From NCBI RefSeq assembly GCF_011058255.1, contig NZ_JAALFH010000060.1, forward strand, positions 124,001-188,000: a stretch of DNA of 64,000 nt, given 5' to 3'. Of the stretch, positions 1 to 64,000 are shown one piece after another (position 1 is the stretch's first letter; each line of letters opens with the position of its first letter). The stretch comes from Thioalkalivibrio sp. XN8 (lineage in GTDB: Bacteria; Pseudomonadota; Gammaproteobacteria; Steroidobacterales; XN24). The notes beneath the pieces were generated by a model, which was not told the origin of the DNA, ran no database searches, and was given only the letters and a program-made list of their open reading frames with translations. The position numbers and the translations under genes were made by a program.

Positions 1-1272
1 CTGGACCTGGTGCCCTCGCAGGCCCCGGACGCGGGCCACCGCTTCCGCGCCTCGGGCTCCATCCTGGTCAAGCCCGGCTACATCGCCGTCTACCAGGAGG
101 GCCGCGACGACGCCGAGGACGAGCAGGACCGGCGCCTGCCGCAGGTGGAGGAAGGCGAGCTGGTGGCGCTCGACAAGCTCGAGGCGGAGCAGCACTTCAC
201 CAAGCCGCCGCCGCGCTTCACCGAGGCCAGCCTGGTGAAGACGCTCGAGGAATTCGGCATCGGCCGGCCCTCTACCTACGCCACCATCATCTCCACCCTG
301 CTCGACCGCGAGTACGTGGAGCTGGACCGCAAGCGCTTCGTGCCGACCGACGTGGGCCGCATCGTCAGCACCTTTCTCAGCGACCATTTCACCCAGTACG
401 TGGACTACGACTTCACGGCGCGCATGGAAGACTACCTCGACGCCATCTCGCGGGGCGAACAGGACTGGAAGAAGCTGCTGGGACGGTTCTGGGAGCCTTT
501 CCGTGACCTGGTGCAGGACAAGCAGGAGTCGGTCACCAAGCGCGACGTGATGCCCAATCGCGAGCTGGGCAAGGACCCGGCCAGCGGCAAGCCGGTCCTG
601 GTCAAGATCGGGCGCTACGGGCCCTACGTGCAGATCGGCACCGCCGAGGACGAGGACAAGCCCCGCTTCGCCGGCATCCCGCGCGGCAAGAGCATGCAGC
701 ACATCACGCTGGCGGAGGCGCTCGAGCTGTTCAAGCTGCCCCGCGAGCTCGGCGAGACGCCGGACGGCCTGCCGGTACTGGTCAACATCGGCCGCTTCGG
801 GCCCTTCGTGAAGTACGGCTCGAAATACGCCTCGCTGAAGAAGGACGACGACCCCTACACCATCGGCCTCGACCGCGCGCTGGAGATCGTCCGCGACAAG
901 GAGGCGCTCGACGCCGCCCGCACCATCCGCGAGTTCCCGGATGCCGGCGTACGGATCCTGAAGGGCCGCTTCGGGCCCTACGTCACCGATGCCGGCCGCC
1001 GCGCCAGCGTGCCCAAGGCCAGGGACCCGGCGTCGCTCACGCTGGAGGAGGCCCTGCAGCTGCTCGAGGAAGCGCCGGCGAAGAAGAAGGGCGCGGGCAA
1101 GAAGAAAGCCGGCGCGAAGAAGTCGGCGACGAAGAAAACTTCGAGCAAGAAGGCGCCGGCGAAAAAGAAGGCCAGGAAAAAGACTGCCGCCGGCCGCAAG
1201 AAGCCGGCAACGAAGAAGAAGGCTGCGGCCAAGAAGGCCGCGGCCGCGCCAGCGGGGCCACAGGAGCGCTAG
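1..1272 (+). CDS. topA: DNA topoisomerase I, C-terminal part (5' end outside window)
   Basis: Type IA topoisomerase that relaxes negative supercoils. The reading frame is open from base 1, so the N-terminal Toprim and active-site Tyr regions lie upstream of the window. The visible part begins in the type IA core (motif FGIGRPSTYATII near base 255). Three copies of a short C-terminal repeat follow, with cores GRYGPYVQIG, GRFGPFVKYG and GRFGPYVTDA. The last 55 or so residues are almost only Lys, Ala, Arg and Gly, a histone-like tail. No Cys4 zinc finger is visible, unlike E. coli TopA. It is followed 2 bases later by tsaC. Confidence 0.95.
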   Translation: MDLVPSQAPDAGHRFRASGSILVKPGYIAVYQEGRDDAEDEQDRRLPQVEEGELVALDKLEAEQHFTKPPPRFTEASLVKTLEEFGIGRPSTYATIISTLLDREYVELDRKRFVPTDVGRIVSTFLSDHFTQYVDYDFTARMEDYLDAISRGEQDWKKLLGRFWEPFRDLVQDKQESVTKRDVMPNRELGKDPASGKPVLVKIGRYGPYVQIGTAEDEDKPRFAGIPRGKSMQHITLAEALELFKLPRELGETPDGLPVLVNIGRFGPFVKYGSKYASLKKDDDPYTIGLDRALEIVRDKEALDAARTIREFPDAGVRILKGRFGPYVTDAGRRASVPKARDPASLTLEEALQLLEEAPAKKKGAGKKKAGAKKSATKKTSSKKAPAKKKARKKTAAGRKKPATKKKAAAKKAAAAPAGPQER

Positions 1273-1274
1273 TG

Positions 1275-1835
1275 ATGGCGGGCATGCTGGCGATTCGTCG
1301 GGCAGCCGGAGTCATCCGCGCCGGAGGTGTCGTCGCCTACCCGACCGAGGGCGTCTGGCGCCTGGGTTGCGATCCGCTCGACGCCACGGCGGTCGCGCGC
1401 ATCCTGGCCATCAAGGAGCAGCCCGCGGAACTGGGGCTGGTCCTCATCGCCGCCGACCCCGCGCAGCTCGAGCCCTGGATCGAACCCGTCTCCCACGAAG
1501 TGGAGGCGCGCGTAGCGGCGACCTGGCCCGGCCCGGCCACCTGGGTCTTCCCGGCGCGCGCCTGGGTGCCTTACTGGGTGCACGGCGGCCGGGAAACTCT
1601 CGCCGTTCGCGTGACAGCTCATGCCCAGGCCGCGGCGCTGTGCCGGGAAACCGGCTTCCCGATCGTCGCCGCCAGCGCGCACCACAGCGGGCACGCCGCC
1701 GCGCGCAGCGGCATCCAGGTCCGCCGCTGGCTGGGCGACGAAGTGGATTTCATCCTGGGGGGATCGGCCGGCGAGCGCCAGGCGCCGGTCGAGATTCGCG
1801 ATGCCATCACGGGGCGCACCCTGCGCGCCGGCTAG
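1275..1835 (+). CDS. tsaC: Threonylcarbamoyl-AMP synthase, TsaC/YrdC family
   Basis: Makes threonylcarbamoyl-AMP from Thr, bicarbonate and ATP for the t6A37 tRNA modification. The protein is about 186 aa, the size of the short TsaC form without the Sua5 extension. The N-terminal motif GGVVAYPTEGVWRLGCDP and the following A-IKEQP segment match the nucleotide/Thr pocket of the family. ATG 1275 is preceded by AGGAG at 1262-1266 with 8 bases of spacing; a GTG lies one codon upstream. tsaC next to hemF and aroE recalls the origin-proximal order in pseudomonads. Here aroE lies 7 kb away. Confidence 0.93.
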   Translation: MAGMLAIRRAAGVIRAGGVVAYPTEGVWRLGCDPLDATAVARILAIKEQPAELGLVLIAADPAQLEPWIEPVSHEVEARVAATWPGPATWVFPARAWVPYWVHGGRETLAVRVTAHAQAAALCRETGFPIVAASAHHSGHAAARSGIQVRRWLGDEVDFILGGSAGERQAPVEIRDAITGRTLRAG

Positions 1836-3202
<1,367 letters not shown>

Positions 3203-3215
3203 GCCGCCGCCCGGC

Positions 3216-3605
3216 TCAGGCCAGCGCGAGCCAGAGGTTCAGCAGCGCGGCCGCCAGCAAGGCGACCCAGGTGAACAGGGTGCCGTAGAAACGTCCCGGA
3301 GTGGTGCCGCCGCTCTTTGACAGGCCCCAGGCGTGCCCCGCCCGGCTCAGCACGAACACGCCGCCGAGGACGTGCAGCAGCCACGCGGGCGCGCCGCCCA
3401 GCTCGGCCGCCAGCAGCAGGACCAGGAACAGCGGCACGTACTCGGCGAAGTTGCCGTGCACGCGGATCGCCCGCTCCAGGTCGGCATTCCCGCCGGTGCC
3501 GAGACCGATCCTGCCCTTGCGCCGGTGGTTGACCACCTGCCAGCAGAGCGCCAAGAATAGCAGGCCGAGCAAGCCGCCGTACAAGGCCGTGATCACAGGA
3601 TTCAT
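3216..3605 (-). CDS. MAPEG-family membrane protein
   Basis: A 129-aa integral membrane protein with four hydrophobic segments, convergent with the VOC gene. The motif RAIRVHGNFAEYVPLFLV is the MAPEG signature: it is the stretch around the glutathione-binding Arg and Asn/Glu. Other family members conjugate or reduce lipophilic electrophiles with glutathione. The start at 3605 gives MNPVITALYGG, leading straight into the first helix; the open frame continues upstream but with no membrane-protein character. The physiological substrate is unknown. Confidence 0.85.
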   Translation of the reverse strand: MNPVITALYGGLLGLLFLALCWQVVNHRRKGRIGLGTGGNADLERAIRVHGNFAEYVPLFLVLLLAAELGGAPAWLLHVLGGVFVLSRAGHAWGLSKSGGTTPGRFYGTLFTWVALLAAALLNLWLALA

Positions 3606-3811
3606 GAGCGCCGCATCTCCGTGCCGTGGGACGGCGCAAAGCTTACCCGAGTACTGCGCTCGAGGGCAGGAGAATTGCCGCGCCGGGGCGAATTGCTGCG
3701 GTGCGCGTGATCTGCTGCGGTGGCCGCGAACGATCCGCGTCTGGGACGCAGTTCGCGTTTTTCGTGCAAAAATCGTGTACAAGAGCTGCAATTTGTCCGC
3801 CGGAGCCACGA

Positions 3812-5839
3812 ATGGGAACCCGTCTGGTCGCGCTCTTGCTACTGGCCGCCTGCCTGCAGCCCGCCGCCGCGCAGCAGGCCGGACCCCTCACGGCGATCGA
3901 CCAGCGCAGCTTCAGCCTCGACCTGCCGGCCGCGGCGCTCGCACAGGCCGACGGCGCATTGGCGGTGGATCTCGACGGATATGACCTGACGCCCTTCAGC
4001 CGGGTCGACGGCACCGTGCTGCGCGTGGCGCTGGACTCCCCGCTGCCGCCGGGCGGCTACCTGTTGAGCCTGATGCTGTTCTTTCCGGACGGCAGCGTCG
4101 AAGTGCTGCTGGACACGATCCTCCAGGTGCCCGTGGGGGACGGCATGACGCACAGCGCCAGCGGCATGCTGCAGGCGAGCTACCGGGTCGCGGAAGGCCC
4201 GGCCGAGAATTTCGCCGGCGCGGACGACACTACGGCCAAGGGCAGCGTTTCCTACCAGGGAGAGCGCCGTTCCGGGGCGTGGCGCCTCGGCGCCGGCGCA
4301 GGCGTGATCTACGACCGCTACAGCCAGGCCGCGCCCGCCGACGAGCGCTGGCTGCTGCCCGAGTATGCGCTGTTCGCGGCGCACGAGGGGTCCGTGGCGG
4401 CGACCGAACTGAAAGCGGGCAACGTGGCCGTCAGCCAGGACGACCTGCTGTTCTCGAACTTCCAGCGCCGGGGCGTGGCCCTCCAGTCGCTGGCTGCCTC
4501 GGAGCGTTTCCAGCTCCAGGCCTTCTCCATGGTGTCCGCCCCGAGCAACCTGGTGCAGGCCGACGAGCTCCTGCCGCGTGACAGCGACAATCGTTCCAGC
4601 GGCCTGCGGGCCTCCGTTGCGCTGCCGGACGAGCGCCTCCGGCTCAGTGGCGGGCTGGTCGACGGGCGGGGCCCGCTGGGCGGCGCCGGCTTCAACCAGT
4701 TCATCGACCCCGCCATCATCGGCGGCGACAGCTGGAACGTCGGGCTGGACTCCAGGCTCGCGGGCGGCAGCGTGGCGCTCGCCCTGGAGCGCGCCGGGTC
4801 GAATTTCGACGTCGACGGGATCGGCGTGGGCGCGCCGGAGCGCAGCGACGACGCCATGCGAGCGACGCTCGGCCTTGCTTCGGGCGGCGCTTTCGACAGC
4901 GGCCCGTTCTCGTACTGGTCCGCCGAGTTCCAGTATCGCCAGGTCGGCCTCGACTACTACAGCATGGCCAATCTCGCGCTGCCGGGAAACATCGAAGTTC
5001 ACAGCGCCTACCTCCAGGCCGGCTGGCGCGACTTCGCCGTCGACCTCGACCTGGCGCGCGAGCGCAGCAATCCCGATGACGACCCGGATCTCGCCACCCA
5101 GACGCTGGACCGGGCGGGCGTGAACCTGGGCTGGTCGCCCGGCACCCTCGATCCCGACCGCGGGCCATGGCAGTGGCTGGGCGCCCCCTCGATCAATTCA
5201 TGGGCATATCGCTACGAGAGCAGCCAGCCGGACGCCGACGCCCAGCTGGTCGGCTTCGACGTGGACAACGCCACGGACGAGATCGGCCTCGCGCTGACCT
5301 TCGCCCGCGCGCGGCTCAACTGGGGCTTGCAGCTCGCCCTGGTGGACTACGACGATCGCAGCGACCCGGTCTTCAATGGCAACTTCCTGGTCTACGAGCC
5401 GCCCTCCGACAGCCGCAATACCCAGGCCTCGCTCCAGGCCAGCTGGGCCGCATCCGAGCGGATCACCCTCGACGCGTACATCCAGCGCAACAAGCTCGAG
5501 GAGAGCGCGCTCGACGATGTCTACCGGAACACGGCTTACGGGCTCAGCGGCAATCTCATCGTGGTGCCGAATCGCCTGACGGCCCGCGCCGGCCTCAACT
5601 TCGGCCGCGACCACAGCGATTTCGGGAATCCCCAGTTCCTCGCCGAGCGCCTGCATTCGCGCGTCGCCGACCTGCAGCTGAGCTGGCAGGCGATCCATGC
5701 ACGGCCAGGCCGTCCCGGGCTGAACCTCAACCTGAGCGGCAGCTACGCGCGCAACGAGGACCTTGCGTTGCTCGTCGACGACGAACTCTGGTCCGTGTTC
5801 GTCGGCGCGCAACTCGACTGGAACTGGAGCCGGCCATGA
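3812..5839 (+). CDS. Predicted outer-membrane beta-barrel protein, unknown family
   Basis: A 675-aa exported protein that I do not assign to a named family. The N-terminus MGTRLVALLLLAACLQPAAAQ is a signal peptide. An AAAQ cleavage site fits a soluble or barrel protein, but LAAC also resembles a lipobox. About 110 residues of a beta-rich N-terminal domain (LSLMLFFPDGSVEVLLDTIL) follow. From about residue 135 on there is a long series of amphipathic strands separated by acidic turns, ending LDWNWSRP, as in outer-membrane barrels. ATG 3812 was chosen because it opens the signal peptide. The stop overlaps the next gene's start (ATGA), so the two are coupled. Confidence 0.8.
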   Translation: MGTRLVALLLLAACLQPAAAQQAGPLTAIDQRSFSLDLPAAALAQADGALAVDLDGYDLTPFSRVDGTVLRVALDSPLPPGGYLLSLMLFFPDGSVEVLLDTILQVPVGDGMTHSASGMLQASYRVAEGPAENFAGADDTTAKGSVSYQGERRSGAWRLGAGAGVIYDRYSQAAPADERWLLPEYALFAAHEGSVAATELKAGNVAVSQDDLLFSNFQRRGVALQSLAASERFQLQAFSMVSAPSNLVQADELLPRDSDNRSSGLRASVALPDERLRLSGGLVDGRGPLGGAGFNQFIDPAIIGGDSWNVGLDSRLAGGSVALALERAGSNFDVDGIGVGAPERSDDAMRATLGLASGGAFDSGPFSYWSAEFQYRQVGLDYYSMANLALPGNIEVHSAYLQAGWRDFAVDLDLARERSNPDDDPDLATQTLDRAGVNLGWSPGTLDPDRGPWQWLGAPSINSWAYRYESSQPDADAQLVGFDVDNATDEIGLALTFARARLNWGLQLALVDYDDRSDPVFNGNFLVYEPPSDSRNTQASLQASWAASERITLDAYIQRNKLEESALDDVYRNTAYGLSGNLIVVPNRLTARAGLNFGRDHSDFGNPQFLAERLHSRVADLQLSWQAIHARPGRPGLNLNLSGSYARNEDLALLVDDELWSVFVGAQLDWNWSRP

Positions 5840-7011
5840 AATACGCGCTCGTCACCGCACTGCTCGCCCTGCTGCTGCTCGACAGCAGCCCGGCTGCGGC
5901 CGCCATAAGCGACGCCCGCGCGACTCCGCGGCAGCTGACGCTGTTCGGCACCAGCGGCAACCTGGTCCAGGTCCGGTGGCAGGTAGCGACCACGCCGGAC
6001 CATGCCACCGGCGTGAGCTCGCCGGCGGCCACGATCGTTGACCCGGGTACGGGCCGGGTGCTGCTCGTCGTGAACACCTCGCTCGACGCCGCCGGCAGCG
6101 GTCCCTTCGTGTTGCGGGAATCGCTGCAGGTGGACGCTGACACCGTGCGGGGCTGGCAGGCGGCCGGCCTGGAGCGGGTGGTCCTGGAACGGAGTTTCGG
6201 CGACCCGGCGACCGGTGGCGGCGCCGTCGGCCGCGTGGTGCTGCGCCTCAGCGGCAGCCAGCTGCGGGCGCTGCGCGAGGGTGCGCCGAGCGAGCTGTTG
6301 GTGGTGTCCGTGCGGCTCGAGTTCGAGACCGGCAACAACACGGCCATCGTCGAACGCGACGCCGACCTGCGGGCCGGCCTGACTGTCCAGCACACGGGCA
6401 CCGGCATCCTGCGCGGGCGCTGGCAGATCGCCGAGCCGGGCAGCTCCGAAGCGGTGCCGGTATTCCGCACACTCGCGCTGGTGAATACCCAGGTGCGTGC
6501 CGGGCAGCGCAGCTACCTGCGCAGCCCGGTGCTGCCGACCTCGCGCCCGGGCGTGTACCTGCTCCGCTTCTGCGTCTCCGGCACGGATCCCGTGGCGGTG
6601 GCCGAGGACGCGCAATGCCCGGGGGCGGGGCAGGTCGTGCATGCCACCTACCAGGTTCACGCCCGGGCCGGATTCAGGGTAGTCCGCATCCGCAGCCTGG
6701 AACCGGACCGGGCCCGCCTGGGCCAGGAGGGGATGTTCCGCTGGGGCGAGGTCCCCGGGGCGGCCACCTACCAGGTGCAGATCTTCGAATTCGCGCCCCG
6801 CGCGACCACCGGCGGCGAGGCGCCCGAGCCGCGCTTCATCGCCGGCATGCTGGTCCCCGGCGACGCCGGCGCGACCCGGCTGACCGAGCTGGCACGCAGC
6901 CGGCTGAGCCCCGAGCGGCGTTATCTCTGGCGCGTCACCGCCTACGATCAAGCCGGCGTGACGATCGGCACGAGCGAGGAAGCCAGTTTCATTTTCAGCC
7001 CGGACGGCTGA
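5836..7011 (+). CDS. Secreted protein with C-terminal Ig/fibronectin-like region
   Basis: A 391-aa protein with a clear signal peptide (MKYALVTALLALLLLDSSPAAAA). The mature part is beta-rich. It carries two similar segments: an N-terminal one around RATPRQLTLFGTSGNLVQVRW and one near residue 180 (RAGLTVQHTGTGILRGRWQI), which share a 'strand, GTSG or GTG, strand with RW' pattern. The last 110 residues (FRWGEVPGAATYQVQIFEF ... YLWRVTAYDQAG) look like a fibronectin-III or Ig-like domain. Its start overlaps the upstream barrel gene, so it probably acts with the barrel in the periplasm or on the surface. No named family is recognised. Confidence 0.8.
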   Translation: MKYALVTALLALLLLDSSPAAAAISDARATPRQLTLFGTSGNLVQVRWQVATTPDHATGVSSPAATIVDPGTGRVLLVVNTSLDAAGSGPFVLRESLQVDADTVRGWQAAGLERVVLERSFGDPATGGGAVGRVVLRLSGSQLRALREGAPSELLVVSVRLEFETGNNTAIVERDADLRAGLTVQHTGTGILRGRWQIAEPGSSEAVPVFRTLALVNTQVRAGQRSYLRSPVLPTSRPGVYLLRFCVSGTDPVAVAEDAQCPGAGQVVHATYQVHARAGFRVVRIRSLEPDRARLGQEGMFRWGEVPGAATYQVQIFEFAPRATTGGEAPEPRFIAGMLVPGDAGATRLTELARSRLSPERRYLWRVTAYDQAGVTIGTSEEASFIFSPDG

Positions 7012-7079
7012 AGACACGTCGGCCAACCCCGTCGGCAAGAAGCGGACATGGCCGTAAAGCGATCGAGCAGGAGAAGCGA

Positions 7080-7745
7080 ATGAACAAACTGATCAAGCAA
7101 GCTTGCATTGCGGCAGCGCTCGCGCTGCTGGCAACGCCACTCACCACGACCGCGCAGGAACGCCAGGTCGCCCCGCCGGAGAGGAAACCCCAGGCCGGGC
7201 TGTTGCTCCCCGCAGTCCAGAAAGCGCAGGACCAGGGGCAGGAACAGGAGCCCAATGAGGAAGAGCGGGTGATGCCGCACTACCATGGGCCCATCGGCGG
7301 CCAGGCCCAGCAGGGCATCGAACCCGACGAGATCGACGCGGCGGCCCGCGACCGTGCCGCCACCGCGCCGGCGCCGCGCGGCCGAGTCGACAAGGCCACG
7401 CCCATGCGCGGGCCGGCCGCGGGTGGCAGGGCCCTCACCACGCAGCAGATGATGGCCAAGCTGCAGCCCTCCGCTCACCGGGCCTCTTCGCATCGCCGGA
7501 TCCTGCCGATGGCCGCGACCCAGGGGAATGAAGCCGGCAGCGGGCCGACTTCGGTGCAGCAGCCCAGGCCGTCCGAGCCCCCGAAGTACGAGATCGAGGA
7601 ATGCGGCACCGCCACTAACCCGGCGATCTGCTGCCACCACGAGGCGGGCGACGGCTCCAGCTGCAACCTGTTCATCATGCTGTGTGAGCACCACGGCGGC
7701 ACGGGCAAAGGCGACGGCGAGTCGGCAATCTGCTCGGACTGGTAA
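7080..7745 (+). CDS. Small exported protein with C-terminal Cys/His cluster
   Basis: A 221-aa protein with a signal peptide (MNKLIKQACIAAALALLATP ... TTTAQ). The middle is Pro/Gln/Glu-rich and probably disordered. The last 50 residues hold six Cys and four His: ECGTATNPAICCHHEAGD, then SSCNLFIMLCEHHGG and AICSDW. This could be a disulfide-knotted or metal-binding head. The start at 7080 has GAGCAGGAG just upstream. It follows the two preceding exported-protein genes by 68 bases in the same direction, so it is likely part of one unit. I do not recognise a family. Confidence 0.75.
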   Translation: MNKLIKQACIAAALALLATPLTTTAQERQVAPPERKPQAGLLLPAVQKAQDQGQEQEPNEEERVMPHYHGPIGGQAQQGIEPDEIDAAARDRAATAPAPRGRVDKATPMRGPAAGGRALTTQQMMAKLQPSAHRASSHRRILPMAATQGNEAGSGPTSVQQPRPSEPPKYEIEECGTATNPAICCHHEAGDGSSCNLFIMLCEHHGGTGKGDGESAICSDW

Positions 7746-7787
7746 GGGCAGGCCCGGGCAACGACCCGGGCGGAAAACCTGGAGCTC

Positions 7788-7816
7788 GGCCGCTCCTCCC
7801 GCCGGGGGGAGCGGCC
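7788..7816. terminator. Hairpin between convergent genes
   Basis: GGCCGCTCC at 7788-7796 pairs perfectly with GGAGCGGCC at 7808-7816 around an 11-base loop. It lies between the ends of two convergent genes. A second smaller stem, GCCCGGG/CCCGGGC, lies at 7752-7771. Neither has a strong T run. Confidence 0.45.
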
Positions 7817-7821
7817 AGCGC

Positions 7822-8421
7822 TCAGAACGCCAGCCGCTCGCCGGCGGCGAGGCACTCCGCGTGCCGGTAGCAGCTCACCAGGTGGTCGTTCACCAGGCCG
7901 GTGGCCTGCAGGTGGGCATAGACGATGGTGCTGCCGACGAAGCGGAAGCCAAGGGTCTTGAGTTCCTTGCTGACGCAATCGGACAGCGGCGTGGTGGCGG
8001 GGACCTCGCTCATCTCGCGCCAGCGGTTCACCACCGGGCGCCCGTCGACGAAGCGCCATAGCCAGGCGCTGAAGCTGCCGTGGCGCGCCTGCAGCTCGAG
8101 GAAGGCGCGGGCGTTGCCGATCGCCGCCTCGATCTTCTGGCGGTTGCGGATGATGCCGGGATCACCCACCAGCCGTGCCACGCTGCGGCGGTTGAAGCGC
8201 GCTACGCGCTCGGGATCGAACGCGGCGAAGGCCCGGCGGTAACCCTCGCGCTTGTGCAGCACGGTGGCCCAGGACAGCCCGGCCTGCGCGCTTTCCAGCA
8301 CCAGGAACTCGAACTGCCCCCGGTCGTCGGTGACGGGCGTGCCCCATTCCTGGTCGTGGTAGGCCTGGTAGGCGTCGCTGACGCCAAGGCACCAGTCACA
8401 CCGCTGGCGAACGTCGGCCAT
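7822..8421 (-). CDS. tag: DNA-3-methyladenine glycosylase I
   Basis: Excises 3-methyladenine from alkylated DNA. From the chosen start (MADVRQRCDWC) it is 199 aa, close to E. coli Tag. The Tag zinc-site residues are visible: Cys8 in RCDWC, His22 in YHDQEWG, and the C-terminal His and Cys in NDHLVSCYRH. The central motif SWATVLHKREGYRRAF and the KTLGFRFVGSTIVYAHLQATG segment also fit the family. An in-frame upstream ATG at 8454 would add 11 residues that overlap the terminator of the preceding gene, so 8421 is preferred. Confidence 0.95.
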   Translation of the reverse strand: MADVRQRCDWCLGVSDAYQAYHDQEWGTPVTDDRGQFEFLVLESAQAGLSWATVLHKREGYRRAFAAFDPERVARFNRRSVARLVGDPGIIRNRQKIEAAIGNARAFLELQARHGSFSAWLWRFVDGRPVVNRWREMSEVPATTPLSDCVSKELKTLGFRFVGSTIVYAHLQATGLVNDHLVSCYRHAECLAAGERLAF

Positions 8422-8434
8422 GCGCGCCTCCAGC

Positions 8435-8470
8435 AAGAAAAGGGCCCGCGGCATCCGCCACAGGCCCTTC
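8435..8470 (-). terminator. Rho-independent terminator of the HvfA-like gene
   Basis: Read on the minus strand, AAGGGCC (8463-8469) pairs with GGCCCTT (8440-8446), with a smaller GCGG/CCGC pairing inside the loop. The T-rich run TTTTCTT begins at the end of the second arm. It lies 24 bases after the stop of the Cys-repeat peptide gene, which suggests that gene is transcribed alone. Confidence 0.65.
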
Positions 8471-8493
8471 GTTCATGCCCGCAGAGCTGCTGC

Positions 8494-8802
8494 TCAGGCG
8501 GCCCCGCACTTGCCCTCGCCGCCCTTCTTGTCCTTGCTCTTGTCCTTGTCCTTGCTCTTGTCGCCGCCGCACTTGCCTTCGCCACACTTGCCTTCGCCGC
8601 ACTTGCCCTCGGCCTTCTTCTCGTCGCCCTTGTGCTCTTCCTTCTTGCCGTGCTCGTCGATGGCGGCGTCGGTCATGTAGCCGCTCGACAGGGCCGTCAT
8701 GCCGAAGGGGTTGGCGTCGGCCTGGGCGGCCTGGACGCCGGCCAGGGATCCCGCCAGCGCGATGCCGGCAGCCAGTGATACGGGCTTGATGGACTTCTTC
8801 AT
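8494..8802 (-). CDS. HvfA-like Cys-repeat precursor peptide (predicted RiPP metallophore)
   Basis: A 102-aa protein. MKKSIKPVSLAAGIALAGSL ... AAQA is a signal peptide. NPFGMTALSSGYM just after it resembles the conserved segment of the HvfA/bufferin family. The C-terminal half is Lys/Asp/Glu-rich with four EGKCG motifs, three of them in tandem. In that family the Cys of EGKCG is changed to oxazolone/thioamide by an MNIO (DUF692) enzyme with a DUF2063 partner, giving periplasmic copper-binding peptides. No MNIO or partner gene is adjacent here (neighbours are tag and hemB). SD GAGGAG precedes the ATG by 7 bases. Being a plain metal-binding peptide is the alternative. Confidence 0.8.
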   Translation of the reverse strand: MKKSIKPVSLAAGIALAGSLAGVQAAQADANPFGMTALSSGYMTDAAIDEHGKKEEHKGDEKKAEGKCGEGKCGEGKCGGDKSKDKDKSKDKKGGEGKCGAA

Positions 8803-8863
8803 GGTGTTGCTCCTCTTTCCTCTTGGGTTGCCTGCGGGGTGCGGGCCTGTGCGCCAGGCGTAA

Positions 8864-10036
<1,173 letters not shown>

Positions 10037-10049
10037 GGCCGCCGGCGCG

Positions 10050-10877
10050 TTGGCCATCCTCGACCGCTATGCGCTGTTCGGCCACCCAGTCGCGCACAGC
10101 CGCTCACCCTGGCTCCACGCGCGCTTCGCCGAGCTGACCGGGGAGGGGCTGTCCTACGAAGCCCGCGACGTGCCGCCCGGCGACTTCGACCAGGCGCTGG
10201 CGGAGTTCCTGCACGGCGGCGGCAAGGGCCTGAACATCACGGTGCCGCACAAGCTCGCCGCCTACGCCGCGGTCGACGAACTCACCGAGCGGGCCCGGCG
10301 GGCCGGCGCCGTGAACACCATCGCCGTGACGCCGGGCGGCCTGCTGGGCGACAACACCGACGGTGCCGGCCTGCTGCGCGACCTGGAACACAACCTCGGG
10401 CTGGCGCTCCACGGCATGCGGATCCTGCTGGTGGGCGCCGGCGGCGCGGCCCGCGGCGCGCTGGGGCCGCTGCTGGACGCCGGGCCGGCCGAGCTGTTGA
10501 TCGCCAACCGCCATGCCGACAAGGCCCGGGCGCTGGCCGCGGATTTCGCCGGCGCCGGGCCGGTCTCCGGCGGCGGGCTGGAAGCGGCCCACGGGCCCTT
10601 TGCGCTGGTAGTCAACGCCACCTCCGCCAGCCTGCACGACGAAGTCCCGGCGCTGCCCGGCGACGCCGTCGATCCCGGCACCTTCTGCTATGACATGGCC
10701 TACGGCAGCGGCCCGACGGCATTCATGCGCTGGGCGGCGGACCGGGGCGCGGCCGGCACCGCGGACGGCATCGGGATGCTGGTCGAGCAGGCGGCGGAGT
10801 CCTTCGCCCTGTGGCGCGGCGTGCGCCCCCCCACGGCGCAGGCGCTGGCCGAGCTGAAGCGCCAGGCCGGGGCATGA
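10050..10877 (+). CDS. aroE: Shikimate dehydrogenase (NADP+)
   Basis: Reduces 3-dehydroshikimate to shikimate. The 275-aa protein has the substrate-site motifs FGHPVAHSRSPWLHARF near the N-terminus, NITVPHK (catalytic Lys) and GAVNTI, then GDNTDGAG. The Rossmann loop LLVGAGGAARG follows, and VNATSASL later. The likely start is TTG at 10050, since no ATG or GTG lies before the substrate motif. It follows hemB by 13 bases, so the two are probably co-transcribed. Confidence 0.95.
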   Translation: MAILDRYALFGHPVAHSRSPWLHARFAELTGEGLSYEARDVPPGDFDQALAEFLHGGGKGLNITVPHKLAAYAAVDELTERARRAGAVNTIAVTPGGLLGDNTDGAGLLRDLEHNLGLALHGMRILLVGAGGAARGALGPLLDAGPAELLIANRHADKARALAADFAGAGPVSGGGLEAAHGPFALVVNATSASLHDEVPALPGDAVDPGTFCYDMAYGSGPTAFMRWAADRGAAGTADGIGMLVEQAAESFALWRGVRPPTAQALAELKRQAGA

Positions 10878-10881
10878 GGCA

Positions 10882-11466
10882 GTGAGCCTCGAGGCTTTCC
10901 TGGTCCCGCTGGGCGTGGTGGCGCTGGCCGAGCTGGGCGACAAGTCCCAGCTGCTCTCCTTCATGCTCGCGGCCCGTTTCCGCGTCGTCGCGCCGATCGT
11001 TGCCGGGATCTTCGTCGCGGCGCTGGCCAATCACCTGCTGGCGGGCGCCGTCGGGGCGTGGCTGGTGGCGACGTTGGGGCCCGAGGGCCTGCGCTGGGCT
11101 GTCGGCGGAGGATTTCTGGCCATTGCGCTCTGGCTGCTGGTGCCGGACCGGGACGCGCCCGAAGAAGCGCTGCCGGCGGCACGTTTCGGCGCTTTCGGCA
11201 CTACGCTGCTCGCCTTCTTCATCGCCGAGTTCGGCGACAAGACCCAGGTCTCGGCGGTGGCGCTGGTGGCCCATTACGAGGCCTTCCTGCCCGTGGTGGC
11301 GGGCACCACGCTCGGCATGACCCTGGCCAACGTCCCGGGCGTGTTCCTCGGCGATCGCCTGGCGGCACGGCTGCCGGTGCGGGCGATCACGCTGGTGGCC
11401 GCCGGCGTGTTCGGGGTGCTGGGTTTCCTGGCGCTGGCCGGCGCCGGCGAGGCGTACGGGCTCTAG
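10882..11466 (+). CDS. TMEM165/GDT1-family (UPF0016) cation transporter
   Basis: A 194-aa membrane protein with about six hydrophobic helices in two repeats. Each repeat carries the family motif: ALAELGDKSQLLSFMLA near residue 13 and IAEFGDKTQVSAVAL near residue 113. Bacterial relatives export Mn2+, and eukaryotic ones move Ca2+ or Mn2+ against H+. The start is GTG at 10882, 4 bases after aroE. With DmeF next, it fits a small divalent-cation cluster, though the ion cannot be read from sequence. Confidence 0.9.
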   Translation: MSLEAFLVPLGVVALAELGDKSQLLSFMLAARFRVVAPIVAGIFVAALANHLLAGAVGAWLVATLGPEGLRWAVGGGFLAIALWLLVPDRDAPEEALPAARFGAFGTTLLAFFIAEFGDKTQVSAVALVAHYEAFLPVVAGTTLGMTLANVPGVFLGDRLAARLPVRAITLVAAGVFGVLGFLALAGAGEAYGL

Positions 11467-11487
11467 CCCACGAAGAGGTCCTTATCG

Positions 11488-12477
11488 ATGAACCAGGATA
11501 CGCAGGCCCCCTGGGCCCACACGCACCAGTTCGATGCCGGCAGCCAGGCGGGCGAGCGCGGCACCCTGATCGTGCTGGGCATCACGCTCACGGCCATGGT
11601 GATCGAGATTTTCTCGGGCTTGTGGTTCAACTCCATGGCCCTGCTGGCCGACGGCTGGCACATGGGCTCGCATGCGCTGGCGATCGGCCTCAGCGCCTTC
11701 GCCTATATCGCCGCCCGTCGCTTCGCCGACGACCGGCGCTTCGCCTTCGGCACCTGGAAGATCGAGGTCCTGGCCGGCTTTGCGAGCGCGCTGATGCTGC
11801 TGGTGGTGGCGCTGCTGATGGTGGTCGCCTCGGTCGAGCGCATGATCTCGCCGCAGCCGATCCGCTACCAGGAAGCCATCGCCGTCGCGATCCTCGGGCT
11901 CATCATCAACATCGTGTGCGCCCTGATCCTCGGCCGGGCCCATCACCACGACCACCATCATGGCCACGACTATGCGCCCGACGACCATGACCACGACCAT
12001 GAACACGGCCACCAGCACCACGACCTGAACCTGAAGGCCGCCTACGTGCACGTGCTGGCCGATGCCGCCACCTCCGTGCTCGCAATCATTGCGCTGGCCG
12101 GCGGGTGGCTGTTCGGCTGGGCCTGGCTGGATCCCATGATGGGCATCGTCGGCGCGGTTCTGATCTCGATCTGGGCGCGCAACCTCATCAGCCAGACGGG
12201 GAAGGTGCTGCTCGATCGCGAGATGGACCATCCCATTGTCCCGCGCATCAGGCGCGCCATCGCGGCCGCCGGGAGCGAGTCCGGCACCGAGATCACTGAC
12301 CTGCACGCCTGGCGGGTCGGAAAGCGCGCCTATGCCGTGACGCTGACCCTGGTCACCCGGCACCCGCACCTCAGCGCGGCCGATGTCCGGTCCTGGCTCG
12401 CCGGCCTGGGCGACGTGGCCCACGCGACCATCGAAATCCACCGGGTCGCAGGCGAGACCGCCGCGCCCCGGGACTAG
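11488..12477 (+). CDS. dmeF: Cation diffusion facilitator, DmeF-like Co/Ni/Zn exporter
   Basis: Inner-membrane metal/H+ antiporter of the CDF family, 329 aa, with six helices and a C-terminal cytoplasmic domain. The transport-site motif HMGSHALAIGL carries the His/Asp pattern, with a second site HVLADAATSVLAI. Between helices 4 and 5 lies a long His/Asp-rich loop: over 20 His between about residues 152 and 180. The N-terminal WAHTHQF and the large His loop are typical of DmeF, which exports Co2+ and Ni2+. The stop codon shares CTAG with the convergent hydrolase gene. Confidence 0.9.
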   Translation: MNQDTQAPWAHTHQFDAGSQAGERGTLIVLGITLTAMVIEIFSGLWFNSMALLADGWHMGSHALAIGLSAFAYIAARRFADDRRFAFGTWKIEVLAGFASALMLLVVALLMVVASVERMISPQPIRYQEAIAVAILGLIINIVCALILGRAHHHDHHHGHDYAPDDHDHDHEHGHQHHDLNLKAAYVHVLADAATSVLAIIALAGGWLFGWAWLDPMMGIVGAVLISIWARNLISQTGKVLLDREMDHPIVPRIRRAIAAAGSESGTEITDLHAWRVGKRAYAVTLTLVTRHPHLSAADVRSWLAGLGDVAHATIEIHRVAGETAAPRD

Positions 12478-13394
12478 TCGAGCAGCTCGAGCACCGCCGC
12501 CTCGACCCGCGGCCAGGCCGGGGCGAACGGCGCGACCAGGTCGAAATGCCCGGCCCCGTCGATGACCTCCAGGCGGACCTCGTCGCCGTGCGCGCCGGCC
12601 TTCTCAGCGTAGCCTGAGGACTGCTCCAGCAGCACGACAGGATCCAGCGCACCGTGCAGCAGCCGCTGTGGCACGCCGAGCGGCAGGAGCCCGGCCGGGC
12701 TGGCCGCGGCGTAGCGCTCGGGCTGCTCCGCCGGCATGCCGCCCATCAGGAGCTGCACCGCCGCGTTGCAGCCACGCGCGCCCTCGGCATAGCGCGCGAG
12801 ATCGGTGATGCCGGCCAGCGCCACCACGCCCCGGATGCGCGCCGGCGCCGCATGCAGCGGATGCGAGGCCGGCAGGTTGTGACGGCCGGCCAGCCACAGC
12901 GCGAGGTGCCCACCGGCCGAGTGCCCGACCAGCACCACGCGGTCGAGGTCGAGATTGTGCTCCGGTGCAAGGCTCGCCAGCCCGTCCAGCCCGGCCGCCG
13001 CGTCCTCGAAGGTCCCCGGCCAGCCGCCGCCCTCGTCGCCCACCCGGCGATACTCCGGCGTCCAGACCGCCGCCCCGGCGGCAGCCAGCGCGGCGCCCAC
13101 GTGGGAGACATGGGCCAGGTCGTATTCCGCGCGCCAGCAGCCGCCGTGGAACAGCACCGCGACGGCGTGCGGGCCGGGACCGGCGGGCAGGCGCAGCTCG
13201 CCGAACTGCAGCGGATGCTCGCCGTAGGCGATCCGATGGTCCGCGGCGGGCACCGGCAGGGCCTCGATCTGGCCCCAGCTGACCGGTTGCGGCTCATCGG
13301 GTGCGGCCGGCTCGCTCGGTTGCTGGACGGGCGCGCAGGCGGCGAGTGCGACGGCGGCCAGCATACCCGCCAGCCTGCGGCCGGCAGCCGGCAT
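12474..13394 (-). CDS. Alpha/beta-hydrolase lipoprotein (BD-FAE/kynurenine-formamidase-like)
   Basis: A 306-aa predicted lipoprotein: signal plus lipobox VALAAC near residue 19. The hydrolase fold shows the oxyanion motif FHGGCW, the nucleophile elbow VVLVGHSAGGHLALW, and a C-terminal acid/His pair in LHGALDPVV and GAGHFDLV. Substrates of this subgroup are small esters or amides; none can be named here. ATG 13394 is preferred over TTG 13409 because GAGGAG stands 7 bases before it and it avoids overlap with the upstream gene. Confidence 0.87.
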   Translation of the reverse strand: MPAAGRRLAGMLAAVALAACAPVQQPSEPAAPDEPQPVSWGQIEALPVPAADHRIAYGEHPLQFGELRLPAGPGPHAVAVLFHGGCWRAEYDLAHVSHVGAALAAAGAAVWTPEYRRVGDEGGGWPGTFEDAAAGLDGLASLAPEHNLDLDRVVLVGHSAGGHLALWLAGRHNLPASHPLHAAPARIRGVVALAGITDLARYAEGARGCNAAVQLLMGGMPAEQPERYAAASPAGLLPLGVPQRLLHGALDPVVLLEQSSGYAEKAGAHGDEVRLEVIDGAGHFDLVAPFAPAWPRVEAAVLELLD

Positions 13395-13398
13395 CCCC

Positions 13399-13929
13399 TC
13401 ACTCCTCAAGGTAGCGGTCCTTCAACCGCACGTAGTGAGCGGCGGAATAGCGCAGCATTTCCAGCTCTTCCGGACTCAGCGGCCGCACGCGCCTGGCCGG
13501 GCTGCCGCGGTAGAGGCTGCGCGCCTGCAGCCGCTTGCCCGGCGGCACCAGGCTGCCGGCGGCGAGAAACACCTCGTCCTCCAGCACTGCGCCGTCGAGG
13601 ATGGTGGAACTCATGCCCAGCAGGCAGCGGTGGCCGACGGCGCAGGCATGGAGCATGACGCGGTGGCCGACCGTGACCTCCTCGCCGATCACCAGCGGCA
13701 GGCCGCCGGGGGAGTAGGGCCCGTCGTGGGTGACGTGCAGCACGCTGGCGTCCTGGATATTGGTCCGGGCGCCGACGGTGATCGAGTTGACGTCGCCGCG
13801 CAGCACCGCGGTCGGCCATACCGAGGCGTCGTCGCCGATGTCCACCCGCCCGATCACGACCGCGCTGGGATCGATCCAGACCCGGATGCCGAGCTTCGGG
13901 TGCTCCTCGCAATAAGGGCGCACGTTCAC
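13399..13929 (-). CDS. Gamma-carbonic-anhydrase-like hexapeptide-repeat protein (YrdA/PaaY type)
   Basis: A 176-aa left-handed beta-helix protein with hexapeptide repeats such as VVIGRV, ASVWPT and AVLRGD. The gamma-CA signature [16 protein letters not shown] and [14 protein letters not shown] are present, as are the three metal-ligand His (HVTH and [10 protein letters not shown]). A C-terminal helix closes the trimer in the family. Most bacterial members have no proven carbonic anhydrase activity. Its start overlaps the gor stop (ATGA), so it is co-translated with glutathione reductase. Confidence 0.9.
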
Positions 13930-15287
13930 TGCCGTTTGCTCCGCAGCGTCACCAGTTCCTCGGCCGCGGTCGGGTGGATGGCCACCGTGTCGTCGAAGTC
14001 GCGCTTGGTCGCGCCCATGCGGACCGCCACGGCGAAGCCCTGCAGCATCTCGTCGGCGCCCGCGCCGATGACATGGCAGCCGACGATGCGTTCCTCGGGC
14101 CCGGCGGTGACCAGCTTCACGGCCGCCGGCACCTTGCGCTCGCCCATGGCGTAGAGCATCGGGGTGAAGCGGCTCTCGTAGACCGCGACCTCGTCGCCAT
14201 AGCGCGCGTGCGCCTCCGGCTCCGTCACGCCGACGGTGCCGATGGGCGGATGGCTGAAGATCACGGTCGGCACGCAGTCATAATCCAGCTTGCTGTCGGG
14301 CATGCCGCCGTAGAGCCGGTCGGCCAGGCGGCGGCCGGCGGCGATGGCGACCGGCGTCAGCGCGATGCGTCCGGTGACGTCGCCGATGGCGTGGATGCCC
14401 TCGACGTTGGTGTCCTGCCACTCGTCCACCGGGATGAAACCGTCCTCGTCGGTGCGCACCCCGGCCTCCTCCAGGCCGAGCCCGTCGGTGTTGGGCTCGC
14501 GGCCGATGGCCCACAGCAGCAGGTCGAAGCCGCCGAGGCGCCGGCCGTCGGCCAGTTCCAGCGCGATGCCGTCCTCGCCCTGGCTGGCGGCCACCGGCAC
14601 GGCGTGGGTCTCGATTGCGATCCCGTCGCGCCGCATCTGGTCCATCAGCAGTTCGCGCAGCAGCGGGTCGAAGTCGCGCAGGACCCCGTCGCGCCGGGTG
14701 GCGATGGTGACCTCGCTGCCCAGGCTGTCGAAGACGCCGCCGAGCTCGACCGCGACATAGCCGCTGCCGGCGATCAGCACGCGCTGGGGCCGCGACTCGA
14801 GGGTGAAGAAGTCGTCCGAGGTGATGCCGAGCTCCGCACCCTCGATATCCGGCACCGCCGGCCGGCCGCCGGTGGCGATGATGACGCGTCCGGCGCGAAC
14901 TTCTTCGTCGCCCACCGTCACGGTGTCGCGTCCGGTCAGCGTGGCCCGGCCGCGCAGCAGGGTGACGCCGCGCTTCTCGAGGTTGCCGGCGTAGATGCCG
15001 TTGAGGCGGTGGATGTAGGCGTCGCGGCGGGCTTTCAACCCGGCCCAGTCGTGGGCTCCCGCCGTGACTTCGAAGCCGAAGCCGGCGGCGGCTTCCAGCG
15101 CGTGCGCCGTTTCGGCCGCGTACCACATGACTTTCTTCGGCACGCAGCCGACGTTCACGCAAGTGCCGCCTAGCGGGCCGTATTCCGCCACGGCCACGCG
15201 CGCGCCGTACTCCGCGGCGCGCTGGGCGGCCGCGAGGCCCCCGCTGCCGGCGCCGATGACGACCAGGTCGTAGTGTTGTTCTGGCAT
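13926..15287 (-). CDS. gor: Glutathione-disulfide reductase
   Basis: NADPH-dependent FAD enzyme that reduces GSSG. The 453-aa protein has the FAD motif [20 protein letters not shown], the redox disulfide [18 protein letters not shown], a second Rossmann motif [17 protein letters not shown], and the C-terminal [11 protein letters not shown] with the catalytic His-Glu pair. The 'VNVGCVPKK' context and ATRRDG after the NADPH loop are those of glutathione reductases and not dihydrolipoamide dehydrogenase. It is first in a three-gene minus-strand operon. Confidence 0.95.
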
Positions 15288-15323
15288 CTGTCCCTTCCTT
15301 CGAGCCGAAGCACCATTCTAAAC

Positions 15324-15361
15324 GGGGACAGTCCCCAGGACCGGGCCTGGGGACAGGCCCC
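15324..15361. repeat. REP-like GGGGACAG palindrome
   Basis: GGGGACAGTCCCC (15324-15336) is a perfect palindrome around a central A. CCCCAGG (15333-15339) and CCTGGGG (15346-15352) form a second inverted pair, and GGGGACAGGCCCC (15349-15361) nearly repeats the first unit. GGGGACAGTCCCC-type units are common extragenic palindromes in gammaproteobacteria. It lies between the divergent gor and prlC genes. Confidence 0.6.
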
Positions 15362-15399
15362 ACGTGATAACATCCGGCGCCCGGAACAACGGAGGGACG

Positions 15400-17436
15400 A
15401 TGGACAACCCGCTGCTCGACCAGGCCGGCCTGCCCGCCTTTTCCCGCATCCGCCCGGCGCACGTGGAACCCGCGGTCCGCCAGGTACTGGCGGAGAACCG
15501 CGCCCGCATCGAAGAAATCCTGGCCACGGCCGAGCCGCCGCGCTGGGATAGCCTGGTCATGCCGCTGGAAGCCCTCGACCACCGGCTCGCCCGCGCCTGG
15601 GCGCCGGTCGGGCACCTCAACGCCGTCCACAACACCGCCGCCCTGCGCAAGGCCTACAACGCCTGCCTGCCGCTGCTGTCCGACTACAGCAGCGAGCTGG
15701 GCCAGCACGAAGGGCTGTTCCGGGCCTTCGAGCGCGTGCTGGCGGAGCAGGGACCCGAACTCGAGCCGGGCCAGCGCAAGATCCTCGAGGACGCGCTGCG
15801 CGACTTTCGCCTCGCCGGCGTCGCGCTGCCGCCGGAGCCGCGCGCCCGCTTCCGGGCGATCATGCAGGAACTCTCGTCCCTGGGCGCCAGGTTCGAGGAG
15901 AACCTGCTCGACGCGACCCAGGCCTGGCGCCTGCACGTGACCGACGAGGCGCGGCTCGCCGGCCTGCCGGAGGGCGCGAAGGAGCGCGCCGCCGAGGCGG
16001 CCCGCACACGCGGGCTCGACGGCTGGTTGCTGACGCTGGATTTCCCCAGCTACCACGCAGTCATGTCCCACGCGACCGACCGCGAGCTGCGCCGCGAGAT
16101 GTACCAGGCCTGGGTGACCCGCGCCTCGGACCACGGCCCGGCGGCCGGCCGATACGACAACGGCCCGGTGATGGCCGACATCCTCAGGCTGCGCCAGGAG
16201 GCGGCCCGCATCCTTGGCTTCGCGAACTACGCGGAGCTGTCGCTGGAAACCAAGATGGCCGCCTCCGTCGACGAGGTCCGCGGCTTCCTCGAGGACCTCG
16301 CCGGCCGCAGCCGCAAGGCCGCCGAGCAGGAACTCGCCGCGGTCCATCGCTTTGCGGGCGAGCCGCTCGAGGCCTGGGACATTGCGTTCTGGTCCGAGCG
16401 GCTGCGCGAGCACGATTACCAGGTCTCAGACGAGGAGCTGCGCCCCTATTTCCCGGCCGGGCGCGTGATGTCCGGCCTGTTCGACACCGCCGCGCGGCTG
16501 TTCGGCATACGCATCGTGCCGGGCGGCGAGGTCGAGACCTGGCACGCCGACGTCGAGTTCTTTCGCCTCGAGGACAGCGACGGCACCACCGTCGGCCACC
16601 TCTACACCGACCTCTACGCCCGCGAACAGAAGCGCGGCGGCGCCTGGATGGACGAATGCCAGGGCCGAGCCCGCTTCGGCGACGAGGTCTCGCTGCCGGT
16701 GGCTTTCCTGGTGTGCAACTTCATGCCGCCGGTCGGCGAGCGTCCGGGGCTGCTGAGCCACGACGACGTGGTGACCCTGTTCCACGAGTTCGGCCACTGC
16801 CTGCACCACCTGCTGACGAAGGTGGAATGGCCCAGCGCCGCCGGGATCAACGGGGTGGCCTGGGATGCCGTCGAGCTGCCGAGCCAGTTCCTGGAGAACT
16901 TCGCCTGGCACCCCGAGGTCGTCGAGCGCCTGTCGGGCCACTACCAGTCCGGCGAGCCGCTGCCGCGCGCGCTGCTGGAGAAGCTGATCGCCAGCCGTAA
17001 CTTCCAGTCGGCCATGCAGATGCTGCGCCAGGTCGAGTTCGCGCTGTTCGACATCCGGCTGCATGGCCGCGAGGCGACCGACGCGGCCGGCATCATCGAG
17101 GAGCTGGACACGGTGCGGCGCCAGGTCGCGGTCGTGCCCTACCCCGACTTCAACCGCTTCGCCCACAGCTTCTCGCACATTTTCGGCGGCGGCTACGCGG
17201 CCGGCTACTACAGCTACAAGTGGGCCGAGGTGCTGTCGGCCGATGCCTTCGGCGCCTTCGAGGAGCGCGGCGTGCTCGATCCCGAGACCGGCCGCCGCTT
17301 CCGCGAGTGCATCCTCGAGGTCGGCGGCAGCGTGGAGCCCATGGACGCCTTCATCGCCTTCCGCGGCCGGCCGCCGGAGCCCGGCGCGCTGCTGCGGCTG
17401 GCCGGCATCGACGGGGACACGGCCTCGGCCGCCTGA
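15400..17436 (+). CDS. prlC: Oligopeptidase A (M3 metallopeptidase)
   Basis: Cytoplasmic zinc endopeptidase that degrades short peptides, including cleaved signal peptides. The 678-aa protein has the HEXXH zinc site in VTLFHEFGHCLHHLL, with the third ligand Glu in the VELPSQFLENFAWH segment, and the C-terminal GGGYAAGYYSYKWAEVLSAD typical of M3. ATG 15400 has GGAGGG 4 bases ahead; a possible upstream start at 15364 lies inside the palindromic element. xthA follows after 4 bases. Confidence 0.96.
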   Translation: MDNPLLDQAGLPAFSRIRPAHVEPAVRQVLAENRARIEEILATAEPPRWDSLVMPLEALDHRLARAWAPVGHLNAVHNTAALRKAYNACLPLLSDYSSELGQHEGLFRAFERVLAEQGPELEPGQRKILEDALRDFRLAGVALPPEPRARFRAIMQELSSLGARFEENLLDATQAWRLHVTDEARLAGLPEGAKERAAEAARTRGLDGWLLTLDFPSYHAVMSHATDRELRREMYQAWVTRASDHGPAAGRYDNGPVMADILRLRQEAARILGFANYAELSLETKMAASVDEVRGFLEDLAGRSRKAAEQELAAVHRFAGEPLEAWDIAFWSERLREHDYQVSDEELRPYFPAGRVMSGLFDTAARLFGIRIVPGGEVETWHADVEFFRLEDSDGTTVGHLYTDLYAREQKRGGAWMDECQGRARFGDEVSLPVAFLVCNFMPPVGERPGLLSHDDVVTLFHEFGHCLHHLLTKVEWPSAAGINGVAWDAVELPSQFLENFAWHPEVVERLSGHYQSGEPLPRALLEKLIASRNFQSAMQMLRQVEFALFDIRLHGREATDAAGIIEELDTVRRQVAVVPYPDFNRFAHSFSHIFGGGYAAGYYSYKWAEVLSADAFGAFEERGVLDPETGRRFRECILEVGGSVEPMDAFIAFRGRPPEPGALLRLAGIDGDTASAA

Positions 17437-17440
17437 CGCC

Positions 17441-18211
17441 ATGCGCATCGCCAGCTGGAACGTGAACTCCCTGAAGGTGCGGCTGGAGCAGGTGCTCGAC
17501 TGGCTGGAGGCCCACCAGCCCGACGTGCTCGGCCTGCAGGAGACCAAGCTCACCGACGCCAACTTCCCCGCCGAGACGTTTCGCGAGCTGGGCTACCATG
17601 TCAGCTTCAGCGGCCAGCCGACCTACAACGGCGTGGCGCTGATCTCGCGGGCGCCGCAGCACGACGTGGTCACCGACCTCGACGGCCTCGACGACCACCA
17701 GCGCCGCGTGCTCGGCGCCACTATCGACGGCATCCGGGTGCTCGACCTCTACGTCCCCAACGGCCAGGCGGTCGGCACCGAGAAGTACGCCTACAAGCTC
17801 CACTGGCTCGAGCAGCTGCATAACCACCTCGCGGTCGAACTGGCGCGCCACCCGCGCTGCGTGGTGATGGGCGATTTCAACATCGCGCCCGACGACCGCG
17901 ACGTGCACGACCCGGAGGAATGGGCCGGCAAGGTGCTGTGCAGCGAGCCCGAGCGGGCCGCCTTGCAGCGAATCCTGGACCTCGGTTTTGCCGACACCTT
18001 CCGGCTGTTCGACCAGCCCGAGAGTGTGTTCAGCTGGTGGGACTACCGGGCGGCCGGCTTCCGGCGCAACCGCGGCCTGCGCATCGACCTGGTGCTGGCC
18101 AGCAAAGACCTCGCCGGCGCCTGCAAGCACTCCACCGTGGACGTCGAGCCGCGGCGCAACGAGCGGCCCTCCGACCACGCCCCCGTCGTAGCAGTGTTCG
18201 AGCCGGCCTGA
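17441..18211 (+). CDS. xthA: Exodeoxyribonuclease III
   Basis: Apurinic/apyrimidinic endonuclease and 3' exonuclease of base-excision repair. The 256-aa protein starts MRIASWNVNSLKVR, then has DVLGLQETKL (metal Glu), LYVPNGQ, VVMGDFNIAP, SWWDYRAAGFRRNRGLRIDL and SDHAPVV with the catalytic His. All fit the Xth family, length included. It starts 4 bases after prlC. Confidence 0.96.
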   Translation: MRIASWNVNSLKVRLEQVLDWLEAHQPDVLGLQETKLTDANFPAETFRELGYHVSFSGQPTYNGVALISRAPQHDVVTDLDGLDDHQRRVLGATIDGIRVLDLYVPNGQAVGTEKYAYKLHWLEQLHNHLAVELARHPRCVVMGDFNIAPDDRDVHDPEEWAGKVLCSEPERAALQRILDLGFADTFRLFDQPESVFSWWDYRAAGFRRNRGLRIDLVLASKDLAGACKHSTVDVEPRRNERPSDHAPVVAVFEPA

Positions 18212-18227
18212 TTCATGGCCGGGGCCC

Positions 18228-18243
18228 TGTGACCCCGGTCACA
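18228..18243. promoter_or_regulatory. CRP/Vfr-type palindrome upstream of HD-domain gene
   Basis: TGTGACCCCGGTCACA is a perfect TGTGA-N6-TCACA site, the consensus for CRP-family cAMP regulators; the palindrome extends one base on each side. It ends 52 bases before the HD-domain gene. A -10-like TAGACT lies at 18284-18289. If that is real, transcription would begin near 18296 and the site centre would be about 60 bases upstream, the class I position. Confidence 0.6.
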
Positions 18244-18295
18244 GAACCGGCCGGGCGGCATGGCGGGGCCTGCTGCGCTGCCATAGACTTGTGCC

Positions 18296-19333
18296 ATGGA
18301 AGCTGCCGGAAACAAGGGCCGCGTGATCATGCTGCGCGACCGGCGCAGCGATCACGACGTCACCAACAGCGTGTTGCTGACGCGTTGGGAATCCGTCTGG
18401 GAGATCATCCACGACAGCTTCACCCGCCTCTACCCGGGCGTGCCGCTGCAGCTGCTGCGGCGCGCCTTCGAGGACTTCGACACCCTGTTCCGCGGCCGCA
18501 TGCCCGGCTATCTCGGCTGCGACACCGTTTACCACGACATCCAGCACACCCTCGACATGACGCTGGCCATGGGCCGGCTCATCGAGGGCCACGAGCTCTC
18601 GGTCGGCAGCGAGGAGCGCCTCGGCGCGCCACGGGCGATCCTCGGCATCATCTGCTCGCTGTTCCACGACTCCGGCTACATCCGCCACGCGCGCGACGAG
18701 GCCCAGCTGAACGGCGCCGTGTTCACCCGCTCCCACGTGACCCGCAGCGCCCAGTTCCTCGACCGCTACCTGCACGAGATCGGCATGGGCGCCACCGCGC
18801 ACATCGCCCGGCAAGTCGTGCACTACACCGGCTACGAGGTGCGCATCGACCAGATCAGGGTGGAGCGTGAGAAGGATCGCCGGCTGGGCCACATCATGGG
18901 CACGGCCGACCTGCTGGCCCAGATGTCGGACCGGTGCTACCTCGAGAAATGCCGCGACCGGCTCTACCCCGAGTTCGTGCTGGGCGGCATCGCCATCTGG
19001 CGCGAGCCGTCGGGGCGGGTGGTCACGCGCTACCGTTCGGGACTGGACCTGCTGCGCCAGACCCCGGCCTTCTTCCGCCAGGTCTGCTACCCGCGCCTGG
19101 ACCGGGCCTTCGGCGGCGTATACCGCTTCATGGACGCCGTGTTCGACGGCCGCAATCCCTACATGGTCGCTGCCGAGCGGAACCTGTTCTACCTGGAGCG
19201 GGTGCTGGAAGGCGAGCGCTGGCCGCTGCTGCGCCGCCATCCCAGCTGCGAGCTGGCCGAGCCGGACGCCCTGGAGCGCAGCCGGCGCATGGTCGCCGAG
19301 CGGTTGCGGGAGCTGCGGGCCGAGGCCGCCTGA
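18296..19333 (+). CDS. HD-domain phosphohydrolase (PDEase-like)
   Basis: A 345-aa cytoplasmic protein. The metal-binding pattern of cyclic-nucleotide phosphodiesterase-type HD proteins is visible: YHDIQHTLDMTLAMG near residue 80, FHDSGYIRHARDE near 120, HIARQVVHYTG near 175 and GTADLLAQMSDR near 202. The substrate is not certain: it could hydrolyse a cyclic nucleotide or another phosphoester. There is no SD before ATG 18296 and a -10-like box sits directly upstream, so a leaderless mRNA is possible. A second ATG lies at 18329. A CRP-type site stands upstream. Confidence 0.8.
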   Translation: MEAAGNKGRVIMLRDRRSDHDVTNSVLLTRWESVWEIIHDSFTRLYPGVPLQLLRRAFEDFDTLFRGRMPGYLGCDTVYHDIQHTLDMTLAMGRLIEGHELSVGSEERLGAPRAILGIICSLFHDSGYIRHARDEAQLNGAVFTRSHVTRSAQFLDRYLHEIGMGATAHIARQVVHYTGYEVRIDQIRVEREKDRRLGHIMGTADLLAQMSDRCYLEKCRDRLYPEFVLGGIAIWREPSGRVVTRYRSGLDLLRQTPAFFRQVCYPRLDRAFGGVYRFMDAVFDGRNPYMVAAERNLFYLERVLEGERWPLLRRHPSCELAEPDALERSRRMVAERLRELRAEAA

Positions 19334-19352
19334 GGAGCCAGGCCGCCGCGCC

Positions 19353-19847
19353 TCAGCTGCGGCCGATCTCGTCCACTTTCTCCTGCAGCCGCAGCCGGTC
19401 GAGGGTGGCGAAGGGCAGGTTGACGAAAATCGAGATGCGATTGCGCAGCTCGCGGTAGGTCCGCGCGAAAGCCGCTTTCCGCTCGATCTCGGTGCCCTCG
19501 ACGGCAGCCGGGTCGGGCATGCCCCAGTGCGCCGTCATCGGCTGGCCCGGCCAGACCGGGCAGACTTCCCCCGCGGCGTTGTCGCAAACGGTGAAGACAA
19601 AATCCATCCTCGGCGCATCGGGCTCGGCGAACTCGGCCCAGTCCTTGCTGCGCAGGCCGTCGACCGGGTGCCGGTTATGCTCCAGCTCGTACAGGGCGAG
19701 AGGATGGACCGCGCCCTTCGGGTGGCTGCCGGCACTGAAGCCCCTGAAGCGGCCGCCGCCGAGCTTGTTGACCAGGCTCTCGGCGATGATGCTGCGCGCG
19801 GAATTGCCCGTGCACAGGAAGAGCACGTTCATGACCTTGTCCGACAT
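19353..19847 (-). CDS. Low-molecular-weight phosphatase/arsenate-reductase (ArsC) family
   Basis: A 164-aa protein with the P-loop FLCTGNSARSIIAESL at the N-terminus, the LMW-PTPase/thioredoxin-type ArsC signature. VFTVCDNAAGEVCPVWPGQP supplies the second Cys region used by ArsC enzymes, and HWGMPDPAAVEG follows. Arsenate reduction is the usual role, but no arsenic transporter or ArsR is nearby. Phosphotyrosine phosphatase activity remains possible. The start at 19847 gives MSDKVMNVLF. Confidence 0.88.
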   Translation of the reverse strand: MSDKVMNVLFLCTGNSARSIIAESLVNKLGGGRFRGFSAGSHPKGAVHPLALYELEHNRHPVDGLRSKDWAEFAEPDAPRMDFVFTVCDNAAGEVCPVWPGQPMTAHWGMPDPAAVEGTEIERKAAFARTYRELRNRISIFVNLPFATLDRLRLQEKVDEIGRS

Positions 19848-19936
19848 GGCTGACCCCGGGTGTTGGTGGCGGCGGGCAACGGGCGAGGGTGAGGGTTGCT
19901 TGTTACAGAAAGATGACAGCCGGCATCGGCGCGCAG

Positions 19937-20506
19937 TCAGCCTTTCGGCTTGAAGGAGAACGTCTGGCCGCCGACCGAGGCCTCGAACATCAGGCCGCCC
20001 TTGGCGATCACGAAGGTCGCCATGCCCTTGTAGAACTCGCCGACCGTGGTCGCGTCCTTCTTGCCGCCGCTGGCCCCGGCGCTGGTCCCGGTGGTGCCCG
20101 CGCCCGCGCTGGCTCCCGCGGTCACGACCACGGCGCTCGCCTGGGCGCCGAACTCGAAGTTGCCCGAGGTGAATTCGTCGAAGGCCCGCTGGTCCTTGAA
20201 AAAGATGATCTGGCTGTAGGCCTGGCCGCCGGCCTGCAGGCCGATGGTGATCTGGGTCAGCACCGTGTCGCCCACGTAGGCGCCGCCCCGGTACACCCGG
20301 CCCTCGCCGCGCGCCCCCCCGATGCCGAGCCCGCCCTTGCCCACGGTCGGGAACACCGCGTAACCGTAGCTCTTGTCGAAGAACTGGGCGCTCTCGCCGG
20401 CGTTCTTGAACAGCTGGATGGTCTCGGCGTACCTGTCGGCGGAGGCGGGGGTGGCGCAACCGAGCAGGATCGCGCTCAGGGCAATGATGCGGATGGCGAG
20501 GCTCAT
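19937..20506 (-). CDS. SYLF/YSC84-domain lipoprotein
   Basis: A 189-aa exported protein, with signal and lipobox AILLGCAT near residue 17. The SYLF domain is shown by FFDKSYGYAVFPTVGKGG, GGARGEGRVYRGG, QITIGLQAGGQAYSQIIFF and FEFGAQASAVVVTAGASAG. SYLF proteins bind phosphoinositides in eukaryotes; in bacteria they are secreted or lipid-anchored proteins of unclear role. An Ala/Gly/Thr-rich insert of about 15 residues lies near residue 145. Confidence 0.88.
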   Translation of the reverse strand: MSLAIRIIALSAILLGCATPASADRYAETIQLFKNAGESAQFFDKSYGYAVFPTVGKGGLGIGGARGEGRVYRGGAYVGDTVLTQITIGLQAGGQAYSQIIFFKDQRAFDEFTSGNFEFGAQASAVVVTAGASAGAGTTGTSAGASGGKKDATTVGEFYKGMATFVIAKGGLMFEASVGGQTFSFKPKG

Positions 20507-20587
20507 GGGGATGCTCCGTGTGCGTGGGGCTGTAGGCGGAACATGATAACCGGATTATGATGCGCGCCTCGCCCCGGAGTCGCGTGC

Positions 20588-20944
20588 ATGCGCCGGATCG
20601 GACTGACCGTCCTGCTCCTCTCGCTCAGCAACGTGTTCATGACCTTCGCCTGGTACGCCCACCTGAGAGGCCTGGCGGCCAAGCCCTGGATCATCGCCGC
20701 CCTCGCGAGCTGGGGCGTGGCGCTGTTCGAGTACCTGCTGCAGGTGCCGGCGAACCGGATCGGCTACACCGTGATGAACCTCGGCCAGTTGAAGATCCTG
20801 CAGGAGGTGATCGCGCTGACGGCGTTCGTCCCGTTCGCGTTCTTCTACATGAAGGAGCCGCTGAAGCTGGATTACCTGTGGGCGGCCCTGTGCATCATGG
20901 GCGGGGTGTTCTTCATGTTCCGGGGCAAGCTGTTCGGCGCGTGA
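20588..20944 (+). CDS. DUF486 small membrane protein (DMT superfamily)
   Basis: A 118-aa protein with four hydrophobic helices. LSNVFMTFAWYAHL and FEYLLQVPANRIGY, then LKILQEVIALTAFVPFAFFYMKEPL, are the conserved stretches of DUF486. The family is related to small multidrug-resistance-like transporters, but no substrate is known. It is convergent with the small ArsC/Spx-like gene. Confidence 0.9.
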   Translation: MRRIGLTVLLLSLSNVFMTFAWYAHLRGLAAKPWIIAALASWGVALFEYLLQVPANRIGYTVMNLGQLKILQEVIALTAFVPFAFFYMKEPLKLDYLWAALCIMGGVFFMFRGKLFGA

Positions 20945-20962
20945 CTCCGGTGCCTCTGCGGC

Positions 20963-21334
20963 CTACTTGCTCAGGCCGAAGCGCGCCTTCCAGGCCTTGT
21001 CGCTGAAGCCGACGCTGACGGCGCCGTCGGCGGTCACCAGCACCGGCCGCTTCACCAGCGCCGGGTGCTCCCTGAGCAACAGCGTCCACTCCGGGTCGCT
21101 GCCGGGCGCCTTGCGCGCCTCCGGCAGCTGGCGCCAGGTGGTGGACGCCCGGTTGACCAGCTTGTCCCAGCCGCCCAGTTGCGCGGCCCAGTCCTTGAGG
21201 ACCTCCGGCGCGACGGGGTTGGCGCGGTAGTCCACGAACTCGTGCTCGATGTCGAAGCGCTTCAGCCAGTTGCGCGCCTTGCGGCAGGTGTCGCAGGTGC
21301 CCAGCCCGTAGACGATTACGCCGGGCCCGCTCAT
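20963..21334 (-). CDS. ArsC/Spx-family thioredoxin-fold protein (YffB type)
   Basis: A 123-aa thioredoxin-fold protein with the CXXC motif in VYGLGTCDTCRKARNWL. VDYRANPVAPEVLKDW and LVKRPVLVTADG match the Spx/ArsC/MgsR family, and the latter contains the conserved cis-Pro segment. YffB-like members have weak glutathione-dependent reductase activity. The start overlaps the stop of the S9 peptidase (ATGA), so it is translated from the same message. It is unrelated in fold to the LMW-type ArsC at 19353-19847. Confidence 0.88.
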   Translation of the reverse strand: MSGPGVIVYGLGTCDTCRKARNWLKRFDIEHEFVDYRANPVAPEVLKDWAAQLGGWDKLVNRASTTWRQLPEARKAPGSDPEWTLLLREHPALVKRPVLVTADGAVSVGFSDKAWKARFGLSK

Positions 21335-23334
21335 TCGCCGCCGCCCGCCGCTTTCGCCCTGGCCCCACCGAGGTGGCGGGCAAGGAAGTCCAGCAGCCTG
21401 GTGTAGTACTCGATGCGCCGCTGCTCGTCGTAGAAACCATGGCCTTCGGTCGGATAAATCAGCGTCTCGACCGGCACCTCCGCGCGCTGGAGCGCGGCGG
21501 CCATCGCCTCGGTATGCTCGACCGGCGCCACCTCGTCCTCCCCGCCCGCCGCCAGGAACACCGGCACCTTGATGCGGTCCGCCATGTCGGTGGCCGAGCG
21601 CCCGGCCAGGCTGTCCTCGTCGCCGAGCCAGTCGTTCAGCCAGGTGACGCTGGACTTGCCCCGGCGGCTGTCGTCCCGGTACATCCGCTGCAGGTCATAG
21701 ACGCCGACGTAGCCGGCCGCGCACTGGTAAAGGTCGGGCTCGCGGGCCGCGCCGACGAGAGCCGCATAGGCGCCGTAGCTGGCGCCATAGATGCAGATCC
21801 GCTCGGGATCGGCGATACCCTGCTCGATCGCCCAGCGGGTGGCGTCGGTGACGTCGTCCTGCATCGCGAGGCCCCACTGGCGGGCCCCGGCCTGGTAGAA
21901 GGCGCGCCCCCGGTTGCCGGAGCCGCGGAAGTTCACTTGCAGTACGGCATAGCCGGCCCTGGCCAGCAGCTGTACTTCGTCCGAGAAGCTCCACGTATCG
22001 AACACGCCGAATGGCCCGCCATGCGGCAGCACCACCAGCGGCAGCCGGCCCTCGGGAGCGCCGCGCGGGCGAGTCAGGTAGCCGTCCAGCTCGAGACCGT
22101 CGCGAGCCTCGAGCCTGATCGGCTCCATGGTCGCCATGTCTTCGGGCCAGAGCCATTCGCGCCGGCTGATGACGCGGGAGGCGCCCATGGTTTCGCGGTC
22201 AAACAGGAAGAAGTCGCCCGCATTGGTGTCGGCGGACACCTGCACGAGCGACAGGCCGCCATCCTTGGTGGTGGACGTGACCAGAACCGCCTGTCCCTCG
22301 AACGCCGCCTCCAGCGTCCGCTGCAGGCGCGCCTCGGCGGCGGCGTCGTCGAAGAACACCGTGCGCGGGGTCCCGTCCATCAGCGCGAGGCCGACCGGCG
22401 CATGGGAGGCCCCGGTCTCGCGGATCACCCGCCAGGGGTCCACGTCGTCGTCGCGGAACACCGGCTTGCGCTCGCCGGTCCCGACGTCGAAGGCGACCAC
22501 GCCGTCCGGGCCCTCGGGGTATTCCGTCTGCAAATAAGCCAACTGGTCGTCGGGCGAGAAGCCGAGCACGAATTCGAACTGGCCGGTCTGGGATTCGTCG
22601 TTGACCAGCCGCCACTCGTCGCGTTCTTCGGCGCGGTAGTAGAGCTTGCTGAAGTTGTCGACCCCGGTGCCGCGGGCGAAGCGCACCACGCCCTGGTTGT
22701 CGGTCGTGAAGGTGGCGCGCTCGACCGGCACGCGCGCGACAGTGCTGCGCCGACCGGTGTAGACGTCCATGCGCTCGGCCCGCGCGAAGGGCTCCTCGGT
22801 GAAAGGCCAGATCGCCACAATGACGTGCTGGTCGTCGTTTGGCAGGTCGTCCACGAGGTAGGCCGCCACCCGCTCGGCCTCGCGCCGCCGGATCCGGCTG
22901 CCGGTGCTGTCGCCCTCGACCCGGTACCCGACGAGGTTGACCAGGCGATCCCCGTCGGCGTCCACTGCGAACAGTTCGCCGGTCAGCCGCGGCTCGGCCC
23001 GCTCGCCGGACGCCTCGGACATGCTCATCAGCACGCGGTCGTCGTTGACCCAGGTGAACTGCTCGACGTGCGTGTTCTTGCCGAGGGAGAACGCCGCGGT
23101 GCTCTTGCCGGTGGCGCGGCTGATGATCACCAGACCCGTATGATCGTCACGCGGCACCGTGGCCGCGAGGTACTCGCCGGTCGGGGAGATCTTGATGTTC
23201 TTGAAGGTGTCGCGACGGACGAATTCCGAGACGTCGACTGCGGCGAGCGCGGTATCCTCGGCCGCTAGCGAAGGCGCGTACCCGCCAGCGACGGCGGACA
23301 ACAGTACAAAGACCAGGCTCCTGGCGTAAACCAT
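21331..23334 (-). CDS. S9-family (prolyl-oligopeptidase-type) serine peptidase, exported
   Basis: A 667-aa protein with a signal peptide (MVYARSLVFVLLSAVAGGYAP). An N-terminal propeller-like region is followed by a C-terminal alpha/beta-hydrolase domain. The nucleophile motif is IYGASYGAYAALVGA, the acid region VFLAAGGEDEVAPVEHTEAM and the His region YPTEGHGFYDE. This is the acylaminoacyl-peptidase/dipeptidyl-peptidase type. ATG 23334 has GGAGGA 8 bases upstream and opens the signal peptide. Its role is probably periplasmic peptide breakdown. Confidence 0.93.
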   Translation of the reverse strand: MVYARSLVFVLLSAVAGGYAPSLAAEDTALAAVDVSEFVRRDTFKNIKISPTGEYLAATVPRDDHTGLVIISRATGKSTAAFSLGKNTHVEQFTWVNDDRVLMSMSEASGERAEPRLTGELFAVDADGDRLVNLVGYRVEGDSTGSRIRRREAERVAAYLVDDLPNDDQHVIVAIWPFTEEPFARAERMDVYTGRRSTVARVPVERATFTTDNQGVVRFARGTGVDNFSKLYYRAEERDEWRLVNDESQTGQFEFVLGFSPDDQLAYLQTEYPEGPDGVVAFDVGTGERKPVFRDDDVDPWRVIRETGASHAPVGLALMDGTPRTVFFDDAAAEARLQRTLEAAFEGQAVLVTSTTKDGGLSLVQVSADTNAGDFFLFDRETMGASRVISRREWLWPEDMATMEPIRLEARDGLELDGYLTRPRGAPEGRLPLVVLPHGGPFGVFDTWSFSDEVQLLARAGYAVLQVNFRGSGNRGRAFYQAGARQWGLAMQDDVTDATRWAIEQGIADPERICIYGASYGAYAALVGAAREPDLYQCAAGYVGVYDLQRMYRDDSRRGKSSVTWLNDWLGDEDSLAGRSATDMADRIKVPVFLAAGGEDEVAPVEHTEAMAAALQRAEVPVETLIYPTEGHGFYDEQRRIEYYTRLLDFLARHLGGARAKAAGGGE

Positions 23335-23438
23335 GCGGGGATTCCTCCGGCCTGAAGCCAAGGTCGGCCGTATCTGGGCAATCTAGCCCAGGCGATATGG
23401 GGTTGTTAGCTGTGGTTTCCCGCAGCCGGCCTGGCGCC

Positions 23439-25274
23439 CTACTCCACCGTCACCGACTTCGCCAGGTTGCGCGGCTGGTCCACATCGGTGCCCTTGAGCA
23501 CAGCGACGTGGTAGGACAGCAGCTGCAGCGGGACGGTGTAGGCGATCGGCGCCTGGAAGTCCTCGATGTGGGCCGGCATTTCCAGCACCGTCACGCCGGG
23601 TCCGTTCTCGACGTGGGAGTCGGGGTCGGCGAAGACGAACAGCTCGCCGCCGCGGGCGCGGACTTCCTGCATGTTGGCCTTCAGCTTCTCGAGCAGCTCG
23701 TTGTTCGGCGCCACGATGATCACCGGCATGTCGTCGTCGACCAGCGCCAGCGGGCCGTGCTTGAGCTCGCCGGCCGGGTAGGCCTCGGCGTGGATGTAGG
23801 AGATTTCCTTCAGCTTCAGCGCGCCCTCCAGCGCCACCGGGAACTGGATGCCGCGGCCGAGGAACAGGGCGTTGTGCTTGTCGACGAAGCGCTCGGCCAG
23901 CAGCTCGATGGCGGGGTCCATCTCGAGAATCTTCTCCAGCAGCGCCGGCACGCCGGCGAGCTGGCGCACCAGGTCGGCCTCGGTCTCGGCGTCGAGGCCG
24001 TTGCGCCGCGCCAGCGCCAGGCCGAGCAGTGACAGCGCGGCCAGCTGGGTGGTGAAGGCCTTGGTGGAGGCGACGCCGATTTCGGGTCCGGCGCGGGTCA
24101 TCAGCACCAGGTCGGACTCGCGCACCAGCGCGCTCTCGGGCACGTTGCAGATGCCGACCGTGGCGAGGTAGTCCATTTTCTTGGCCGCGCGCAGCGCCTC
24201 GAGGGTGTCGAGGGTCTCGCCCGACTGGGAAATGGTGACGTAGAGGGTGTCGGCGGGCACCACCGGCTGGCGGTAGCGGTACTCGCTGGCGATCTCGACC
24301 ATGCACGGGATGCGGGCGTACCTCTCGATGAAATACCGCGCCACCATGCCGGCGTGGTAACTGGTGCCGCAGGCCACGATCTGCACCGCGCGCACTTTCT
24401 CGAAAATCTTCTCCGCCGCCGGGCCGAAGGCCTGGGCCAGCACCTTGCCGGCGCCGATGCGCTCGCTCAGCGTCTCGGCCACCGCCCGCGGCTGCTCGTG
24501 GATCTCTTTCTGCATGAAGTGGCGGTACTGGCCCCGCTCCATGGCGTCGGCCGACAAGGCGCTCTCCTTCTCGGCGCGCTGGACTTTGCGGCCCTCGGCG
24601 TCCTCGATGGTGACCGCCTGGCGCGTGACCAGGGCGATGTCGCCTTCCTCGAGGAAGATGAAGCGCCGCGTCACCGGCAGCAGCGCGGCGACGTCGGAGG
24701 CGACGAAGTTCTCGCCGATCCCGAGGCCGAGCACCACCGGGCAGCCGGCGCGCGCCACCACGATCCGGTCGGGGTCGTCGGAGCTCATCACCGCCAGCGC
24801 GTAGGCGCCCTCGAGATCGGCCACCGTCCGCTTCACCGCGGCCTGCAGGTCGCCGCCCTCGCCCAGGTAATGCCGGATCCGGTGCGCGACCACCTCGGTG
24901 TCGGTCTCGGACTCGAATGTATAGCCCAGGCCCTGCAGCTCGCGCCGCAGCGTCTCGTGGTTTTCGATGATGCCGTTATGGACCAGCGCCAGGCCGGGCC
25001 CCGACACCTGCGGATGCGCGTTGCGCTCGCTCGGCACGCCGTGCGTCGCCCAGCGGGTGTGGGCGATGCCGCAATTGCCGCGCAGCGGCGCGGCGTCGAG
25101 CGAGTCCTGCAGCCGCTGCACCTTGCCCTCGGTGCGACGGCGCTCGATGGTGCGGCCGTCCACCTCGATGGCGAGGCCGGCCGAGTCGTAACCCCGGTAC
25201 TCCAGCCGCCGCAGTCCTTCCATGAGGATCGGGACCACGTCCCGCTCGGCGATGCCGCCAACGATTCCGCACAT
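23439..25274 (-). CDS. glmS: Glutamine-fructose-6-phosphate aminotransferase
   Basis: Makes glucosamine-6-phosphate from fructose-6-phosphate and Gln, the first step to UDP-GlcNAc. The 611-aa protein has the N-terminal nucleophile Cys2 ([12 protein letters not shown]) and the glutaminase core [17 protein letters not shown]. Two SIS domains follow ([31 protein letters not shown]), then the C-terminal LAKSVTVE. It lies 36 bases after glmU. No glmS ribozyme or GlmZ-type element was seen. Confidence 0.97.
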
Positions 25275-25310
25275 GTGCCTGTTCCCGCCCGGCGGCGCGC
25301 CTGCGCCGCC

Positions 25311-26678
25311 TCAGTTGCTCTTTTTCACGGGCCGCTTCCAGCCGCGCACCGTGACCTGCTTGCCGCGCGCCACCGTCAGCTCCCCGGCCGGCGCGTCCTT
25401 CGACACCGTGGAGCCGGCGCCGATGGTGGCGCCTGGCCCGATCTCCACCGGAGCCACCAGCGCCGTGTTGGAGCCGATGAAGGCGTCGTCGCCGATCACG
25501 GTGCGATGCTTGTTGGCGCCGTCGTAATTACAGGTGATCGTGCCCGCGCCGACGTTGACGCGCGTCCCAATCTCCGCGTCGCCGATGTAGCTCAGGTGGT
25601 TGACCTTGCTGCCGGTGCCGACGCGGCTCTTCTTCAGCTCGACGAAGTTCCCGACCTTGACGCCCTCGGCCAGCACCGCGCCCGGCCGGAAGCGGGCGAA
25701 GGGGCCGAGCTCGCAGTTCGGGCCGATGTCGGCCTCCTCGATCATGGTGTTGGCGTGCACCCGGCAGCCGGCGCCGAGGCGGCTGTCGCGGATCACCACG
25801 TTGGGGCCGATCACCACGTCGTCGCCGAGGACCACGACCCCCTCGAAGATCGCGTTGACGTCGATCACCACGTCGCGGCCGCACTCGACCCGGCCGCGCA
25901 CGTCCACCCGCGCCGGGTCCACCAGGGTGACGCCGGCGGCCATCAGTTCCTCGGTGATGCGCTTGCGCAAGGTGGTCTCCAGGCCGGCCAGCTGCCGGCG
26001 GTCGTTGATCCCCAGCACTTCGGTCATGGTCGGGGCCAGCATCGCCTCCACCGGCACGTCGTCGGCCACCGCCGCGGCGACGACATCGGTGAGGTAATAC
26101 TCGCCCTGTGAATTGTTGTTGCACAGCCCCTCGAGCCAGGCCCGCAGGCGCTTGGCCGGCGCCGCCATGATGCCGGTGTTGACCTCGCTGACCCGGAGCT
26201 CCGAGTCGCTGGCGTCCTTCTGCTCGACGATGCGCACCACGCGCCCGGCGGCCTCGCGGATGAGCCGGCCGTAGCCGGTCGGGTCCTCGAGGCGGACGCC
26301 GAGCACCGCCAGCGACCCGCCCCGCGCCTTCTCGACCAGCGGCTTCAGCGTCCGGGCCTCGATCAGCGGCACGTCGCCGTAGAGCACCAGCACCGTGGAG
26401 TCGTCCGGGATGGCCGGCATCGCCTGCGCCACCGCGTGGCCGGTGCCGAGCTGCTCGGCCTGCAACACCCAGTTGACGTCCGCGTCGGGGAAGGCCGCGG
26501 GCACGGCGTCGCCACCATGGCCGTAGACCACGTGCGTGGCATGGGCCCCGAGCCCGAGCGCCCGGCCCAGGACGTGCGCCAGCAGGGGCCGGCCGGCGAG
26601 GGGCTGCAGCACTTTCGGCCGGGCGGACTTCATCCGGGTGCCCTGGCCGGCGGCGAGGATAACGACGTGCAAAGCCAT
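25311..26678 (-). CDS. glmU: Bifunctional UDP-GlcNAc pyrophosphorylase/glucosamine-1-P acetyltransferase
   Basis: Acetylates GlcN-1-P and couples it to UTP. The 455-aa protein has the pyrophosphorylase loop LAAGQGTRMKSARPKVLQ at the N-terminus and YGDVPLI with the metal Asp. The C-terminal left-handed beta-helix holds EGVKVGNFVELKKSRVG, GAGTITCNYDGANK and DDAFIGSNTALVAPV. It is first in the glmU-glmS operon; DnaA-box-like sites lie in the leader region. Confidence 0.97.
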   Translation of the reverse strand: MALHVVILAAGQGTRMKSARPKVLQPLAGRPLLAHVLGRALGLGAHATHVVYGHGGDAVPAAFPDADVNWVLQAEQLGTGHAVAQAMPAIPDDSTVLVLYGDVPLIEARTLKPLVEKARGGSLAVLGVRLEDPTGYGRLIREAAGRVVRIVEQKDASDSELRVSEVNTGIMAAPAKRLRAWLEGLCNNNSQGEYYLTDVVAAAVADDVPVEAMLAPTMTEVLGINDRRQLAGLETTLRKRITEELMAAGVTLVDPARVDVRGRVECGRDVVIDVNAIFEGVVVLGDDVVIGPNVVIRDSRLGAGCRVHANTMIEEADIGPNCELGPFARFRPGAVLAEGVKVGNFVELKKSRVGTGSKVNHLSYIGDAEIGTRVNVGAGTITCNYDGANKHRTVIGDDAFIGSNTALVAPVEIGPGATIGAGSTVSKDAPAGELTVARGKQVTVRGWKRPVKKSN

Positions 26679-26707
26679 GTTTTTATTGGTCCTCGATAAG
26701 GCGGCGC

Positions 26708-26788
26708 ATCATAGCGCAGGCGGGCGGAGGCACTACTGTGGATATTTTACCCACAGGCATCCCCGCTCCTGCAGGTCGCTGTGGATAA
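26708..26788. promoter_or_regulatory. glmU promoter candidate with three DnaA-box-like sites
   Basis: On the minus strand TATGAT (26708-26713) is a good -10 box, 30 bases before glmU, but the -35 is poor. Directly upstream are TGTGGATAT (26737-26745), TTACCCACA (26747-26755) and TGTGGATAA (26780-26788). The last is an exact DnaA box (TTATCCACA) in reverse; the other two differ from it by one base. They fill the intergenic gap between glmU and the next gene. Confidence 0.5.
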
Positions 26789-26793
26789 GATTT

Positions 26794-27237
26794 TCACTTG
26801 AACCGCTCCCGGGCGCTGTCGAGGGCCCGCGCCAGCCGCTCCGGCTGGTCGGTGCCGAGCCGGAACCGGCTGCCGTCCCGCAGGGTGATCTCCACCGCGT
26901 CCAGCCCGGAAACGCTGTACAGCATCCCCCGCGGCGTGATGCGCCAGCCGAGGCCCCAGTACCAGGGATTGCGCACCACCTCGACGTTGGCAATCTCCGC
27001 CAGCGGTACCTGCTTGCGCAACACGCCGGGGCCGAACCAGAACAGCAGCGACGACGCCGTGATCTGCACGCTGAGGGACGAGAACACGACCGCAATCGCG
27101 ACCAGCACGCCGAAGACTACGAGCAGCGCGGGGTGGGCGGCCACCGGGCCCAGCACTACGAGGAGGCCCACGACGATGGCGCCGACCAGCCAGAGCATGG
27201 TCGTGCCGGGCTGCTTGTGGCTGTAGAGCGTCTTCAC
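26794..27237 (-). CDS. Membrane protein with PH-like domain
   Basis: A 147-aa protein: two hydrophobic segments near residues 14-35 and 38-55, followed by a beta-rich cytoplasmic part. ITPRGMLYSVSGLDAVEITL and FRLGTDQPERLARALDSA look like a bacterial PH domain, which often ends with 'DGSRFRLGTDQPE'. The function is unknown. The start overlaps the beta-propeller gene's end (ATGA at 27234-27237). Confidence 0.75.
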   Translation of the reverse strand: MKTLYSHKQPGTTMLWLVGAIVVGLLVVLGPVAAHPALLVVFGVLVAIAVVFSSLSVQITASSLLFWFGPGVLRKQVPLAEIANVEVVRNPWYWGLGWRITPRGMLYSVSGLDAVEITLRDGSRFRLGTDQPERLARALDSARERFK

Positions 27238-28244
27238 GGCAGCGCCACGATCCCCAGCGCGTCGGGCTCACGGCCGGTTTCCCAGCGGTCGATGATTTCC
27301 CAGCTGGCGGTGTCGATCACGGCCAGCTCGTTGCCGCCGCTGATCGCCACGAAGGCCCGGCTGCCGTCCGGGGAGATTTCCACCCCGATCGGCAGCGCGG
27401 TGGTGCCGAGCAGGGTCTCCTGGTACTCGGCGTCGGGGTCGGCCACCTGGACGGTGGCGACGAGCTCGCGGCTGGCGGTGTCGAACACCGACAGCGTCGC
27501 GGCGCGGGCGTTGGTCACCAGCGCGCGGCGGCCGTCCGGGCTGACGGCGATGCGGATCGGGAACCCCGGCGACTCGAGCGTCGCCAGCACCTCCAGGCTC
27601 TCCTCGTCCACGACGCTGACGGTGTCGTCGGCCCGGTTGGTCACCCAGATCTCGCGGCGGTCGGCCACCACCGCCACGCCCTCGGCGCCGGCCCCGGTCT
27701 CGATCGAGCCGATCACCTTGCCTTCGTGCACGTTCACTTTCTCCAGGGTGCCGGCGGAGATGTTGGTGACATAGGCGAAGCGGCCGTCGCGCGACGCGGC
27801 CACCATGTGGGCCGTACCCTCGCCGACTGGAATGCGGGTTTTCACGTTTCCCCGCGCAGCGTCCACCACCAGCAGGCTGTCGCTGCCCTCGGTGGTCACG
27901 GCCAGCAGGTAGCCGCTTAGGAAGGCCATGCCGTGGGGCCGGGTGTTCTCGCCCAGGTCCACCACGCGCGCCATGCGGCCGGCCGGCCACTCGATCACGC
28001 CCAGCGTGTTGCCGGTGGTCTCGCGGTCGCCGTAATTGCTCACCACGGCGTAGCGAAAGTCGGAGGACACCTCGATCTCGTGCGGTCCGACCTCGGTGGC
28101 GAATTCGGCCTGCTTCTCGCCGCTGGCGAGATCGAGCGCCCAGATGGACCGGGCGCTCTTGTTGCCCACCAGGAGCACGTCGGCGCAGGCGGCCCCCGCG
28201 ACGAGCAGGCAGGCCGTCGTGGCAAGGAGGGTCGACAGTCTCAT
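27234..28244 (-). CDS. Exported YncE-type beta-propeller protein
   Basis: A 336-aa protein with a signal peptide (MRLSTLLATTACLLVAGAACA). Seven or so repeats of the 'VSPDGRRALVTNARAATLSVFD' kind form a beta-propeller, as in YncE and surface-antigen propellers. Repeats include DGRFAYVTNISAGTLEKVNV and EIWVTNRADDTVSVVDEESL. A Cys in the AACAD region might make it a lipoprotein, but AACA-D also fits SPase I cleavage. The start at 28244 has GAAGGTG ahead. It may bind a metal cofactor or another ligand; this cannot be read from sequence. Confidence 0.88.
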   Translation of the reverse strand: MRLSTLLATTACLLVAGAACADVLLVGNKSARSIWALDLASGEKQAEFATEVGPHEIEVSSDFRYAVVSNYGDRETTGNTLGVIEWPAGRMARVVDLGENTRPHGMAFLSGYLLAVTTEGSDSLLVVDAARGNVKTRIPVGEGTAHMVAASRDGRFAYVTNISAGTLEKVNVHEGKVIGSIETGAGAEGVAVVADRREIWVTNRADDTVSVVDEESLEVLATLESPGFPIRIAVSPDGRRALVTNARAATLSVFDTASRELVATVQVADPDAEYQETLLGTTALPIGVEISPDGSRAFVAISGGNELAVIDTASWEIIDRWETGREPDALGIVALP

Positions 28245-28317
28245 AGAATCACCTTCGGTCGCTGGACGGGCCGGCCCAGATGATATCGCGTTCGTATTCC
28301 CGAGGCAGGTTTTGGCA

Positions 28318-29430
28318 GTGACTGGCAACTACTACTACTTTATTTCCTCTCCGCTGCATTTCCTGCTCGCCGTGAACATGGCGATCCGCTACCGCGAGGC
28401 GCGGAACATCGCGGTGATCTCCTCCCGCATCGAGAGCAACGCCAGGCTGCTGGGCGAGGTGATCCGGCGGGACGGCCGGGTGTTCTGCGACCTGATCATG
28501 CTGGAAAGCGGCCCCGGCAAGGGCCACGGCAGCAAGGCCCGGCAACGGAAACAGCGGATGCAGGTCCTGCGCGACTACCTCGGGCAGCACCCGGCGGAGA
28601 AGATCTTCACCGGCAGCGACCGGCACGTCGAGTTCCAGTACGCCATGCATGTCGCCCATGGCCACGACCCGGCCGTGCAGGGCATCTACCTCGACGACGG
28701 CCTGCATACCTATCTCGGCTCGCGCCGGATGCACAGCTTCCAGCACAAGTACGGCGACGCCCTGCTCAAGAAGCTCTATTACGGCACCTGGTGGAAGAAC
28801 CCGGTGATCCTGGGCACCTCGGGCTGGATCTCCGAGGTCTATGCCGTGTTCCCGGAGCTGGTGCACCCGGTCTACCGGGAGCTGGGCAAGAAAGTGCTGC
28901 CCTTCGACAGCAGCTACTTCGCCACCCGGGCCTTCGAGCACATCTCGGGCGTGCTGGCCGAGGTGACCGGGCTCGACCGCGAGACCCTGGGCCAGGTCGA
29001 CTTCGTCCTGCTGCTGACCCACGAGCAGCACTACATCGACCCCTGGGCCCACACCGAGCGGATGATGCAGATCATGGGCGCGCACGCGCCGCAGGAGCGC
29101 ATCGCCCTCAAGGCGCATCCGCGCTCCAGCCTGCTGCCGGAGCTCCGCCAGCGCTATCCGCGCGCCGTGCACCTGGACAACCGCGTCGGCTTCGAGCTGC
29201 TGGTGCCGCTGCTCCACGAGAACTGCGTCTTCATCGCCGACATCAGCAGCTCGCTGTTCACCGTGAAATGGCTGCAGCCGAAGCAGCGCGCCTTCGCGGT
29301 CGAAGTGCCCCATCCGACCATCGAGCATTACCGCGGCGAGGTCCAGGCGCTGTTCGACCGGATGGGGATCCGCCGCGTGTCCTACGACGAGCTGGAGGCG
29401 ACGCTGACGCAGGACGCCGCACCAGCGTGA
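28318..29430 (+). CDS. Bacterial sialyltransferase-like/polysialyltransferase-superfamily protein
   Basis: A 370-aa cytoplasmic protein. Three motifs of the bacterial sialyltransferase superfamily (GT52 and polysialyltransferase PF07388-like) are in the right order: Asp-Asp-Gly at 126-128 (GIYLDDGLHTY), His-Pro at 267-268 (ALKAHPRSS) and Ser-Ser at 310-312 (ADISSSLFTVKWL). The N-terminus NYYYFISSPLHFLLAVNMA also fits. The donor could be CMP-sialic acid or another nucleotide sugar, and no neu genes are in view. The start is GTG 28318 or TTG 28312. It is divergent from the propeller gene and convergent with a sulfotransferase. Confidence 0.75.
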   Translation: MTGNYYYFISSPLHFLLAVNMAIRYREARNIAVISSRIESNARLLGEVIRRDGRVFCDLIMLESGPGKGHGSKARQRKQRMQVLRDYLGQHPAEKIFTGSDRHVEFQYAMHVAHGHDPAVQGIYLDDGLHTYLGSRRMHSFQHKYGDALLKKLYYGTWWKNPVILGTSGWISEVYAVFPELVHPVYRELGKKVLPFDSSYFATRAFEHISGVLAEVTGLDRETLGQVDFVLLLTHEQHYIDPWAHTERMMQIMGAHAPQERIALKAHPRSSLLPELRQRYPRAVHLDNRVGFELLVPLLHENCVFIADISSSLFTVKWLQPKQRAFAVEVPHPTIEHYRGEVQALFDRMGIRRVSYDELEATLTQDAAPA

Positions 29431-29440
29431 GTAGGCCGCC

Positions 29441-30127
29441 TCAGTCCGCGGGCCGCCAGCGAGCGTGGGCCCAGAGCTTCTTCAGCTTCGCCACCAGCGG
29501 GTGCCGCTTCACGCCGCGGGTGCGGCCGATGTCGCCCCAGTCGTCGGCATCCAGGCCGTAGGCCGAGAGCCGCTCGACCAGCGACTCGACCGAGTCATTG
29601 TCGATATCGAACTCGATCAATTGCGCCGGCCGGTCGGCCATGAAGGCGCGCACCTCGGCCAGGTGGGTGTCCCACTCCTGCCGCCAGAGCTCGGCCAGCA
29701 CCTCCTGCGAGTCGATGCCGCGCTGGCGCATCACCCGCTGGGCGAACTCGCCGTGGCCGTGCTTGAGGCGGGAGCGGATCCAGTCCTCGCGGTCGCGCAC
29801 GTTCAACAGCAGGATGGTGTCCGGGTAGTCGCGCATGATCTCGCGGAAGCACCGGATCGGCTCGAAGGCGTCGCTCTCGGTCTGGTAGATCAGGTCGGCG
29901 TAGAAGACGTGGCCTTCCATGCCGGCGAAGATCCTGCGCCCGGCCTCGAGGTTCTCGCGCATCAGCAGCCCGGCGTTGCGGCTGCGGCGGAAGGGCCGGC
30001 GCAGCTTGTACTTCACCACCGGGTGGCCGGCGCCGCGGAACAGCTGCTCGAGGCTGCGGGTGCCGCACTTGTGGTAGCCGATCTGCACGACCCGGGGCAG
30101 CGCGGTCGCTGGGCTCTGTCCTGTCAT
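29441..30127 (-). CDS. Sulfotransferase-family protein
   Basis: A 228-aa protein with the PAPS 5'-phosphosulfate loop VVQIGYHKCGTRSLEQLF near residue 15 and the 3'-phosphate-binding region LLLNVRDREDWIRSRL near 100. It would transfer sulfate from PAPS to a carbohydrate or other acceptor. It overlaps the glycosyltransferase gene (ATGA at 30124-30127), so the two enzymes are co-translated and probably act on the same glycan. The start at 30127 avoids a long overlap. Confidence 0.88.
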   Translation of the reverse strand: MTGQSPATALPRVVQIGYHKCGTRSLEQLFRGAGHPVVKYKLRRPFRRSRNAGLLMRENLEAGRRIFAGMEGHVFYADLIYQTESDAFEPIRCFREIMRDYPDTILLLNVRDREDWIRSRLKHGHGEFAQRVMRQRGIDSQEVLAELWRQEWDTHLAEVRAFMADRPAQLIEFDIDNDSVESLVERLSAYGLDADDWGDIGRTRGVKRHPLVAKLKKLWAHARWRPAD

Positions 30128-31041
30128 TGCTTCGGTCCCTCGCGCAGCCGCAGCTGCAGGCGGCGAATGGACGTGCGCAGCCGCGCCGTCCATGAATCCT
30201 GCTGGTAACGGCCCTTGCTGACGTGCCGGATGCGATATACGCCGGGCACCTCGACCGGCACGCCCTGGCTCCGCAGCAGCCAGCGGAAGGCCCGGTCCTC
30301 ATGGGCCTTGGCCCAGCGCGCCACCGGCTTCTGGTAGGTCTTCAGCTGGCCACAATATCCGACCGCTCGGGCGACGTCGCCATGGGCGATCTGCAGCGGC
30401 CCGGTGGCGCGGCCGCGCTCCATCGGGGCGTAGCCGGTGGTATCGAGCGCCAGCACGCGTGGCGCGCCCTTGCCGGCCTCCAGCACCGGGTCGCCGGGCT
30501 CCAGCGGGGTCGAGACGTGCTCGACCCGGGGGAACACCAGGGCGTCGCGCCGGCCCTGCAGCGCCAACGCGAGGCCGTCGAGGCAGCCGACGCCGAACAC
30601 CACGTCGCAGTCGGTGAACCAGACCCAGTCGGCCCCGGAGTTGCGCGCCGCGTGGTCCCGGCCGATGGCGCGGCGGAACAGGCGGTACTTGTCGAGGGGC
30701 TGCCAGTTCCAGGTGACGCCCGGGATCTCCATCGCCCCGAAATGCTCGAGGAGCGCCGCCGTGTCCCGGTCCTCGGGCGAGTAGTACACCGTCATGGTGA
30801 CGTCCGCCCCGCTCGGCGGGTGCAGGACCATGGAGCTCAGCTGGTAGGCCTGCATGTGGGCGTAGCCCCAGCAGTGGCTGACGATCTCTATGCGCAGCCG
30901 GCCGGCCGCGGCCTTGCGCCCGGACTCCGGCGGGAGTTCCTTCAGGAACCAGCTCGCCGGCACCCAGCCGCTGGCGGCCAGGCGCAGGAACAGCAAGGCG
31001 ATGCGGTCCCACAGGGTCTCGCGCGGGGTGGCTGTGCTCAT
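30124..31041 (-). CDS. Glycosyltransferase (GT-A-like) with DxD motif
   Basis: A 305-aa protein. RLRIEIVSHCWGYAHMQAYQ near residue 50 and DVTMTVYYSPEDRDT form a GT-A-like start. ADWVWFTDCDVVFG near residue 145 contains the DxD metal motif (Asp-Cys-Asp). KAHEDRAFRWLLRSQG near 260 is a typical acceptor/catalytic helix. The specificity is unknown. ATG 31041 (MSTATPRETLW) is chosen; ATG 31065 would overlap the next gene by 8 bases. Together with the sulfotransferase it suggests synthesis of a sulfated surface glycan. Confidence 0.82.
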   Translation of the reverse strand: MSTATPRETLWDRIALLFLRLAASGWVPASWFLKELPPESGRKAAAGRLRIEIVSHCWGYAHMQAYQLSSMVLHPPSGADVTMTVYYSPEDRDTAALLEHFGAMEIPGVTWNWQPLDKYRLFRRAIGRDHAARNSGADWVWFTDCDVVFGVGCLDGLALALQGRRDALVFPRVEHVSTPLEPGDPVLEAGKGAPRVLALDTTGYAPMERGRATGPLQIAHGDVARAVGYCGQLKTYQKPVARWAKAHEDRAFRWLLRSQGVPVEVPGVYRIRHVSKGRYQQDSWTARLRTSIRRLQLRLREGPKQ

Positions 31042-31057
31042 GGCCGGGCTCGGTTCA

Positions 31058-32239
31058 TCAGGCATATTGTCCCGCGGCGTGGCCCGAAGCCCAAGCCCAC
31101 TGGAAATTGTGGCCGCCGAGGTGCCCCGTCACGTCCACCACCTCGCCGATGAAATACACGCCCGGGTGGTCGCGGCACTCCATGGTCTTGGATGAGAGGG
31201 CGCCGGTGTCGACCCCGCCGATGGTGACCTCGGCGGTGCGATAACCCTCGGTGCCCGCCGGATACACCGTCCAGGGCTGGCAGGCGGACGCAGCCCGCTC
31301 GATGTCGGCGTCGCTCAGGTCCGCCAGCGGCTTGTTGCCGGTCCAGTGCTCGCACCAGCGCTGCGCCATGCTCTTCGGCAGGGTCTCGGCCAGCAGGGTC
31401 TTGAGCTCCACCCGCGGCCGGCCGCGACGCCCGGCGCGCAGCCGCTCGGCCAGGTCCGCGCCGGGGAAGAGGTCGATCTCCAGCGGCTGCCCGGGCAGCC
31501 AGTACGACGACGCCTGCAGGATGGCCGGGCCGCTCAGGCCGCGATGGGTGAACAGGATGTTCTCCCGGAACGCGGCGCCGCCGGCGCGGGTCACCGTCTC
31601 CACGGACACGCCCGAGAGCCCGTCGAGGCGGGCGAGCAACCGCGGCGCCAGCGTGACCGGCACCAGCGCCGCCCGGGTCGGCTGGATCGCCAGCCCCAGC
31701 TCGCGGGCGAAGTCGATGCCGAAGCCGGTGGCGCCCAGCGAGGGGATCGAATAGCCGCCGGTGGCGATCACCAGCGATTCCGCCAGCAGCGGGCCCTGCG
31801 GCGTCTCCAGCCGGTGCGGCGGGCCGAGCTGCGCGATGCGGGTCGGCGCATGCGTCAGCACTGCCGCGCCCACCGCCGCGCACTCCGCCAGCAGCATGCG
31901 GACGATATCTTTCGAGGAGCGGTCGCAGAACAGCTGGCCGAGTTTCTTCTCGTGGTAGGAGATGGCGTGCTTCTCCACCAGCGCCACGAAATCCGCCGGC
32001 GTGTAGCGGCTCAGCGCCGACTTGGCGAAGTGCGGGTTGGCGGAGAGGAAATTCCCGGGCGTAGAGTGGATGTTAGTGAAATTGCAGCGCCCGCCGCCGG
32101 ACATGAGGATCTTCTTGCCGACCTTGTTGGCATGATCCAGGACGCGGACACTGCGGCCGCGCGCACCGGCCGCGATGGCGCACATCAGTCCGGCGGCGCC
32201 GGCGCCGATGATCGCGACATCGACGCCGGTTTCGGCCAT
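31058..32239 (-). CDS. HI0933/BaiN-family NAD(P)/FAD flavoprotein
   Basis: A 393-aa flavoprotein with VAIIGAGAAGLMCAIAAGARG at the N-terminus and MSGGGRCNFTNIH near residue 50, the marks of the HI0933 family. VIATGGYSIPSLGATGFG and GLSGPAILQASSYW follow. The C-terminal GEVVDVTGHLGGHNFQWAWA closes the FAD site. The biological reaction of most members is unknown; BaiN-type relatives act on bile acids. It shares one base with the ogt stop. Confidence 0.92.
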   Translation of the reverse strand: MAETGVDVAIIGAGAAGLMCAIAAGARGRSVRVLDHANKVGKKILMSGGGRCNFTNIHSTPGNFLSANPHFAKSALSRYTPADFVALVEKHAISYHEKKLGQLFCDRSSKDIVRMLLAECAAVGAAVLTHAPTRIAQLGPPHRLETPQGPLLAESLVIATGGYSIPSLGATGFGIDFARELGLAIQPTRAALVPVTLAPRLLARLDGLSGVSVETVTRAGGAAFRENILFTHRGLSGPAILQASSYWLPGQPLEIDLFPGADLAERLRAGRRGRPRVELKTLLAETLPKSMAQRWCEHWTGNKPLADLSDADIERAASACQPWTVYPAGTEGYRTAEVTIGGVDTGALSSKTMECRDHPGVYFIGEVVDVTGHLGGHNFQWAWASGHAAGQYA

Positions 32240-32763
32240 CAGGCGATATCCACGCCCTCGCGGGAGAGCAGCTTGCGTTTCATCGGCAGCCCACCGCCAA
32301 AGCCGCCGAGGCTGCCGTCGCTGCGCACCACCCGGTGGCAGGGCACCAGCAGGGGCACGGGATTGGCGCCGCAGGCCTGCGCCGCGGCGCGCACCGCCCG
32401 CGGGTTGCCGGCGCGGCGGGCCAGCTCGGTGTAGCTGATGACCTCGCCGCGAGGAACCCGGGCGATCGCGCGCCACACCCGGCGCTGGAAATCGGTGCCG
32501 CCGAGGTCCAGCGGCGGCAGCGGGCCCGGGGCCGGCTCGGCGAGCCAGCGGGTGACCAGCGCCGCCATCCCGGCCAGCCCGGCCTGGTCCCGGACCAGCT
32601 CGGCGCCCGGGAACCGCCGCGCCAGTTCCTGTTTCAGGGCCGCCGCGTTGCCGTCCAGGCGGATCGCGCAGAGTCCCTTCTCCGAGCGGGCAACTCCAAG
32701 CGGGCCAATGGCTGTATGGATTTGCGTATACAAAATACGTCTAGCGGGCCGGGATTTGGCCAT
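32239..32763 (-). CDS. ogt: Methylated-DNA-protein-cysteine methyltransferase
   Basis: Removes alkyl groups from O6-alkylguanine or O4-alkylthymine by suicide transfer. The 174-aa protein has the active-site motif VPLLVPCHRVVRSDGSLGGF with the acceptor Cys in PCHRV. The DNA-binding FQRRVWRAIARVPRGEVISY and the Arg-finger region RAVRAAAQACGANP are also present. MAKSRPARRILYTQ is the start at 32763, which overlaps the upstream stop (TAATG). Confidence 0.95.
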   Translation of the reverse strand: MAKSRPARRILYTQIHTAIGPLGVARSEKGLCAIRLDGNAAALKQELARRFPGAELVRDQAGLAGMAALVTRWLAEPAPGPLPPLDLGGTDFQRRVWRAIARVPRGEVISYTELARRAGNPRAVRAAAQACGANPVPLLVPCHRVVRSDGSLGGFGGGLPMKRKLLSREGVDIA

Positions 32764-33398
32764 TACTCCGACTCCTTGAGGACGCCCATCGCCCGGAGCT
32801 GGCGATCGTGCAGGCGGGACAGCAGCAACAGCGCCGTGATCGCTCCGAGCAGGGCCCAGAACATATCCGACTGGGTGTCCCAGGTGTCGCCCTGGGTGCC
32901 GAGAAACTCGTGCGCGTCCTGGCCCATGGCGAGCCCGGCCCACCACTCGATGAGTTCATAAAAAGCACTGATTGCAAGGGCGATGCAGACGCAGAGGAAA
33001 TGCAGCATGGCGCGGCCGTTCACATAGTAGCCACGCACCAGGATCTCGCGCGCGATTAGCGCCGGGACGAAGCCCTGCATGAAATGGCCAATCTTGTCGT
33101 AGGGATTGCGCATGGTGCCGAGGAGGTCCTGGAGCCAGAAGCCGAGCGGCACGTGGGCGTAGGTGTACGCGCCGCCGTAGATCAGCACCAGCGCGTGCAG
33201 CGCAATCAGCACGTAGAGAAGGTGCGTCAGCGGATAGCGACGATAGGTGAGCGCAAGGATCGGGGCCGCGATAAGCACCGGCGCGACTTCCATCCACCAG
33301 GTGATGCGGTCGCGCGGCTCGACGCCCGACGCGACCAGCGCGACGGCCACGACCAGCGCAAGACCCGACACCAGCGCCAGGCGGTTCACGGCCACCAT
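32763..33398 (-). CDS. DUF2238 integral membrane protein (YjdF-like)
   Basis: A 211-aa protein with about six transmembrane helices. YDKIGHFMQGFVPALIAREIL near residue 105 and ISAFYELIEWWAGLAMGQDA near 145 carry the conserved His and Glu of DUF2238. LGTQGDTWDTQSDMFWALLG follows. The family's role is unknown. The start at 33398 has GGGGAGG directly upstream; an in-frame extension further upstream lacks membrane character. Confidence 0.9.
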   Translation of the reverse strand: MVAVNRLALVSGLALVVAVALVASGVEPRDRITWWMEVAPVLIAAPILALTYRRYPLTHLLYVLIALHALVLIYGGAYTYAHVPLGFWLQDLLGTMRNPYDKIGHFMQGFVPALIAREILVRGYYVNGRAMLHFLCVCIALAISAFYELIEWWAGLAMGQDAHEFLGTQGDTWDTQSDMFWALLGAITALLLLSRLHDRQLRAMGVLKESE

Positions 33399-33459
33399 GC
33401 CTCCCCTGCGGATACGTCGCGCCATTCTGGCAGCAAGCCCCGGGCGCGGAAAGCGAGGT

Positions 33460-33870
33460 TCAAGGTCGCTCCGCCGCGGCGTCGAGGTAATCACCCGAGG
33501 CGATGCGGCGGCCGCGTCCCATCGGCCCGGCATAACAGTAAACCCAAGCCGTCATGATCTCCCCGGAATCAAGCACGACGTTCGCCTCGCGACGCACGAA
33601 CAGCGAGCGCTCCGGCCGGTGCGGGTCATAGTCCTCGTAGCCATCGAGCCCGGCGAGGGCGCGGCGGTCGCCGAGCTCGTAGAGCTCGCCCAGCACCCAG
33701 TCTTCACGTGTGACCGCGTGTACCAGCCCCGGGTAGGCGCCGAGATTCAGCAACCGGCCGCGCACCCGGCCGCGGCCGAGGCACTCTGCGGGGTCGCCGA
33801 GCAGCTCATGCCGGCTGCCCGGCGCATCCCGGCGCAGCGAGCCATAAACGAACAGGCGCGTGTTCCTCAC
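33460..33870 (-). CDS. Gamma-glutamylcyclotransferase-like (AIG2/BtrG fold) protein
   Basis: A 136-aa protein with LFVYGSLRRDAPGSRHELLG at the N-terminus, the YGSL motif of the GGCT fold. VLGELYELGDRRALAGLDGYED carries the conserved acidic residue. Family members cyclise gamma-glutamyl groups to 5-oxoproline; this one's substrate is not known. The GTG start overlaps the upstream stop (GTGA). Confidence 0.88.
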   Translation of the reverse strand: MRNTRLFVYGSLRRDAPGSRHELLGDPAECLGRGRVRGRLLNLGAYPGLVHAVTREDWVLGELYELGDRRALAGLDGYEDYDPHRPERSLFVRREANVVLDSGEIMTAWVYCYAGPMGRGRRIASGDYLDAAAERP

Positions 33871-34202
33871 CACTTCTTGGGCAAGCGCGGATCTTCCGGG
33901 CCGAATCGCTTGTAGCGCGCGCGCCGCTGCTTGCGTTCGATCTCGCGCCGGCGCTGCTCGGTGAAACCACGGCCCCAGCGCTCCTGCCAGGCGGCCGCGA
34001 AGCTTGCGTATACCGTATACAAGCCGCTCCATTCCAGCAGCGGCCGCAGGCCGAAACCGAGGAACAATACCAGCAAGACGTGCCAAATCAACCAGTTACC
34101 AGCCACGACCAGGGTCAGGGGCAACAGGGACACGATAGCGATGAAGATGCCTCGAGCCAGCGGGCCGTACTCGAAGCGATGGCCGGAGACGCGGCGGCTC
34201 AT
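33867..34202 (-). CDS. Small membrane protein, unknown
   Basis: A 111-aa protein with one long or two short hydrophobic helices (residues 16-55) and a strongly basic C-terminal tail (RRREIERKQRRARYKRFG). Such a tail suggests a cytoplasmic end on the inside of the inner membrane. It is held between two four-base overlaps (upstream methyltransferase, downstream GGCT-like gene), so it is a true gene. I do not recognise the family. Confidence 0.75.
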   Translation of the reverse strand: MSRRVSGHRFEYGPLARGIFIAIVSLLPLTLVVAGNWLIWHVLLVLFLGFGLRPLLEWSGLYTVYASFAAAWQERWGRGFTEQRRREIERKQRRARYKRFGPEDPRLPKKW

Positions 34203-34786
34203 GGCTTGCGCGCGATCGCCTGGACCACCGAGGACAGGCCGGTGTGGCCCCGGCCCTCGATGACCTCGCGTTCCAGTTCCTCGAGATGGAGGAATTCCAG
34301 CCCCGCCAGCTCCTCGCGGAGCATGTCGGCGGTCACCAGCAGGTCTGCCGACCTCGGCCCGCCGGTGCCGCGCCCCATCTGCTCGGGCGTGTAAGCCTCC
34401 AGCAGCAGGATGCCACCCGGCTTGAGCGCGCCGGGAATCCTCGCGTAGACCTGGCGGCGGACCTCGGGCGGCAGGTGGCCGAAGATCGACACGACAGCAT
34501 CCCACCGCCCGGATCCCAGCTCATAGCCCGCAAGATCGGCGCAGATAGTCTCAATTTCTACGCCATTGTCTGCTGCCAGCCGCCGTGCCTTGGCCAACCC
34601 CACCGGCGAGTGGTCGACGGCCGTGACCCGGAAACCGAGGCCGGCGAGATAGACGGCATTGCGGCCCTCCCCCTCGGCCAGGCTCAGCACGTCGCCCGGC
34701 GCCAGCTCCGCCGCATGCTCCTCGAGGAAGCGGTTGGGCTCCGTGCCGTAGATGTAATCTTCAGCGCTGTATTTTTCGTCCCACAT
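34199..34786 (-). CDS. SAM-dependent methyltransferase, TehB-like
   Basis: A 195-aa class I methyltransferase. MWDEKYSAEDYIYGTEPN at the N-terminus and VLSLAEGEGRNAVYLAGLG (motif I) are like TehB and thiol/tellurite methyltransferases. VTAVDHSPVGLAKARRLA is motif post-I and WDAVVSIFGHLPPE is motif IV. The substrate is not known. It overlaps the small membrane protein gene that follows. Confidence 0.88.
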   Translation of the reverse strand: MWDEKYSAEDYIYGTEPNRFLEEHAAELAPGDVLSLAEGEGRNAVYLAGLGFRVTAVDHSPVGLAKARRLAADNGVEIETICADLAGYELGSGRWDAVVSIFGHLPPEVRRQVYARIPGALKPGGILLLEAYTPEQMGRGTGGPRSADLLVTADMLREELAGLEFLHLEELEREVIEGRGHTGLSSVVQAIARKP

Positions 34787-34831
34787 GCCCGTATTGCTTC
34801 CTGCCTCGACCAGTTTTCGGTAGCGGCCAGT

Positions 34832-35671
34832 CTAGCCTTCGCCGGGCCAGGCCCCAATACGCCGCAGGAAGCTGCGCGCCATCTCGCCGCGGAAGGCGGC
34901 GATCGACTCGAAGCTCGGCCCGCGCACGTACAACGCGTAGGCCACGGGCGGGGCATCGGGCCGATCCACCCAGCCCACCAGCCAGCCGGCGAAGGGCCCG
35001 TCCATGTTACCGCCCTCGGTCGGTCCGGAGCCGGTCTTGCCGTGCAGCCGGTAATCGCCCCGCTCTTCCAGCAGGCTGGCTTCAACCAGCGCCGCCACGT
35101 GCGCCGGCCTTACCGGCAATTCGCCCTGCACGAGGCGGGCGATGAACTCCGCCTGCCCGCGTGGCGAGATCGCCAGCGGCCCGGCCAGCCAGAAGACGTC
35201 GCTGCCGTCGGGCGCCATGGCGTTGCCGTAGCCGAAGGCCCGGAGCATCTCGCGGTAGCGCGGGCCGCCGACTTCGAGCGCCACATCCTGGAAATACCAG
35301 ACGGTCGAGCGGCGGAAGGCCTGCGCCAGCGACTGGTCCTCGCGCCACGCCTCCGACCACCACGGCTGCGCCGGACGGCGCGCGGGATCGCGCTGCCGGA
35401 CATGGTCGAGCGAATCGGCGACGCCGGTTTCGAGCGCGATGAGCAGGTTCGGCATCTTGAAAGTGGAGTAGGGCGCGTGGAGCTCGCCGGCACGCTCGGG
35501 CGCCCACGCAAAACGCCGGCCGTCCTCGAGGTCGATGGCGTAGAAGATCGCATCGCGGCCGTCGAGTTCCGCCGTGACGCCCGCGTCGGCGATGACCTCG
35601 GGCCCGGCGGGCTCCGCTGCGGCAGCGGGTGTCACCAACAGCCATACCAGCGCGAGCGCAGCGGCCTTCAT
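34832..35671 (-). CDS. Class D (OXA-type) beta-lactamase, exported
   Basis: A 279-aa protein with a signal peptide (MKAAALALVWLLVTPAAAA). All class D motifs are visible: Ser69-Thr-Phe-Lys72 in YSTFKMPNLL, Ser122-Thr-Val124 followed by WYF, Tyr-Gly-Asn at 148-150, and Lys-Thr-Gly at 212-214 in LHGKTGSGPTEGG. The Lys after the Ser is the one that is carbamylated in the family. It may hydrolyse beta-lactams; the chromosomal setting inside a methyltransferase operon speaks for a resident gene and not a cassette. It overlaps the upstream methyltransferase (ATGA). Confidence 0.9.
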   Translation of the reverse strand: MKAAALALVWLLVTPAAAAEPAGPEVIADAGVTAELDGRDAIFYAIDLEDGRRFAWAPERAGELHAPYSTFKMPNLLIALETGVADSLDHVRQRDPARRPAQPWWSEAWREDQSLAQAFRRSTVWYFQDVALEVGGPRYREMLRAFGYGNAMAPDGSDVFWLAGPLAISPRGQAEFIARLVQGELPVRPAHVAALVEASLLEERGDYRLHGKTGSGPTEGGNMDGPFAGWLVGWVDRPDAPPVAYALYVRGPSFESIAAFRGEMARSFLRRIGAWPGEG

Positions 35672-36444
35672 CCGCGCTTGCCTCCGACGAAGATGGTCTG
35701 CGGGTAGCAGCCTTCCCCGAGGAGGTACTGGTCGTAAGCGCCCTCGAGCGGCACCGCGAGCATGTCGAGCCCGGCGGCGTCGAAGGCCTCGTCCCAGGCC
35801 CGGCGCGGAAAGAGTCCTAGAACATGGCGGTCGGTGTGAACGCTCAGCTCGCCTTCGCACCGGACCAGGTACACCAGGGTCGCCTCGTAGCAACCGGGCC
35901 GGGCCGGGTCGACGCGGTTATTTTCCAGCACCGTGAGGTGGACGCCTTCGCGCTCGCCGATATAGGCGAAGTTATTGTCCCGGAACGTCTCGGCCGGCTT
36001 GGCCACGACGAGGACCGCGCCGCCCGGCCGGAGATGCAGCGCGGCCGTCTGCAGCGCCGCGTCGAGATCGTCGCGCGTCACCATGTAGTCGACGCTGTCC
36101 GGGATGATGACAGCGTCGAACTCCCGGCCAAGCCGCAGCGTGCGCATGTCGGCCTCGAGGTACTCGACGTCCGGGTTCGCCGCGCGGGCGAGCGCGAGCA
36201 TGCCCGGGCTGACGTCGACGCCGGTGACGGCGAACTGGCGCTTGAGGAGGCGATCGTAGCCGCCGGCGCCGCTGCCGAGATGGAGCAGCGTCCGCGGCGC
36301 CGGGCGCGCCGTCGCCCGCAGCAGCCGGACGATGTTTGCGACCGCGGCCTCGCAGTCGGCGGGATCGCTCAGCAGCTCGTCAGTCCAGGCGAGCTCGTTG
36401 TAGGCCAGCCAGCGGGGCGGCGCGCCGGGCGTGGAATCGCTCAC
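35668..36444 (-). CDS. Class I SAM-dependent methyltransferase
   Basis: A 258-aa protein. TLLHLGSGAGGYDRLLKRQ (motif I, near residue 52), VTGVDVSPGMLALARAANP and YLEADMRTLRLGREFDAVI are the SAM-binding segments. HLRPGGAVLVV marks the end of the core, and a beta-rich C-terminal insertion follows. The substrate is unknown. It starts 6 bases after the kinase gene's end, and its stop overlaps the beta-lactamase start, so three unlike functions share one transcript. Confidence 0.87.
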   Translation of the reverse strand: MSDSTPGAPPRWLAYNELAWTDELLSDPADCEAAVANIVRLLRATARPAPRTLLHLGSGAGGYDRLLKRQFAVTGVDVSPGMLALARAANPDVEYLEADMRTLRLGREFDAVIIPDSVDYMVTRDDLDAALQTAALHLRPGGAVLVVAKPAETFRDNNFAYIGEREGVHLTVLENNRVDPARPGCYEATLVYLVRCEGELSVHTDRHVLGLFPRRAWDEAFDAAGLDMLAVPLEGAYDQYLLGEGCYPQTIFVGGKRG

Positions 36445-36450
36445 CGTTCT

Positions 36451-39177
36451 TCAGCGTCCCTTGGCGAGAGCCGCGCGGAACGGCGCGATGATCCAGTCCT
36501 GCATGCCGTCTTGCTCCATGCCTGCGATGGTCCGTTCCAGCAAGGCAGTCCCGTCTGCGCGTCGTCCGTCGAGCAGCATCGCCCAGCCACGGAGCGCGGC
36601 GATGCGAGCCGGCCACTCCTCGCCCGGGCTGCCGGCAGCGAGCTGGGCCGGATCGAGTCCTTCGATCAGGGCCGCCGCCCCGACGCTATCGCCCGCGCCG
36701 AGCAGCGCCTGCGCCAGGTAGTAGTTCATCACCTGGACGCCGGGTGTGCCCGGTCCCATCATCCGCTCGAACACGTCGCGCGCTGCCATCAGCTTCGGCA
36801 TGGCGCTGGCGGCGTCGCCGAGCTGGACCAGGATGACGCCTTCGTTCCCGCCGGCCATGACGCAGGTGAGATGCTCCGCCCCCTGGGTGGCACACGCCGT
36901 CTCCCGCACGGCGGAGATTAGGGGCAGGGCCTCGGCCCAGCGTCCGTCGGCCGCATAGAGATTACCGAGGACACTCTTGCCCTCGGCCAGCTGGGTGGAG
37001 TCCGGGCCGAAGGCCTCCTCCAGTTCGACGAGCGCCTGGTTGAGCACCGGCTCGGCATCGGCAAGGCGGCCGGAATGGAGCAGCGCAGCCCCATAATGCA
37101 GCCGCGCGGTCGCAAGGCGCGCAGCAGGCACGCCGGCCTCGGCGAAACGCGCGCCGTCCTGGAGCTTTTCCAGCAACTCGACCGCCTCGTCCTGCCGGCC
37201 GGTCCTGACGTAACCCTGCGCGAGATCGAGGATGAGGCCGTGCCTGGTCCGGGCGTCGTCGGGCGCCGCGCTCTCGAGGCGCGCCAGCGCCTCCTCGTAT
37301 GCCGCCACGGCCGGCTCGATCTGGGCCTGCATCAGGTGCAGGCGCCCGCGCGCCCGCGTTGCGGCAAGCGCGACGCCGTCGTTTTCTACGCCGGCCTCTG
37401 CCGCGTCCACGTCGGCCGCATCGATGATCTCGCCAGCCTCCGCGTACGCCGAGGCATTCACCAGCGACTCGCCGAGGCGGTAACGCGCTTCGAGCGTGCG
37501 GGGATGGGCGTCCCCGAGCATCCGGGCGAACAGTGCAGCGACCCGGCGCCGGTGTTCGGCCGCGGTCCTGAAATCCTGCAACCCGGTATAGATCTCCCCC
37601 GCTGTCTCGCGAATCGAGGCCTCCATGGCAGGATCGGCCGCGAACCGGCCCTCGATGCGGTCGGCGGCGCGGGCCAGCGCGTCGCGCAGGGTCGCGTCAT
37701 AGCCGGCATCGGACTCGCGTGGATCGGCGCTGAGCATGATGTCACGCAGGAACGTCGCCGTCGCCTCGGCGCGCGCGGCCTGTTCCTGCGCCATATGCTG
37801 GGCCTCGCGCGCCCGCAGGAACAGCATGCTGCTGGCGGTCACGCCGGCCAGCAACACGATCCCGGCCGCCATCACCCACGGCCGCCGCGAACGCGCCCGG
37901 TCCAGCGCAGCCTGCGCCGCGAGCGCGCGCTTTTCCGTCTCCTCGACCCGGGCGCGCTCGGCCCGGCGCTCCTCGAGGTCGCGCAGACGCTGCGCCAGCT
38001 CGGCCGCCGACGCGATGCGTTGCGCGGGATTGCCGGCGGTCGCCCGGGCGATGTCGCGCACCAGGAGCTCATCGGCGATGTCGTGTTCCCAGCCGGTCGT
38101 CAGCGGGCGGCGGAGGTCGCCCGCCAGGACCTGGTACAGCAGCACGCCGAGCGCGTAGACGTCGCTCTTGGCGGTTGCCGGCTCGCCGGCGATGATCTCG
38201 GGGGCGATATACAACGGCGTGCCGAAGCTCGAGTCGCTCGTGGCGTCGCGGCTCCGCGTCAGGCCCAGGGGCGTGACGCCCAGTTCGTCGAGCCGGCCCG
38301 GCTCCATCAGGCGGCCGCTGCCGAAATCGGTGAGCCGGATCCTGAGCCGGCCATCGACTTCTTCTTCGACCAGGATGTTGGCGGGCTTAAGGTCCTTGTG
38401 CAGCACGCCGACGTCGTGGGCGGCAGCGACCGCCTCGATGGCGCGCAAGGCAAGGTCGAGACGCTCGTTCAAGGCCAGCGCCGCCAGATTCCCATCCTGG
38501 TCCGCCCACTCGAGCAGGCTCTGCCCGCCATACTCGCATTCCAGGAAGAAGGGCTCGGTGGCGAAGTTCCAGTCGATGAGGCGGACGATGTCGTCCCGCT
38601 CGCCCAGCGTCTCGCGCAGCACCCGAGACAGGGTCGCCTCGCGCTTCAGCGCCGCCAGCCGTTCCCCGTCGGTGCTGAACTTGTATACGCGGCGCTCGCC
38701 AGTCTTGTCATGGACGGCCAGCCAGACCTCGCTGCCGGCCGTACTCGACAACTGGCGCGCGAGGCGGAAATTCGGCCGCCCGGGCACGGCCTGGTCGGCG
38801 GCCAGGTCCAGGCGGCTGACTAGGCGCCGGCCGGTCGCAATACGCTCGAGCCTGCCGTCGAAGCGGTAGCCGACTCGCGGCTTGGTGACGATGAAACCCG
38901 CATTGGCCTCGCCGAGCGCCTTGCGCAGCTTCGCGACCGCGTTGGCGAGGACGTTCTCGACCGTGACGCGGCCTTCCCAGACCGTGTCGAGCAGTTCTTC
39001 CTTGGTGACCACCTCGCCGGCGTTGCGCAGCAAGATACGCAGCACTTCGAGCGGGCGCCGCTCCAGCTCGACTGCCAGGCCGGCAACCCGGAGCTCGGAC
39101 CGCGACTCGTCGAACTCCGCCGCCCCGAAACGGTAGAGATAAAGCGTGCCCTGGCGCGAAGGCTCCGAATCACTCAT
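36451..39177 (-). CDS. Winged-helix / Ser-Thr protein kinase / TPR fusion
   Basis: A 908-aa protein with an unusual order of parts. Residues 10-110 are an OmpR/CadC-type winged helix (VELERRPLEVLRILLRNAGE, KEELLDTVWEGR, RVGYRFDGRL). Residues about 136-400 are a protein kinase: Lys166 in RVYKFS, HKDLKPAN at 260-267, DFG at 284-286, APE at 325-327. A coiled basic stretch and one transmembrane helix (433-454) follow. The rest, 470-900, is helical repeat of TPR type (AYAEAGEIID, GRLADAEPVLNQALVELEEA). The kinase looks active. ATG 39177 opens MSDSEPSRQG. Confidence 0.9.
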   Translation of the reverse strand: MSDSEPSRQGTLYLYRFGAAEFDESRSELRVAGLAVELERRPLEVLRILLRNAGEVVTKEELLDTVWEGRVTVENVLANAVAKLRKALGEANAGFIVTKPRVGYRFDGRLERIATGRRLVSRLDLAADQAVPGRPNFRLARQLSSTAGSEVWLAVHDKTGERRVYKFSTDGERLAALKREATLSRVLRETLGERDDIVRLIDWNFATEPFFLECEYGGQSLLEWADQDGNLAALALNERLDLALRAIEAVAAAHDVGVLHKDLKPANILVEEEVDGRLRIRLTDFGSGRLMEPGRLDELGVTPLGLTRSRDATSDSSFGTPLYIAPEIIAGEPATAKSDVYALGVLLYQVLAGDLRRPLTTGWEHDIADELLVRDIARATAGNPAQRIASAAELAQRLRDLEERRAERARVEETEKRALAAQAALDRARSRRPWVMAAGIVLLAGVTASSMLFLRAREAQHMAQEQAARAEATATFLRDIMLSADPRESDAGYDATLRDALARAADRIEGRFAADPAMEASIRETAGEIYTGLQDFRTAAEHRRRVAALFARMLGDAHPRTLEARYRLGESLVNASAYAEAGEIIDAADVDAAEAGVENDGVALAATRARGRLHLMQAQIEPAVAAYEEALARLESAAPDDARTRHGLILDLAQGYVRTGRQDEAVELLEKLQDGARFAEAGVPAARLATARLHYGAALLHSGRLADAEPVLNQALVELEEAFGPDSTQLAEGKSVLGNLYAADGRWAEALPLISAVRETACATQGAEHLTCVMAGGNEGVILVQLGDAASAMPKLMAARDVFERMMGPGTPGVQVMNYYLAQALLGAGDSVGAAALIEGLDPAQLAAGSPGEEWPARIAALRGWAMLLDGRRADGTALLERTIAGMEQDGMQDWIIAPFRAALAKGR

Positions 39178-39301
39178 TGGACAGGTCGCTCCCTGCAAGG
39201 AACGTGTCCCGGGGCAATCACCCCATCGTCAGCGCGTCGCCTCCATGCTGCAATGCTGCAAAGGCGCACACAAGCCGCTGATTCGCCAAGGGACTCTAGC
39301 G

Positions 39302-39321
39302 CGTTAGAAATTCGTTAGCAA
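39302..39321. promoter_or_regulatory. Direct repeat CGTTAGNAA, possible winged-helix operator
   Basis: CGTTAGAAA at 39302-39310 and CGTTAGCAA at 39313-39321 are 11 bases apart, one helical turn. OmpR-type winged helices bind such tandem repeats. The site is in the 218-base gap between the divergent kinase and membrane-protein genes, 75 bases before ATG 39396. The gap holds no other clear feature. Confidence 0.4.
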
Positions 39322-39395
39322 ACCGTGACGGCTTCCGCACGCGCCTGCGCCATCCTCATCCCGCACCACGCAGCATGAGCAGAGGGGGAACTCGA

Positions 39396-39782
39396 ATGAA
39401 AATCGCGATTATCATCCTGGCCGTCCTCGGAGCACTCGCCTCCGGCTTTCTCGGCGTCAGCTGGCTCAACAGCCTGAGCGCGCTCAGCGGCCTGAGCGAA
39501 CTGGAGCGTGCAACTGCGTATCAAATGGCCGCGGCGCAGGGCCAGTCGCTGGACCAGATGGGCACCGCAGCAATCATCCTGGTGATCGGCGCCTTCGTCG
39601 GTCTCGTGGGCGCATTCCTGGCCATGAAGGGCAAGTACCAGCTCGCGGGGGCCCTGTTGCTGGGCGCCGGCATCCTGCCCGTCCTGTTCCAGGGCAAGGC
39701 GGTCGTTTTCACCGCCCTGCTGATCGTCGCGGGTGGGCTGGCCTTTTTGCTGCACTCGAAGCAGAAGGCGGTGGCGGCATGA
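39396..39782 (+). CDS. Four-helix membrane protein, unknown
   Basis: A 128-aa protein with four hydrophobic segments: residues 3-24, 55-75, 80-98 and 100-118. A periplasmic loop rich in Ser, Leu and Glu lies between helices 1 and 2. The ATG has GAGGGGGAA ahead. The stop overlaps the lipoprotein gene that follows (ATGA). I do not recognise a family; the divergent kinase and the coupled lipoprotein suggest an envelope-sensing role. Confidence 0.75.
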   Translation: MKIAIIILAVLGALASGFLGVSWLNSLSALSGLSELERATAYQMAAAQGQSLDQMGTAAIILVIGAFVGLVGAFLAMKGKYQLAGALLLGAGILPVLFQGKAVVFTALLIVAGGLAFLLHSKQKAVAA

Positions 39783-40978
39783 GCGGCAGGCGCACGCTGG
39801 CGCTCGTGCTGCTCGGCCTGCTTGCCGGCTGCGGCAGCAGCGCCGACAGGGTGAAGGAGCGCTATGTCAAGGCCTGCATCGCCGGCGGTGACGAGGAGGC
39901 CTACTGCGCCTGCCAGGGCGAGGCACTCATGGCCGAGCTCGACGAGGATTCGTTCACGCTGCTCGTCGAGTTCGCCGAGAGCATGGTGGGCGCCAGCGAC
40001 CAGGCCCAAGGGCAGATCGCCATGGGGGCGCTGTCGAATCCGAGGCTGGTCGCCGCTCTCGACAAGACCGAGGCGACGGGCAGGACCTGCCGGCAGGCCG
40101 CCGCGCGGGCGGCCGCGAGCACCGAGGTCGAGGCGCTCATGGCCGCCCGCGAGGAGCGACGCAAGCAGGCGGCAGCACGCCAGTGCCCGCATACGCCGGC
40201 GCTGGCGGCGCGGGATCCCAACCAGCCCGTCGACGATGTCGCCAACCTCCGCCCGGGCATGAGCTTCGCCGATGTCGAAGCCCTCCTCGAATGCCGCGGC
40301 GACATCGTCAATTTCGACACCGCCGAGGCCTGGGCGATCCGGAACGAGGGGCTGCCGACCCGCCAGTTGCTGCGCGCGGCCAATGGCGACATCTGTCCCG
40401 CCGAGGCGCGCCTGGCGGGCGGCGGCGAGTGCGAAGACGGGGGCTACGGCTTCGAGTTGCTGCAGGACGTCAGTGAGGAGTTCATCGTCGCCTTCACCGG
40501 GCTGCCGGAAGGGGAGCGGGCCGGCGTCATCTGGCGGCGGACCGTGTTCCCTGCCGACGAGTCCCCCACGGTGACGTCGCTCCAGGAGGCGCTCGTCGCG
40601 AAGTACGGCCAGCCGCACCTGGCGGCGAACCAGGAGGGCTACTACAGCCTCGGCCACCGCCCAGGCGCGGTCACCTACAGCTGGGTCTACGATGCGCGGC
40701 AGCAGCCGATTCCAGGCGGCGACAGCGCGCGCAGGTCGCGCTGCGTCAACGGGCCGCGGCCGGCCTTCGAGAAGCAGATGAGCTGGAACAGCGCCTGTGG
40801 CCTGACGGTGCGGGCCGAGATCATGACCGCCCCGGGCAACACGCTCCTCGCCCGCGAGCTGAACGTCGTGGTCATGGACCAGAAGCGGTTCGATGATGCC
40901 GTGAAGCAGTTCAACGTCGACCTCAAGGCGGCCGTCGAAGCGCAGCACCGGGGCAAGGCCGGAGCGCCCGATCTCTAG
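39779..40978 (+). CDS. Predicted lipoprotein, unknown
   Basis: A 399-aa protein with lipobox LLAGCGSS at residues 14-21. An N-terminal Cys-containing helical part (YVKACIAGGDEEAYCACQGE) resembles small periplasmic Cys-rich domains. A central SmpA/OmlA-like segment is possible (ANLRPGMSFADVEALLECRG: the 'PGMS..EV..LLG' pattern). The C-terminal region is beta-rich. It is translationally coupled to the membrane protein gene upstream. No named family is certain. Confidence 0.75.
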   Translation: MSGRRTLALVLLGLLAGCGSSADRVKERYVKACIAGGDEEAYCACQGEALMAELDEDSFTLLVEFAESMVGASDQAQGQIAMGALSNPRLVAALDKTEATGRTCRQAAARAAASTEVEALMAAREERRKQAAARQCPHTPALAARDPNQPVDDVANLRPGMSFADVEALLECRGDIVNFDTAEAWAIRNEGLPTRQLLRAANGDICPAEARLAGGGECEDGGYGFELLQDVSEEFIVAFTGLPEGERAGVIWRRTVFPADESPTVTSLQEALVAKYGQPHLAANQEGYYSLGHRPGAVTYSWVYDARQQPIPGGDSARRSRCVNGPRPAFEKQMSWNSACGLTVRAEIMTAPGNTLLARELNVVVMDQKRFDDAVKQFNVDLKAAVEAQHRGKAGAPDL

Positions 40979-41047
40979 GTTTTCCGGGGGCTCGTGCCGG
41001 TTGAGATAGGGCCGGGCGGTTCCCGCGACCGCCGCGCTGACGAGCGC

Positions 41048-41680
41048 CTAGCCGGCGCCATCCGTGGCGGGCCGGCGCAGATTCTTGCACATCAGCAGCC
41101 AGTCACCGGTGTGGTGGCAGCCCGGGAACCGGGCCACCGGCCGCCGGTCGAGCACCTCGTAGCCGAGACGTTGGTAAAGCCGCATCGCGCCGGCGTTGTC
41201 CTCGGCGACCACCAGGCTGGTGGCCGGCGCGCCGGCGGCCCGCGCCAGGAACTCCGCGATGTTCATCAGGAAGGTACCGACGCCGCGGCCGCGGAACTGT
41301 GGCAGGGCGGCCACGGCGTTGACGTACCAGCTGCCGGGCGCCCGCGCCTCGAGCTCGAGCAGGGGCCGCACCACCGGCGGTGCAGCGGCCAGCCCGCTGG
41401 TGTCGCAGGGATCGGGCAGCGGGTAGCCGAGCAGCATGCCGGCCACACGCTCGTCGACCATCGCCACGTGGGCATGGCGGTGACTGAAGCCGCCTTCGGT
41501 GCCCGCGGCGCGGCGCGCCCCGACGGCCATCGGGTCCTCGCCCGGCCCGGCCATCAGCGACCAGAGGTGCAGCGGCAAGCCCTCGCCGGCGGCGTTGAGC
41601 AGCTCGGCCAGCACGGGGCCGTCCGCCGGCGCGGCCTTGCGCAGGCGGAAATCGGCGGCGCCGAGCTTGCTTTTCGCCAT
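41048..41680 (-). CDS. GNAT-family N-acetyltransferase
   Basis: A 210-aa protein with the acetyl-CoA motif LPQFRGRGVGTFLMNIAEFLAR near residue 130 and the C-terminal NAGAMRLYQRLGYEVLDRR. The N-terminal RLRKAAPADGPVLAELLNAA is the usual first strand and helix. The acceptor is unknown. No clear operon partner: the next gene on this strand is a small doubtful one. Confidence 0.87.
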   Translation of the reverse strand: MAKSKLGAADFRLRKAAPADGPVLAELLNAAGEGLPLHLWSLMAGPGEDPMAVGARRAAGTEGGFSHRHAHVAMVDERVAGMLLGYPLPDPCDTSGLAAAPPVVRPLLELEARAPGSWYVNAVAALPQFRGRGVGTFLMNIAEFLARAAGAPATSLVVAEDNAGAMRLYQRLGYEVLDRRPVARFPGCHHTGDWLLMCKNLRRPATDGAG

Positions 41681-41751
41681 CGCGTCTCATCACCTCCCGC
41701 GTGGCATTGCAGAGTCCTGCGAGTCTACCTCTTCCGCGGCGTGCCCGGCCG

Positions 41752-41907
41752 TCATGCGGGCGAGCAGCACCTCGTGCGGCCGCGCCCCGCCCCTTCGGCG
41801 GCGTCGAGCCGGCGCTTGTCGCTCGACTTGAGCGCGCAGAGCGCAGAGCGCAGCGGATCGAGGTTGGAACCGTAGCCGTGATAGTAGAGCTGGCGCGAAT
41901 CTCTCAT
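41752..41907 (-). CDS. Possible small protein (51 aa)
   Basis: A short frame giving MRDSRQLYYHGYGSNLDPLR and a basic tail with two Cys. The Tyr/Gly/Asp-rich start looks protein-like, but the SD before ATG 41907 is weak and another frame on this strand is open too. It lies between the acetyltransferase and the TGTGGACAA palindrome. Doubtful. Confidence 0.35.
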   Translation of the reverse strand: MRDSRQLYYHGYGSNLDPLRSALCALKSSDKRRLDAAEGAGRGRTRCCSPA

Positions 41908-41952
41908 AGTCGTAGCTGTATCCAACATCATCGCAGGTATAGCACACCGTCC

Positions 41953-41971
41953 TGTGGACAAGTTGTCCACA
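41953..41971. promoter_or_regulatory. Perfect 9-1-9 palindrome TGTGGACAA-G-TTGTCCACA
   Basis: The two 9-base arms are exact reverse complements around one G. Each arm differs from the DnaA box TTATCCACA by one base. It is in the intergenic stretch between the doubtful 51-aa gene and the 130-aa gene at 42078. It could be an operator for a dimeric repressor or a pair of opposed DnaA sites. Confidence 0.5.
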
Positions 41972-42077
41972 TTGCTTGGCTGGCGCGATCAGTCCTGGCT
42001 ACTAGACTGTGGTCAGGCGGAGCCAGGGCAGCCACCAACGATCAGTCCCGGACCCCGGTTCGGGCAAGGAGCCAGAC

Positions 42078-42470
42078 ATGACCACCAAAGACATCTACAC
42101 GCTTTTCACGGATGCCCTCGACGTGACCAACCGGGCCCTGGAAAAGCATCGGGACTCGGGCTTCATGAAGGGGCTGGTTGCCGCCTGGGACAAGTTCCTC
42201 GACGGTCACAAGGCGGGGGTCGCCATCTATGATGAGGACCCCGAGAAGCCGTTCGACTATTTCACGATCCGCTACCTGAACGAGAAGTTCGAGATCCTGT
42301 CGCGCGGCAAGTCCGAGCACGACACGGAGTGGAAGGTGTCGCGTGACTACCTGCAGTCCATCGTGGACAACCCGCAGGAATACATCGACAACCCGGCCAA
42401 GCTCGACCTCGACTGGCTGAAGGCACGCCTGCCCGACGCGGCGTCCAGCATGCTGAAGAAGGCAGGGTAG
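42078..42470 (+). CDS. Conserved-looking cytoplasmic protein, unknown
   Basis: A 130-aa soluble protein with no signal peptide or membrane segment. AAGGAG is 7 bases before the ATG, giving a well-supported start (MTTKDIYTLFTDALDV). It is mainly alpha-helical at the ends, with a short beta-rich centre (PFDYFTIRYLNEKFEILSRG) which might be a small ligand-binding core. I do not recognise the family. A 19-base palindrome lies 107 bases upstream. Confidence 0.75.
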   Translation: MTTKDIYTLFTDALDVTNRALEKHRDSGFMKGLVAAWDKFLDGHKAGVAIYDEDPEKPFDYFTIRYLNEKFEILSRGKSEHDTEWKVSRDYLQSIVDNPQEYIDNPAKLDLDWLKARLPDAASSMLKKAG

Positions 42471-42481
42471 TTCGACGCCGG

Positions 42482-42829
42482 TCAGCGCTCCGACCACACA
42501 GCGAGTTCGTTGCCGCTGGGATCGCGGAAGTGGAAGCGGCGCCCGCCGGGGAAGGCGAACGGCTCGGCGGTGATGTTGCCGCCGGCCTCGTGGACGGCGG
42601 CGAGGGAGCGCTCGAGGTCCTGCGAGTACAGGATCACGAGCGGGCCGCCGGTGGGCACTGCAGGCGCCAGCCGCAACCCGCCGGCTTCGCCGCCTTCTTT
42701 CCGGATCCCCGCGTAGCCCGGCCCGTAGTCGTTGAATTCCCAGCCGAAGGCCTCGGCGTAGAACTGCTTCGCCCGTTCCAGGTCGGTAACCGGGACCTCG
42801 ATGTAGTCGATGGCGTGGTGAACATGCAT
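42482..42829 (-). CDS. VOC-family protein
   Basis: A 115-aa single VOC domain. IDYIEVPVTDLERAKQFYAEAFGW opens the fold; FHFRDPSGNELAVWSE ends it with the metal-ligand Glu, and His4/His5 near the N-terminus may be ligands. The fold matches the 'PhnB/glyoxalase-like' short form. The substrate is unknown. Its ATG shares one base with the upstream stop (TGATG), so it is coupled to the DUF1579-like gene. Confidence 0.88.
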   Translation of the reverse strand: MHVHHAIDYIEVPVTDLERAKQFYAEAFGWEFNDYGPGYAGIRKEGGEAGGLRLAPAVPTGGPLVILYSQDLERSLAAVHEAGGNITAEPFAFPGGRRFHFRDPSGNELAVWSER

Positions 42830-43296
42830 CAGCCGGTCACCCGGGTGTACTTTGCCTCTACCGCCAGCTCCGGCCCGCCGCCGGGTGGGATGTTGTACAT
42901 CGACAGGGCAAAGCCGCCCTGCGCGTCAGGTTCGATAATGATCTCCCAGCCCCAGTCGGGGCCCGGCGGGGCAGCATAGGTGCCCTTGACCGCGACGACG
43001 CCGGTCGGGTCCACGCTGCCCTGGCAAACCATGAAATCGTTCTTCATGTGCCAGGAGTCGAACCACACCGCCTTGACCGCGTGGCTGGCATGATCCTGGC
43101 CCAGGATGAGCCGCCCCACCTGCGGGCGCCCATCGAAGGCCCAGGAGTACTCGAGTTCGTTGAACTGTTCGCGCCCGGTCGACCGGATCGCAGCGAGCGA
43201 TTCCGATTCGCGTACCGGGTCCTGCGGCGAGAGCCAGAGACGGCTGATGGCCTGCCAGTCCCCCGCGAGCCTGCCGAGTGTCTCTATCGCAGCCAT
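42829..43296 (-). CDS. DUF1579-like protein
   Basis: A 155-aa soluble protein. LGRLAGDWQAISRLWLSP near the N-terminus and the alternation of strands around FNELEYSWAFDGRPQVGRLI suit a calycin-like barrel of the DUF1579 type (also called 'FABP-like' heme or lipid binding). MAAIETLG at 43296 is the start, with AAGGAG 7 bases ahead; an upstream ATG at 43314 is less well placed. Function unknown. Confidence 0.72.
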   Translation of the reverse strand: MAAIETLGRLAGDWQAISRLWLSPQDPVRESESLAAIRSTGREQFNELEYSWAFDGRPQVGRLILGQDHASHAVKAVWFDSWHMKNDFMVCQGSVDPTGVVAVKGTYAAPPGPDWGWEIIIEPDAQGGFALSMYNIPPGGGPELAVEAKYTRVTG

Positions 43297-43390
43297 GTCC
43301 GTGCTCCTTGCCATCCTTGCAGGTCGACGCGGTGGCCACGTCCCGACCTGGTGACCGGCCTGAGACTAGCTCAAACCGCGGCGCGCTGCC

Positions 43391-44908
43391 TCAAGGGATG
43401 ACGGCGTACAGCCGCCACTTGCCCGGCACGCCCTTGAGTTCGTGTTCGCCCCGGTCCGCGAAGCCGAAGCCCGAGCCGCCGGAAAGCTCCCGCACGGTGG
43501 AAGACACCATGGTCTCGCCGGCGCCGGCCGTCGCCATGATGCGTGCGGCAATATGCACGGCCAGTCCGGCAAGACGCGTGCCGACGAGCTCGCATTCACC
43601 CGTGTGAACGCCCGCGCGGAGCTTCACGCCGAGGCCTTCGATCGCATTGCCCGCTGCACGCGCGGCCTCGATCGCATAGGCCGGCGAGTCGAAGCGCACG
43701 AAGAAGCCGTCGCCGGCCGTGTCCACCTCGGTGCCGTTGAAACGCGAGATCTCGCGGCGGACTCGCTGCCGGAACTCATCCAGCAGGTTGCGCCAGGCCA
43801 CGTCGCCCATCCGCCCCGCGAGCGACGTCGAATCGACGATGTCGACGAACAAAAGGGTCGCGAGGACCCGGCGGGCCTCGGCGCGCGGGCGCCGCTCACG
43901 CTTGCTGGCGTCGATGCGCATGATCGAGGCGACGCTCCGTGCCGCCATCCCACCTGCGGCAGTTCGCAGCGTCGCCTCGGCCAGGTAGACGTTCGGGGCT
44001 GCCTCGCAGGTGGTGACCTCGGCATGAACCCGCTGCCCGTCAGCAGGCACCTGGCGCAGGAACGTGGTCGCGCTACCGAGCATCACGGTGGTGCTACCCG
44101 GCCGATGCAGGCTGACGACGCCGGAGAAGATCGCGATATTGGCCAGGGCCCCAATGGCCTGGGCCGAGACCTGGCGCCCGAAGGAGCAGAACCACCCGCT
44201 GGCCGGCATCGACAGCGAGGCCCGGTTCGCCTCGATGTCGTGCAGGGAGATGCCATAGAGCGAAGCGACGGGCATGCGAATCCGCCCGTCCTTGAACTGG
44301 CGCATGATCTCCAGCCCGTCTTCCCGTTCCATCAGCTCCAGCACCGGACTCACCGCCACCTTGCGCAGGTACGGGTCCGGCGTGTCGTATACCGGCTCCT
44401 GCACAGGCGGCATGTTGTCCGGCGGCGGCGGACATGGCGGGCTGATGGGCACCACGGCGCAGTGCAGGGAACCCTGGGCCACGTGGCGCCCGTCCGAATC
44501 TTCGACCTGCACCACCGCGTTGACGAAGAGGTTGCTGCTGCTGACCACGCGGGCCCGGCACAGCAGGTTGCCGCGCCCGGGCCAGGCTGGTCGAAACGGA
44601 TCGAAGCCGAGCCGCAGGGGCAGCACGTCGAAACCGGCCGGGAGTGCCGTGTTGCAGGCGCCCTCCAGCGCGGCGACCATTGGCGCGCTGATCTCCATTT
44701 GGCCGATGCCCGCAATATTGGCGTCGTTAGCCGGCATGGCCAGGGTCACGGTGCCGGCGGCGACATGAGTGAGCCGGTAGCCGAACAATCGCGCCATCGG
44801 CGTCGCGGGCAAGAGGCCTCGGCTGTAGACGCGGCAGCGCTCGATGCCACTCAGGGAACCTACCCAGGGCGGGGGCGTAAGGCCGCGGACCGGCTCATCT
44901 GGAATCAT
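43391..44908 (-). CDS. Double hotdog-thioesterase / class III nucleotide cyclase fusion
   Basis: A 505-aa soluble protein. Two hotdog-fold (PaaI/acyl-CoA thioesterase-like) domains occupy about residues 30-160 and 185-330; both have the long-helix and 'QGSLHCAVVPI / LAEATLRTAAGGM' strand pattern. Residues 346-505 are a class III cyclase catalytic domain: TLLFVDIVDSTSLAGRMGD with the first metal Asp, DTAGDGFFVRFDSP with the second, GVHTGECELVG and HIAARIMATAGAGE. The product could be cAMP or cGMP. The start is ATG 44908, overlapping the upstream methyltransferase by 14 bases. Confidence 0.87.
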   Translation of the reverse strand: MIPDEPVRGLTPPPWVGSLSGIERCRVYSRGLLPATPMARLFGYRLTHVAAGTVTLAMPANDANIAGIGQMEISAPMVAALEGACNTALPAGFDVLPLRLGFDPFRPAWPGRGNLLCRARVVSSSNLFVNAVVQVEDSDGRHVAQGSLHCAVVPISPPCPPPPDNMPPVQEPVYDTPDPYLRKVAVSPVLELMEREDGLEIMRQFKDGRIRMPVASLYGISLHDIEANRASLSMPASGWFCSFGRQVSAQAIGALANIAIFSGVVSLHRPGSTTVMLGSATTFLRQVPADGQRVHAEVTTCEAAPNVYLAEATLRTAAGGMAARSVASIMRIDASKRERRPRAEARRVLATLLFVDIVDSTSLAGRMGDVAWRNLLDEFRQRVRREISRFNGTEVDTAGDGFFVRFDSPAYAIEAARAAGNAIEGLGVKLRAGVHTGECELVGTRLAGLAVHIAARIMATAGAGETMVSSTVRELSGGSGFGFADRGEHELKGVPGKWRLYAVIP

Positions 44909-45704
44909 GCCTGGCCTCTGTGCCGTTGCAGTGTCGCGCCCGGACACTGTACACCAGGGGCGCGTGGTGGCCCGCGTGATCAAGATAGAACCTGCCCGGC
45001 TCTTTTTCCACGAGCCCCGGCAGGCAGTCGTACGGGCTGTACGGAAATTCGTTCAGCCGCTCGATGCGGAGGCCGGCGCCGACCAGCGCGTTGACCACGC
45101 TCGAGAGCGGGTGCGCCCAGGTCGCCAGGCGCGCCACCGCAGCGGCGCCGTTCTCGGTGTAGGTCCCTGCTTCCTCCAGGTCCGGCTCGGGGCGCGTGAA
45201 GTACGAGTAGCCGGCGAGCAGGTCGTAGATCGGGTGGAACTCGACCATGTAGAAAGTCCCGCCGGGCGCCAGGTTGTCGGCCACCACCGCGGCCCAGCGC
45301 GACAGGTCCGGCAGCCAGCAGATGGACCCGTAGGAAGTGAACACGATGTCGAAGGGCTCCGGGTCCTGGCGGCGGAAGCCGTACACGTCCGAGCAGATGA
45401 AGTCGGCCTCGAGCTGCGTTTGCCTGGCCAGGTCCCGCGCCAGCCGGATGGCTTCGGGCGAAAGGTCGACGCCGGTGGAGGCCGCGCCCAGGCGCGCCCA
45501 CGACAGGGTGTCGAGCCCGAAATGGCACTGCAGGTGCAGCAATCGCTTGCCGCGCACGTCGGCAAGCTCGGCCAGCTCGATCTCCCGCAGCGACGAGGCG
45601 CCGGCGAGAAAGCCCGGCACGTCGTAGAACCGCGAATCGAAGTGCGCCCGGGCCCGCAGGTCCCAGCCGCTGCGGTTCATCGCGAGATAGTCGATATCCG
45701 TCAT
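44895..45704 (-). CDS. Class I SAM-dependent methyltransferase
   Basis: A 269-aa protein with RLLHLQCHFGLDTLSWARLG (motif I), STGVDLSPEAIRLARDLAR and FDIVFTSYGSICWLPDLSRW. HLQCHFGLDT is a well-known subgroup motif. C-terminal insertions (FTRPEPDLEEAGTYTENG) suggest a small-molecule substrate. It is upstream of the hotdog-cyclase gene and overlaps it by 14 bases, which may tie them in expression. MTDIDYLAM opens at 45704. Confidence 0.88.
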   Translation of the reverse strand: MTDIDYLAMNRSGWDLRARAHFDSRFYDVPGFLAGASSLREIELAELADVRGKRLLHLQCHFGLDTLSWARLGAASTGVDLSPEAIRLARDLARQTQLEADFICSDVYGFRRQDPEPFDIVFTSYGSICWLPDLSRWAAVVADNLAPGGTFYMVEFHPIYDLLAGYSYFTRPEPDLEEAGTYTENGAAAVARLATWAHPLSSVVNALVGAGLRIERLNEFPYSPYDCLPGLVEKEPGRFYLDHAGHHAPLVYSVRARHCNGTEARHDSR

Positions 45705-45712
45705 CGCCCGTA

Positions 45713-46888
45713 TCAATCCGCCAGCGGGAGCAGCAGCGCGAACAGCCCCAGTTCGATGGCGGCCACCGCCGCGAACAGGCCCATCATACGGCGGAACCAA
45801 GCCGGATCCATCCAGTCTTGTCCCATGATATCCCGGTGCGCGGCCAGCCCGTCAGTCAGGATGAAACCCGCAAGCGCGGGCAGCGCCAGCCAGGCATTGC
45901 CAGTGACGACAGCAAGACTGACCAGCCCCCGTGATCCGACATGGCCGGCGAGCGCGATCGAGCGTTCTATTAGGAACATGTGCCGAACCCACGCCGAACG
46001 CTCCGCCACTTGCCGCCAACGCCTCACAGTGTCGGCATCCGGCCTGACGAGAAGCGACCAGGCACCGAGGGCCAATGTCTCCATGCTACCTGCCGCTGTG
46101 GCGTAAAGCAGCACGTCCGCCACTGATAGGTCGCCGCCGACCCAGAACAGAATCGCCACAGCGATCCCGAGCTCGCTCAACCCAGAAACCATCCCGAGCA
46201 TTCCCGCCTGAAGCCCGGGACTTCGTTGGGCGAGCAGCACCCCGGTCACGGCGGCGAGCGGAAGCTTCACGGCCAGCCCCGCCAACCAGGCGAGCGCACC
46301 GTAACCGAGCCAGGCCGGCGCGGCGCCCCCGAAGGCGATGATGCCCAGCGGCAGGGCAGCGGCAGCGCCCAGCGTTGCGGCCATGGAGACACCGTAGCCG
46401 GCAGCTGCCGGCAGCCGCCGGAACCATCGCCACCCGAGAGAAACCAGCAGGAGGGCCCAGGCGTTGGCGACGACGTCGTCCATGACCACGCCTACACCGC
46501 CGGGCAACGACTCCACGGCCTGCGCCGGAAAAGGCTTGAGGCCATCGAGCACCCGGCTCGTGACGAAGGCCGCGGCCAGCAGCCCGGGGTGCTGGCGGAT
46601 CGGCAGGCCGAGCGTCGCGACCGGGAACGTCAGCAGCTCGTCGGCGACGATGCGCGCATCGTCGTGCTCCGGAAAGGCGCGGGCGCCGTAACCGGCGATC
46701 GGCACCGCGATCGCCACCAGCACGGCGCCGGCCAGCACCTGCTTGCGGATCGGCCAGCCGCTGAGCGCCAGGCTGAGCAGCACGCCGCCGAGAGCGCCGG
46801 CCGTCCCCGGCAGGAGCGGCACATGCCCCAGGCCGAAGCCGCTAGCCAGCCAACCTGCGAACGTCGGCAGGGCATCGCCGCCCGTCAC
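45713..46888 (-). CDS. PgpA-type phosphatase fused to a multi-span membrane domain
   Basis: A 391-aa inner-membrane protein. Residues 1-155 match phosphatidylglycerophosphatase A: GFGLGHVPLLPGTAGALGG, DDARIVADELLTFPVATLG, LDGLKPFPAQAVESLPGGVGVVMDD. Standard PgpA is about 160-170 aa, so the following 230 residues are extra: about seven helices, including WLGYGALAWLAGLAVKLPLA and MVSGLSELGIAVAILFWVGG. I cannot name that part with certainty. The GTG start gives MTGGDALPTF. It removes the phosphate of phosphatidylglycerophosphate if active. Confidence 0.82.
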   Translation of the reverse strand: MTGGDALPTFAGWLASGFGLGHVPLLPGTAGALGGVLLSLALSGWPIRKQVLAGAVLVAIAVPIAGYGARAFPEHDDARIVADELLTFPVATLGLPIRQHPGLLAAAFVTSRVLDGLKPFPAQAVESLPGGVGVVMDDVVANAWALLLVSLGWRWFRRLPAAAGYGVSMAATLGAAAALPLGIIAFGGAAPAWLGYGALAWLAGLAVKLPLAAVTGVLLAQRSPGLQAGMLGMVSGLSELGIAVAILFWVGGDLSVADVLLYATAAGSMETLALGAWSLLVRPDADTVRRWRQVAERSAWVRHMFLIERSIALAGHVGSRGLVSLAVVTGNAWLALPALAGFILTDGLAAHRDIMGQDWMDPAWFRRMMGLFAAVAAIELGLFALLLPLAD

Positions 46889-46889
46889 G

Positions 46890-47903
46890 TCAAGGAACGA
46901 TGACCGCGTCCAGCGGTCGCCTGATGGACATCGGCATGGGGCGCGCCTTGCCGAAGCGGATGACCAGGTCCGGTCGCCGTCCCGGGATGCCCAGCCAGTG
47001 GGCGAATCCCGGGCGGGTCTCAGGCACCTCGATCGGCATGTTGAGGTGCGCGTGCCGGATGCCCAGCGCCGTCGCCCGCAAAGCGAACCGTTCGAAGCTG
47101 CGCCCGACCTCGATCCAGCCCTCGGGATCCACCCGCTCGGTGACGAACACCGCCAGGCCGGCCGAGGAACGCAGCTGGCGCGCGTACTTCCGGTTCTCCG
47201 CAGCTTTGCGGAACGCCAGGTCGAACACCAGCGGGCCGAGCCAGTCCGGCGCGCTCGGGCTGCCCGAGCACTTGCCCAACAGCCCGTCTCCGTGCTCCAG
47301 CGCGGCCGCCGGGTTGTAGCGGAGCCAGTCCTTCAGCTCGTTCACGAAGGCGGGGTCGTCCATCTGCGCGCCGTTGCCCGCCTGGATGAAACCCAGCGCC
47401 TGCTCCAGCCGGTCGCGGCCGGTGACGAACAACACGTCGACACCGGGCAGCGCCGCGGCGTCGGCGAGCTGCCGCAGTTCGTCGGCGGCGAGGGCGCGGC
47501 CGTCGTACTTGCAGCGGGTCGACTGGCGGGCCGGGATGGCCTCGCACAGGTCGACGTCGCTGCGCGCGCCGCGGCCGAGGACGATCCGGGCCCAGGTGCC
47601 CGCATCCCGGTCATGCATGACGGCCAGTTCCGCCGGGCGGCCGCTCGCCCGCGCCGCGATCAGCAGGTTCTCGGCCGCGCAGCCCAGCGTGACGTAGAGA
47701 TGGTGATCGTCGGGGTCGACCACAGGCGTGCGCCGCGAAAAGTCCGGGAGGATGTCGACCGTGTCCGACTGCAGCCTGAACTTCCACGGCTGGGTGTTGT
47801 GCGAATTCGGCGCCAGCGTGGCGAAACGGACGAAATCACGCAGCTCGGGCGCGCCCGGCAGCGGGGCCCGGATCGCCTTCACGGCCTTGTCGTAAGCGCT
47901 CAT
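46890..47903 (-). CDS. Acg-type nitroreductase-fold protein
   Basis: A 337-aa protein of the nitroreductase superfamily, Acg subgroup. FVRFATLAPNSHNTQPWKFRL near residue 25 is the diagnostic motif. ARQSTRCKYDGRALAADEL and the C-terminal RPDLVIRFGKARPMPMSIRRPL also fit. Acg proteins bind FMN but often lack reductase activity; they may sequester flavin. It overlaps the upstream membrane protein gene (ATGA). Confidence 0.9.
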   Translation of the reverse strand: MSAYDKAVKAIRAPLPGAPELRDFVRFATLAPNSHNTQPWKFRLQSDTVDILPDFSRRTPVVDPDDHHLYVTLGCAAENLLIAARASGRPAELAVMHDRDAGTWARIVLGRGARSDVDLCEAIPARQSTRCKYDGRALAADELRQLADAAALPGVDVLFVTGRDRLEQALGFIQAGNGAQMDDPAFVNELKDWLRYNPAAALEHGDGLLGKCSGSPSAPDWLGPLVFDLAFRKAAENRKYARQLRSSAGLAVFVTERVDPEGWIEVGRSFERFALRATALGIRHAHLNMPIEVPETRPGFAHWLGIPGRRPDLVIRFGKARPMPMSIRRPLDAVIVP

Positions 47904-48520
47904 GCAACCCCCGGATCGGATCGACGGCGCCGGAAGACCACTGCCAGCAGCAGGCTCGAGACCGGCAGGCCGACACCGTAGCCCAGTATGCCAATTCTCT
48001 GCAGTGTCATGTCACCGAGCACGGGCCCGACGGTCCCCACGAGACAGAGAACGCCCGTCGTCCCGAGCGCCCAGCGGGCCGCAGCATGGAATCCCGGGCC
48101 GGGGAAGACGGCGGCGGCGCACAGCAGCGACATCCCGAGGAACACGTCCCAGGCCAGGAGCTCCAGCGCATACCCGATGGACGGCCATTCCAGCACGAAG
48201 GGACCCGGCTGGCGCCCGGCCGTCAGGGCGACGAAGTGAACGGCGCTGGTCAGGCCGGCCATGATGACGGCAAACGACAGGGCGAGGAGTCCGAACACCT
48301 TTCGCGCCTGGGCCGCAATGGCGTGGACCGAAGCCATGACGACGACCAGGAGGAGCGCCGCCAGGAGCGTGAGGATCTCCATCACGGCCAACGCCGGGTC
48401 CACCACCGGGTCCTCCAGGCCGACCTCGGCAACGGCCAGCAACACGACCACCAGGTAGGCAGTGCCGACGAGCGCGAGCCCGGCTGAAGACAGGAACCCC
48501 AGTTGGCGGGCCGGATCCAC
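47900..48520 (-). CDS. Six-helix membrane protein, unknown
   Basis: A 206-aa protein with about six hydrophobic segments (first: LSSAGLALVGTAYLVVVLLAV). The start is GTG 48520. It is coupled to the Acg-like nitroreductase gene by a four-base overlap. The pattern ('SVHAIAAQARKVFGLLALSF ... AVHFVALTAG') recalls small uncharacterised membrane proteins found beside oxidoreductases. No substrate or family is certain. Confidence 0.75.
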   Translation of the reverse strand: MDPARQLGFLSSAGLALVGTAYLVVVLLAVAEVGLEDPVVDPALAVMEILTLLAALLLVVVMASVHAIAAQARKVFGLLALSFAVIMAGLTSAVHFVALTAGRQPGPFVLEWPSIGYALELLAWDVFLGMSLLCAAAVFPGPGFHAAARWALGTTGVLCLVGTVGPVLGDMTLQRIGILGYGVGLPVSSLLLAVVFRRRRSDPGVA

Positions 48521-48557
48521 TCGATCTAGCTCCCGAGGTTGGTGGTGGGCTGCGCGC

Positions 48558-49793
48558 TCAGCGACACTCGATCTCTACCCGGCGATTCAGCGAGCGCCCG
48601 GCCTCCGTGTCGTTGTCGGCGATCGGCCGGCTTTCCCCCTGGCCGTCCGCCGCGATGCGCGGAGCATCGAGGCCGCGCGCCACCAGCGCCGCCGCGACTG
48701 CCGCGGCCCGGCGCTGCGACAGGCCCTGGTTGTAGTCCTCCGAGCCTTCGCTCGAGGTATGGCCGATCACGGTGATCGCCGCCGCCGGCGTGGCCTGCAG
48801 CCCGTCGTACAGGGCGTCGAGGTGCGCGTCCGACTCCGGACGGATTGCCGCCGAATCGAAATCGAACCGGATGCCGTGGATGACGGAGCCACAGCCGACG
48901 GGCGCAACAGGCCGGTCCGGACAGGCCAGCTTCAGGGCCGGCGCAGGGTCGCCGCGGTAGAGCTTGAAAGGCGCGCCGTTGGTGGACCGGACGCCAACGA
49001 TGTCGTCGTCACTTCCGACCGAGAGCACGAAAATGCTCGGGACGCCGCTCTTGCTGTCCCGGCCCGTGGCATGCAGCAGGTTGCCGCTGACCGTGCCGTC
49101 GAGCTCGCCGGCGCCGTCGAAGCAGCCGCTCACTCGCACGCCGTCCTGCTCCAGCTCCAGCTTCACGCCGCGGCCCTGCCACTTGCCAGTGAATGCCTGC
49201 GACAGCGGCGGTGGCTCCTGCTCGCCGAAGCCGGCAATCTCGCTGAACTCGAAGAACGTCTGGTCCCGCTCGACGTTGATCCCGCCCTGCAACGTCAGCT
49301 GCACCCACTGCACCGCCTGGTCGGAAGCGGCCGGGATCCTCGTCCACTCGCCCTTCGCCGCATGGGTGCTCAGCGTCGCGGCGCCGAGTTCCGTGAACGG
49401 TCCCGCGGGACCCGAGTCCGAGCCTGCAATGCTGACGGCCCTGAAAAACGTCTGCGAAGGGCTCGGGGTTTCCAGCACATTGGGTACCGCGAACTCCTCG
49501 AACGTCGTCGGCGCCGGCAGCTCATAGACGAACACGATCGCCGTATCGGGGCCGCCCGGCTTGGGCGTCAGGACGAAGCCGCGCGCGTCGCCGTCGATGA
49601 GCTGCAGCGCCTGGTCGAGCCCGACCCGCGCCTCCTGTGCGGCGCCGCCAATCGCGACGGGGAGGGCACCGGCGGCAAACGCCAGCAGGTCGCGCCTGGG
49701 CGTGTCCTCGGTCGCGGCGGCCGGCACGCAGAGCGCGAGGGACATGCACGCGGCCTGCAGGAATCGGGCTGGTTTGATTGCTGCGCAGGTCAT
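48558..49793 (-). CDS. Exported protein with C-terminal OmpA peptidoglycan-binding domain
   Basis: A 411-aa protein with an N-terminal signal (RFLQAACMSLALCVPAAA). The last 120 residues are an OmpA-type domain: GIRFDFDSAAIRPESDAHL, VIGHTSSEGSEDYNQGLSQRR, ADNDTEAGRSLNRRVEIECR. It would bind peptidoglycan. Before it is a beta-rich region with a discoidin/galactose-binding look (VSIAGSDSGPAGPFTELG ... WTRIPAASDQAVQWVQL). The start is ATG 49793 with GAGGAG upstream. It may tether a sugar-binding head to the cell wall. Confidence 0.87.
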   Translation of the reverse strand: MTCAAIKPARFLQAACMSLALCVPAAATEDTPRRDLLAFAAGALPVAIGGAAQEARVGLDQALQLIDGDARGFVLTPKPGGPDTAIVFVYELPAPTTFEEFAVPNVLETPSPSQTFFRAVSIAGSDSGPAGPFTELGAATLSTHAAKGEWTRIPAASDQAVQWVQLTLQGGINVERDQTFFEFSEIAGFGEQEPPPLSQAFTGKWQGRGVKLELEQDGVRVSGCFDGAGELDGTVSGNLLHATGRDSKSGVPSIFVLSVGSDDDIVGVRSTNGAPFKLYRGDPAPALKLACPDRPVAPVGCGSVIHGIRFDFDSAAIRPESDAHLDALYDGLQATPAAAITVIGHTSSEGSEDYNQGLSQRRAAAVAAALVARGLDAPRIAADGQGESRPIADNDTEAGRSLNRRVEIECR

Positions 49794-49840
49794 TCTGGGA
49801 CTCTCCTCTCTCTGTAGGGCGATCATGCCCCGTTCTCGTT

Positions 49841-50896
49841 TCACCGCTTTTTTTGTTTCATGACGGAGTTGACGTAACGACCGAACTCCCGGTCCTTCTT
49901 GCGCCGCTCGACATAGGACGTGTCGTGATACTCGCTTTCTTTCTTCAGCTTCAGGTAACCCCGATAGCGCGCTTCGCTCAGGGTATGGCTTTCGATGGCG
50001 GCGCGCACGGCGCAACCGGGTTCGCTCGCGTGGGTGCAATCGGTGAAGCGGCAGGCCGCGGCGAGCGCGCGGATGTCGGCGAAGCTCTCGTCGAGTCCCT
50101 CGCTGGCCCCGAGCAGGCCGAGCTCGCGCATGCCGGGCGTGTCGATCAGCATGGTACCGTCGTCCAGGACCAGCAGCTGCCGGCGGGACGTGGTGTGCGT
50201 GCCCTCGCCCGTGGCGCTGACGGCCCGCGTGTCGAGTTCGTCGCGGCCAAGCAGCCGGTTGACGAGCGTGCTCTTGCCCACCCCCGAGGAGCCGATAAGG
50301 CAATAGGTCTTGCCGGGCTCGAGGAGCGCGCGGAACTGCTCCAGCCCGTCCCCGGTGGCCGTGCTGATCGGAATCACCGGCGCATCGATGCCCGCGCCGG
50401 CGATGGCAGCGAGCAGGCCCTCGATCTCGAGCGGGTCCGCGAGGTCGGTCTTGCTCAGCAGGACGAACGGCTCGATGCCCCCTTCGCGGCAGACCACCAG
50501 GTAGCGCTCCAGCCGCCGCACGTTGAAGTCGTACTGGCAGGACTGGACGATGAAGGCCACGTCGATGTTGGCGGCGATCATCTGGAAGTCCACGGTCTTG
50601 CCCGGGGCCTTGCGGCGCAGGAACGAGCGGCGCGGCAACACGGCATGGATGATGGCGAGCTCCGGGCCGGCGCGCTCGATGCCGACCCAGTCGCCGACAC
50701 ACGGGAGGTCCGGGCTCACTCCGACCTTGTGGCGGAAGCGGCCGGCGAGCGCGGCCGGCGTCTCGCCGTTCTCGTCCCGCACGACGAAGACGTCCCGGTC
50801 GACTGCCGTCACCCTGGCCGCGGCCTGGCCGGGGCGCAGCATCCCTGCCGCCTGCCCGGAGAACCAGTCGTCGAAGCCCAGGTGTCGCAGGTTCAT
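49841..50896 (-). CDS. rsgA: Ribosome small-subunit-dependent GTPase A
   Basis: Circularly permuted GTPase that checks 30S maturation. The G4 motif SKTDL comes before G1 (GSSGVGKSTLVNRL), the mark of the family; G3 is DTPGM. The N-terminal OB fold and the C-terminal zinc knuckle are present, with Cys, Cys, His and Cys in CRFTDCTHASEPGC. The 351-aa length is normal. The C-terminus is Lys-rich (MKQKKR). Confidence 0.96.
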   Translation of the reverse strand: MNLRHLGFDDWFSGQAAGMLRPGQAAARVTAVDRDVFVVRDENGETPAALAGRFRHKVGVSPDLPCVGDWVGIERAGPELAIIHAVLPRRSFLRRKAPGKTVDFQMIAANIDVAFIVQSCQYDFNVRRLERYLVVCREGGIEPFVLLSKTDLADPLEIEGLLAAIAGAGIDAPVIPISTATGDGLEQFRALLEPGKTYCLIGSSGVGKSTLVNRLLGRDELDTRAVSATGEGTHTTSRRQLLVLDDGTMLIDTPGMRELGLLGASEGLDESFADIRALAAACRFTDCTHASEPGCAVRAAIESHTLSEARYRGYLKLKKESEYHDTSYVERRKKDREFGRYVNSVMKQKKR

Positions 50897-50920
50897 GCCG
50901 GATACTCAGTGCGTGGTGCC

Positions 50921-51646
50921 TCAGGTTACCCGCCCGCCCGGTTGCCTGTCGCCAAGACAGAACTCGACCGCCGCATCCACGTGCAGAGCGGTCGTGTCGA
51001 ACGCCGGCAGCGGCGAGTCCGAGGGGCGGACCAGCAGCCCGATCTCGGTGCAGCCCAGGACGACCGCTTCGGCGCCCTGGGCGGCGAGGCCCTCGATGAC
51101 TGCGACGTACTCGGCCCTGGAGCCCTCATTCACGATGCCGCGGCACAGCTCCTCGAAAATGACCCGGTGCACGCGCGCCCGGTCCTCGGTCGGCGGAACC
51201 ACCAGTTCGACGTTGCAGTGCGCCTCGAGCCGCTCGCGCCAGAACGGCAGCTCCATCGTGTAGCGCGTGCCGAGCAGCCCGGCCCGCCGGATGCCGGCCG
51301 CCTGCAGCGCGGCCCCGGTGACGTCCACGATATGCAGCAACGGGATACTCACCGCCCGCTCGATCGCCGGCGCCACGCAGTGCATGGTGTTGGTGCAGAG
51401 CACAAGCGCCCTGGCGCCGGCCTGCTCCAGCCCGCGCGCCGCGTCGGCCAGCAAGGCGCCGGCCGCAGCCCAGTCACCCTGTTCCTGGAGCTGCGCAATA
51501 GCCGCGAAGTCGACGCTGTGGATGAGTAGCGGCGCCGAGTGCAGCCCGCCCCTGCGGGCCGAGACCGCCGTGTTGATCAGGCGGTAGTACTCCGCCGTCG
51601 ATTCCCAGCTCATGCCGCCCAGCAGGCCGAGGTAGCGCGGAGTCAC
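50921..51646 (-). CDS. Aspartate/glutamate racemase family protein
   Basis: A 241-aa protein with [21 protein letters not shown] at the N-terminus, [14 protein letters not shown] (first active-site Cys) and [13 protein letters not shown] (second Cys), the two catalytic Cys of the cofactor-independent racemases. [17 protein letters not shown] also fits the YgeA-type subgroup. It racemises Asp, Glu or a related amino acid. The GTG start overlaps the DUF305 stop (GTGA). Confidence 0.93.
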
Positions 51647-52200
51647 CGCAGCATGTCCTCGATCTCGCGGCGCATTTCGGGCGTGATCTCGACCGCGCGC
51701 GGCGGCAGCGCCTCCGCGCCGCGGTTGCCGTGCTGCTCGATGTCCTCGATCAGCAGCTTCATGGCGGCGATTTCCAGGACCTGGGCCCGGATGATGTCGT
51801 CCGCCAGCCGGCGGACGCGCGGGTCCCGGAGGCTCGCCTTGCGCGCGTTGTTGATGGCGATCGAATGGTGCGGAATCATCGCCTGCATGAAACCGAGGTC
51901 GCCGATCACCGCCTGGCTCCGGTTGGCGTACAGGAAGAGCACGCCCAGCAGGGCGGCCACTGCCAGCACCGCGACCTTGGTCCCGACCCCCTGGTACATC
52001 GACCACATGAAGGACAGCATCACCACGGTCATGACGCAGCCCATCACCAGCGCGCCAATGAAGCGATTCATGCTGAACGTGGCGTGATCGAAGACGTAGA
52101 CCATCTGGTACATCAGGAAGAACATGATGACGGTCGAGGTGGCGATCATCGCCGCGAAGCGGCCCCAGCTCATGCCCTGGGCCTGGTGTTGTTGCTCCAT
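51643..52200 (-). CDS. DUF305 membrane protein
   Basis: A 185-aa protein: three hydrophobic segments in the first 95 residues, then a DUF305 region with [19 protein letters not shown] and a C-terminal helical part. The His pair in MIPHHS is a metal-ligand candidate; in related proteins copper tolerance has been suggested. The start [15 protein letters not shown] follows a well-spaced purine run. It is coupled to the racemase gene. Confidence 0.85.
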
Positions 52201-52298
52201 GCTCGCTCTCCGGGGGCGTTTGCCTTGCCCAGATACTAGTGCATGGAGCGAAACCCGCCCTCCGGGGCGCTGGGCCGGGCGGCGGACCGGAAAGCTTC

Positions 52299-53015
52299 TC
52301 AGTAAGAGTCGTGGGCAAACGACCCATTGGCGAGAAAGTAGAGGGTGTGCCGGATAGCCTCGTCGTTGCGCATGATGAACGTGTGCGTGGCGCCGATCGC
52401 CACGAAGTCCGCCATGCCCTCGACCTTGGTTCGCTCGACGGAGACCTTGCCGTCATCCGGGTTGGGCAGGAACTGGGACAACAGCGGATTCACGGATTCC
52501 GTGCCGGCAATGACGCCGACCGGAAAGTCCACGGGACCGAGGCTGGCGGGAAGCCCGTCGGCGCCGGTCCCCAGCTGCAGGCCGGCCGGGCCGTTGACCA
52601 GGGCGAAACCCGGCGAGTCCCGGAGATTGTCGACGACTTCGCTGCCCTGGTTGGGCGGCGCGAGCATCACGACGCGCCCGAGATTCTCGATAGGGTGATT
52701 GCGGAGGTGGTAACGCACCAGGATTCCGCCCATGGAATGGGTGACGAAATGCACCGCGCGCGCATCGGCGCCCGAGCATTCCGACAGGCCTGCCTCGATG
52801 GCCGGCGAGGCCAACCGCGACACCGGGTAGTGGCGGGAGGGATAGTCGATGTTGGCGACGTGGTAGCCCGCGGCCTGCAGCGCTTCAGCCATGACGGACA
52901 TGGAGTTGGCGGTCCGCGCCAGCCCGTGCAGCAGTATCACGCACTCCGTCGCGCTGGCGAACGGCGGCGCGAACCCGAGAAAGAGGAAGAGCAGGACCCT
53001 GGCGCTGGTAGACAC
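52299..53015 (-). CDS. Exported lipase/esterase (alpha/beta hydrolase)
   Basis: A 238-aa protein with a signal peptide ([18 protein letters not shown]). [21 protein letters not shown] is the oxyanion strand, [16 protein letters not shown] carries the nucleophile Ser, and [13 protein letters not shown] follows. A C-terminal [18 protein letters not shown] supplies the His. This is the short 'EST/triacylglycerol lipase-like' type. The start is GTG 53015, with AAGGA ahead at long spacing. It is not coupled to its neighbours. Confidence 0.87.
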
Positions 53016-53089
53016 TTGCTGGTGCGTCCTTCTGCAATAACCCGGCCCGCAATGATAACGGCTGGTGGCGCGCCTGTCGGAACCCTCGG

Positions 53090-53959
53090 TCAGGATTCCC
53101 GCATCTTCGAGCGCAGCTCGAGGTCCCCGTAGAGACAAGCGGCGGTGGCGCCGCCATCCATAAGGATGTCGCTGCCGGTGAGGAAGGCCCCTTCCGGGGC
53201 CATGAGGAGCGCCGCTACCGTGGCCACCTCGTCCGCGGTCCCGGCACGACCCACGGGGCAACCCTCGATCATCCGGCGGTAGCCGTCGCCGAGCGGGCCG
53301 GACAGTTCGGCGCGGGAAAGCGGCGTCATGACGATGCCGGGACTGATGGCGTTCACCCTTGCCTGCCGGCGCCCCCAGCGCACCGCTTCCGCCTGCACCC
53401 GCAGCGCCTTCCCCCGGTTGGAGAGTTCGTAGGCATGAAGGGTGTCCCCGAGTCGTTCCGCTTGGAGCAGGGGGAGGCTCAACAGATCCTCGGCGGGCGT
53501 CATGGCCAGGGCCTCGTCCTCCTCGGGCGTCAGCGCCGGCAGGCGGTGCCCGGCCTGGGATGCAATGACCACCGCGGCGCCCCCGGGAGCCACCACCTTG
53601 CCGAACTCTTCCAGCACGACGGCCGTGCCATAGAGGTCGACCCGTACGACCAGTTCGGGCCGCGACATCGAGGGAGAACCGCCCGCCGCGTGGACGAGCC
53701 CGGTGACCGCGCCCATTCCCGCTGCCTGCTCCGCCAGCGCCCGGACTGACGGCGGGTCGGTAATGTCCACGGTCGCAGCGCTCACCTGGAAGCCTGCGTC
53801 CAGCAGCGCCTGCTCCGCGGCTCGGGCATTCTCCTCCCGCAGGTCCGCGACCAGGAGGTGCTTGCCGGCGCCGAGACGCCGGGCGATCGCGGCGCCTATC
53901 GAGCCCGGCCCGATGACGACAAGAACGCTCTTTATAGCGGGGGATCTGCTTTGGGCCAT
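53090..53959 (-). CDS. Short-chain dehydrogenase/reductase-like protein, atypical catalytic site
   Basis: A 289-aa SDR fold. The cofactor loop is VLVVIGPGSIGAAIARRLG (in place of TGxxxGIG), with HAAGGSPSM at the nucleotide site. ASQAG holds a candidate catalytic Ser near 134 and AYELSNRGKALRV has Tyr177. The usual Lys four residues after Tyr is Asn181, with Lys184 three further on. INAISPGIVMTPLSRAEL and FLTGSDILMDGGATA are typical. ATG 53959 is chosen. The activity is uncertain because of the Lys change. Confidence 0.85.
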   Translation of the reverse strand: MAQSRSPAIKSVLVVIGPGSIGAAIARRLGAGKHLLVADLREENARAAEQALLDAGFQVSAATVDITDPPSVRALAEQAAGMGAVTGLVHAAGGSPSMSRPELVVRVDLYGTAVVLEEFGKVVAPGGAAVVIASQAGHRLPALTPEEDEALAMTPAEDLLSLPLLQAERLGDTLHAYELSNRGKALRVQAEAVRWGRRQARVNAISPGIVMTPLSRAELSGPLGDGYRRMIEGCPVGRAGTADEVATVAALLMAPEGAFLTGSDILMDGGATAACLYGDLELRSKMRES

Positions 53960-54023
53960 AGCGGGTGCTCGCCGAGTTCCAGGCACGTCCTCATCTGCCT
54001 TGCAACAGCACCGTGCGGAAGCA

Positions 54024-55856
54024 TCAGACCTGGTAACGGTTGGACAGCGCTTCCTGCGCCGTGCGCACGATGCCGAAAGCCGAGCGCAGGTAGCGCCGGT
54101 GCAGGCCGGACAGCTCGTCCGGGTCGACCAGGTGATTGGGTTTCTCGCCGCGGTCGTAAAGCGCGACCTGGTGGCGCAGGCGTACGTTGCCGATGAAGCG
54201 CAGGGCGTGGATCAGGTCATCCGCATCGCGCTCGTTCATGATGCCCTGCTCACCGGCGGCGCGGAGGCGCTCCTCGGTATGGACCGCAGTAATCGCGCCT
54301 TCCAGCGCGCGCACCCGGGCCAGGTCGACGATCGGAATCACGCCACGTGTCTTCAGGTTCAGGCCCTGGCTCTTTTCGCCGTCGTGCTCCTGGACGAACT
54401 GCCGGAAAAGGCCCAGCGGGGGCCGGTGGCCCATGGATTCGGCCGCCAGGAAGCGCCGGAATATCTTGCTCTGGCTGGCTTGCTGCAGAACTTCGGACTG
54501 CAGGCGACGCGGCATGGCCAGGTCGCCCGCCACTCCGCGCATATCGAAAAAGATGCTCGAGTGCATGACCGACTTGGGTTTCGGCTCCAATATCCAGCGT
54601 GAAAACGTCTTGCGCCAGTCGGCGTATCCCATGCGCCATTCCCCCTTGGCCATCACTCCGCCGGGGCAATAGACATAACCACATTCATTGAGCCCGTCGC
54701 AGACGAATTCGGCCAGTTTCCGGAAATACTCGGCCGCCTCCCCTGTGGGGGATTCGGCCAGCAGCAGACCGTTGTCCTGGTCGCTGATCAGGCCCTGCTC
54801 GAGCCGGGCCTGGGAGCCGAAGGCCATCCAGGTCCAGGCCATGGGCGCCTCGCCCAGTTGCTCCTGGGCCAGCGCGAGCAGGCGGCGCGTGCAGGCATCT
54901 GTGATCATGCTGGCCACCCGCCCGACTTCGGTCACCTGGCTGCCCAGGCGGGCCATGACGGCCAGCATGCCGGGCCCCTGGCGGCCCAATTGGGCGACCA
55001 TCGTCGTGTTTTCAGCGCGCTGGATGTCGCGAACCAGCCGCAAGGGGTGCGGTGACTGCTGGCGCAAGAGGTCACCGGAGCTGATCACGCTGGCCAGCCG
55101 GCCATCCTCCCCCATCACCGGTAGATGATGAATGCCCAGGCGCATCATCTCGAGCAGCGCGTCCTCGATCCGATGGCTGGTCAAGACCGTGATCGGGTCG
55201 GGAGTCATGACGTCCGAGACCGGGCGCTCGGGGTCCACGCTCCGTCCCAGCACCCGGTTGCGCAGGTCGCGGTCGGTGACGATGCCGACCAGGGTGCCGT
55301 CTCGCAACAAAGGCGCGCAGCTGACCTGGTGCCTGCTCATCAGTGCGGCCGTCTCGCTGATCGAGCGATCCGGATCTCCGGTGATCGGGGCGCGCAGGGG
55401 CAGCTCGCCCAGCCGCGTGGGGCGATAACTACCGGCCTCGCGCAGACGCGCGCCAGGCCCATCGCTGAAAAACCTGGCGAAGCGGGGATGACGCTGGCCC
55501 AGGTCTGCGACTGTGGCGGCAGGCAGGTAGAGCAGCTCCAGCTCTTCGCTGGCCTCGACCGCGTAGTCGCAGGCGGCGCCGTCGAAGCGAACGGCATGGC
55601 CGAACAGCTCGCCCTCGCCGCGCTGCTCCAGGGGACGGCCGTCGGCCGCCTTGAGCACGGCCGCGCCGGCGACGATGACATAGAGCCCATGATCGCCCGG
55701 CTGGCTGAACTGACCGACGGCTTCGCCGGCGTGGAAGTTCATGGTCTGGCCGGCGCCGATCAAACGCTCGATCTCTTCGCCAGGCAGCTCTGAAAAGGGA
55801 GCCACATTGGCCAGAAAGGCACGGGAAGCTGCAGGCCGCATGGCGCTTGTATCCAT
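54024..55856 (-). CDS. cNMP-binding / CBS / DUF294 nucleotidyltransferase-like protein
   Basis: A 610-aa cytoplasmic protein. Residues 20-125 are a cyclic-nucleotide-binding-like domain; 155-270 are a CBS pair (VTDRDLRNRVLGRSV, HHLPVMGEDGRLASV). Residues 330-440 carry the DUF294 nucleotidyltransferase pattern, with Gly347-Ser and Arg351, then Asp359/Asp361 (GSQARLEQGLISDQDNGL). The C-terminal DUF294_C part ends the protein. Relatives are found beside SSS symporters. It starts right after the sensor-exonuclease stop. GlnD-like protein modification is possible but unproven. Confidence 0.9.
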   Translation of the reverse strand: MDTSAMRPAASRAFLANVAPFSELPGEEIERLIGAGQTMNFHAGEAVGQFSQPGDHGLYVIVAGAAVLKAADGRPLEQRGEGELFGHAVRFDGAACDYAVEASEELELLYLPAATVADLGQRHPRFARFFSDGPGARLREAGSYRPTRLGELPLRAPITGDPDRSISETAALMSRHQVSCAPLLRDGTLVGIVTDRDLRNRVLGRSVDPERPVSDVMTPDPITVLTSHRIEDALLEMMRLGIHHLPVMGEDGRLASVISSGDLLRQQSPHPLRLVRDIQRAENTTMVAQLGRQGPGMLAVMARLGSQVTEVGRVASMITDACTRRLLALAQEQLGEAPMAWTWMAFGSQARLEQGLISDQDNGLLLAESPTGEAAEYFRKLAEFVCDGLNECGYVYCPGGVMAKGEWRMGYADWRKTFSRWILEPKPKSVMHSSIFFDMRGVAGDLAMPRRLQSEVLQQASQSKIFRRFLAAESMGHRPPLGLFRQFVQEHDGEKSQGLNLKTRGVIPIVDLARVRALEGAITAVHTEERLRAAGEQGIMNERDADDLIHALRFIGNVRLRHQVALYDRGEKPNHLVDPDELSGLHRRYLRSAFGIVRTAQEALSNRYQV

Positions 55857-55857
55857 A

Positions 55858-58047
55858 TCAGTAATTGACCCGGGCATAGTAGGTTTTCTGGGTGGCCGCG
55901 CGTGCCTGGCCAAGGGTATGAATCCCTTTCTCGGCAAGCAACGGAATGAGCTTGACCAGGATTTCGGCAGTCACCATGGCGTCGCCGATCGCGGTATGGC
56001 GACCGATAATGGTCAGCCCGAAGCGTTCAGCGATGGCTTCCAGGCGATGCGAGTCCTGGTTTTCATGGACCAGGGCAGACAGCAGGAGGGTATCTAGGAC
56101 AGGGTGATCAAAGCGCACGCCGGTCAGTTTCTCCTTGAGCTGCAGGCAGCGCATGTCGAAGGCTGCGTTATGCGCGACCAGAACCGTGTCCTCACAAAAG
56201 CCGTGAAAAGCCGGCAGGACCGTCTGGATGGTTGGCTGGCCCTTGACCATGTCCGGCGTGATGCCGTGGATCGGAATGCTCGCCGGGGGGATCATGCGTT
56301 TCGGATCCACCAGCTGATCGAAGAACTCCTGGCTCAGTACCTTGCCGTTGACGATGCGTACCGCGCCGATCTGGATGATCTCGTCGCCCTCGGCCGGATT
56401 CAGTCCGGTGGTTTCGGTGTCGAACACCGTATAGGCCAGTTCGGTCAGTGGACTGTCGTCGAGGCTTAGGGTCCGCTCGGTGGTCCGGAACAGGTCGAAA
56501 TCGTAATACTCGGGCCTGCTTTCATGACGCATGAACGTGGCCGCCGGCAGTTCCTCCTGGGCCGCGGCCAGGGGCAACAGGAGGCGGAACAGGCAGCGGT
56601 GTCGCGCATCGTCGATTTCCTGCTCGATCCAGCACTCGCCGCCGTGACGTTCGAGCACGTCACGCACTGTCAGCGACAGCGTCTCGGATCCGACCTGGAT
56701 GGGCTCGTCATCCCAGCCTAGCCGGGCTTTGTCGTTGGCGCCATCGCAGGGCATCCAGATTAGGTCCAGCACGCCCTGTCCTGATTGCATGCCGACACGC
56801 AGGGTGAGTGCGCTGACCTGGCAGTGCTGGCGCAGGCGCCCGGCCAGGTGAAGCACGGCCTGCAGCAAGGTGAAACTCTCGACTTTCAGCCAGACGTCCC
56901 GGTCGCCGCGCTCGACATCGACCGCAAGCTCGAGCTCCGATTCCAGGCGCCGCACGGCGGCTTCGATCAGGTCGTCACCCAGCATCTCTTCCAGCGGCCA
57001 GCGTGAGCGCAGGGCGCGGCCCGCGGTCGGCTGCGCCTCTTCGAGCCGTTGACTCAGTCCCTGGACTTCTTCCCGGATCACTGCGAGCAGCTGCTCATGC
57101 AGTTGTCCTGGAATGTCGGGCAACTCCAGGACCTCGGCCGCCGCCCGGGCGCTGGCCAGCGCCGACCGGCTGTCCTCGGTCAGGTTGGTCAGGATCCGGT
57201 TTTTCTCTGCATGGGCCTGCATGTCCTCGGTAATGTTTTCGATCAGCAGCACGAAGCCTGTCATGGTGTCGGTGGTTCGGGCGCCCTGGCCGTCGCTCTC
57301 GGCGTCTCGCACGGGGCTCATCTGGACCCTCAGCAGCTTGCCGGACCGGGTTGCAGTCACAAACTGTGCAGACGGGGCGTCCGCGCCGCGGTGCAGTCGA
57401 CGCTGCACATTTTCCAGCGCATGGTTGACCAGTTTGCGGTCGAGTACGGTGTAGATCGAGCGGCCCAGGCCCATCAGCTCGGACCCTCCGGCTGGTTTCG
57501 GCAGGCGTGAAAGCCGGCGGAACTGGAGCCTTGCGCGGTTGTTGTACAGCAGAATGCGACCATCCAGGTTGCAGACGACCACGCTCTTGGTCAGCTCGGA
57601 CATCAGCGCGGCGAGCCGGTTTTTTTCCAGTTCCGTCTGACGGGTGGCCGCGCGAACGCGCTGATCCATTTCCGCCCTGAGCGCTTCGCGCTGGGTGACC
57701 AGCTGGCCGATGGCTTCTGCCAGGCGTCGGTTCTCGGCGCTACCGCAAGGTGTGGGCAGTCGCTGCGCATCGGTTTCGAGCAGCAGCCGGGCTTCCTCGG
57801 CCAGCTTGGCCGGTGCACGAACGTAGTGCTCTATCAGGTGGCGCAGCGCGGCCGCGGTCGGCACCAGCGAGCCTGCCCAGAGAAACAGCAGCAGCCCGCC
57901 CTTGCCGCCGAGCGCCTCGAGCACCGTGTGCCAGTCGGCGGGATCAAGTACGGCCCACAGCAGAACGCCGGCCACGACCAGCCACAAGAGACAGACCACA
58001 CCGACGATGGCCACGCCCACGAAAAGGCGCCAGTCCAGCCGTCTCAT
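55858..58047 (-). CDS. Membrane sensor fused to DEDD 3'-5' exonuclease
   Basis: A 729-aa protein. Two helices near the N-terminus (residues 8-32, 48-64) anchor it. A coiled region, a PAS-like domain (VVVCNLDGRILLYNNRARL near 165) and a histidine-kinase-like part follow; the usual phosphoacceptor His is not obvious. Residues 537-729 are a DnaQ-type exonuclease: Asp543 and Glu545 in FDTETTG, Asp631 in HNAAFDMR, His684 and Asp689 in HTAIGDAM. It overlaps the response regulator gene. The exonuclease site looks intact. Confidence 0.9.
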   Translation of the reverse strand: MRRLDWRLFVGVAIVGVVCLLWLVVAGVLLWAVLDPADWHTVLEALGGKGGLLLFLWAGSLVPTAAALRHLIEHYVRAPAKLAEEARLLLETDAQRLPTPCGSAENRRLAEAIGQLVTQREALRAEMDQRVRAATRQTELEKNRLAALMSELTKSVVVCNLDGRILLYNNRARLQFRRLSRLPKPAGGSELMGLGRSIYTVLDRKLVNHALENVQRRLHRGADAPSAQFVTATRSGKLLRVQMSPVRDAESDGQGARTTDTMTGFVLLIENITEDMQAHAEKNRILTNLTEDSRSALASARAAAEVLELPDIPGQLHEQLLAVIREEVQGLSQRLEEAQPTAGRALRSRWPLEEMLGDDLIEAAVRRLESELELAVDVERGDRDVWLKVESFTLLQAVLHLAGRLRQHCQVSALTLRVGMQSGQGVLDLIWMPCDGANDKARLGWDDEPIQVGSETLSLTVRDVLERHGGECWIEQEIDDARHRCLFRLLLPLAAAQEELPAATFMRHESRPEYYDFDLFRTTERTLSLDDSPLTELAYTVFDTETTGLNPAEGDEIIQIGAVRIVNGKVLSQEFFDQLVDPKRMIPPASIPIHGITPDMVKGQPTIQTVLPAFHGFCEDTVLVAHNAAFDMRCLQLKEKLTGVRFDHPVLDTLLLSALVHENQDSHRLEAIAERFGLTIIGRHTAIGDAMVTAEILVKLIPLLAEKGIHTLGQARAATQKTYYARVNY

Positions 58048-58418
58048 CGGTCTGCACCGAGCAGCTTTCGGACCTGGTGGACCAGGTCGCCGGTGGCAAA
58101 GGGCTTGACGATGTAAGCGTCGGCGCCCAGCGCCTTGCCCTTGGCAATGTCGGTTTCGCGCGCCCTGGCACTCAGCATCACGATGGGAATGTGGCGCAGC
58201 GCCGGGTCTGCCCGCACCTGCTGACAAACCTCGTAACCGGATTGGCCCGGCATCGTGGCATCAAGAACCACCAGGTCTGGCTGCTGTTGCCGAATCAGCT
58301 TCAGGGCCTGGTCGCCGTCCCGCGCCAGGCTAACGTCGTACCCTTCGCGCTGCAACAAGTATTCCAGCGAGATCAGAAGGTTGGCTTCGTCGTCGGCAAT
58401 GAGGACCCTGCTGGCCAT
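58044..58418 (-). CDS. Single-domain response regulator
   Basis: A 124-aa receiver domain with no output part. The acidic pocket is VLIADDEANLLIS, the phosphoacceptor Asp is in LVVLDATMPGQSG, the conserved Ser is in VMLSARARE and the Lys is in AYIVKPFATGD. It probably pairs with the adjacent membrane sensor through phosphotransfer or by docking. It is coupled to the sensor-exonuclease gene (ATGA). Confidence 0.93.
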   Translation of the reverse strand: MASRVLIADDEANLLISLEYLLQREGYDVSLARDGDQALKLIRQQQPDLVVLDATMPGQSGYEVCQQVRADPALRHIPIVMLSARARETDIAKGKALGADAYIVKPFATGDLVHQVRKLLGADR

Positions 58419-58491
58419 GGTATTGGCCTCCTTGGCGCCCAAGGTAACAAGTGGATGACCAATTTTAGCCTCGACTTTGGTTGCATGCCGA

Positions 58492-59016
58492 TCACCGGAC
58501 CGAACGGCAGGCGATGGCAAGCGCGGGATCGTCCGCCGGCAGTTCTCGCCAGTCCGCTCCGGACAGGTAGCCGTCGGCATCCAGTTCTACGGCGGCATGC
58601 AAATCCGCCCGCCGGTTGGCGTCGCAGTCGAACACGACCGGAATCTGGCGTGGCGGCATCCACCGTCCGAGCAGCACAACGCTGGTCATCACTTGTCCGG
58701 GCTGGGCAGGGTGCGTGCGGTTGCGTCGGGTATCCAGCGTCACCGCGCGCAGGCTGAGCGGGCGGAAGTAAGTCCATGGCCGGTACCAGCTCGACTCGCG
58801 GCTGACCGAGACGACCTCGACGCCTTCGGGCAGCGACGCGATGGTGCGCGGCAACCAGTTGTATTCCATCCAGACCATGAAGGCGATCATGGAAATGCCG
58901 GCCGCAGCCGGTACCAGCCAGCCGGGCAAGCGGCGTCTGATCACCACGTTGATCGCCATGACGACGCCAGCCGCTGCCAGTCCCACGACGATCGCAGCCA
59001 GGAATTCGAGCAGCAT
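58492..59016 (-). CDS. Membrane-anchored protein, unknown
   Basis: A 174-aa protein with two N-terminal helices (residues 4-24 and 32-50) followed by a soluble part with strands around EGVEVVSVSRESSWYRPW and PPRQIPVVFDCDANRRADL. A conserved-looking acidic 'CDANRRADLHAAVELDADGY' segment is present. It lies between the terminator of the symporter gene and the response regulator. No family recognised; its position suggests it belongs to the symporter signalling cassette. Confidence 0.7.
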   Translation of the reverse strand: MLLEFLAAIVVGLAAAGVVMAINVVIRRRLPGWLVPAAAGISMIAFMVWMEYNWLPRTIASLPEGVEVVSVSRESSWYRPWTYFRPLSLRAVTLDTRRNRTHPAQPGQVMTSVVLLGRWMPPRQIPVVFDCDANRRADLHAAVELDADGYLSGADWRELPADDPALAIACRSVR

Positions 59017-59046
59017 GGGTCAATGCTCCAGGCAAACGGTACGGAA

Positions 59047-59082
59047 ATGATACTGCCCGGCCAAATGGCCGGGCAGTATCAT
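59047..59082. terminator. Perfect 16-bp hairpin terminator
   Basis: ATGATACTGCCCGGCC (59047-59062) and its exact reverse complement (59067-59082) enclose a 4-base loop AAAT. It follows the end of the symporter gene on the minus strand, where TTT comes after the stem. It splits the symporter pair from the downstream signalling genes, though read-through is possible. Confidence 0.75.
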
Positions 59083-59128
59083 GACCTGTTCCGCAGGGGT
59101 CGTCCCCCGGCAGTTGGTTCTGTACGCG

Positions 59129-60901
59129 CTAGTGGTCGACGGCTGATCCAGCACCGCGCGGAACACGAATGCTTTCGACCAGATCCTGGATATGCGCAGG
59201 CGGTTCGGCCGTGATTCTCATCACGACATAGGCGACCACGAAGTTGAGCGCGGCACCAATAGCCCCGAATGACAGCGGCGAGATGCCTAACAGCCAGTTG
59301 TCCGGCGAATTCGGCAGCATGTTGGTGCCCGGAATGAAGAACCAGCCCAGGTAGGTGAAGATGTAGAGCAGGGTGGCTAGCAGCCCGACCAGCATACCGG
59401 CAACCGCGCCCTGGGTGTTCATCTTCCTGGAGAAGATACCCATCATCAGGGCCGGGAACAGCGTGGCGGCTGCCAGCCCAAAGGCCAGTGCCACGACCTG
59501 CGCCGCGAAGCCGGGTGGATTGAGCCCCAGGTAGGTCGCCAGGACGATGGCGAACGCCATGGACACACGGGCAGCGAGCAGCTCCTGTTTGTCGGTGATG
59601 TTGGGCATCAGCACCGATTTGAGCATGTCATGACTGATGGCTGAGGAAATCGCCAGCAGCAGCCCGGCCGCGGTCGACAGCGCCGCGGCCAGTCCGCCGG
59701 CGGCGATCAGCGCCAGCACCCACCCTGGCAGCTGGGCGATCTCCGGATTGGCCAGGACCAGGATGTCGCGGTTGAAGGTCACCATCTCGTTGCCTTCCCA
59801 GCCGCGCTCGGCCGCAATCGAGGCAAACTCCTCGGAATTGTCGTTGTAGTACTGGATTCGGCCGTCGTTGTTCTTGTCCTCGAAGGCCAGCAGGCCAGTC
59901 TTTTCCCAGCTCCTCATCCAGTCCGGCCGCTCGTCATACGTGATCGGCGCGGCCGAGGTTCCATCCGGGAAGATGGTGGTGATGATGTTCAGGCGAGCCA
60001 TGGCACCCACCGCAGGCGCGGTCAGGTAAAGCAACGCGATGAACACCAGGGCCCAGCCTGCCGACTTGCGGGCATCAGCCACTTTCGGAACGGTGAAGAA
60101 GCGGATGATCACGTGCGGCAGTCCGGCGGTGCCGATCATCAGTGACATGGTGAACAGGAACATGTTGAACGTGCTGCCGTGATGGCCGGTGTAGTCGTTG
60201 AAGCCCAGCTCGATAAGGACCTGGTTGAGCTTGGTCAACAGCGGCACGCCGGACTCGGCGTGCGTGGAGAACAGCCCCAGTCCCGGAATCGGGTTGCCGG
60301 TCAGCTGCAACGAGATGAACACCGCCGGAATGGTGTAAGCCGTAATAAGCACGCAGTACTGGGCCAGCTGGGTGTAGGTAATACCCTTCATGCCGCCTAG
60401 CACGGCGTAGATGAACACCACGCCCGAAGCGATCAGCAGCCCCGTGGTGTTTTCGACTTCGAGGAAGCGCGAGAAGGCCACGCCCGCGCCGGTCATCTGG
60501 CCGATCACGTAGGTAATCGAGATGACCAGAAGGCAGATCACTGCAACGACTCTGGCGGTCTGGCTGTAGAAGCGGTCACCGATGAACTCGGGCACGGTGA
60601 AGCGGCCGAACTTCCGCAGGTAGGGCGCCAGCAGCAGGGCCAGCAGCACGTAGCCGCCGGTCCAGCCCATGAGAAAGGTGGAGTTGCCGTAGCCGACGAA
60701 GGCGATCAGGCCCGCCATGGAGATGAACGAGGCCGCCGACATCCAGTCGGCCGCGGTGGCCGCGCCGTTGACGATTGGGTTCACGCCGCGACTGGCGGCG
60801 TAGAAATCGGAGGTCGTGCCGGCGCGCGCCCATATGGCAATGGCGATGTAGAGCGCGAAAGACCCGCCGACAACGAGCAGGTTGAGTGTGAACTGGCTCA
60901 T
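59129..60901 (-). CDS. Sodium:solute symporter, VC_2705-type SSS family
   Basis: A 590-aa transporter with about 13 helices. VNGAATAADWMSAASFISMAG near residue 48 and YVIGQMTGAGVAFSRFLEVEN are SSS motifs of the acetate-permease-like branch. A periplasmic insertion around residue 310-360 (FEDKNNDGRIQYYNDNSEEF) looks like a Ca-binding EF-hand-like loop. The substrate is probably a short organic acid; it is not determined. It lies 15 bases after the DUF4212 gene, the usual partner. Confidence 0.93.
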   Translation of the reverse strand: MSQFTLNLLVVGGSFALYIAIAIWARAGTTSDFYAASRGVNPIVNGAATAADWMSAASFISMAGLIAFVGYGNSTFLMGWTGGYVLLALLLAPYLRKFGRFTVPEFIGDRFYSQTARVVAVICLLVISITYVIGQMTGAGVAFSRFLEVENTTGLLIASGVVFIYAVLGGMKGITYTQLAQYCVLITAYTIPAVFISLQLTGNPIPGLGLFSTHAESGVPLLTKLNQVLIELGFNDYTGHHGSTFNMFLFTMSLMIGTAGLPHVIIRFFTVPKVADARKSAGWALVFIALLYLTAPAVGAMARLNIITTIFPDGTSAAPITYDERPDWMRSWEKTGLLAFEDKNNDGRIQYYNDNSEEFASIAAERGWEGNEMVTFNRDILVLANPEIAQLPGWVLALIAAGGLAAALSTAAGLLLAISSAISHDMLKSVLMPNITDKQELLAARVSMAFAIVLATYLGLNPPGFAAQVVALAFGLAAATLFPALMMGIFSRKMNTQGAVAGMLVGLLATLLYIFTYLGWFFIPGTNMLPNSPDNWLLGISPLSFGAIGAALNFVVAYVVMRITAEPPAHIQDLVESIRVPRGAGSAVDH

Positions 60902-60916
60902 GTTGATCTGGCTCCC

Positions 60917-61183
60917 TTATTCTTCGTCGACGCCGAACTCGCGATCGAGCCGGTTCATGTACCAGGTGTAATAGAAGATCAGCGCGATGAAGGTCAGGAT
61001 CGACCCCTGCTGGGCGAACCAGAAGCCCAGGTCGGTTCCGCCGATACTCAGGGGCAGCATCTGCAGCACCGGTCGCAGCAGGATGGCGAACCCGAATGAC
61101 ACCAGGGCCCAGATGGCCAGGCAGATCTTGATGATGCGGAGATTGGCCGCCCAGTAGGCGGCAGCGGACTTGTCGTCAGACAT
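60917..61183 (-). CDS. DUF4212 small symporter subunit
   Basis: An 88-aa protein with two transmembrane helices (residues 17-42 and 53-78). YWAANLRIIKICLAIWALVSF and FWFAQQGSILTFIALIFYYTWYM are family stretches. DUF4212 genes nearly always sit in front of VC_2705-type symporters and give the transporter's small subunit. GGGGGAG stands ahead of the ATG. It is first in the unit, with a promoter-like pair upstream. Confidence 0.93.
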   Translation of the reverse strand: MSDDKSAAAYWAANLRIIKICLAIWALVSFGFAILLRPVLQMLPLSIGGTDLGFWFAQQGSILTFIALIFYYTWYMNRLDREFGVDEE

Positions 61184-61228
61184 GGTGATGAAGCTCCCCC
61201 AGTGGATGGCAACTTGTTATTTCGCCGG

Positions 61229-61257
61229 AGTTTAAGCAGGCCGCTGGCGAAAACCAA
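61229..61257 (-). promoter_or_regulatory. Promoter candidate for DUF4212-symporter unit
   Basis: On the minus strand TTGGTT (61252-61257) and TAAACT (61229-61234) are 17 bases apart, matching a sigma-70 pair at 4 of 6 bases each. It ends 45 bases before the DUF4212 start. No further promoter evidence. Confidence 0.4.
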
Positions 61258-61458
61258 TACGACTATAGTAGGTTACGCCGTCGGGGTGGCCGAGGCGATG
61301 CCTTCGGGGTCCGCCGGTGCCCAGGAGGCGGCCTCGTGGCTGATGGCCGCAGGCACGCGGGGATGAGCGCCTGATGCTTTCCCCGCCGCACGGGTACTGG
61401 TCTCCCCGCCTGGGTGAGCGTGCTGGTTCCGATCGCATGGTCGAGAACTGGACTCAGG

Positions 61459-61725
61459 TTATTGCTGCACTGCGTTCCGCCCGTGGCGGCGTTTCTCCAG
61501 GATGGCCGGGCGATTGAAGTCGATGTCCACCGGAATTGGTCGCAACTTCGCGAAAGAGTCGAGCAGGCCGATTGTCTCCTTGCCACGATACGGGCCACCG
61601 TCGCTGGTAACAGCCAGCGTTCGACCCAGAAGATCGAGAAGAGAGCCCACGTCATAAAGAATCGGGGAAGCGCCGTAGCGGCGCGATAGGGATTTGCCCT
61701 GCCCGAGGCGCTGGCGCCGCGCTAC
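61459..61725 (-). pseudogene. Open frame without a good start, remnant
   Basis: A frame of 88 sense codons, open from 61725, with no ATG near the front. The part TLAVTSDGGPYRGKETIGLL and DIDFNRPAILEKRRHGRNAV looks coded, but I recognise no family. It directly follows the excisionase-like fragment and overlaps its stop, so it may be the broken start of a recombinase. The 200 bases downstream, to 61258, hold nothing I can support. Confidence 0.3.
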
Positions 61726-61817
61726 TCAACAAAGCCTTGTTCCTTCCAGCTGGCGTAGCGCGCCTTGGTAAGCCCTGTAAGCTCCTCGAACAGTGCGGGC
61801 TTCACGTAGACCGGCAT
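61722..61817 (-). pseudogene. Excisionase-like fragment (31 aa)
   Basis: The short frame MPVYVKPALFEELTGLTKAR, then YASWKEQGFVE, looks like the front of small phage or element excisionase/helix-turn-helix proteins ('...KPALFEELTGLT...'), which go on to bind DNA. It stops after 31 residues, too short for a working Xis. No clear SD. It belongs to the remnant stretch 61459-62003. Confidence 0.4.
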
Positions 61818-61832
61818 GAGATGAAAGCTGAC

Positions 61833-62003
61833 CTACGATTTCCTGACTTGGACCGCGCCGAAGAACAGCGGCTTCTTGTTTTTCTGGATGTGCCACGTGT
61901 CGACGTGTCGCTCGGCTTCGTCGTCCCGCTTGGTGTGCGGTCTGGCATGGCGGTACGTCTCTTCGGTGCGGTGTTCAGGGATTTCGTTCTCGTTGCCGTT
62001 CGC
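61833..62003 (-). pseudogene. C-terminal fragment of a mobile-element protein
   Basis: A frame in phase with and directly after the stop of the 71-aa gene at 62004. It has 56 sense codons and no start. ETYRHARPHTKRDDEAERHV and WHIQKNKKPLFFGAVQVRKS look like the end of a small element-borne protein. It may be the read-through tail of a fused or rearranged gene. Confidence 0.35.
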
Positions 62004-62219
62004 TCAATCGAAGCCGTTGCGTTTTCGCGGCTTCAGTGGCGCGAGAAGCAAATAGAATATCCATGCGAACCACGAAATGAAGAGCACGGCCAACAGCCAC
62101 GCCAGTTTTTCACTCCCCGTAGTCTTGCCGGAGCTGAGTATCACAAGAATCGGGGCCAGCCACACCAAGACTATGATGAATAGCAACAACAGAAAACTGA
62201 TACCGGTCTCGTCCATCAT
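62004..62219 (-). CDS. Small membrane protein, superinfection-immunity/PLDc_N-like
   Basis: A 71-aa protein with two helices: FLLLLFIIVLVWLAPILVIL and KLAWLLAVLFISWFAWIFYLLL. The 'GSEKLAWLLAVLFISWFAWIFYLL' arrangement is shared by the N-terminal phospholipase-D (PLDc_N) and phage superinfection-immunity families. It lies next to mobile-element remnants, which would suit an immunity protein. The start is ATG 62219 or the next ATG. Confidence 0.7.
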   Translation of the reverse strand: MMDETGISFLLLLFIIVLVWLAPILVILSSGKTTGSEKLAWLLAVLFISWFAWIFYLLLAPLKPRKRNGFD

Positions 62220-62286
62220 TCACCCGATGATTGCAAAGCTGTGTGCTGCGCCCGCGGCGCTGCCTGGGCCGCTGGTTGGCTGCTCC

Positions 62287-62670
62287 TTACTCGATGCGAT
62301 GCCCTGCTGACGAAAGAGCGGCGATGGCCGCCCCAAGAGCGGAGTCCTTCACCAGGACGTAGTCGGTGTCGTAGGTCGAGAGCGCGAAGATCGACACGCC
62401 TGCTTCCGCGAGTGGCTGTGCGACCGAGAGCAGGACCCCAGTGAGACCGAAACCGAGCGGCCCCGCAACCTTGATTGCTCGCCACCCGGATTCGGCCCTG
62501 ACGTCGGGCGGCACGATAGAGGCATCGCAAATGATCGAGGTCTCGTCCGCCGAGCGGGTAACCGAGTTCAGCATGCTGTCGGCAAACCAGGAAGGAAGCG
62601 CACAGCCTGCGGGTAGACGGCATACAGCAAGGCGTTCCGGGAGCACCACGAGGTCAAGCATCGCATGCAC
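62287..62670 (-). CDS. ACT-domain protein
   Basis: A 127-aa protein. ERLAVCRLPAGCALPSWFAD forms the first half and GPLGFGLTGVLLSVAQPLAE, then GVSIFALSTYDTDYVLVKD, the second. This is the ACT_7/CASTOR-like two-part amino-acid-binding fold. It probably senses an amino acid; no enzyme part is attached. Start ATG 62670 or 62661. Confidence 0.87.
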   Translation of the reverse strand: MHAMLDLVVLPERLAVCRLPAGCALPSWFADSMLNSVTRSADETSIICDASIVPPDVRAESGWRAIKVAGPLGFGLTGVLLSVAQPLAEAGVSIFALSTYDTDYVLVKDSALGAAIAALSSAGHRIE

Positions 62671-62766
62671 CCACAGACTCTGCCGACCACGGCGCGTTGG
62701 TCCCGGCGACGGCGCTCAGTCGGCGGACTCGGCCGGCGTTCATGATCCCATCGATGACGACGGACC

Positions 62767-62940
62767 TTAGGCCCTGGGCTTCCGTCCGGCCACCGCAGCG
62801 ACCACGGCGCCCGCCACACCGCCTCCTACGCCGCCCACGACTCCCGCGTTGGACCCTGCGCCGAGAAGATGCAGAACGGCAACACACGCAATCGCTGCTA
62901 CGACGCCAGCTATGAGGCCTATCAGGATCAGTTTTCCCAT
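62767..62940 (-). CDS. Small Gly/Ala-rich membrane protein (57 aa)
   Basis: The frame MGKLILIGLIAGVVAAIACV begins at 62940 with a strong GGAAGGAG 6 bases ahead. One helix covers residues 4-26. Then a Gly/Val/Ala stretch (GVVGGVGGGVAGAVVAAVAG) gives a glycine-zipper-like second helix, and the tail is RKPRA. It is shorter than the usual annotation cut-off. Function unknown. Confidence 0.65.
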   Translation of the reverse strand: MGKLILIGLIAGVVAAIACVAVLHLLGAGSNAGVVGGVGGGVAGAVVAAVAGRKPRA

Positions 62941-62942
62941 CG

Positions 62943-63263
62943 TCAACTCCTTCCGTTCAGCTGCGAAGACGGCTCGGTCAACTGCAGCAAGTCAGGGACA
63001 TCTCGACGCCCGAGCGATGCGGGCCCGCGGGCGGCTCGACTTCCGAGTCTGCCGGCCGATCGCCCCGCCGATCGGTTCCAGGACCGCTCCTCGCGTGCGG
63101 AGCCGAACGGCATGCTCGAGAGTACCGCTCCGACGGCCGCTCGAGGCAAAAACCCAAGGCCGAGAAGCGCAATGGCCGCTAGGGCCACCAAGCTCGCCAT
63201 GGCTGCCAGACGCGCCGCTTTGCCAACTGTCAGCACTCGCGCCAGCCACGCCTCGGACCGCAC
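62943..63263 (-). CDS. Doubtful membrane-anchored protein
   Basis: A 106-aa frame: one hydrophobic helix (residues 20-45, AAMASLVALAAIALLGLGFL), then a Arg/Ser-rich tail with little structure. It ends just before the strong SD of the 57-aa gene. The tail composition is like out-of-frame high-G+C sequence, so it may not be coded. Confidence 0.3.
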   Translation of the reverse strand: MRSEAWLARVLTVGKAARLAAMASLVALAAIALLGLGFLPRAAVGAVLSSMPFGSAREERSWNRSAGRSAGRLGSRAARGPASLGRRDVPDLLQLTEPSSQLNGRS

Positions 63264-63290
63264 CCGCTGCAGCCGATTGTTATGACACGT

Positions 63291-64000
63291 CTATAAACCC
63301 TGAAACTCGAATGGTTCGGAGTCCTCGAAGAAGGCGCTGGCTTCTCCGGCATAAACCTGGCCACCATCTAGGCTGAGCTTCCTCACGGGCGCGTTGGCAC
63401 TGAAATCGATTTTCTTGAGGTCGACCCAGAGAACATTCGGGGTCAAAACATTCTCAAAGAAGTAGACGAGACGCTTCTGGTCCGCCACGACGCGCCAACG
63501 TGTATTCGATATGTGCGGCTGATCGCCCAGCGACAAGCCATAGGGCACCGACACATTTCTAATTACGCTGAATACACTCGCCACGGAAATGCGGGGATCG
63601 CTTGTTTGAGGAATGGTGTTGATATAGTAAGAGGCGCGAACGAATCGATCCGCTGCCTTGTTCGATCCGGGCAGGAATATGGTTCCCGGTATCTGTTCCC
63701 AGTAACCCTTGATTGCCAGTTGCTGCTCAAACACGGGGTCGTTCGTCATGACCTGGTGCGCCGAGTCGTGATGGATCACCAACTCTCCATCAATGTATTC
63801 CAGGATTGCGCTATCTCCGCTCGAATCAGAGAGTGAGAGATGCACCGTAGTGAACTTGTCCGTCCCAGGTATGAAATCAGTGACAACGACAAATTTCTCC
63901 TCCCGAAACGCGTCTACCGCCTCAGCTACCGTGGCAAAGTTGTCGAGCGCGTATTGGGCCCAGGCAGCAATCGTCAACCCTTCCTTCGTCCCGTCTTGTT
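63291..64000 (-). CDS. Choloylglycine-hydrolase-family protein, C-terminal part
   Basis: The frame is open to the window edge (QDGTKEG precedes LTIAAW), so the front of the protein, with the catalytic Cys, is outside. The visible 236 residues have the family's run: ILEYIDGELVIHHDSAHQVM, TNDPVFEQQ, FLPGSNKAADRFVRASYYIN and VFSVIRNVSVPYG. Penicillin V acylases, bile-salt hydrolases and related N-acyl-homoserine-lactone acylases share this fold. The base composition is less G+C-rich than the main part of the window. Minus strand. Confidence 0.9.
   Translation of the reverse strand, partial: QDGTKEGLTIAAWAQYALDNFATVAEAVDAFREEKFVVVTDFIPGTDKFTTVHLSLSDSSGDSAILEYIDGELVIHHDSAHQVMTNDPVFEQQLAIKGYWEQIPGTIFLPGSNKAADRFVRASYYINTIPQTSDPRISVASVFSVIRNVSVPYGLSLGDQPHISNTRWRVVADQKRLVYFFENVLTPNVLWVDLKKIDFSANAPVRKLSLDGGQVYAGEASAFFEDSEPFEFQGL

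Follow-up and report, generated by a model that had tools for sequence, protein, structure and literature searches.

A minus-strand gene in the window (the 64,000-nucleotide stretch of Thioalkalivibrio sp. XN8 DNA analysed here) encodes a small peptide that begins with a Sec-like stretch, carries the leader NPFGMTALSSGYM and contains EGKCG four times; neither of the modifying-enzyme genes expected for such a peptide, MNIO (DUF692) and DUF2063, lies with it in the window. The locus thus raises the question of whether the peptide is modified at all, by which enzymes, and how its expression is controlled. The original prediction read it as an orphan precursor of the HvfA/bufferin type under single-gene control, which is either modified by enzymes acting in trans or works unmodified.

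The predicted reading frame and its features hold up (Table 1). A Lys start is followed by a hydrophobic stretch to AQA and by DANPFGMTALSSGYM; a charged linker then leads to EGKCG three times in tandem, and a KD-rich linker separates these from the final EGKCG. The signal-peptide features (KK, the hydrophobic stretch and A-Q-A) were read by eye. The back-translated repeat GARGGNAARTGYGG occurs four times in the window, every copy inside this frame, whereas dinucleotide shuffles contain it 0.02 times on average and none of 100 reaches four; the repeat DNA is present beyond chance expectation. The purine-rich AGAGGAAAGAGGAGCAACACC lies directly 5' of the ATG. Assignment to the HvfA/bufferin-type family is borne out by the NCBIfam KCGExKCG-domain model NF050137, which the peptide passes with 24.6 bits against a cut-off of 19.5. 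The HvfA equivalog NF050188 gives 20.9 bits against a cut-off of 95 bits, so that the peptide is not classed as HvfA proper, and Pfam gives it no above-cut-off match. The 3+1 arrangement of the motifs lacks the regular 17-residue repeat with two EGKCG, and the peptide is not placed in that subtype. Leader residues P32, F33, L38, G41, Y42 and M43 are invariant in an alignment of nine sequences including this one. The frame is intact, and comparison with relative G001 gives dN 0.10 and dS 0.40 over 95 alignable codons (dN/dS about 0.26) and with G002 dN 0.24 and dS 0.34 over 100 codons (dN/dS about 0.7), so that constraint is clear in the G001 comparison only.

Table 1. Features of the precursor locus in the window (nucleotide positions of the window, or residues of the precursor).
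Feature	Position	Strand	Remarks
hvfA-like EGKCG precursor gene, 102 aa	8494..8802	-	ATG start, TGA stop
hvfA-like precursor: Sec-like N-terminus	about residues 1-28		by-eye reading
hvfA-like precursor: leader NPFGMTALSSGYM	residues 31-43		
hvfA-like precursor: core, three tandem EGKCG	residues 65-79		
hvfA-like precursor: fourth EGKCG	residues 96-100		
hvfA 5' leader, purine-rich ribosome-binding stretch	8803..8835	-	like the DUF3379-hvfA leader in G001 and G002
Hairpin and U-run 3' of hvfA, probable intrinsic terminator	8435..8471	-	
tagA (PF03352 methyladenine glycosylase)	7822..8418	-	profile match
Remainder of hvfA-hemB intergenic region	8836..9016	.	sigma and DUF3379 genes here in many relatives
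hemB (PF00490), divergent neighbour	9026..10036	+	alternative in-frame ATG at 9017
aroE	10050..10877	+	presumed name

The genome to which the window belongs (G000; 3.11 Mb in 67 contigs, estimated 100% complete, with the window precursor on contig C25) contains a single MNIO match (C34:4973-5758) and, adjoining it, a single DUF2063 match (C34:4666-4923). The absence of both families from the window is thereby confirmed, and the finding that would have told against the original prediction, a genome with no MNIO gene, does not apply. The MNIO belongs to the HvfB family (NCBIfam NF003818, 422.7 bits, cut-off 360) and its neighbour is HvfC/PME1 (NF050145, 315.3 bits, cut-off 142; domains PF09836 and PF22106, NGO1945_C). 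Upstream of the pair are genes that we take to be rnfD, rnfG, rnfE and nth, together with one that is DUF1841-like, with a presumably ion-channel-like gene downstream; no EGKCG precursor lies beside the enzymes at this locus. Precursor and MNIO, on C25 and C34, are thus not adjacent.

A second EGKCG precursor was found at C17:45707-46192 (locus L105, 6956-9317), with six EGKCG motifs and an adjoining DoxX gene, and it outscores the window copy by both NF050137 and NF050188. A sigma gene lies divergently at this locus, together with a probable anti-sigma gene, whose product has no Pfam match over the cut-off and 19.2 bits in NCBIfam against a cut-off of 100; the gap carries TGCAATCA-N16-GTCA in both directions. 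G001 and G002 have precursor matches at one place each, so the C17 precursor was possibly gained. With precursors at C25 and C17 and one MNIO/HvfC locus, G000 has two detected precursors for one enzyme pair, and the window gene is no orphan at the genome level.

The available text of Gadgil and colleagues (PMC13097082) describes FonB residues Arg15/Arg16 and Asp249/Phe250 as contacting or processing the EGKCG substrate, with other MNIO groups differing there. The C34 enzyme has the motifs GLGLRR and LLERDFN, and the solved HvfB-like protein 3bww has GLGYRR and LLERDFN; we take the C34 motifs to be the FonB sites, equated by position only. An MNIO of this RR/DF type is present in 47 of 78 genomes (G000 plus 77 relatives), other types only in 14 and no MNIO in 17; the assembly of G039 has its MNIO split over two frames. 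The 47 RR/DF genomes include 42 with a detected precursor, against none of the 14 and none of the 17, NF050137 having covered all 31 genomes without the RR/DF enzyme and an alignment search (12 genomes in all) three of them. NF050137 at E 0.01 yielded 39 of the 42 precursors, and G014, G015 and G027 were added through the alignment search and context. The calls in G017, G042 and G055 are weak (E 0.004-0.006), and the precursors of G008, G017, G042, G055, G062 and G075 did not show the leader pattern. Fisher's test of the 39 NF050137 precursors against the RR/DF enzyme gives p about 2e-14, a value to be read with the relatedness of the genomes in mind, since it means that the genome counts are not independent. 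Contrasts within families f2, f4 and f15 run in the same direction, the precursor tracking the enzyme, and no precursor was found in five RR/DF genomes (G023, G030, G053, G056 and G069).

These distributions bear on the second option of the original prediction, that the peptide works unmodified. It would then be a periplasmic metal buffer rich in Cys and Lys. Repeated KCG motifs and the lack of an adjoining MNIO would suit such a role. The option is nevertheless highly improbable and finds no support, given that none of the 31 genomes without an RR/DF MNIO yielded a precursor (all searched with NF050137, three by alignment) and that precursor and MNIO have a predicted promoter in common in many relatives. 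The first option, action in trans, agrees with an HvfB/HvfC pair on C34 that has no precursor of its own and with the occurrence of precursors across the 78 genomes only together with that MNIO class.

Separation of precursor and enzymes is the usual state in the order, being found in 38 of the 42 precursor genomes (G000 included) and in 10 of the 16 sampled families; the two adjoin in G020, G047, G055 and G064. Draft contigs could mask proximity, a reservation from which the single-contig genomes G006, G062 and G067, with precursor-MNIO distances of 0.7, 1.0 and 2.4 Mb, are free. The precursor stretches fetched for 36 split genomes, some of which stop at a contig end, contain tagA in 31, hemB or aroE in 34, DUF3379 in 28 and MNIO in none; hemB and tagA are present at the G014 and G027 precursor loci too. 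The commonest gene order is hemB<>sigma-DUF3379-hvfA-tagA. The enzymes form a second conserved locus, MNIO-HvfC-(DoxX), positioned after rnf-nth, with nth detected in 16 of 20 MNIO stretches.

A named collection was also searched, and the following figures refer to its best 80 loci and are no census. MNIO is present in 63 of these, and 14 show the order nth, precursor, MNIO (Thiogranum, Thiohalobacter and Methylotenera among them); four contain hemB, three of those together with tagA (one being Woeseia sp. OFTM247). The slot between nth and MNIO that the precursor occupies in these 14 loci is empty in G000. Since the precursor often lies between nth and MNIO elsewhere in Gammaproteobacteria, it has probably moved, and the simplest reading of these gene orders is that the lineage of the window lost it from this slot at an ancestral stage. 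By its hemB and the layout of the locus, G000 falls near named Gammaproteobacteria. In locus L117 (Thioalkalivibrio sp. SpSt-1174) a precursor lies near hemB-aroE with no recognised sigma or DUF3379 gene.

The two loci appear to be connected by a predicted ECF promoter, TGTAATA-N16-GGTC, which precedes the sigma gene in 27 of the 28 genomes whose sigma upstream region was examined (out of 31 with DUF3379). The site consists of G[TA]AATA, exactly 16 bases and GGTC, mostly about ten bases from the start codon. In the 28th genome, G037, the site is present by pattern search and the sigma start is uncertain. Outside the 28, G058 and G072 have a site near sigma, and G029 has none in the stretch examined. 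The boxes of the 27 sigma-upstream sites yielded a weight matrix, with which the 230 bp preceding each of 64 MNIO genes were scored; the threshold of 10 was picked after the scores were known. A score of at least 10 is reached in 23 of 26 evaluable RR/DF genomes with DUF3379, compared with three of 19 RR/DF genomes without it (G024, G056 and G065, whose families otherwise have DUF3379), and the 18 rows for other MNIO classes score 0.6 at most. G034, masked upstream of its MNIO, is excluded from the 26. The RR/DF-type MNIO of G015 (on C2), which has the RR/DF residues and stands outside the weight-matrix table, has an exact motif 76 bp upstream, and in G058 a motif lies about 420 bp before an MNIO of another class, beyond the 230-bp test.

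The two loci might instead be functionally unlinked, the motif before MNIO being due to chance or belonging to another regulator. The pattern is short, three DUF3379 genomes (G019, G032 and G044) lack it before MNIO, and 41 of 4808 arbitrary 230-bp segments from the same loci, true sites included, reach a score of 10. A loose-spacer pattern (GTAATA and ATG) was rejected as not specific, its counts resembling the reversed control among partly listed matches, and exact spacing is required. With exact spacing there are 42 matches against five in the reversed control (33 chosen genomes). Together with the contrast between RR/DF genomes with and without DUF3379 and the low scores of the other MNIO classes, this makes an absence of any link improbable.

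Upstream scores of the precursors themselves vary with location. Those away from hemB in G010 (C21), G021 (C38), G024 (C48) and G065 (C134) score 15 to 19.8 and that in G034 (C49) scores 6.3, while scores of at most 4.6 are found for precursors at hemB without sigma (the window, G014, G027 and G036), for the C17 copy and for those adjoining MNIO (G020 and G064). The f12 precursors (G017, G042, G062 and G075) did not match the leader pattern and so were left unscored, and the additional copies in G037 (C453) and G047 (C71) fall outside this scoring. Further TGTAATA-N16-GGTC sites precede secreted-looking proteins at L328 (G028 C7), L311 (G024 C77) and L321 (G004 C41). These we take to be thioredoxin/TlpA-like or DUF1223-like, suggesting a wider periplasmic thiol regulon.

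DUF3379 (PF11859), found in 31 of the 78 genomes, is encoded next to the sigma gene and is a probable, rather than a proven, ECF anti-sigma factor. An H-x3-C-x2-C N-terminus, presumably the pattern of zinc-binding anti-sigma factors, is present in 25 of 34 DUF3379 proteins and absent from six f1 proteins and three others, and His115, Cys159 and His168 (L081 numbering) are invariant in all 29 aligned. In the predicted structure (mean pLDDT 84.7, pTM 0.56), residues 80-100 form a helix, the candidate membrane segment, and a beta domain is also present. Foldseek against the PDB gave this model no significant match (best E 0.07). VIA-align places the C-terminal beta domain near RseB/MucB chains at Z 7.5-8.0, a level also reached by common arrangements, and its top rank is the unrelated entry 1vr8 (Z 8.1); the likeness of the model to RseB/MucB is only suggestive. 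It recalls the envelope-stress control of RseA/RseB and MucA/MucB, from which DUF3379 differs in its invariant Cys and His residues, which suggest another signal. No paper on DUF3379 was found in the open-access collection searched.

The pair also occurs away from EGKCG precursors. Sigma-DUF3379-tagA is kept in G058 (L310, L243) and G072 (L242), where no hvfA or RR/DF enzyme was found. The G058 site precedes a small, weakly BufA2-like gene (18.1 bits, cut-off 60) adjoining its other MNIO, and is a case of the same switch with a different cargo. G029 (C7, L241) has a sigma-DUF3379 pair, with no MNIO or precursor found in the genome.

G000 is the sole genome without DUF3379 among seven f1 genomes, and what it has closest to the G001 sigma is only 35% identical. 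About 215 bases remain between hvfA and hemB. By eye, the hemB end of this gap is like that of G001 and G002 and the hvfA end keeps a similar leader, with the middle unaligned; DNA alignment of the gap with both relatives gives short matches only. Since both ends are alike and the gene order agrees, the sigma and DUF3379 genes were most likely deleted, and the single-gene state of the window precursor looks like a remnant of that loss. TGTAATA-N16-GGTC is absent from 8836..9016 (best score -4.2), and a minus-strand scan for a sigma-70 promoter of hvfA found none. As the switch is gone from G000, the window precursor would be transcribed in another way. The MNIO site is degraded, GAAATA-N16-GGTC in G001 corresponding to GCAATC-N16-CGTC in G000 (score 2.8), and the MNIO upstream score is below 3 in all eight precursor genomes, from four families, without sigma-DUF3379 at hemB/aroE (G000; G036; G014 and G027; G017, G042, G062 and G075). 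A separate candidate, the sigma2 motif GCAATCA-N15-17-GTC, was rejected as not specific, with 16 matches in G000 against four in the reversed control.

The signals proposed for the window gene itself are present, namely the purine-rich stretch and a strong hairpin after the stop codon followed by UUUUCUU (76 nt including the hairpin fold at -46 kcal/mol, z -4.8); a simple terminator scan did not list this hairpin. The single-gene control deduced from them is an incomplete description, as DUF3379 adjoins the precursor in 28 of 36 split genomes and the predicted sigma promoter is shared with the distant MNIO.

Loss of the switch could also mean that the window precursor is a relic in the course of being lost, while the enzymes now serve the C17 copy alone (hvfA2-DoxX, which has a sigma and a probable anti-sigma gene to itself). 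The window locus has lost sigma, DUF3379 and the promoter motif, its product has four EGKCG motifs to the six of the C17 copy and lower scores with both NCBIfam models, and dN/dS against G002 is about 0.7. This explanation is nevertheless doubtful, as the frame is intact, the leader, ribosome-binding stretch and hairpin are conserved or present, dN/dS against G001 is about 0.26, and other DUF3379-less genomes (G036, G014, G027, G017, G042, G062 and G075) have kept a precursor near hemB/aroE and tagA.

The window gene is thus best interpreted, with good though not full confidence and from sequence comparison, as an EGKCG (Lys-Cys) captophorin precursor (Buf_EGKCG/oxazolin) that is modified in trans and whose control has been rewired. 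Sitting less easily with this interpretation are the two precursors per enzyme pair, the C17 copy with its DoxX gene and better HMM scores, and the lack of a recognisable promoter in the window. By analogy with fontiphorin and oxazolin work, HvfC would recognise the leader, and the remote HvfB/HvfC pair could then act in the cytoplasm, turning the cysteines of the EGKCG motifs into 5-thiooxazoles in a leader-guided reaction, HvfB being the putative oxidising enzyme for each cysteine. For related peptides a mass change of about -4 Da per Cys is reported. The modified product would be exported by Sec and may bind periplasmic copper. An ECF sigma, restrained by DUF3379 acting as its anti-sigma factor in the membrane, would in many relatives switch on precursor and enzymes together.

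The fuller scheme, a RiPP pathway split in much of the order over two conserved loci with one ECF promoter, stress sensing by DUF3379 as a hitherto undescribed membrane anti-sigma factor and regulatory replacement in G000, has in its entirety about an even chance of being correct. DUF3379 would sense metal or thiol stress via its invariant His and Cys residues, and sigma/DUF3379 would activate the precursor at hemB and MNIO/HvfC at nth. In G000 the switch would have been deleted, the MNIO promoter (GCAATCA-N16-GTC) may be drifting towards the hvfA2/sigma2 motif, which stands in both directions at that locus, and the hvfA2/sigma2 locus itself may be newly gained. As the G000 MNIO site lies in coding DNA and perhaps derives from the older site, the involvement of the sigma2 motif is hypothetical.

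The window precursor resembles Buf_EGKCG/oxazolin (HvfA) and captophorin (fontiphorin) precursors in its Sec-like N-terminus, its EGKCG repeats and the presence of an HvfB-type MNIO and HvfC/PME1 in the genome, and differs in the separate loci and in having four motifs (3+1) without the regular 17-residue repeat. The accessible part of Antoine 2025 (PMC12452194) already describes EGKCG precursors, among them stand-alone ones, and genomes in which several precursors go with a single enzyme pair; precursor genes unlinked to MNIO exist there, as here, and whether a remote MNIO modifies their products, or nothing does, is left open. Compared with that part of the paper, what ties the remote enzyme to the precursor here is synteny, the class of MNIO and a predicted promoter in common. 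The closest regulatory parallel is Caulobacter sigmaF-NrsF, for which the available portion of PMC3511200 reports one ECF sigma with GTAACC-N16-CGAA promoters at separate loci containing DUF2282, DUF692 and DUF2063 genes. One ECF sigma, N16-spaced promoters and separate MNIO-related loci are common to both systems; in contrast to the Caulobacter system as given there, the promoter here is TGTAATA-N16-GGTC, DUF3379 replaces the six-helix NrsF, and the EGKCG precursor lies within the sigma gene cluster with the enzymes elsewhere. A sigma-controlled DUF692/DUF2063 operon appears in the available text on Sinorhizobium (PMC6180224). The open-access collection searched yielded no description of an arrangement in which precursor and enzymes occupy two conserved loci under one sigma/DUF3379 promoter. 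The link between precursor and remote enzyme is visible in shared genomes, enzyme class, the empty slot and, in many relatives, the predicted promoter, an approach that offers the assignment of other stand-alone precursors to remote enzymes and indicates DUF3379 as a probable regulator of copper-peptide production.

The tagA gene is on the same strand as hvfA, 75 nt downstream and past the hairpin, and is followed at 7081-7745 by a gene for a secreted-looking protein with a Cys-rich C-terminal end. On the other side, past hemB and aroE (10882-12477), are what we take to be a TMEM165/UPF0016-like gene and then a cation-diffusion-facilitator-like gene; the TMEM165/UPF0016-like gene adjoins aroE in G001 too.
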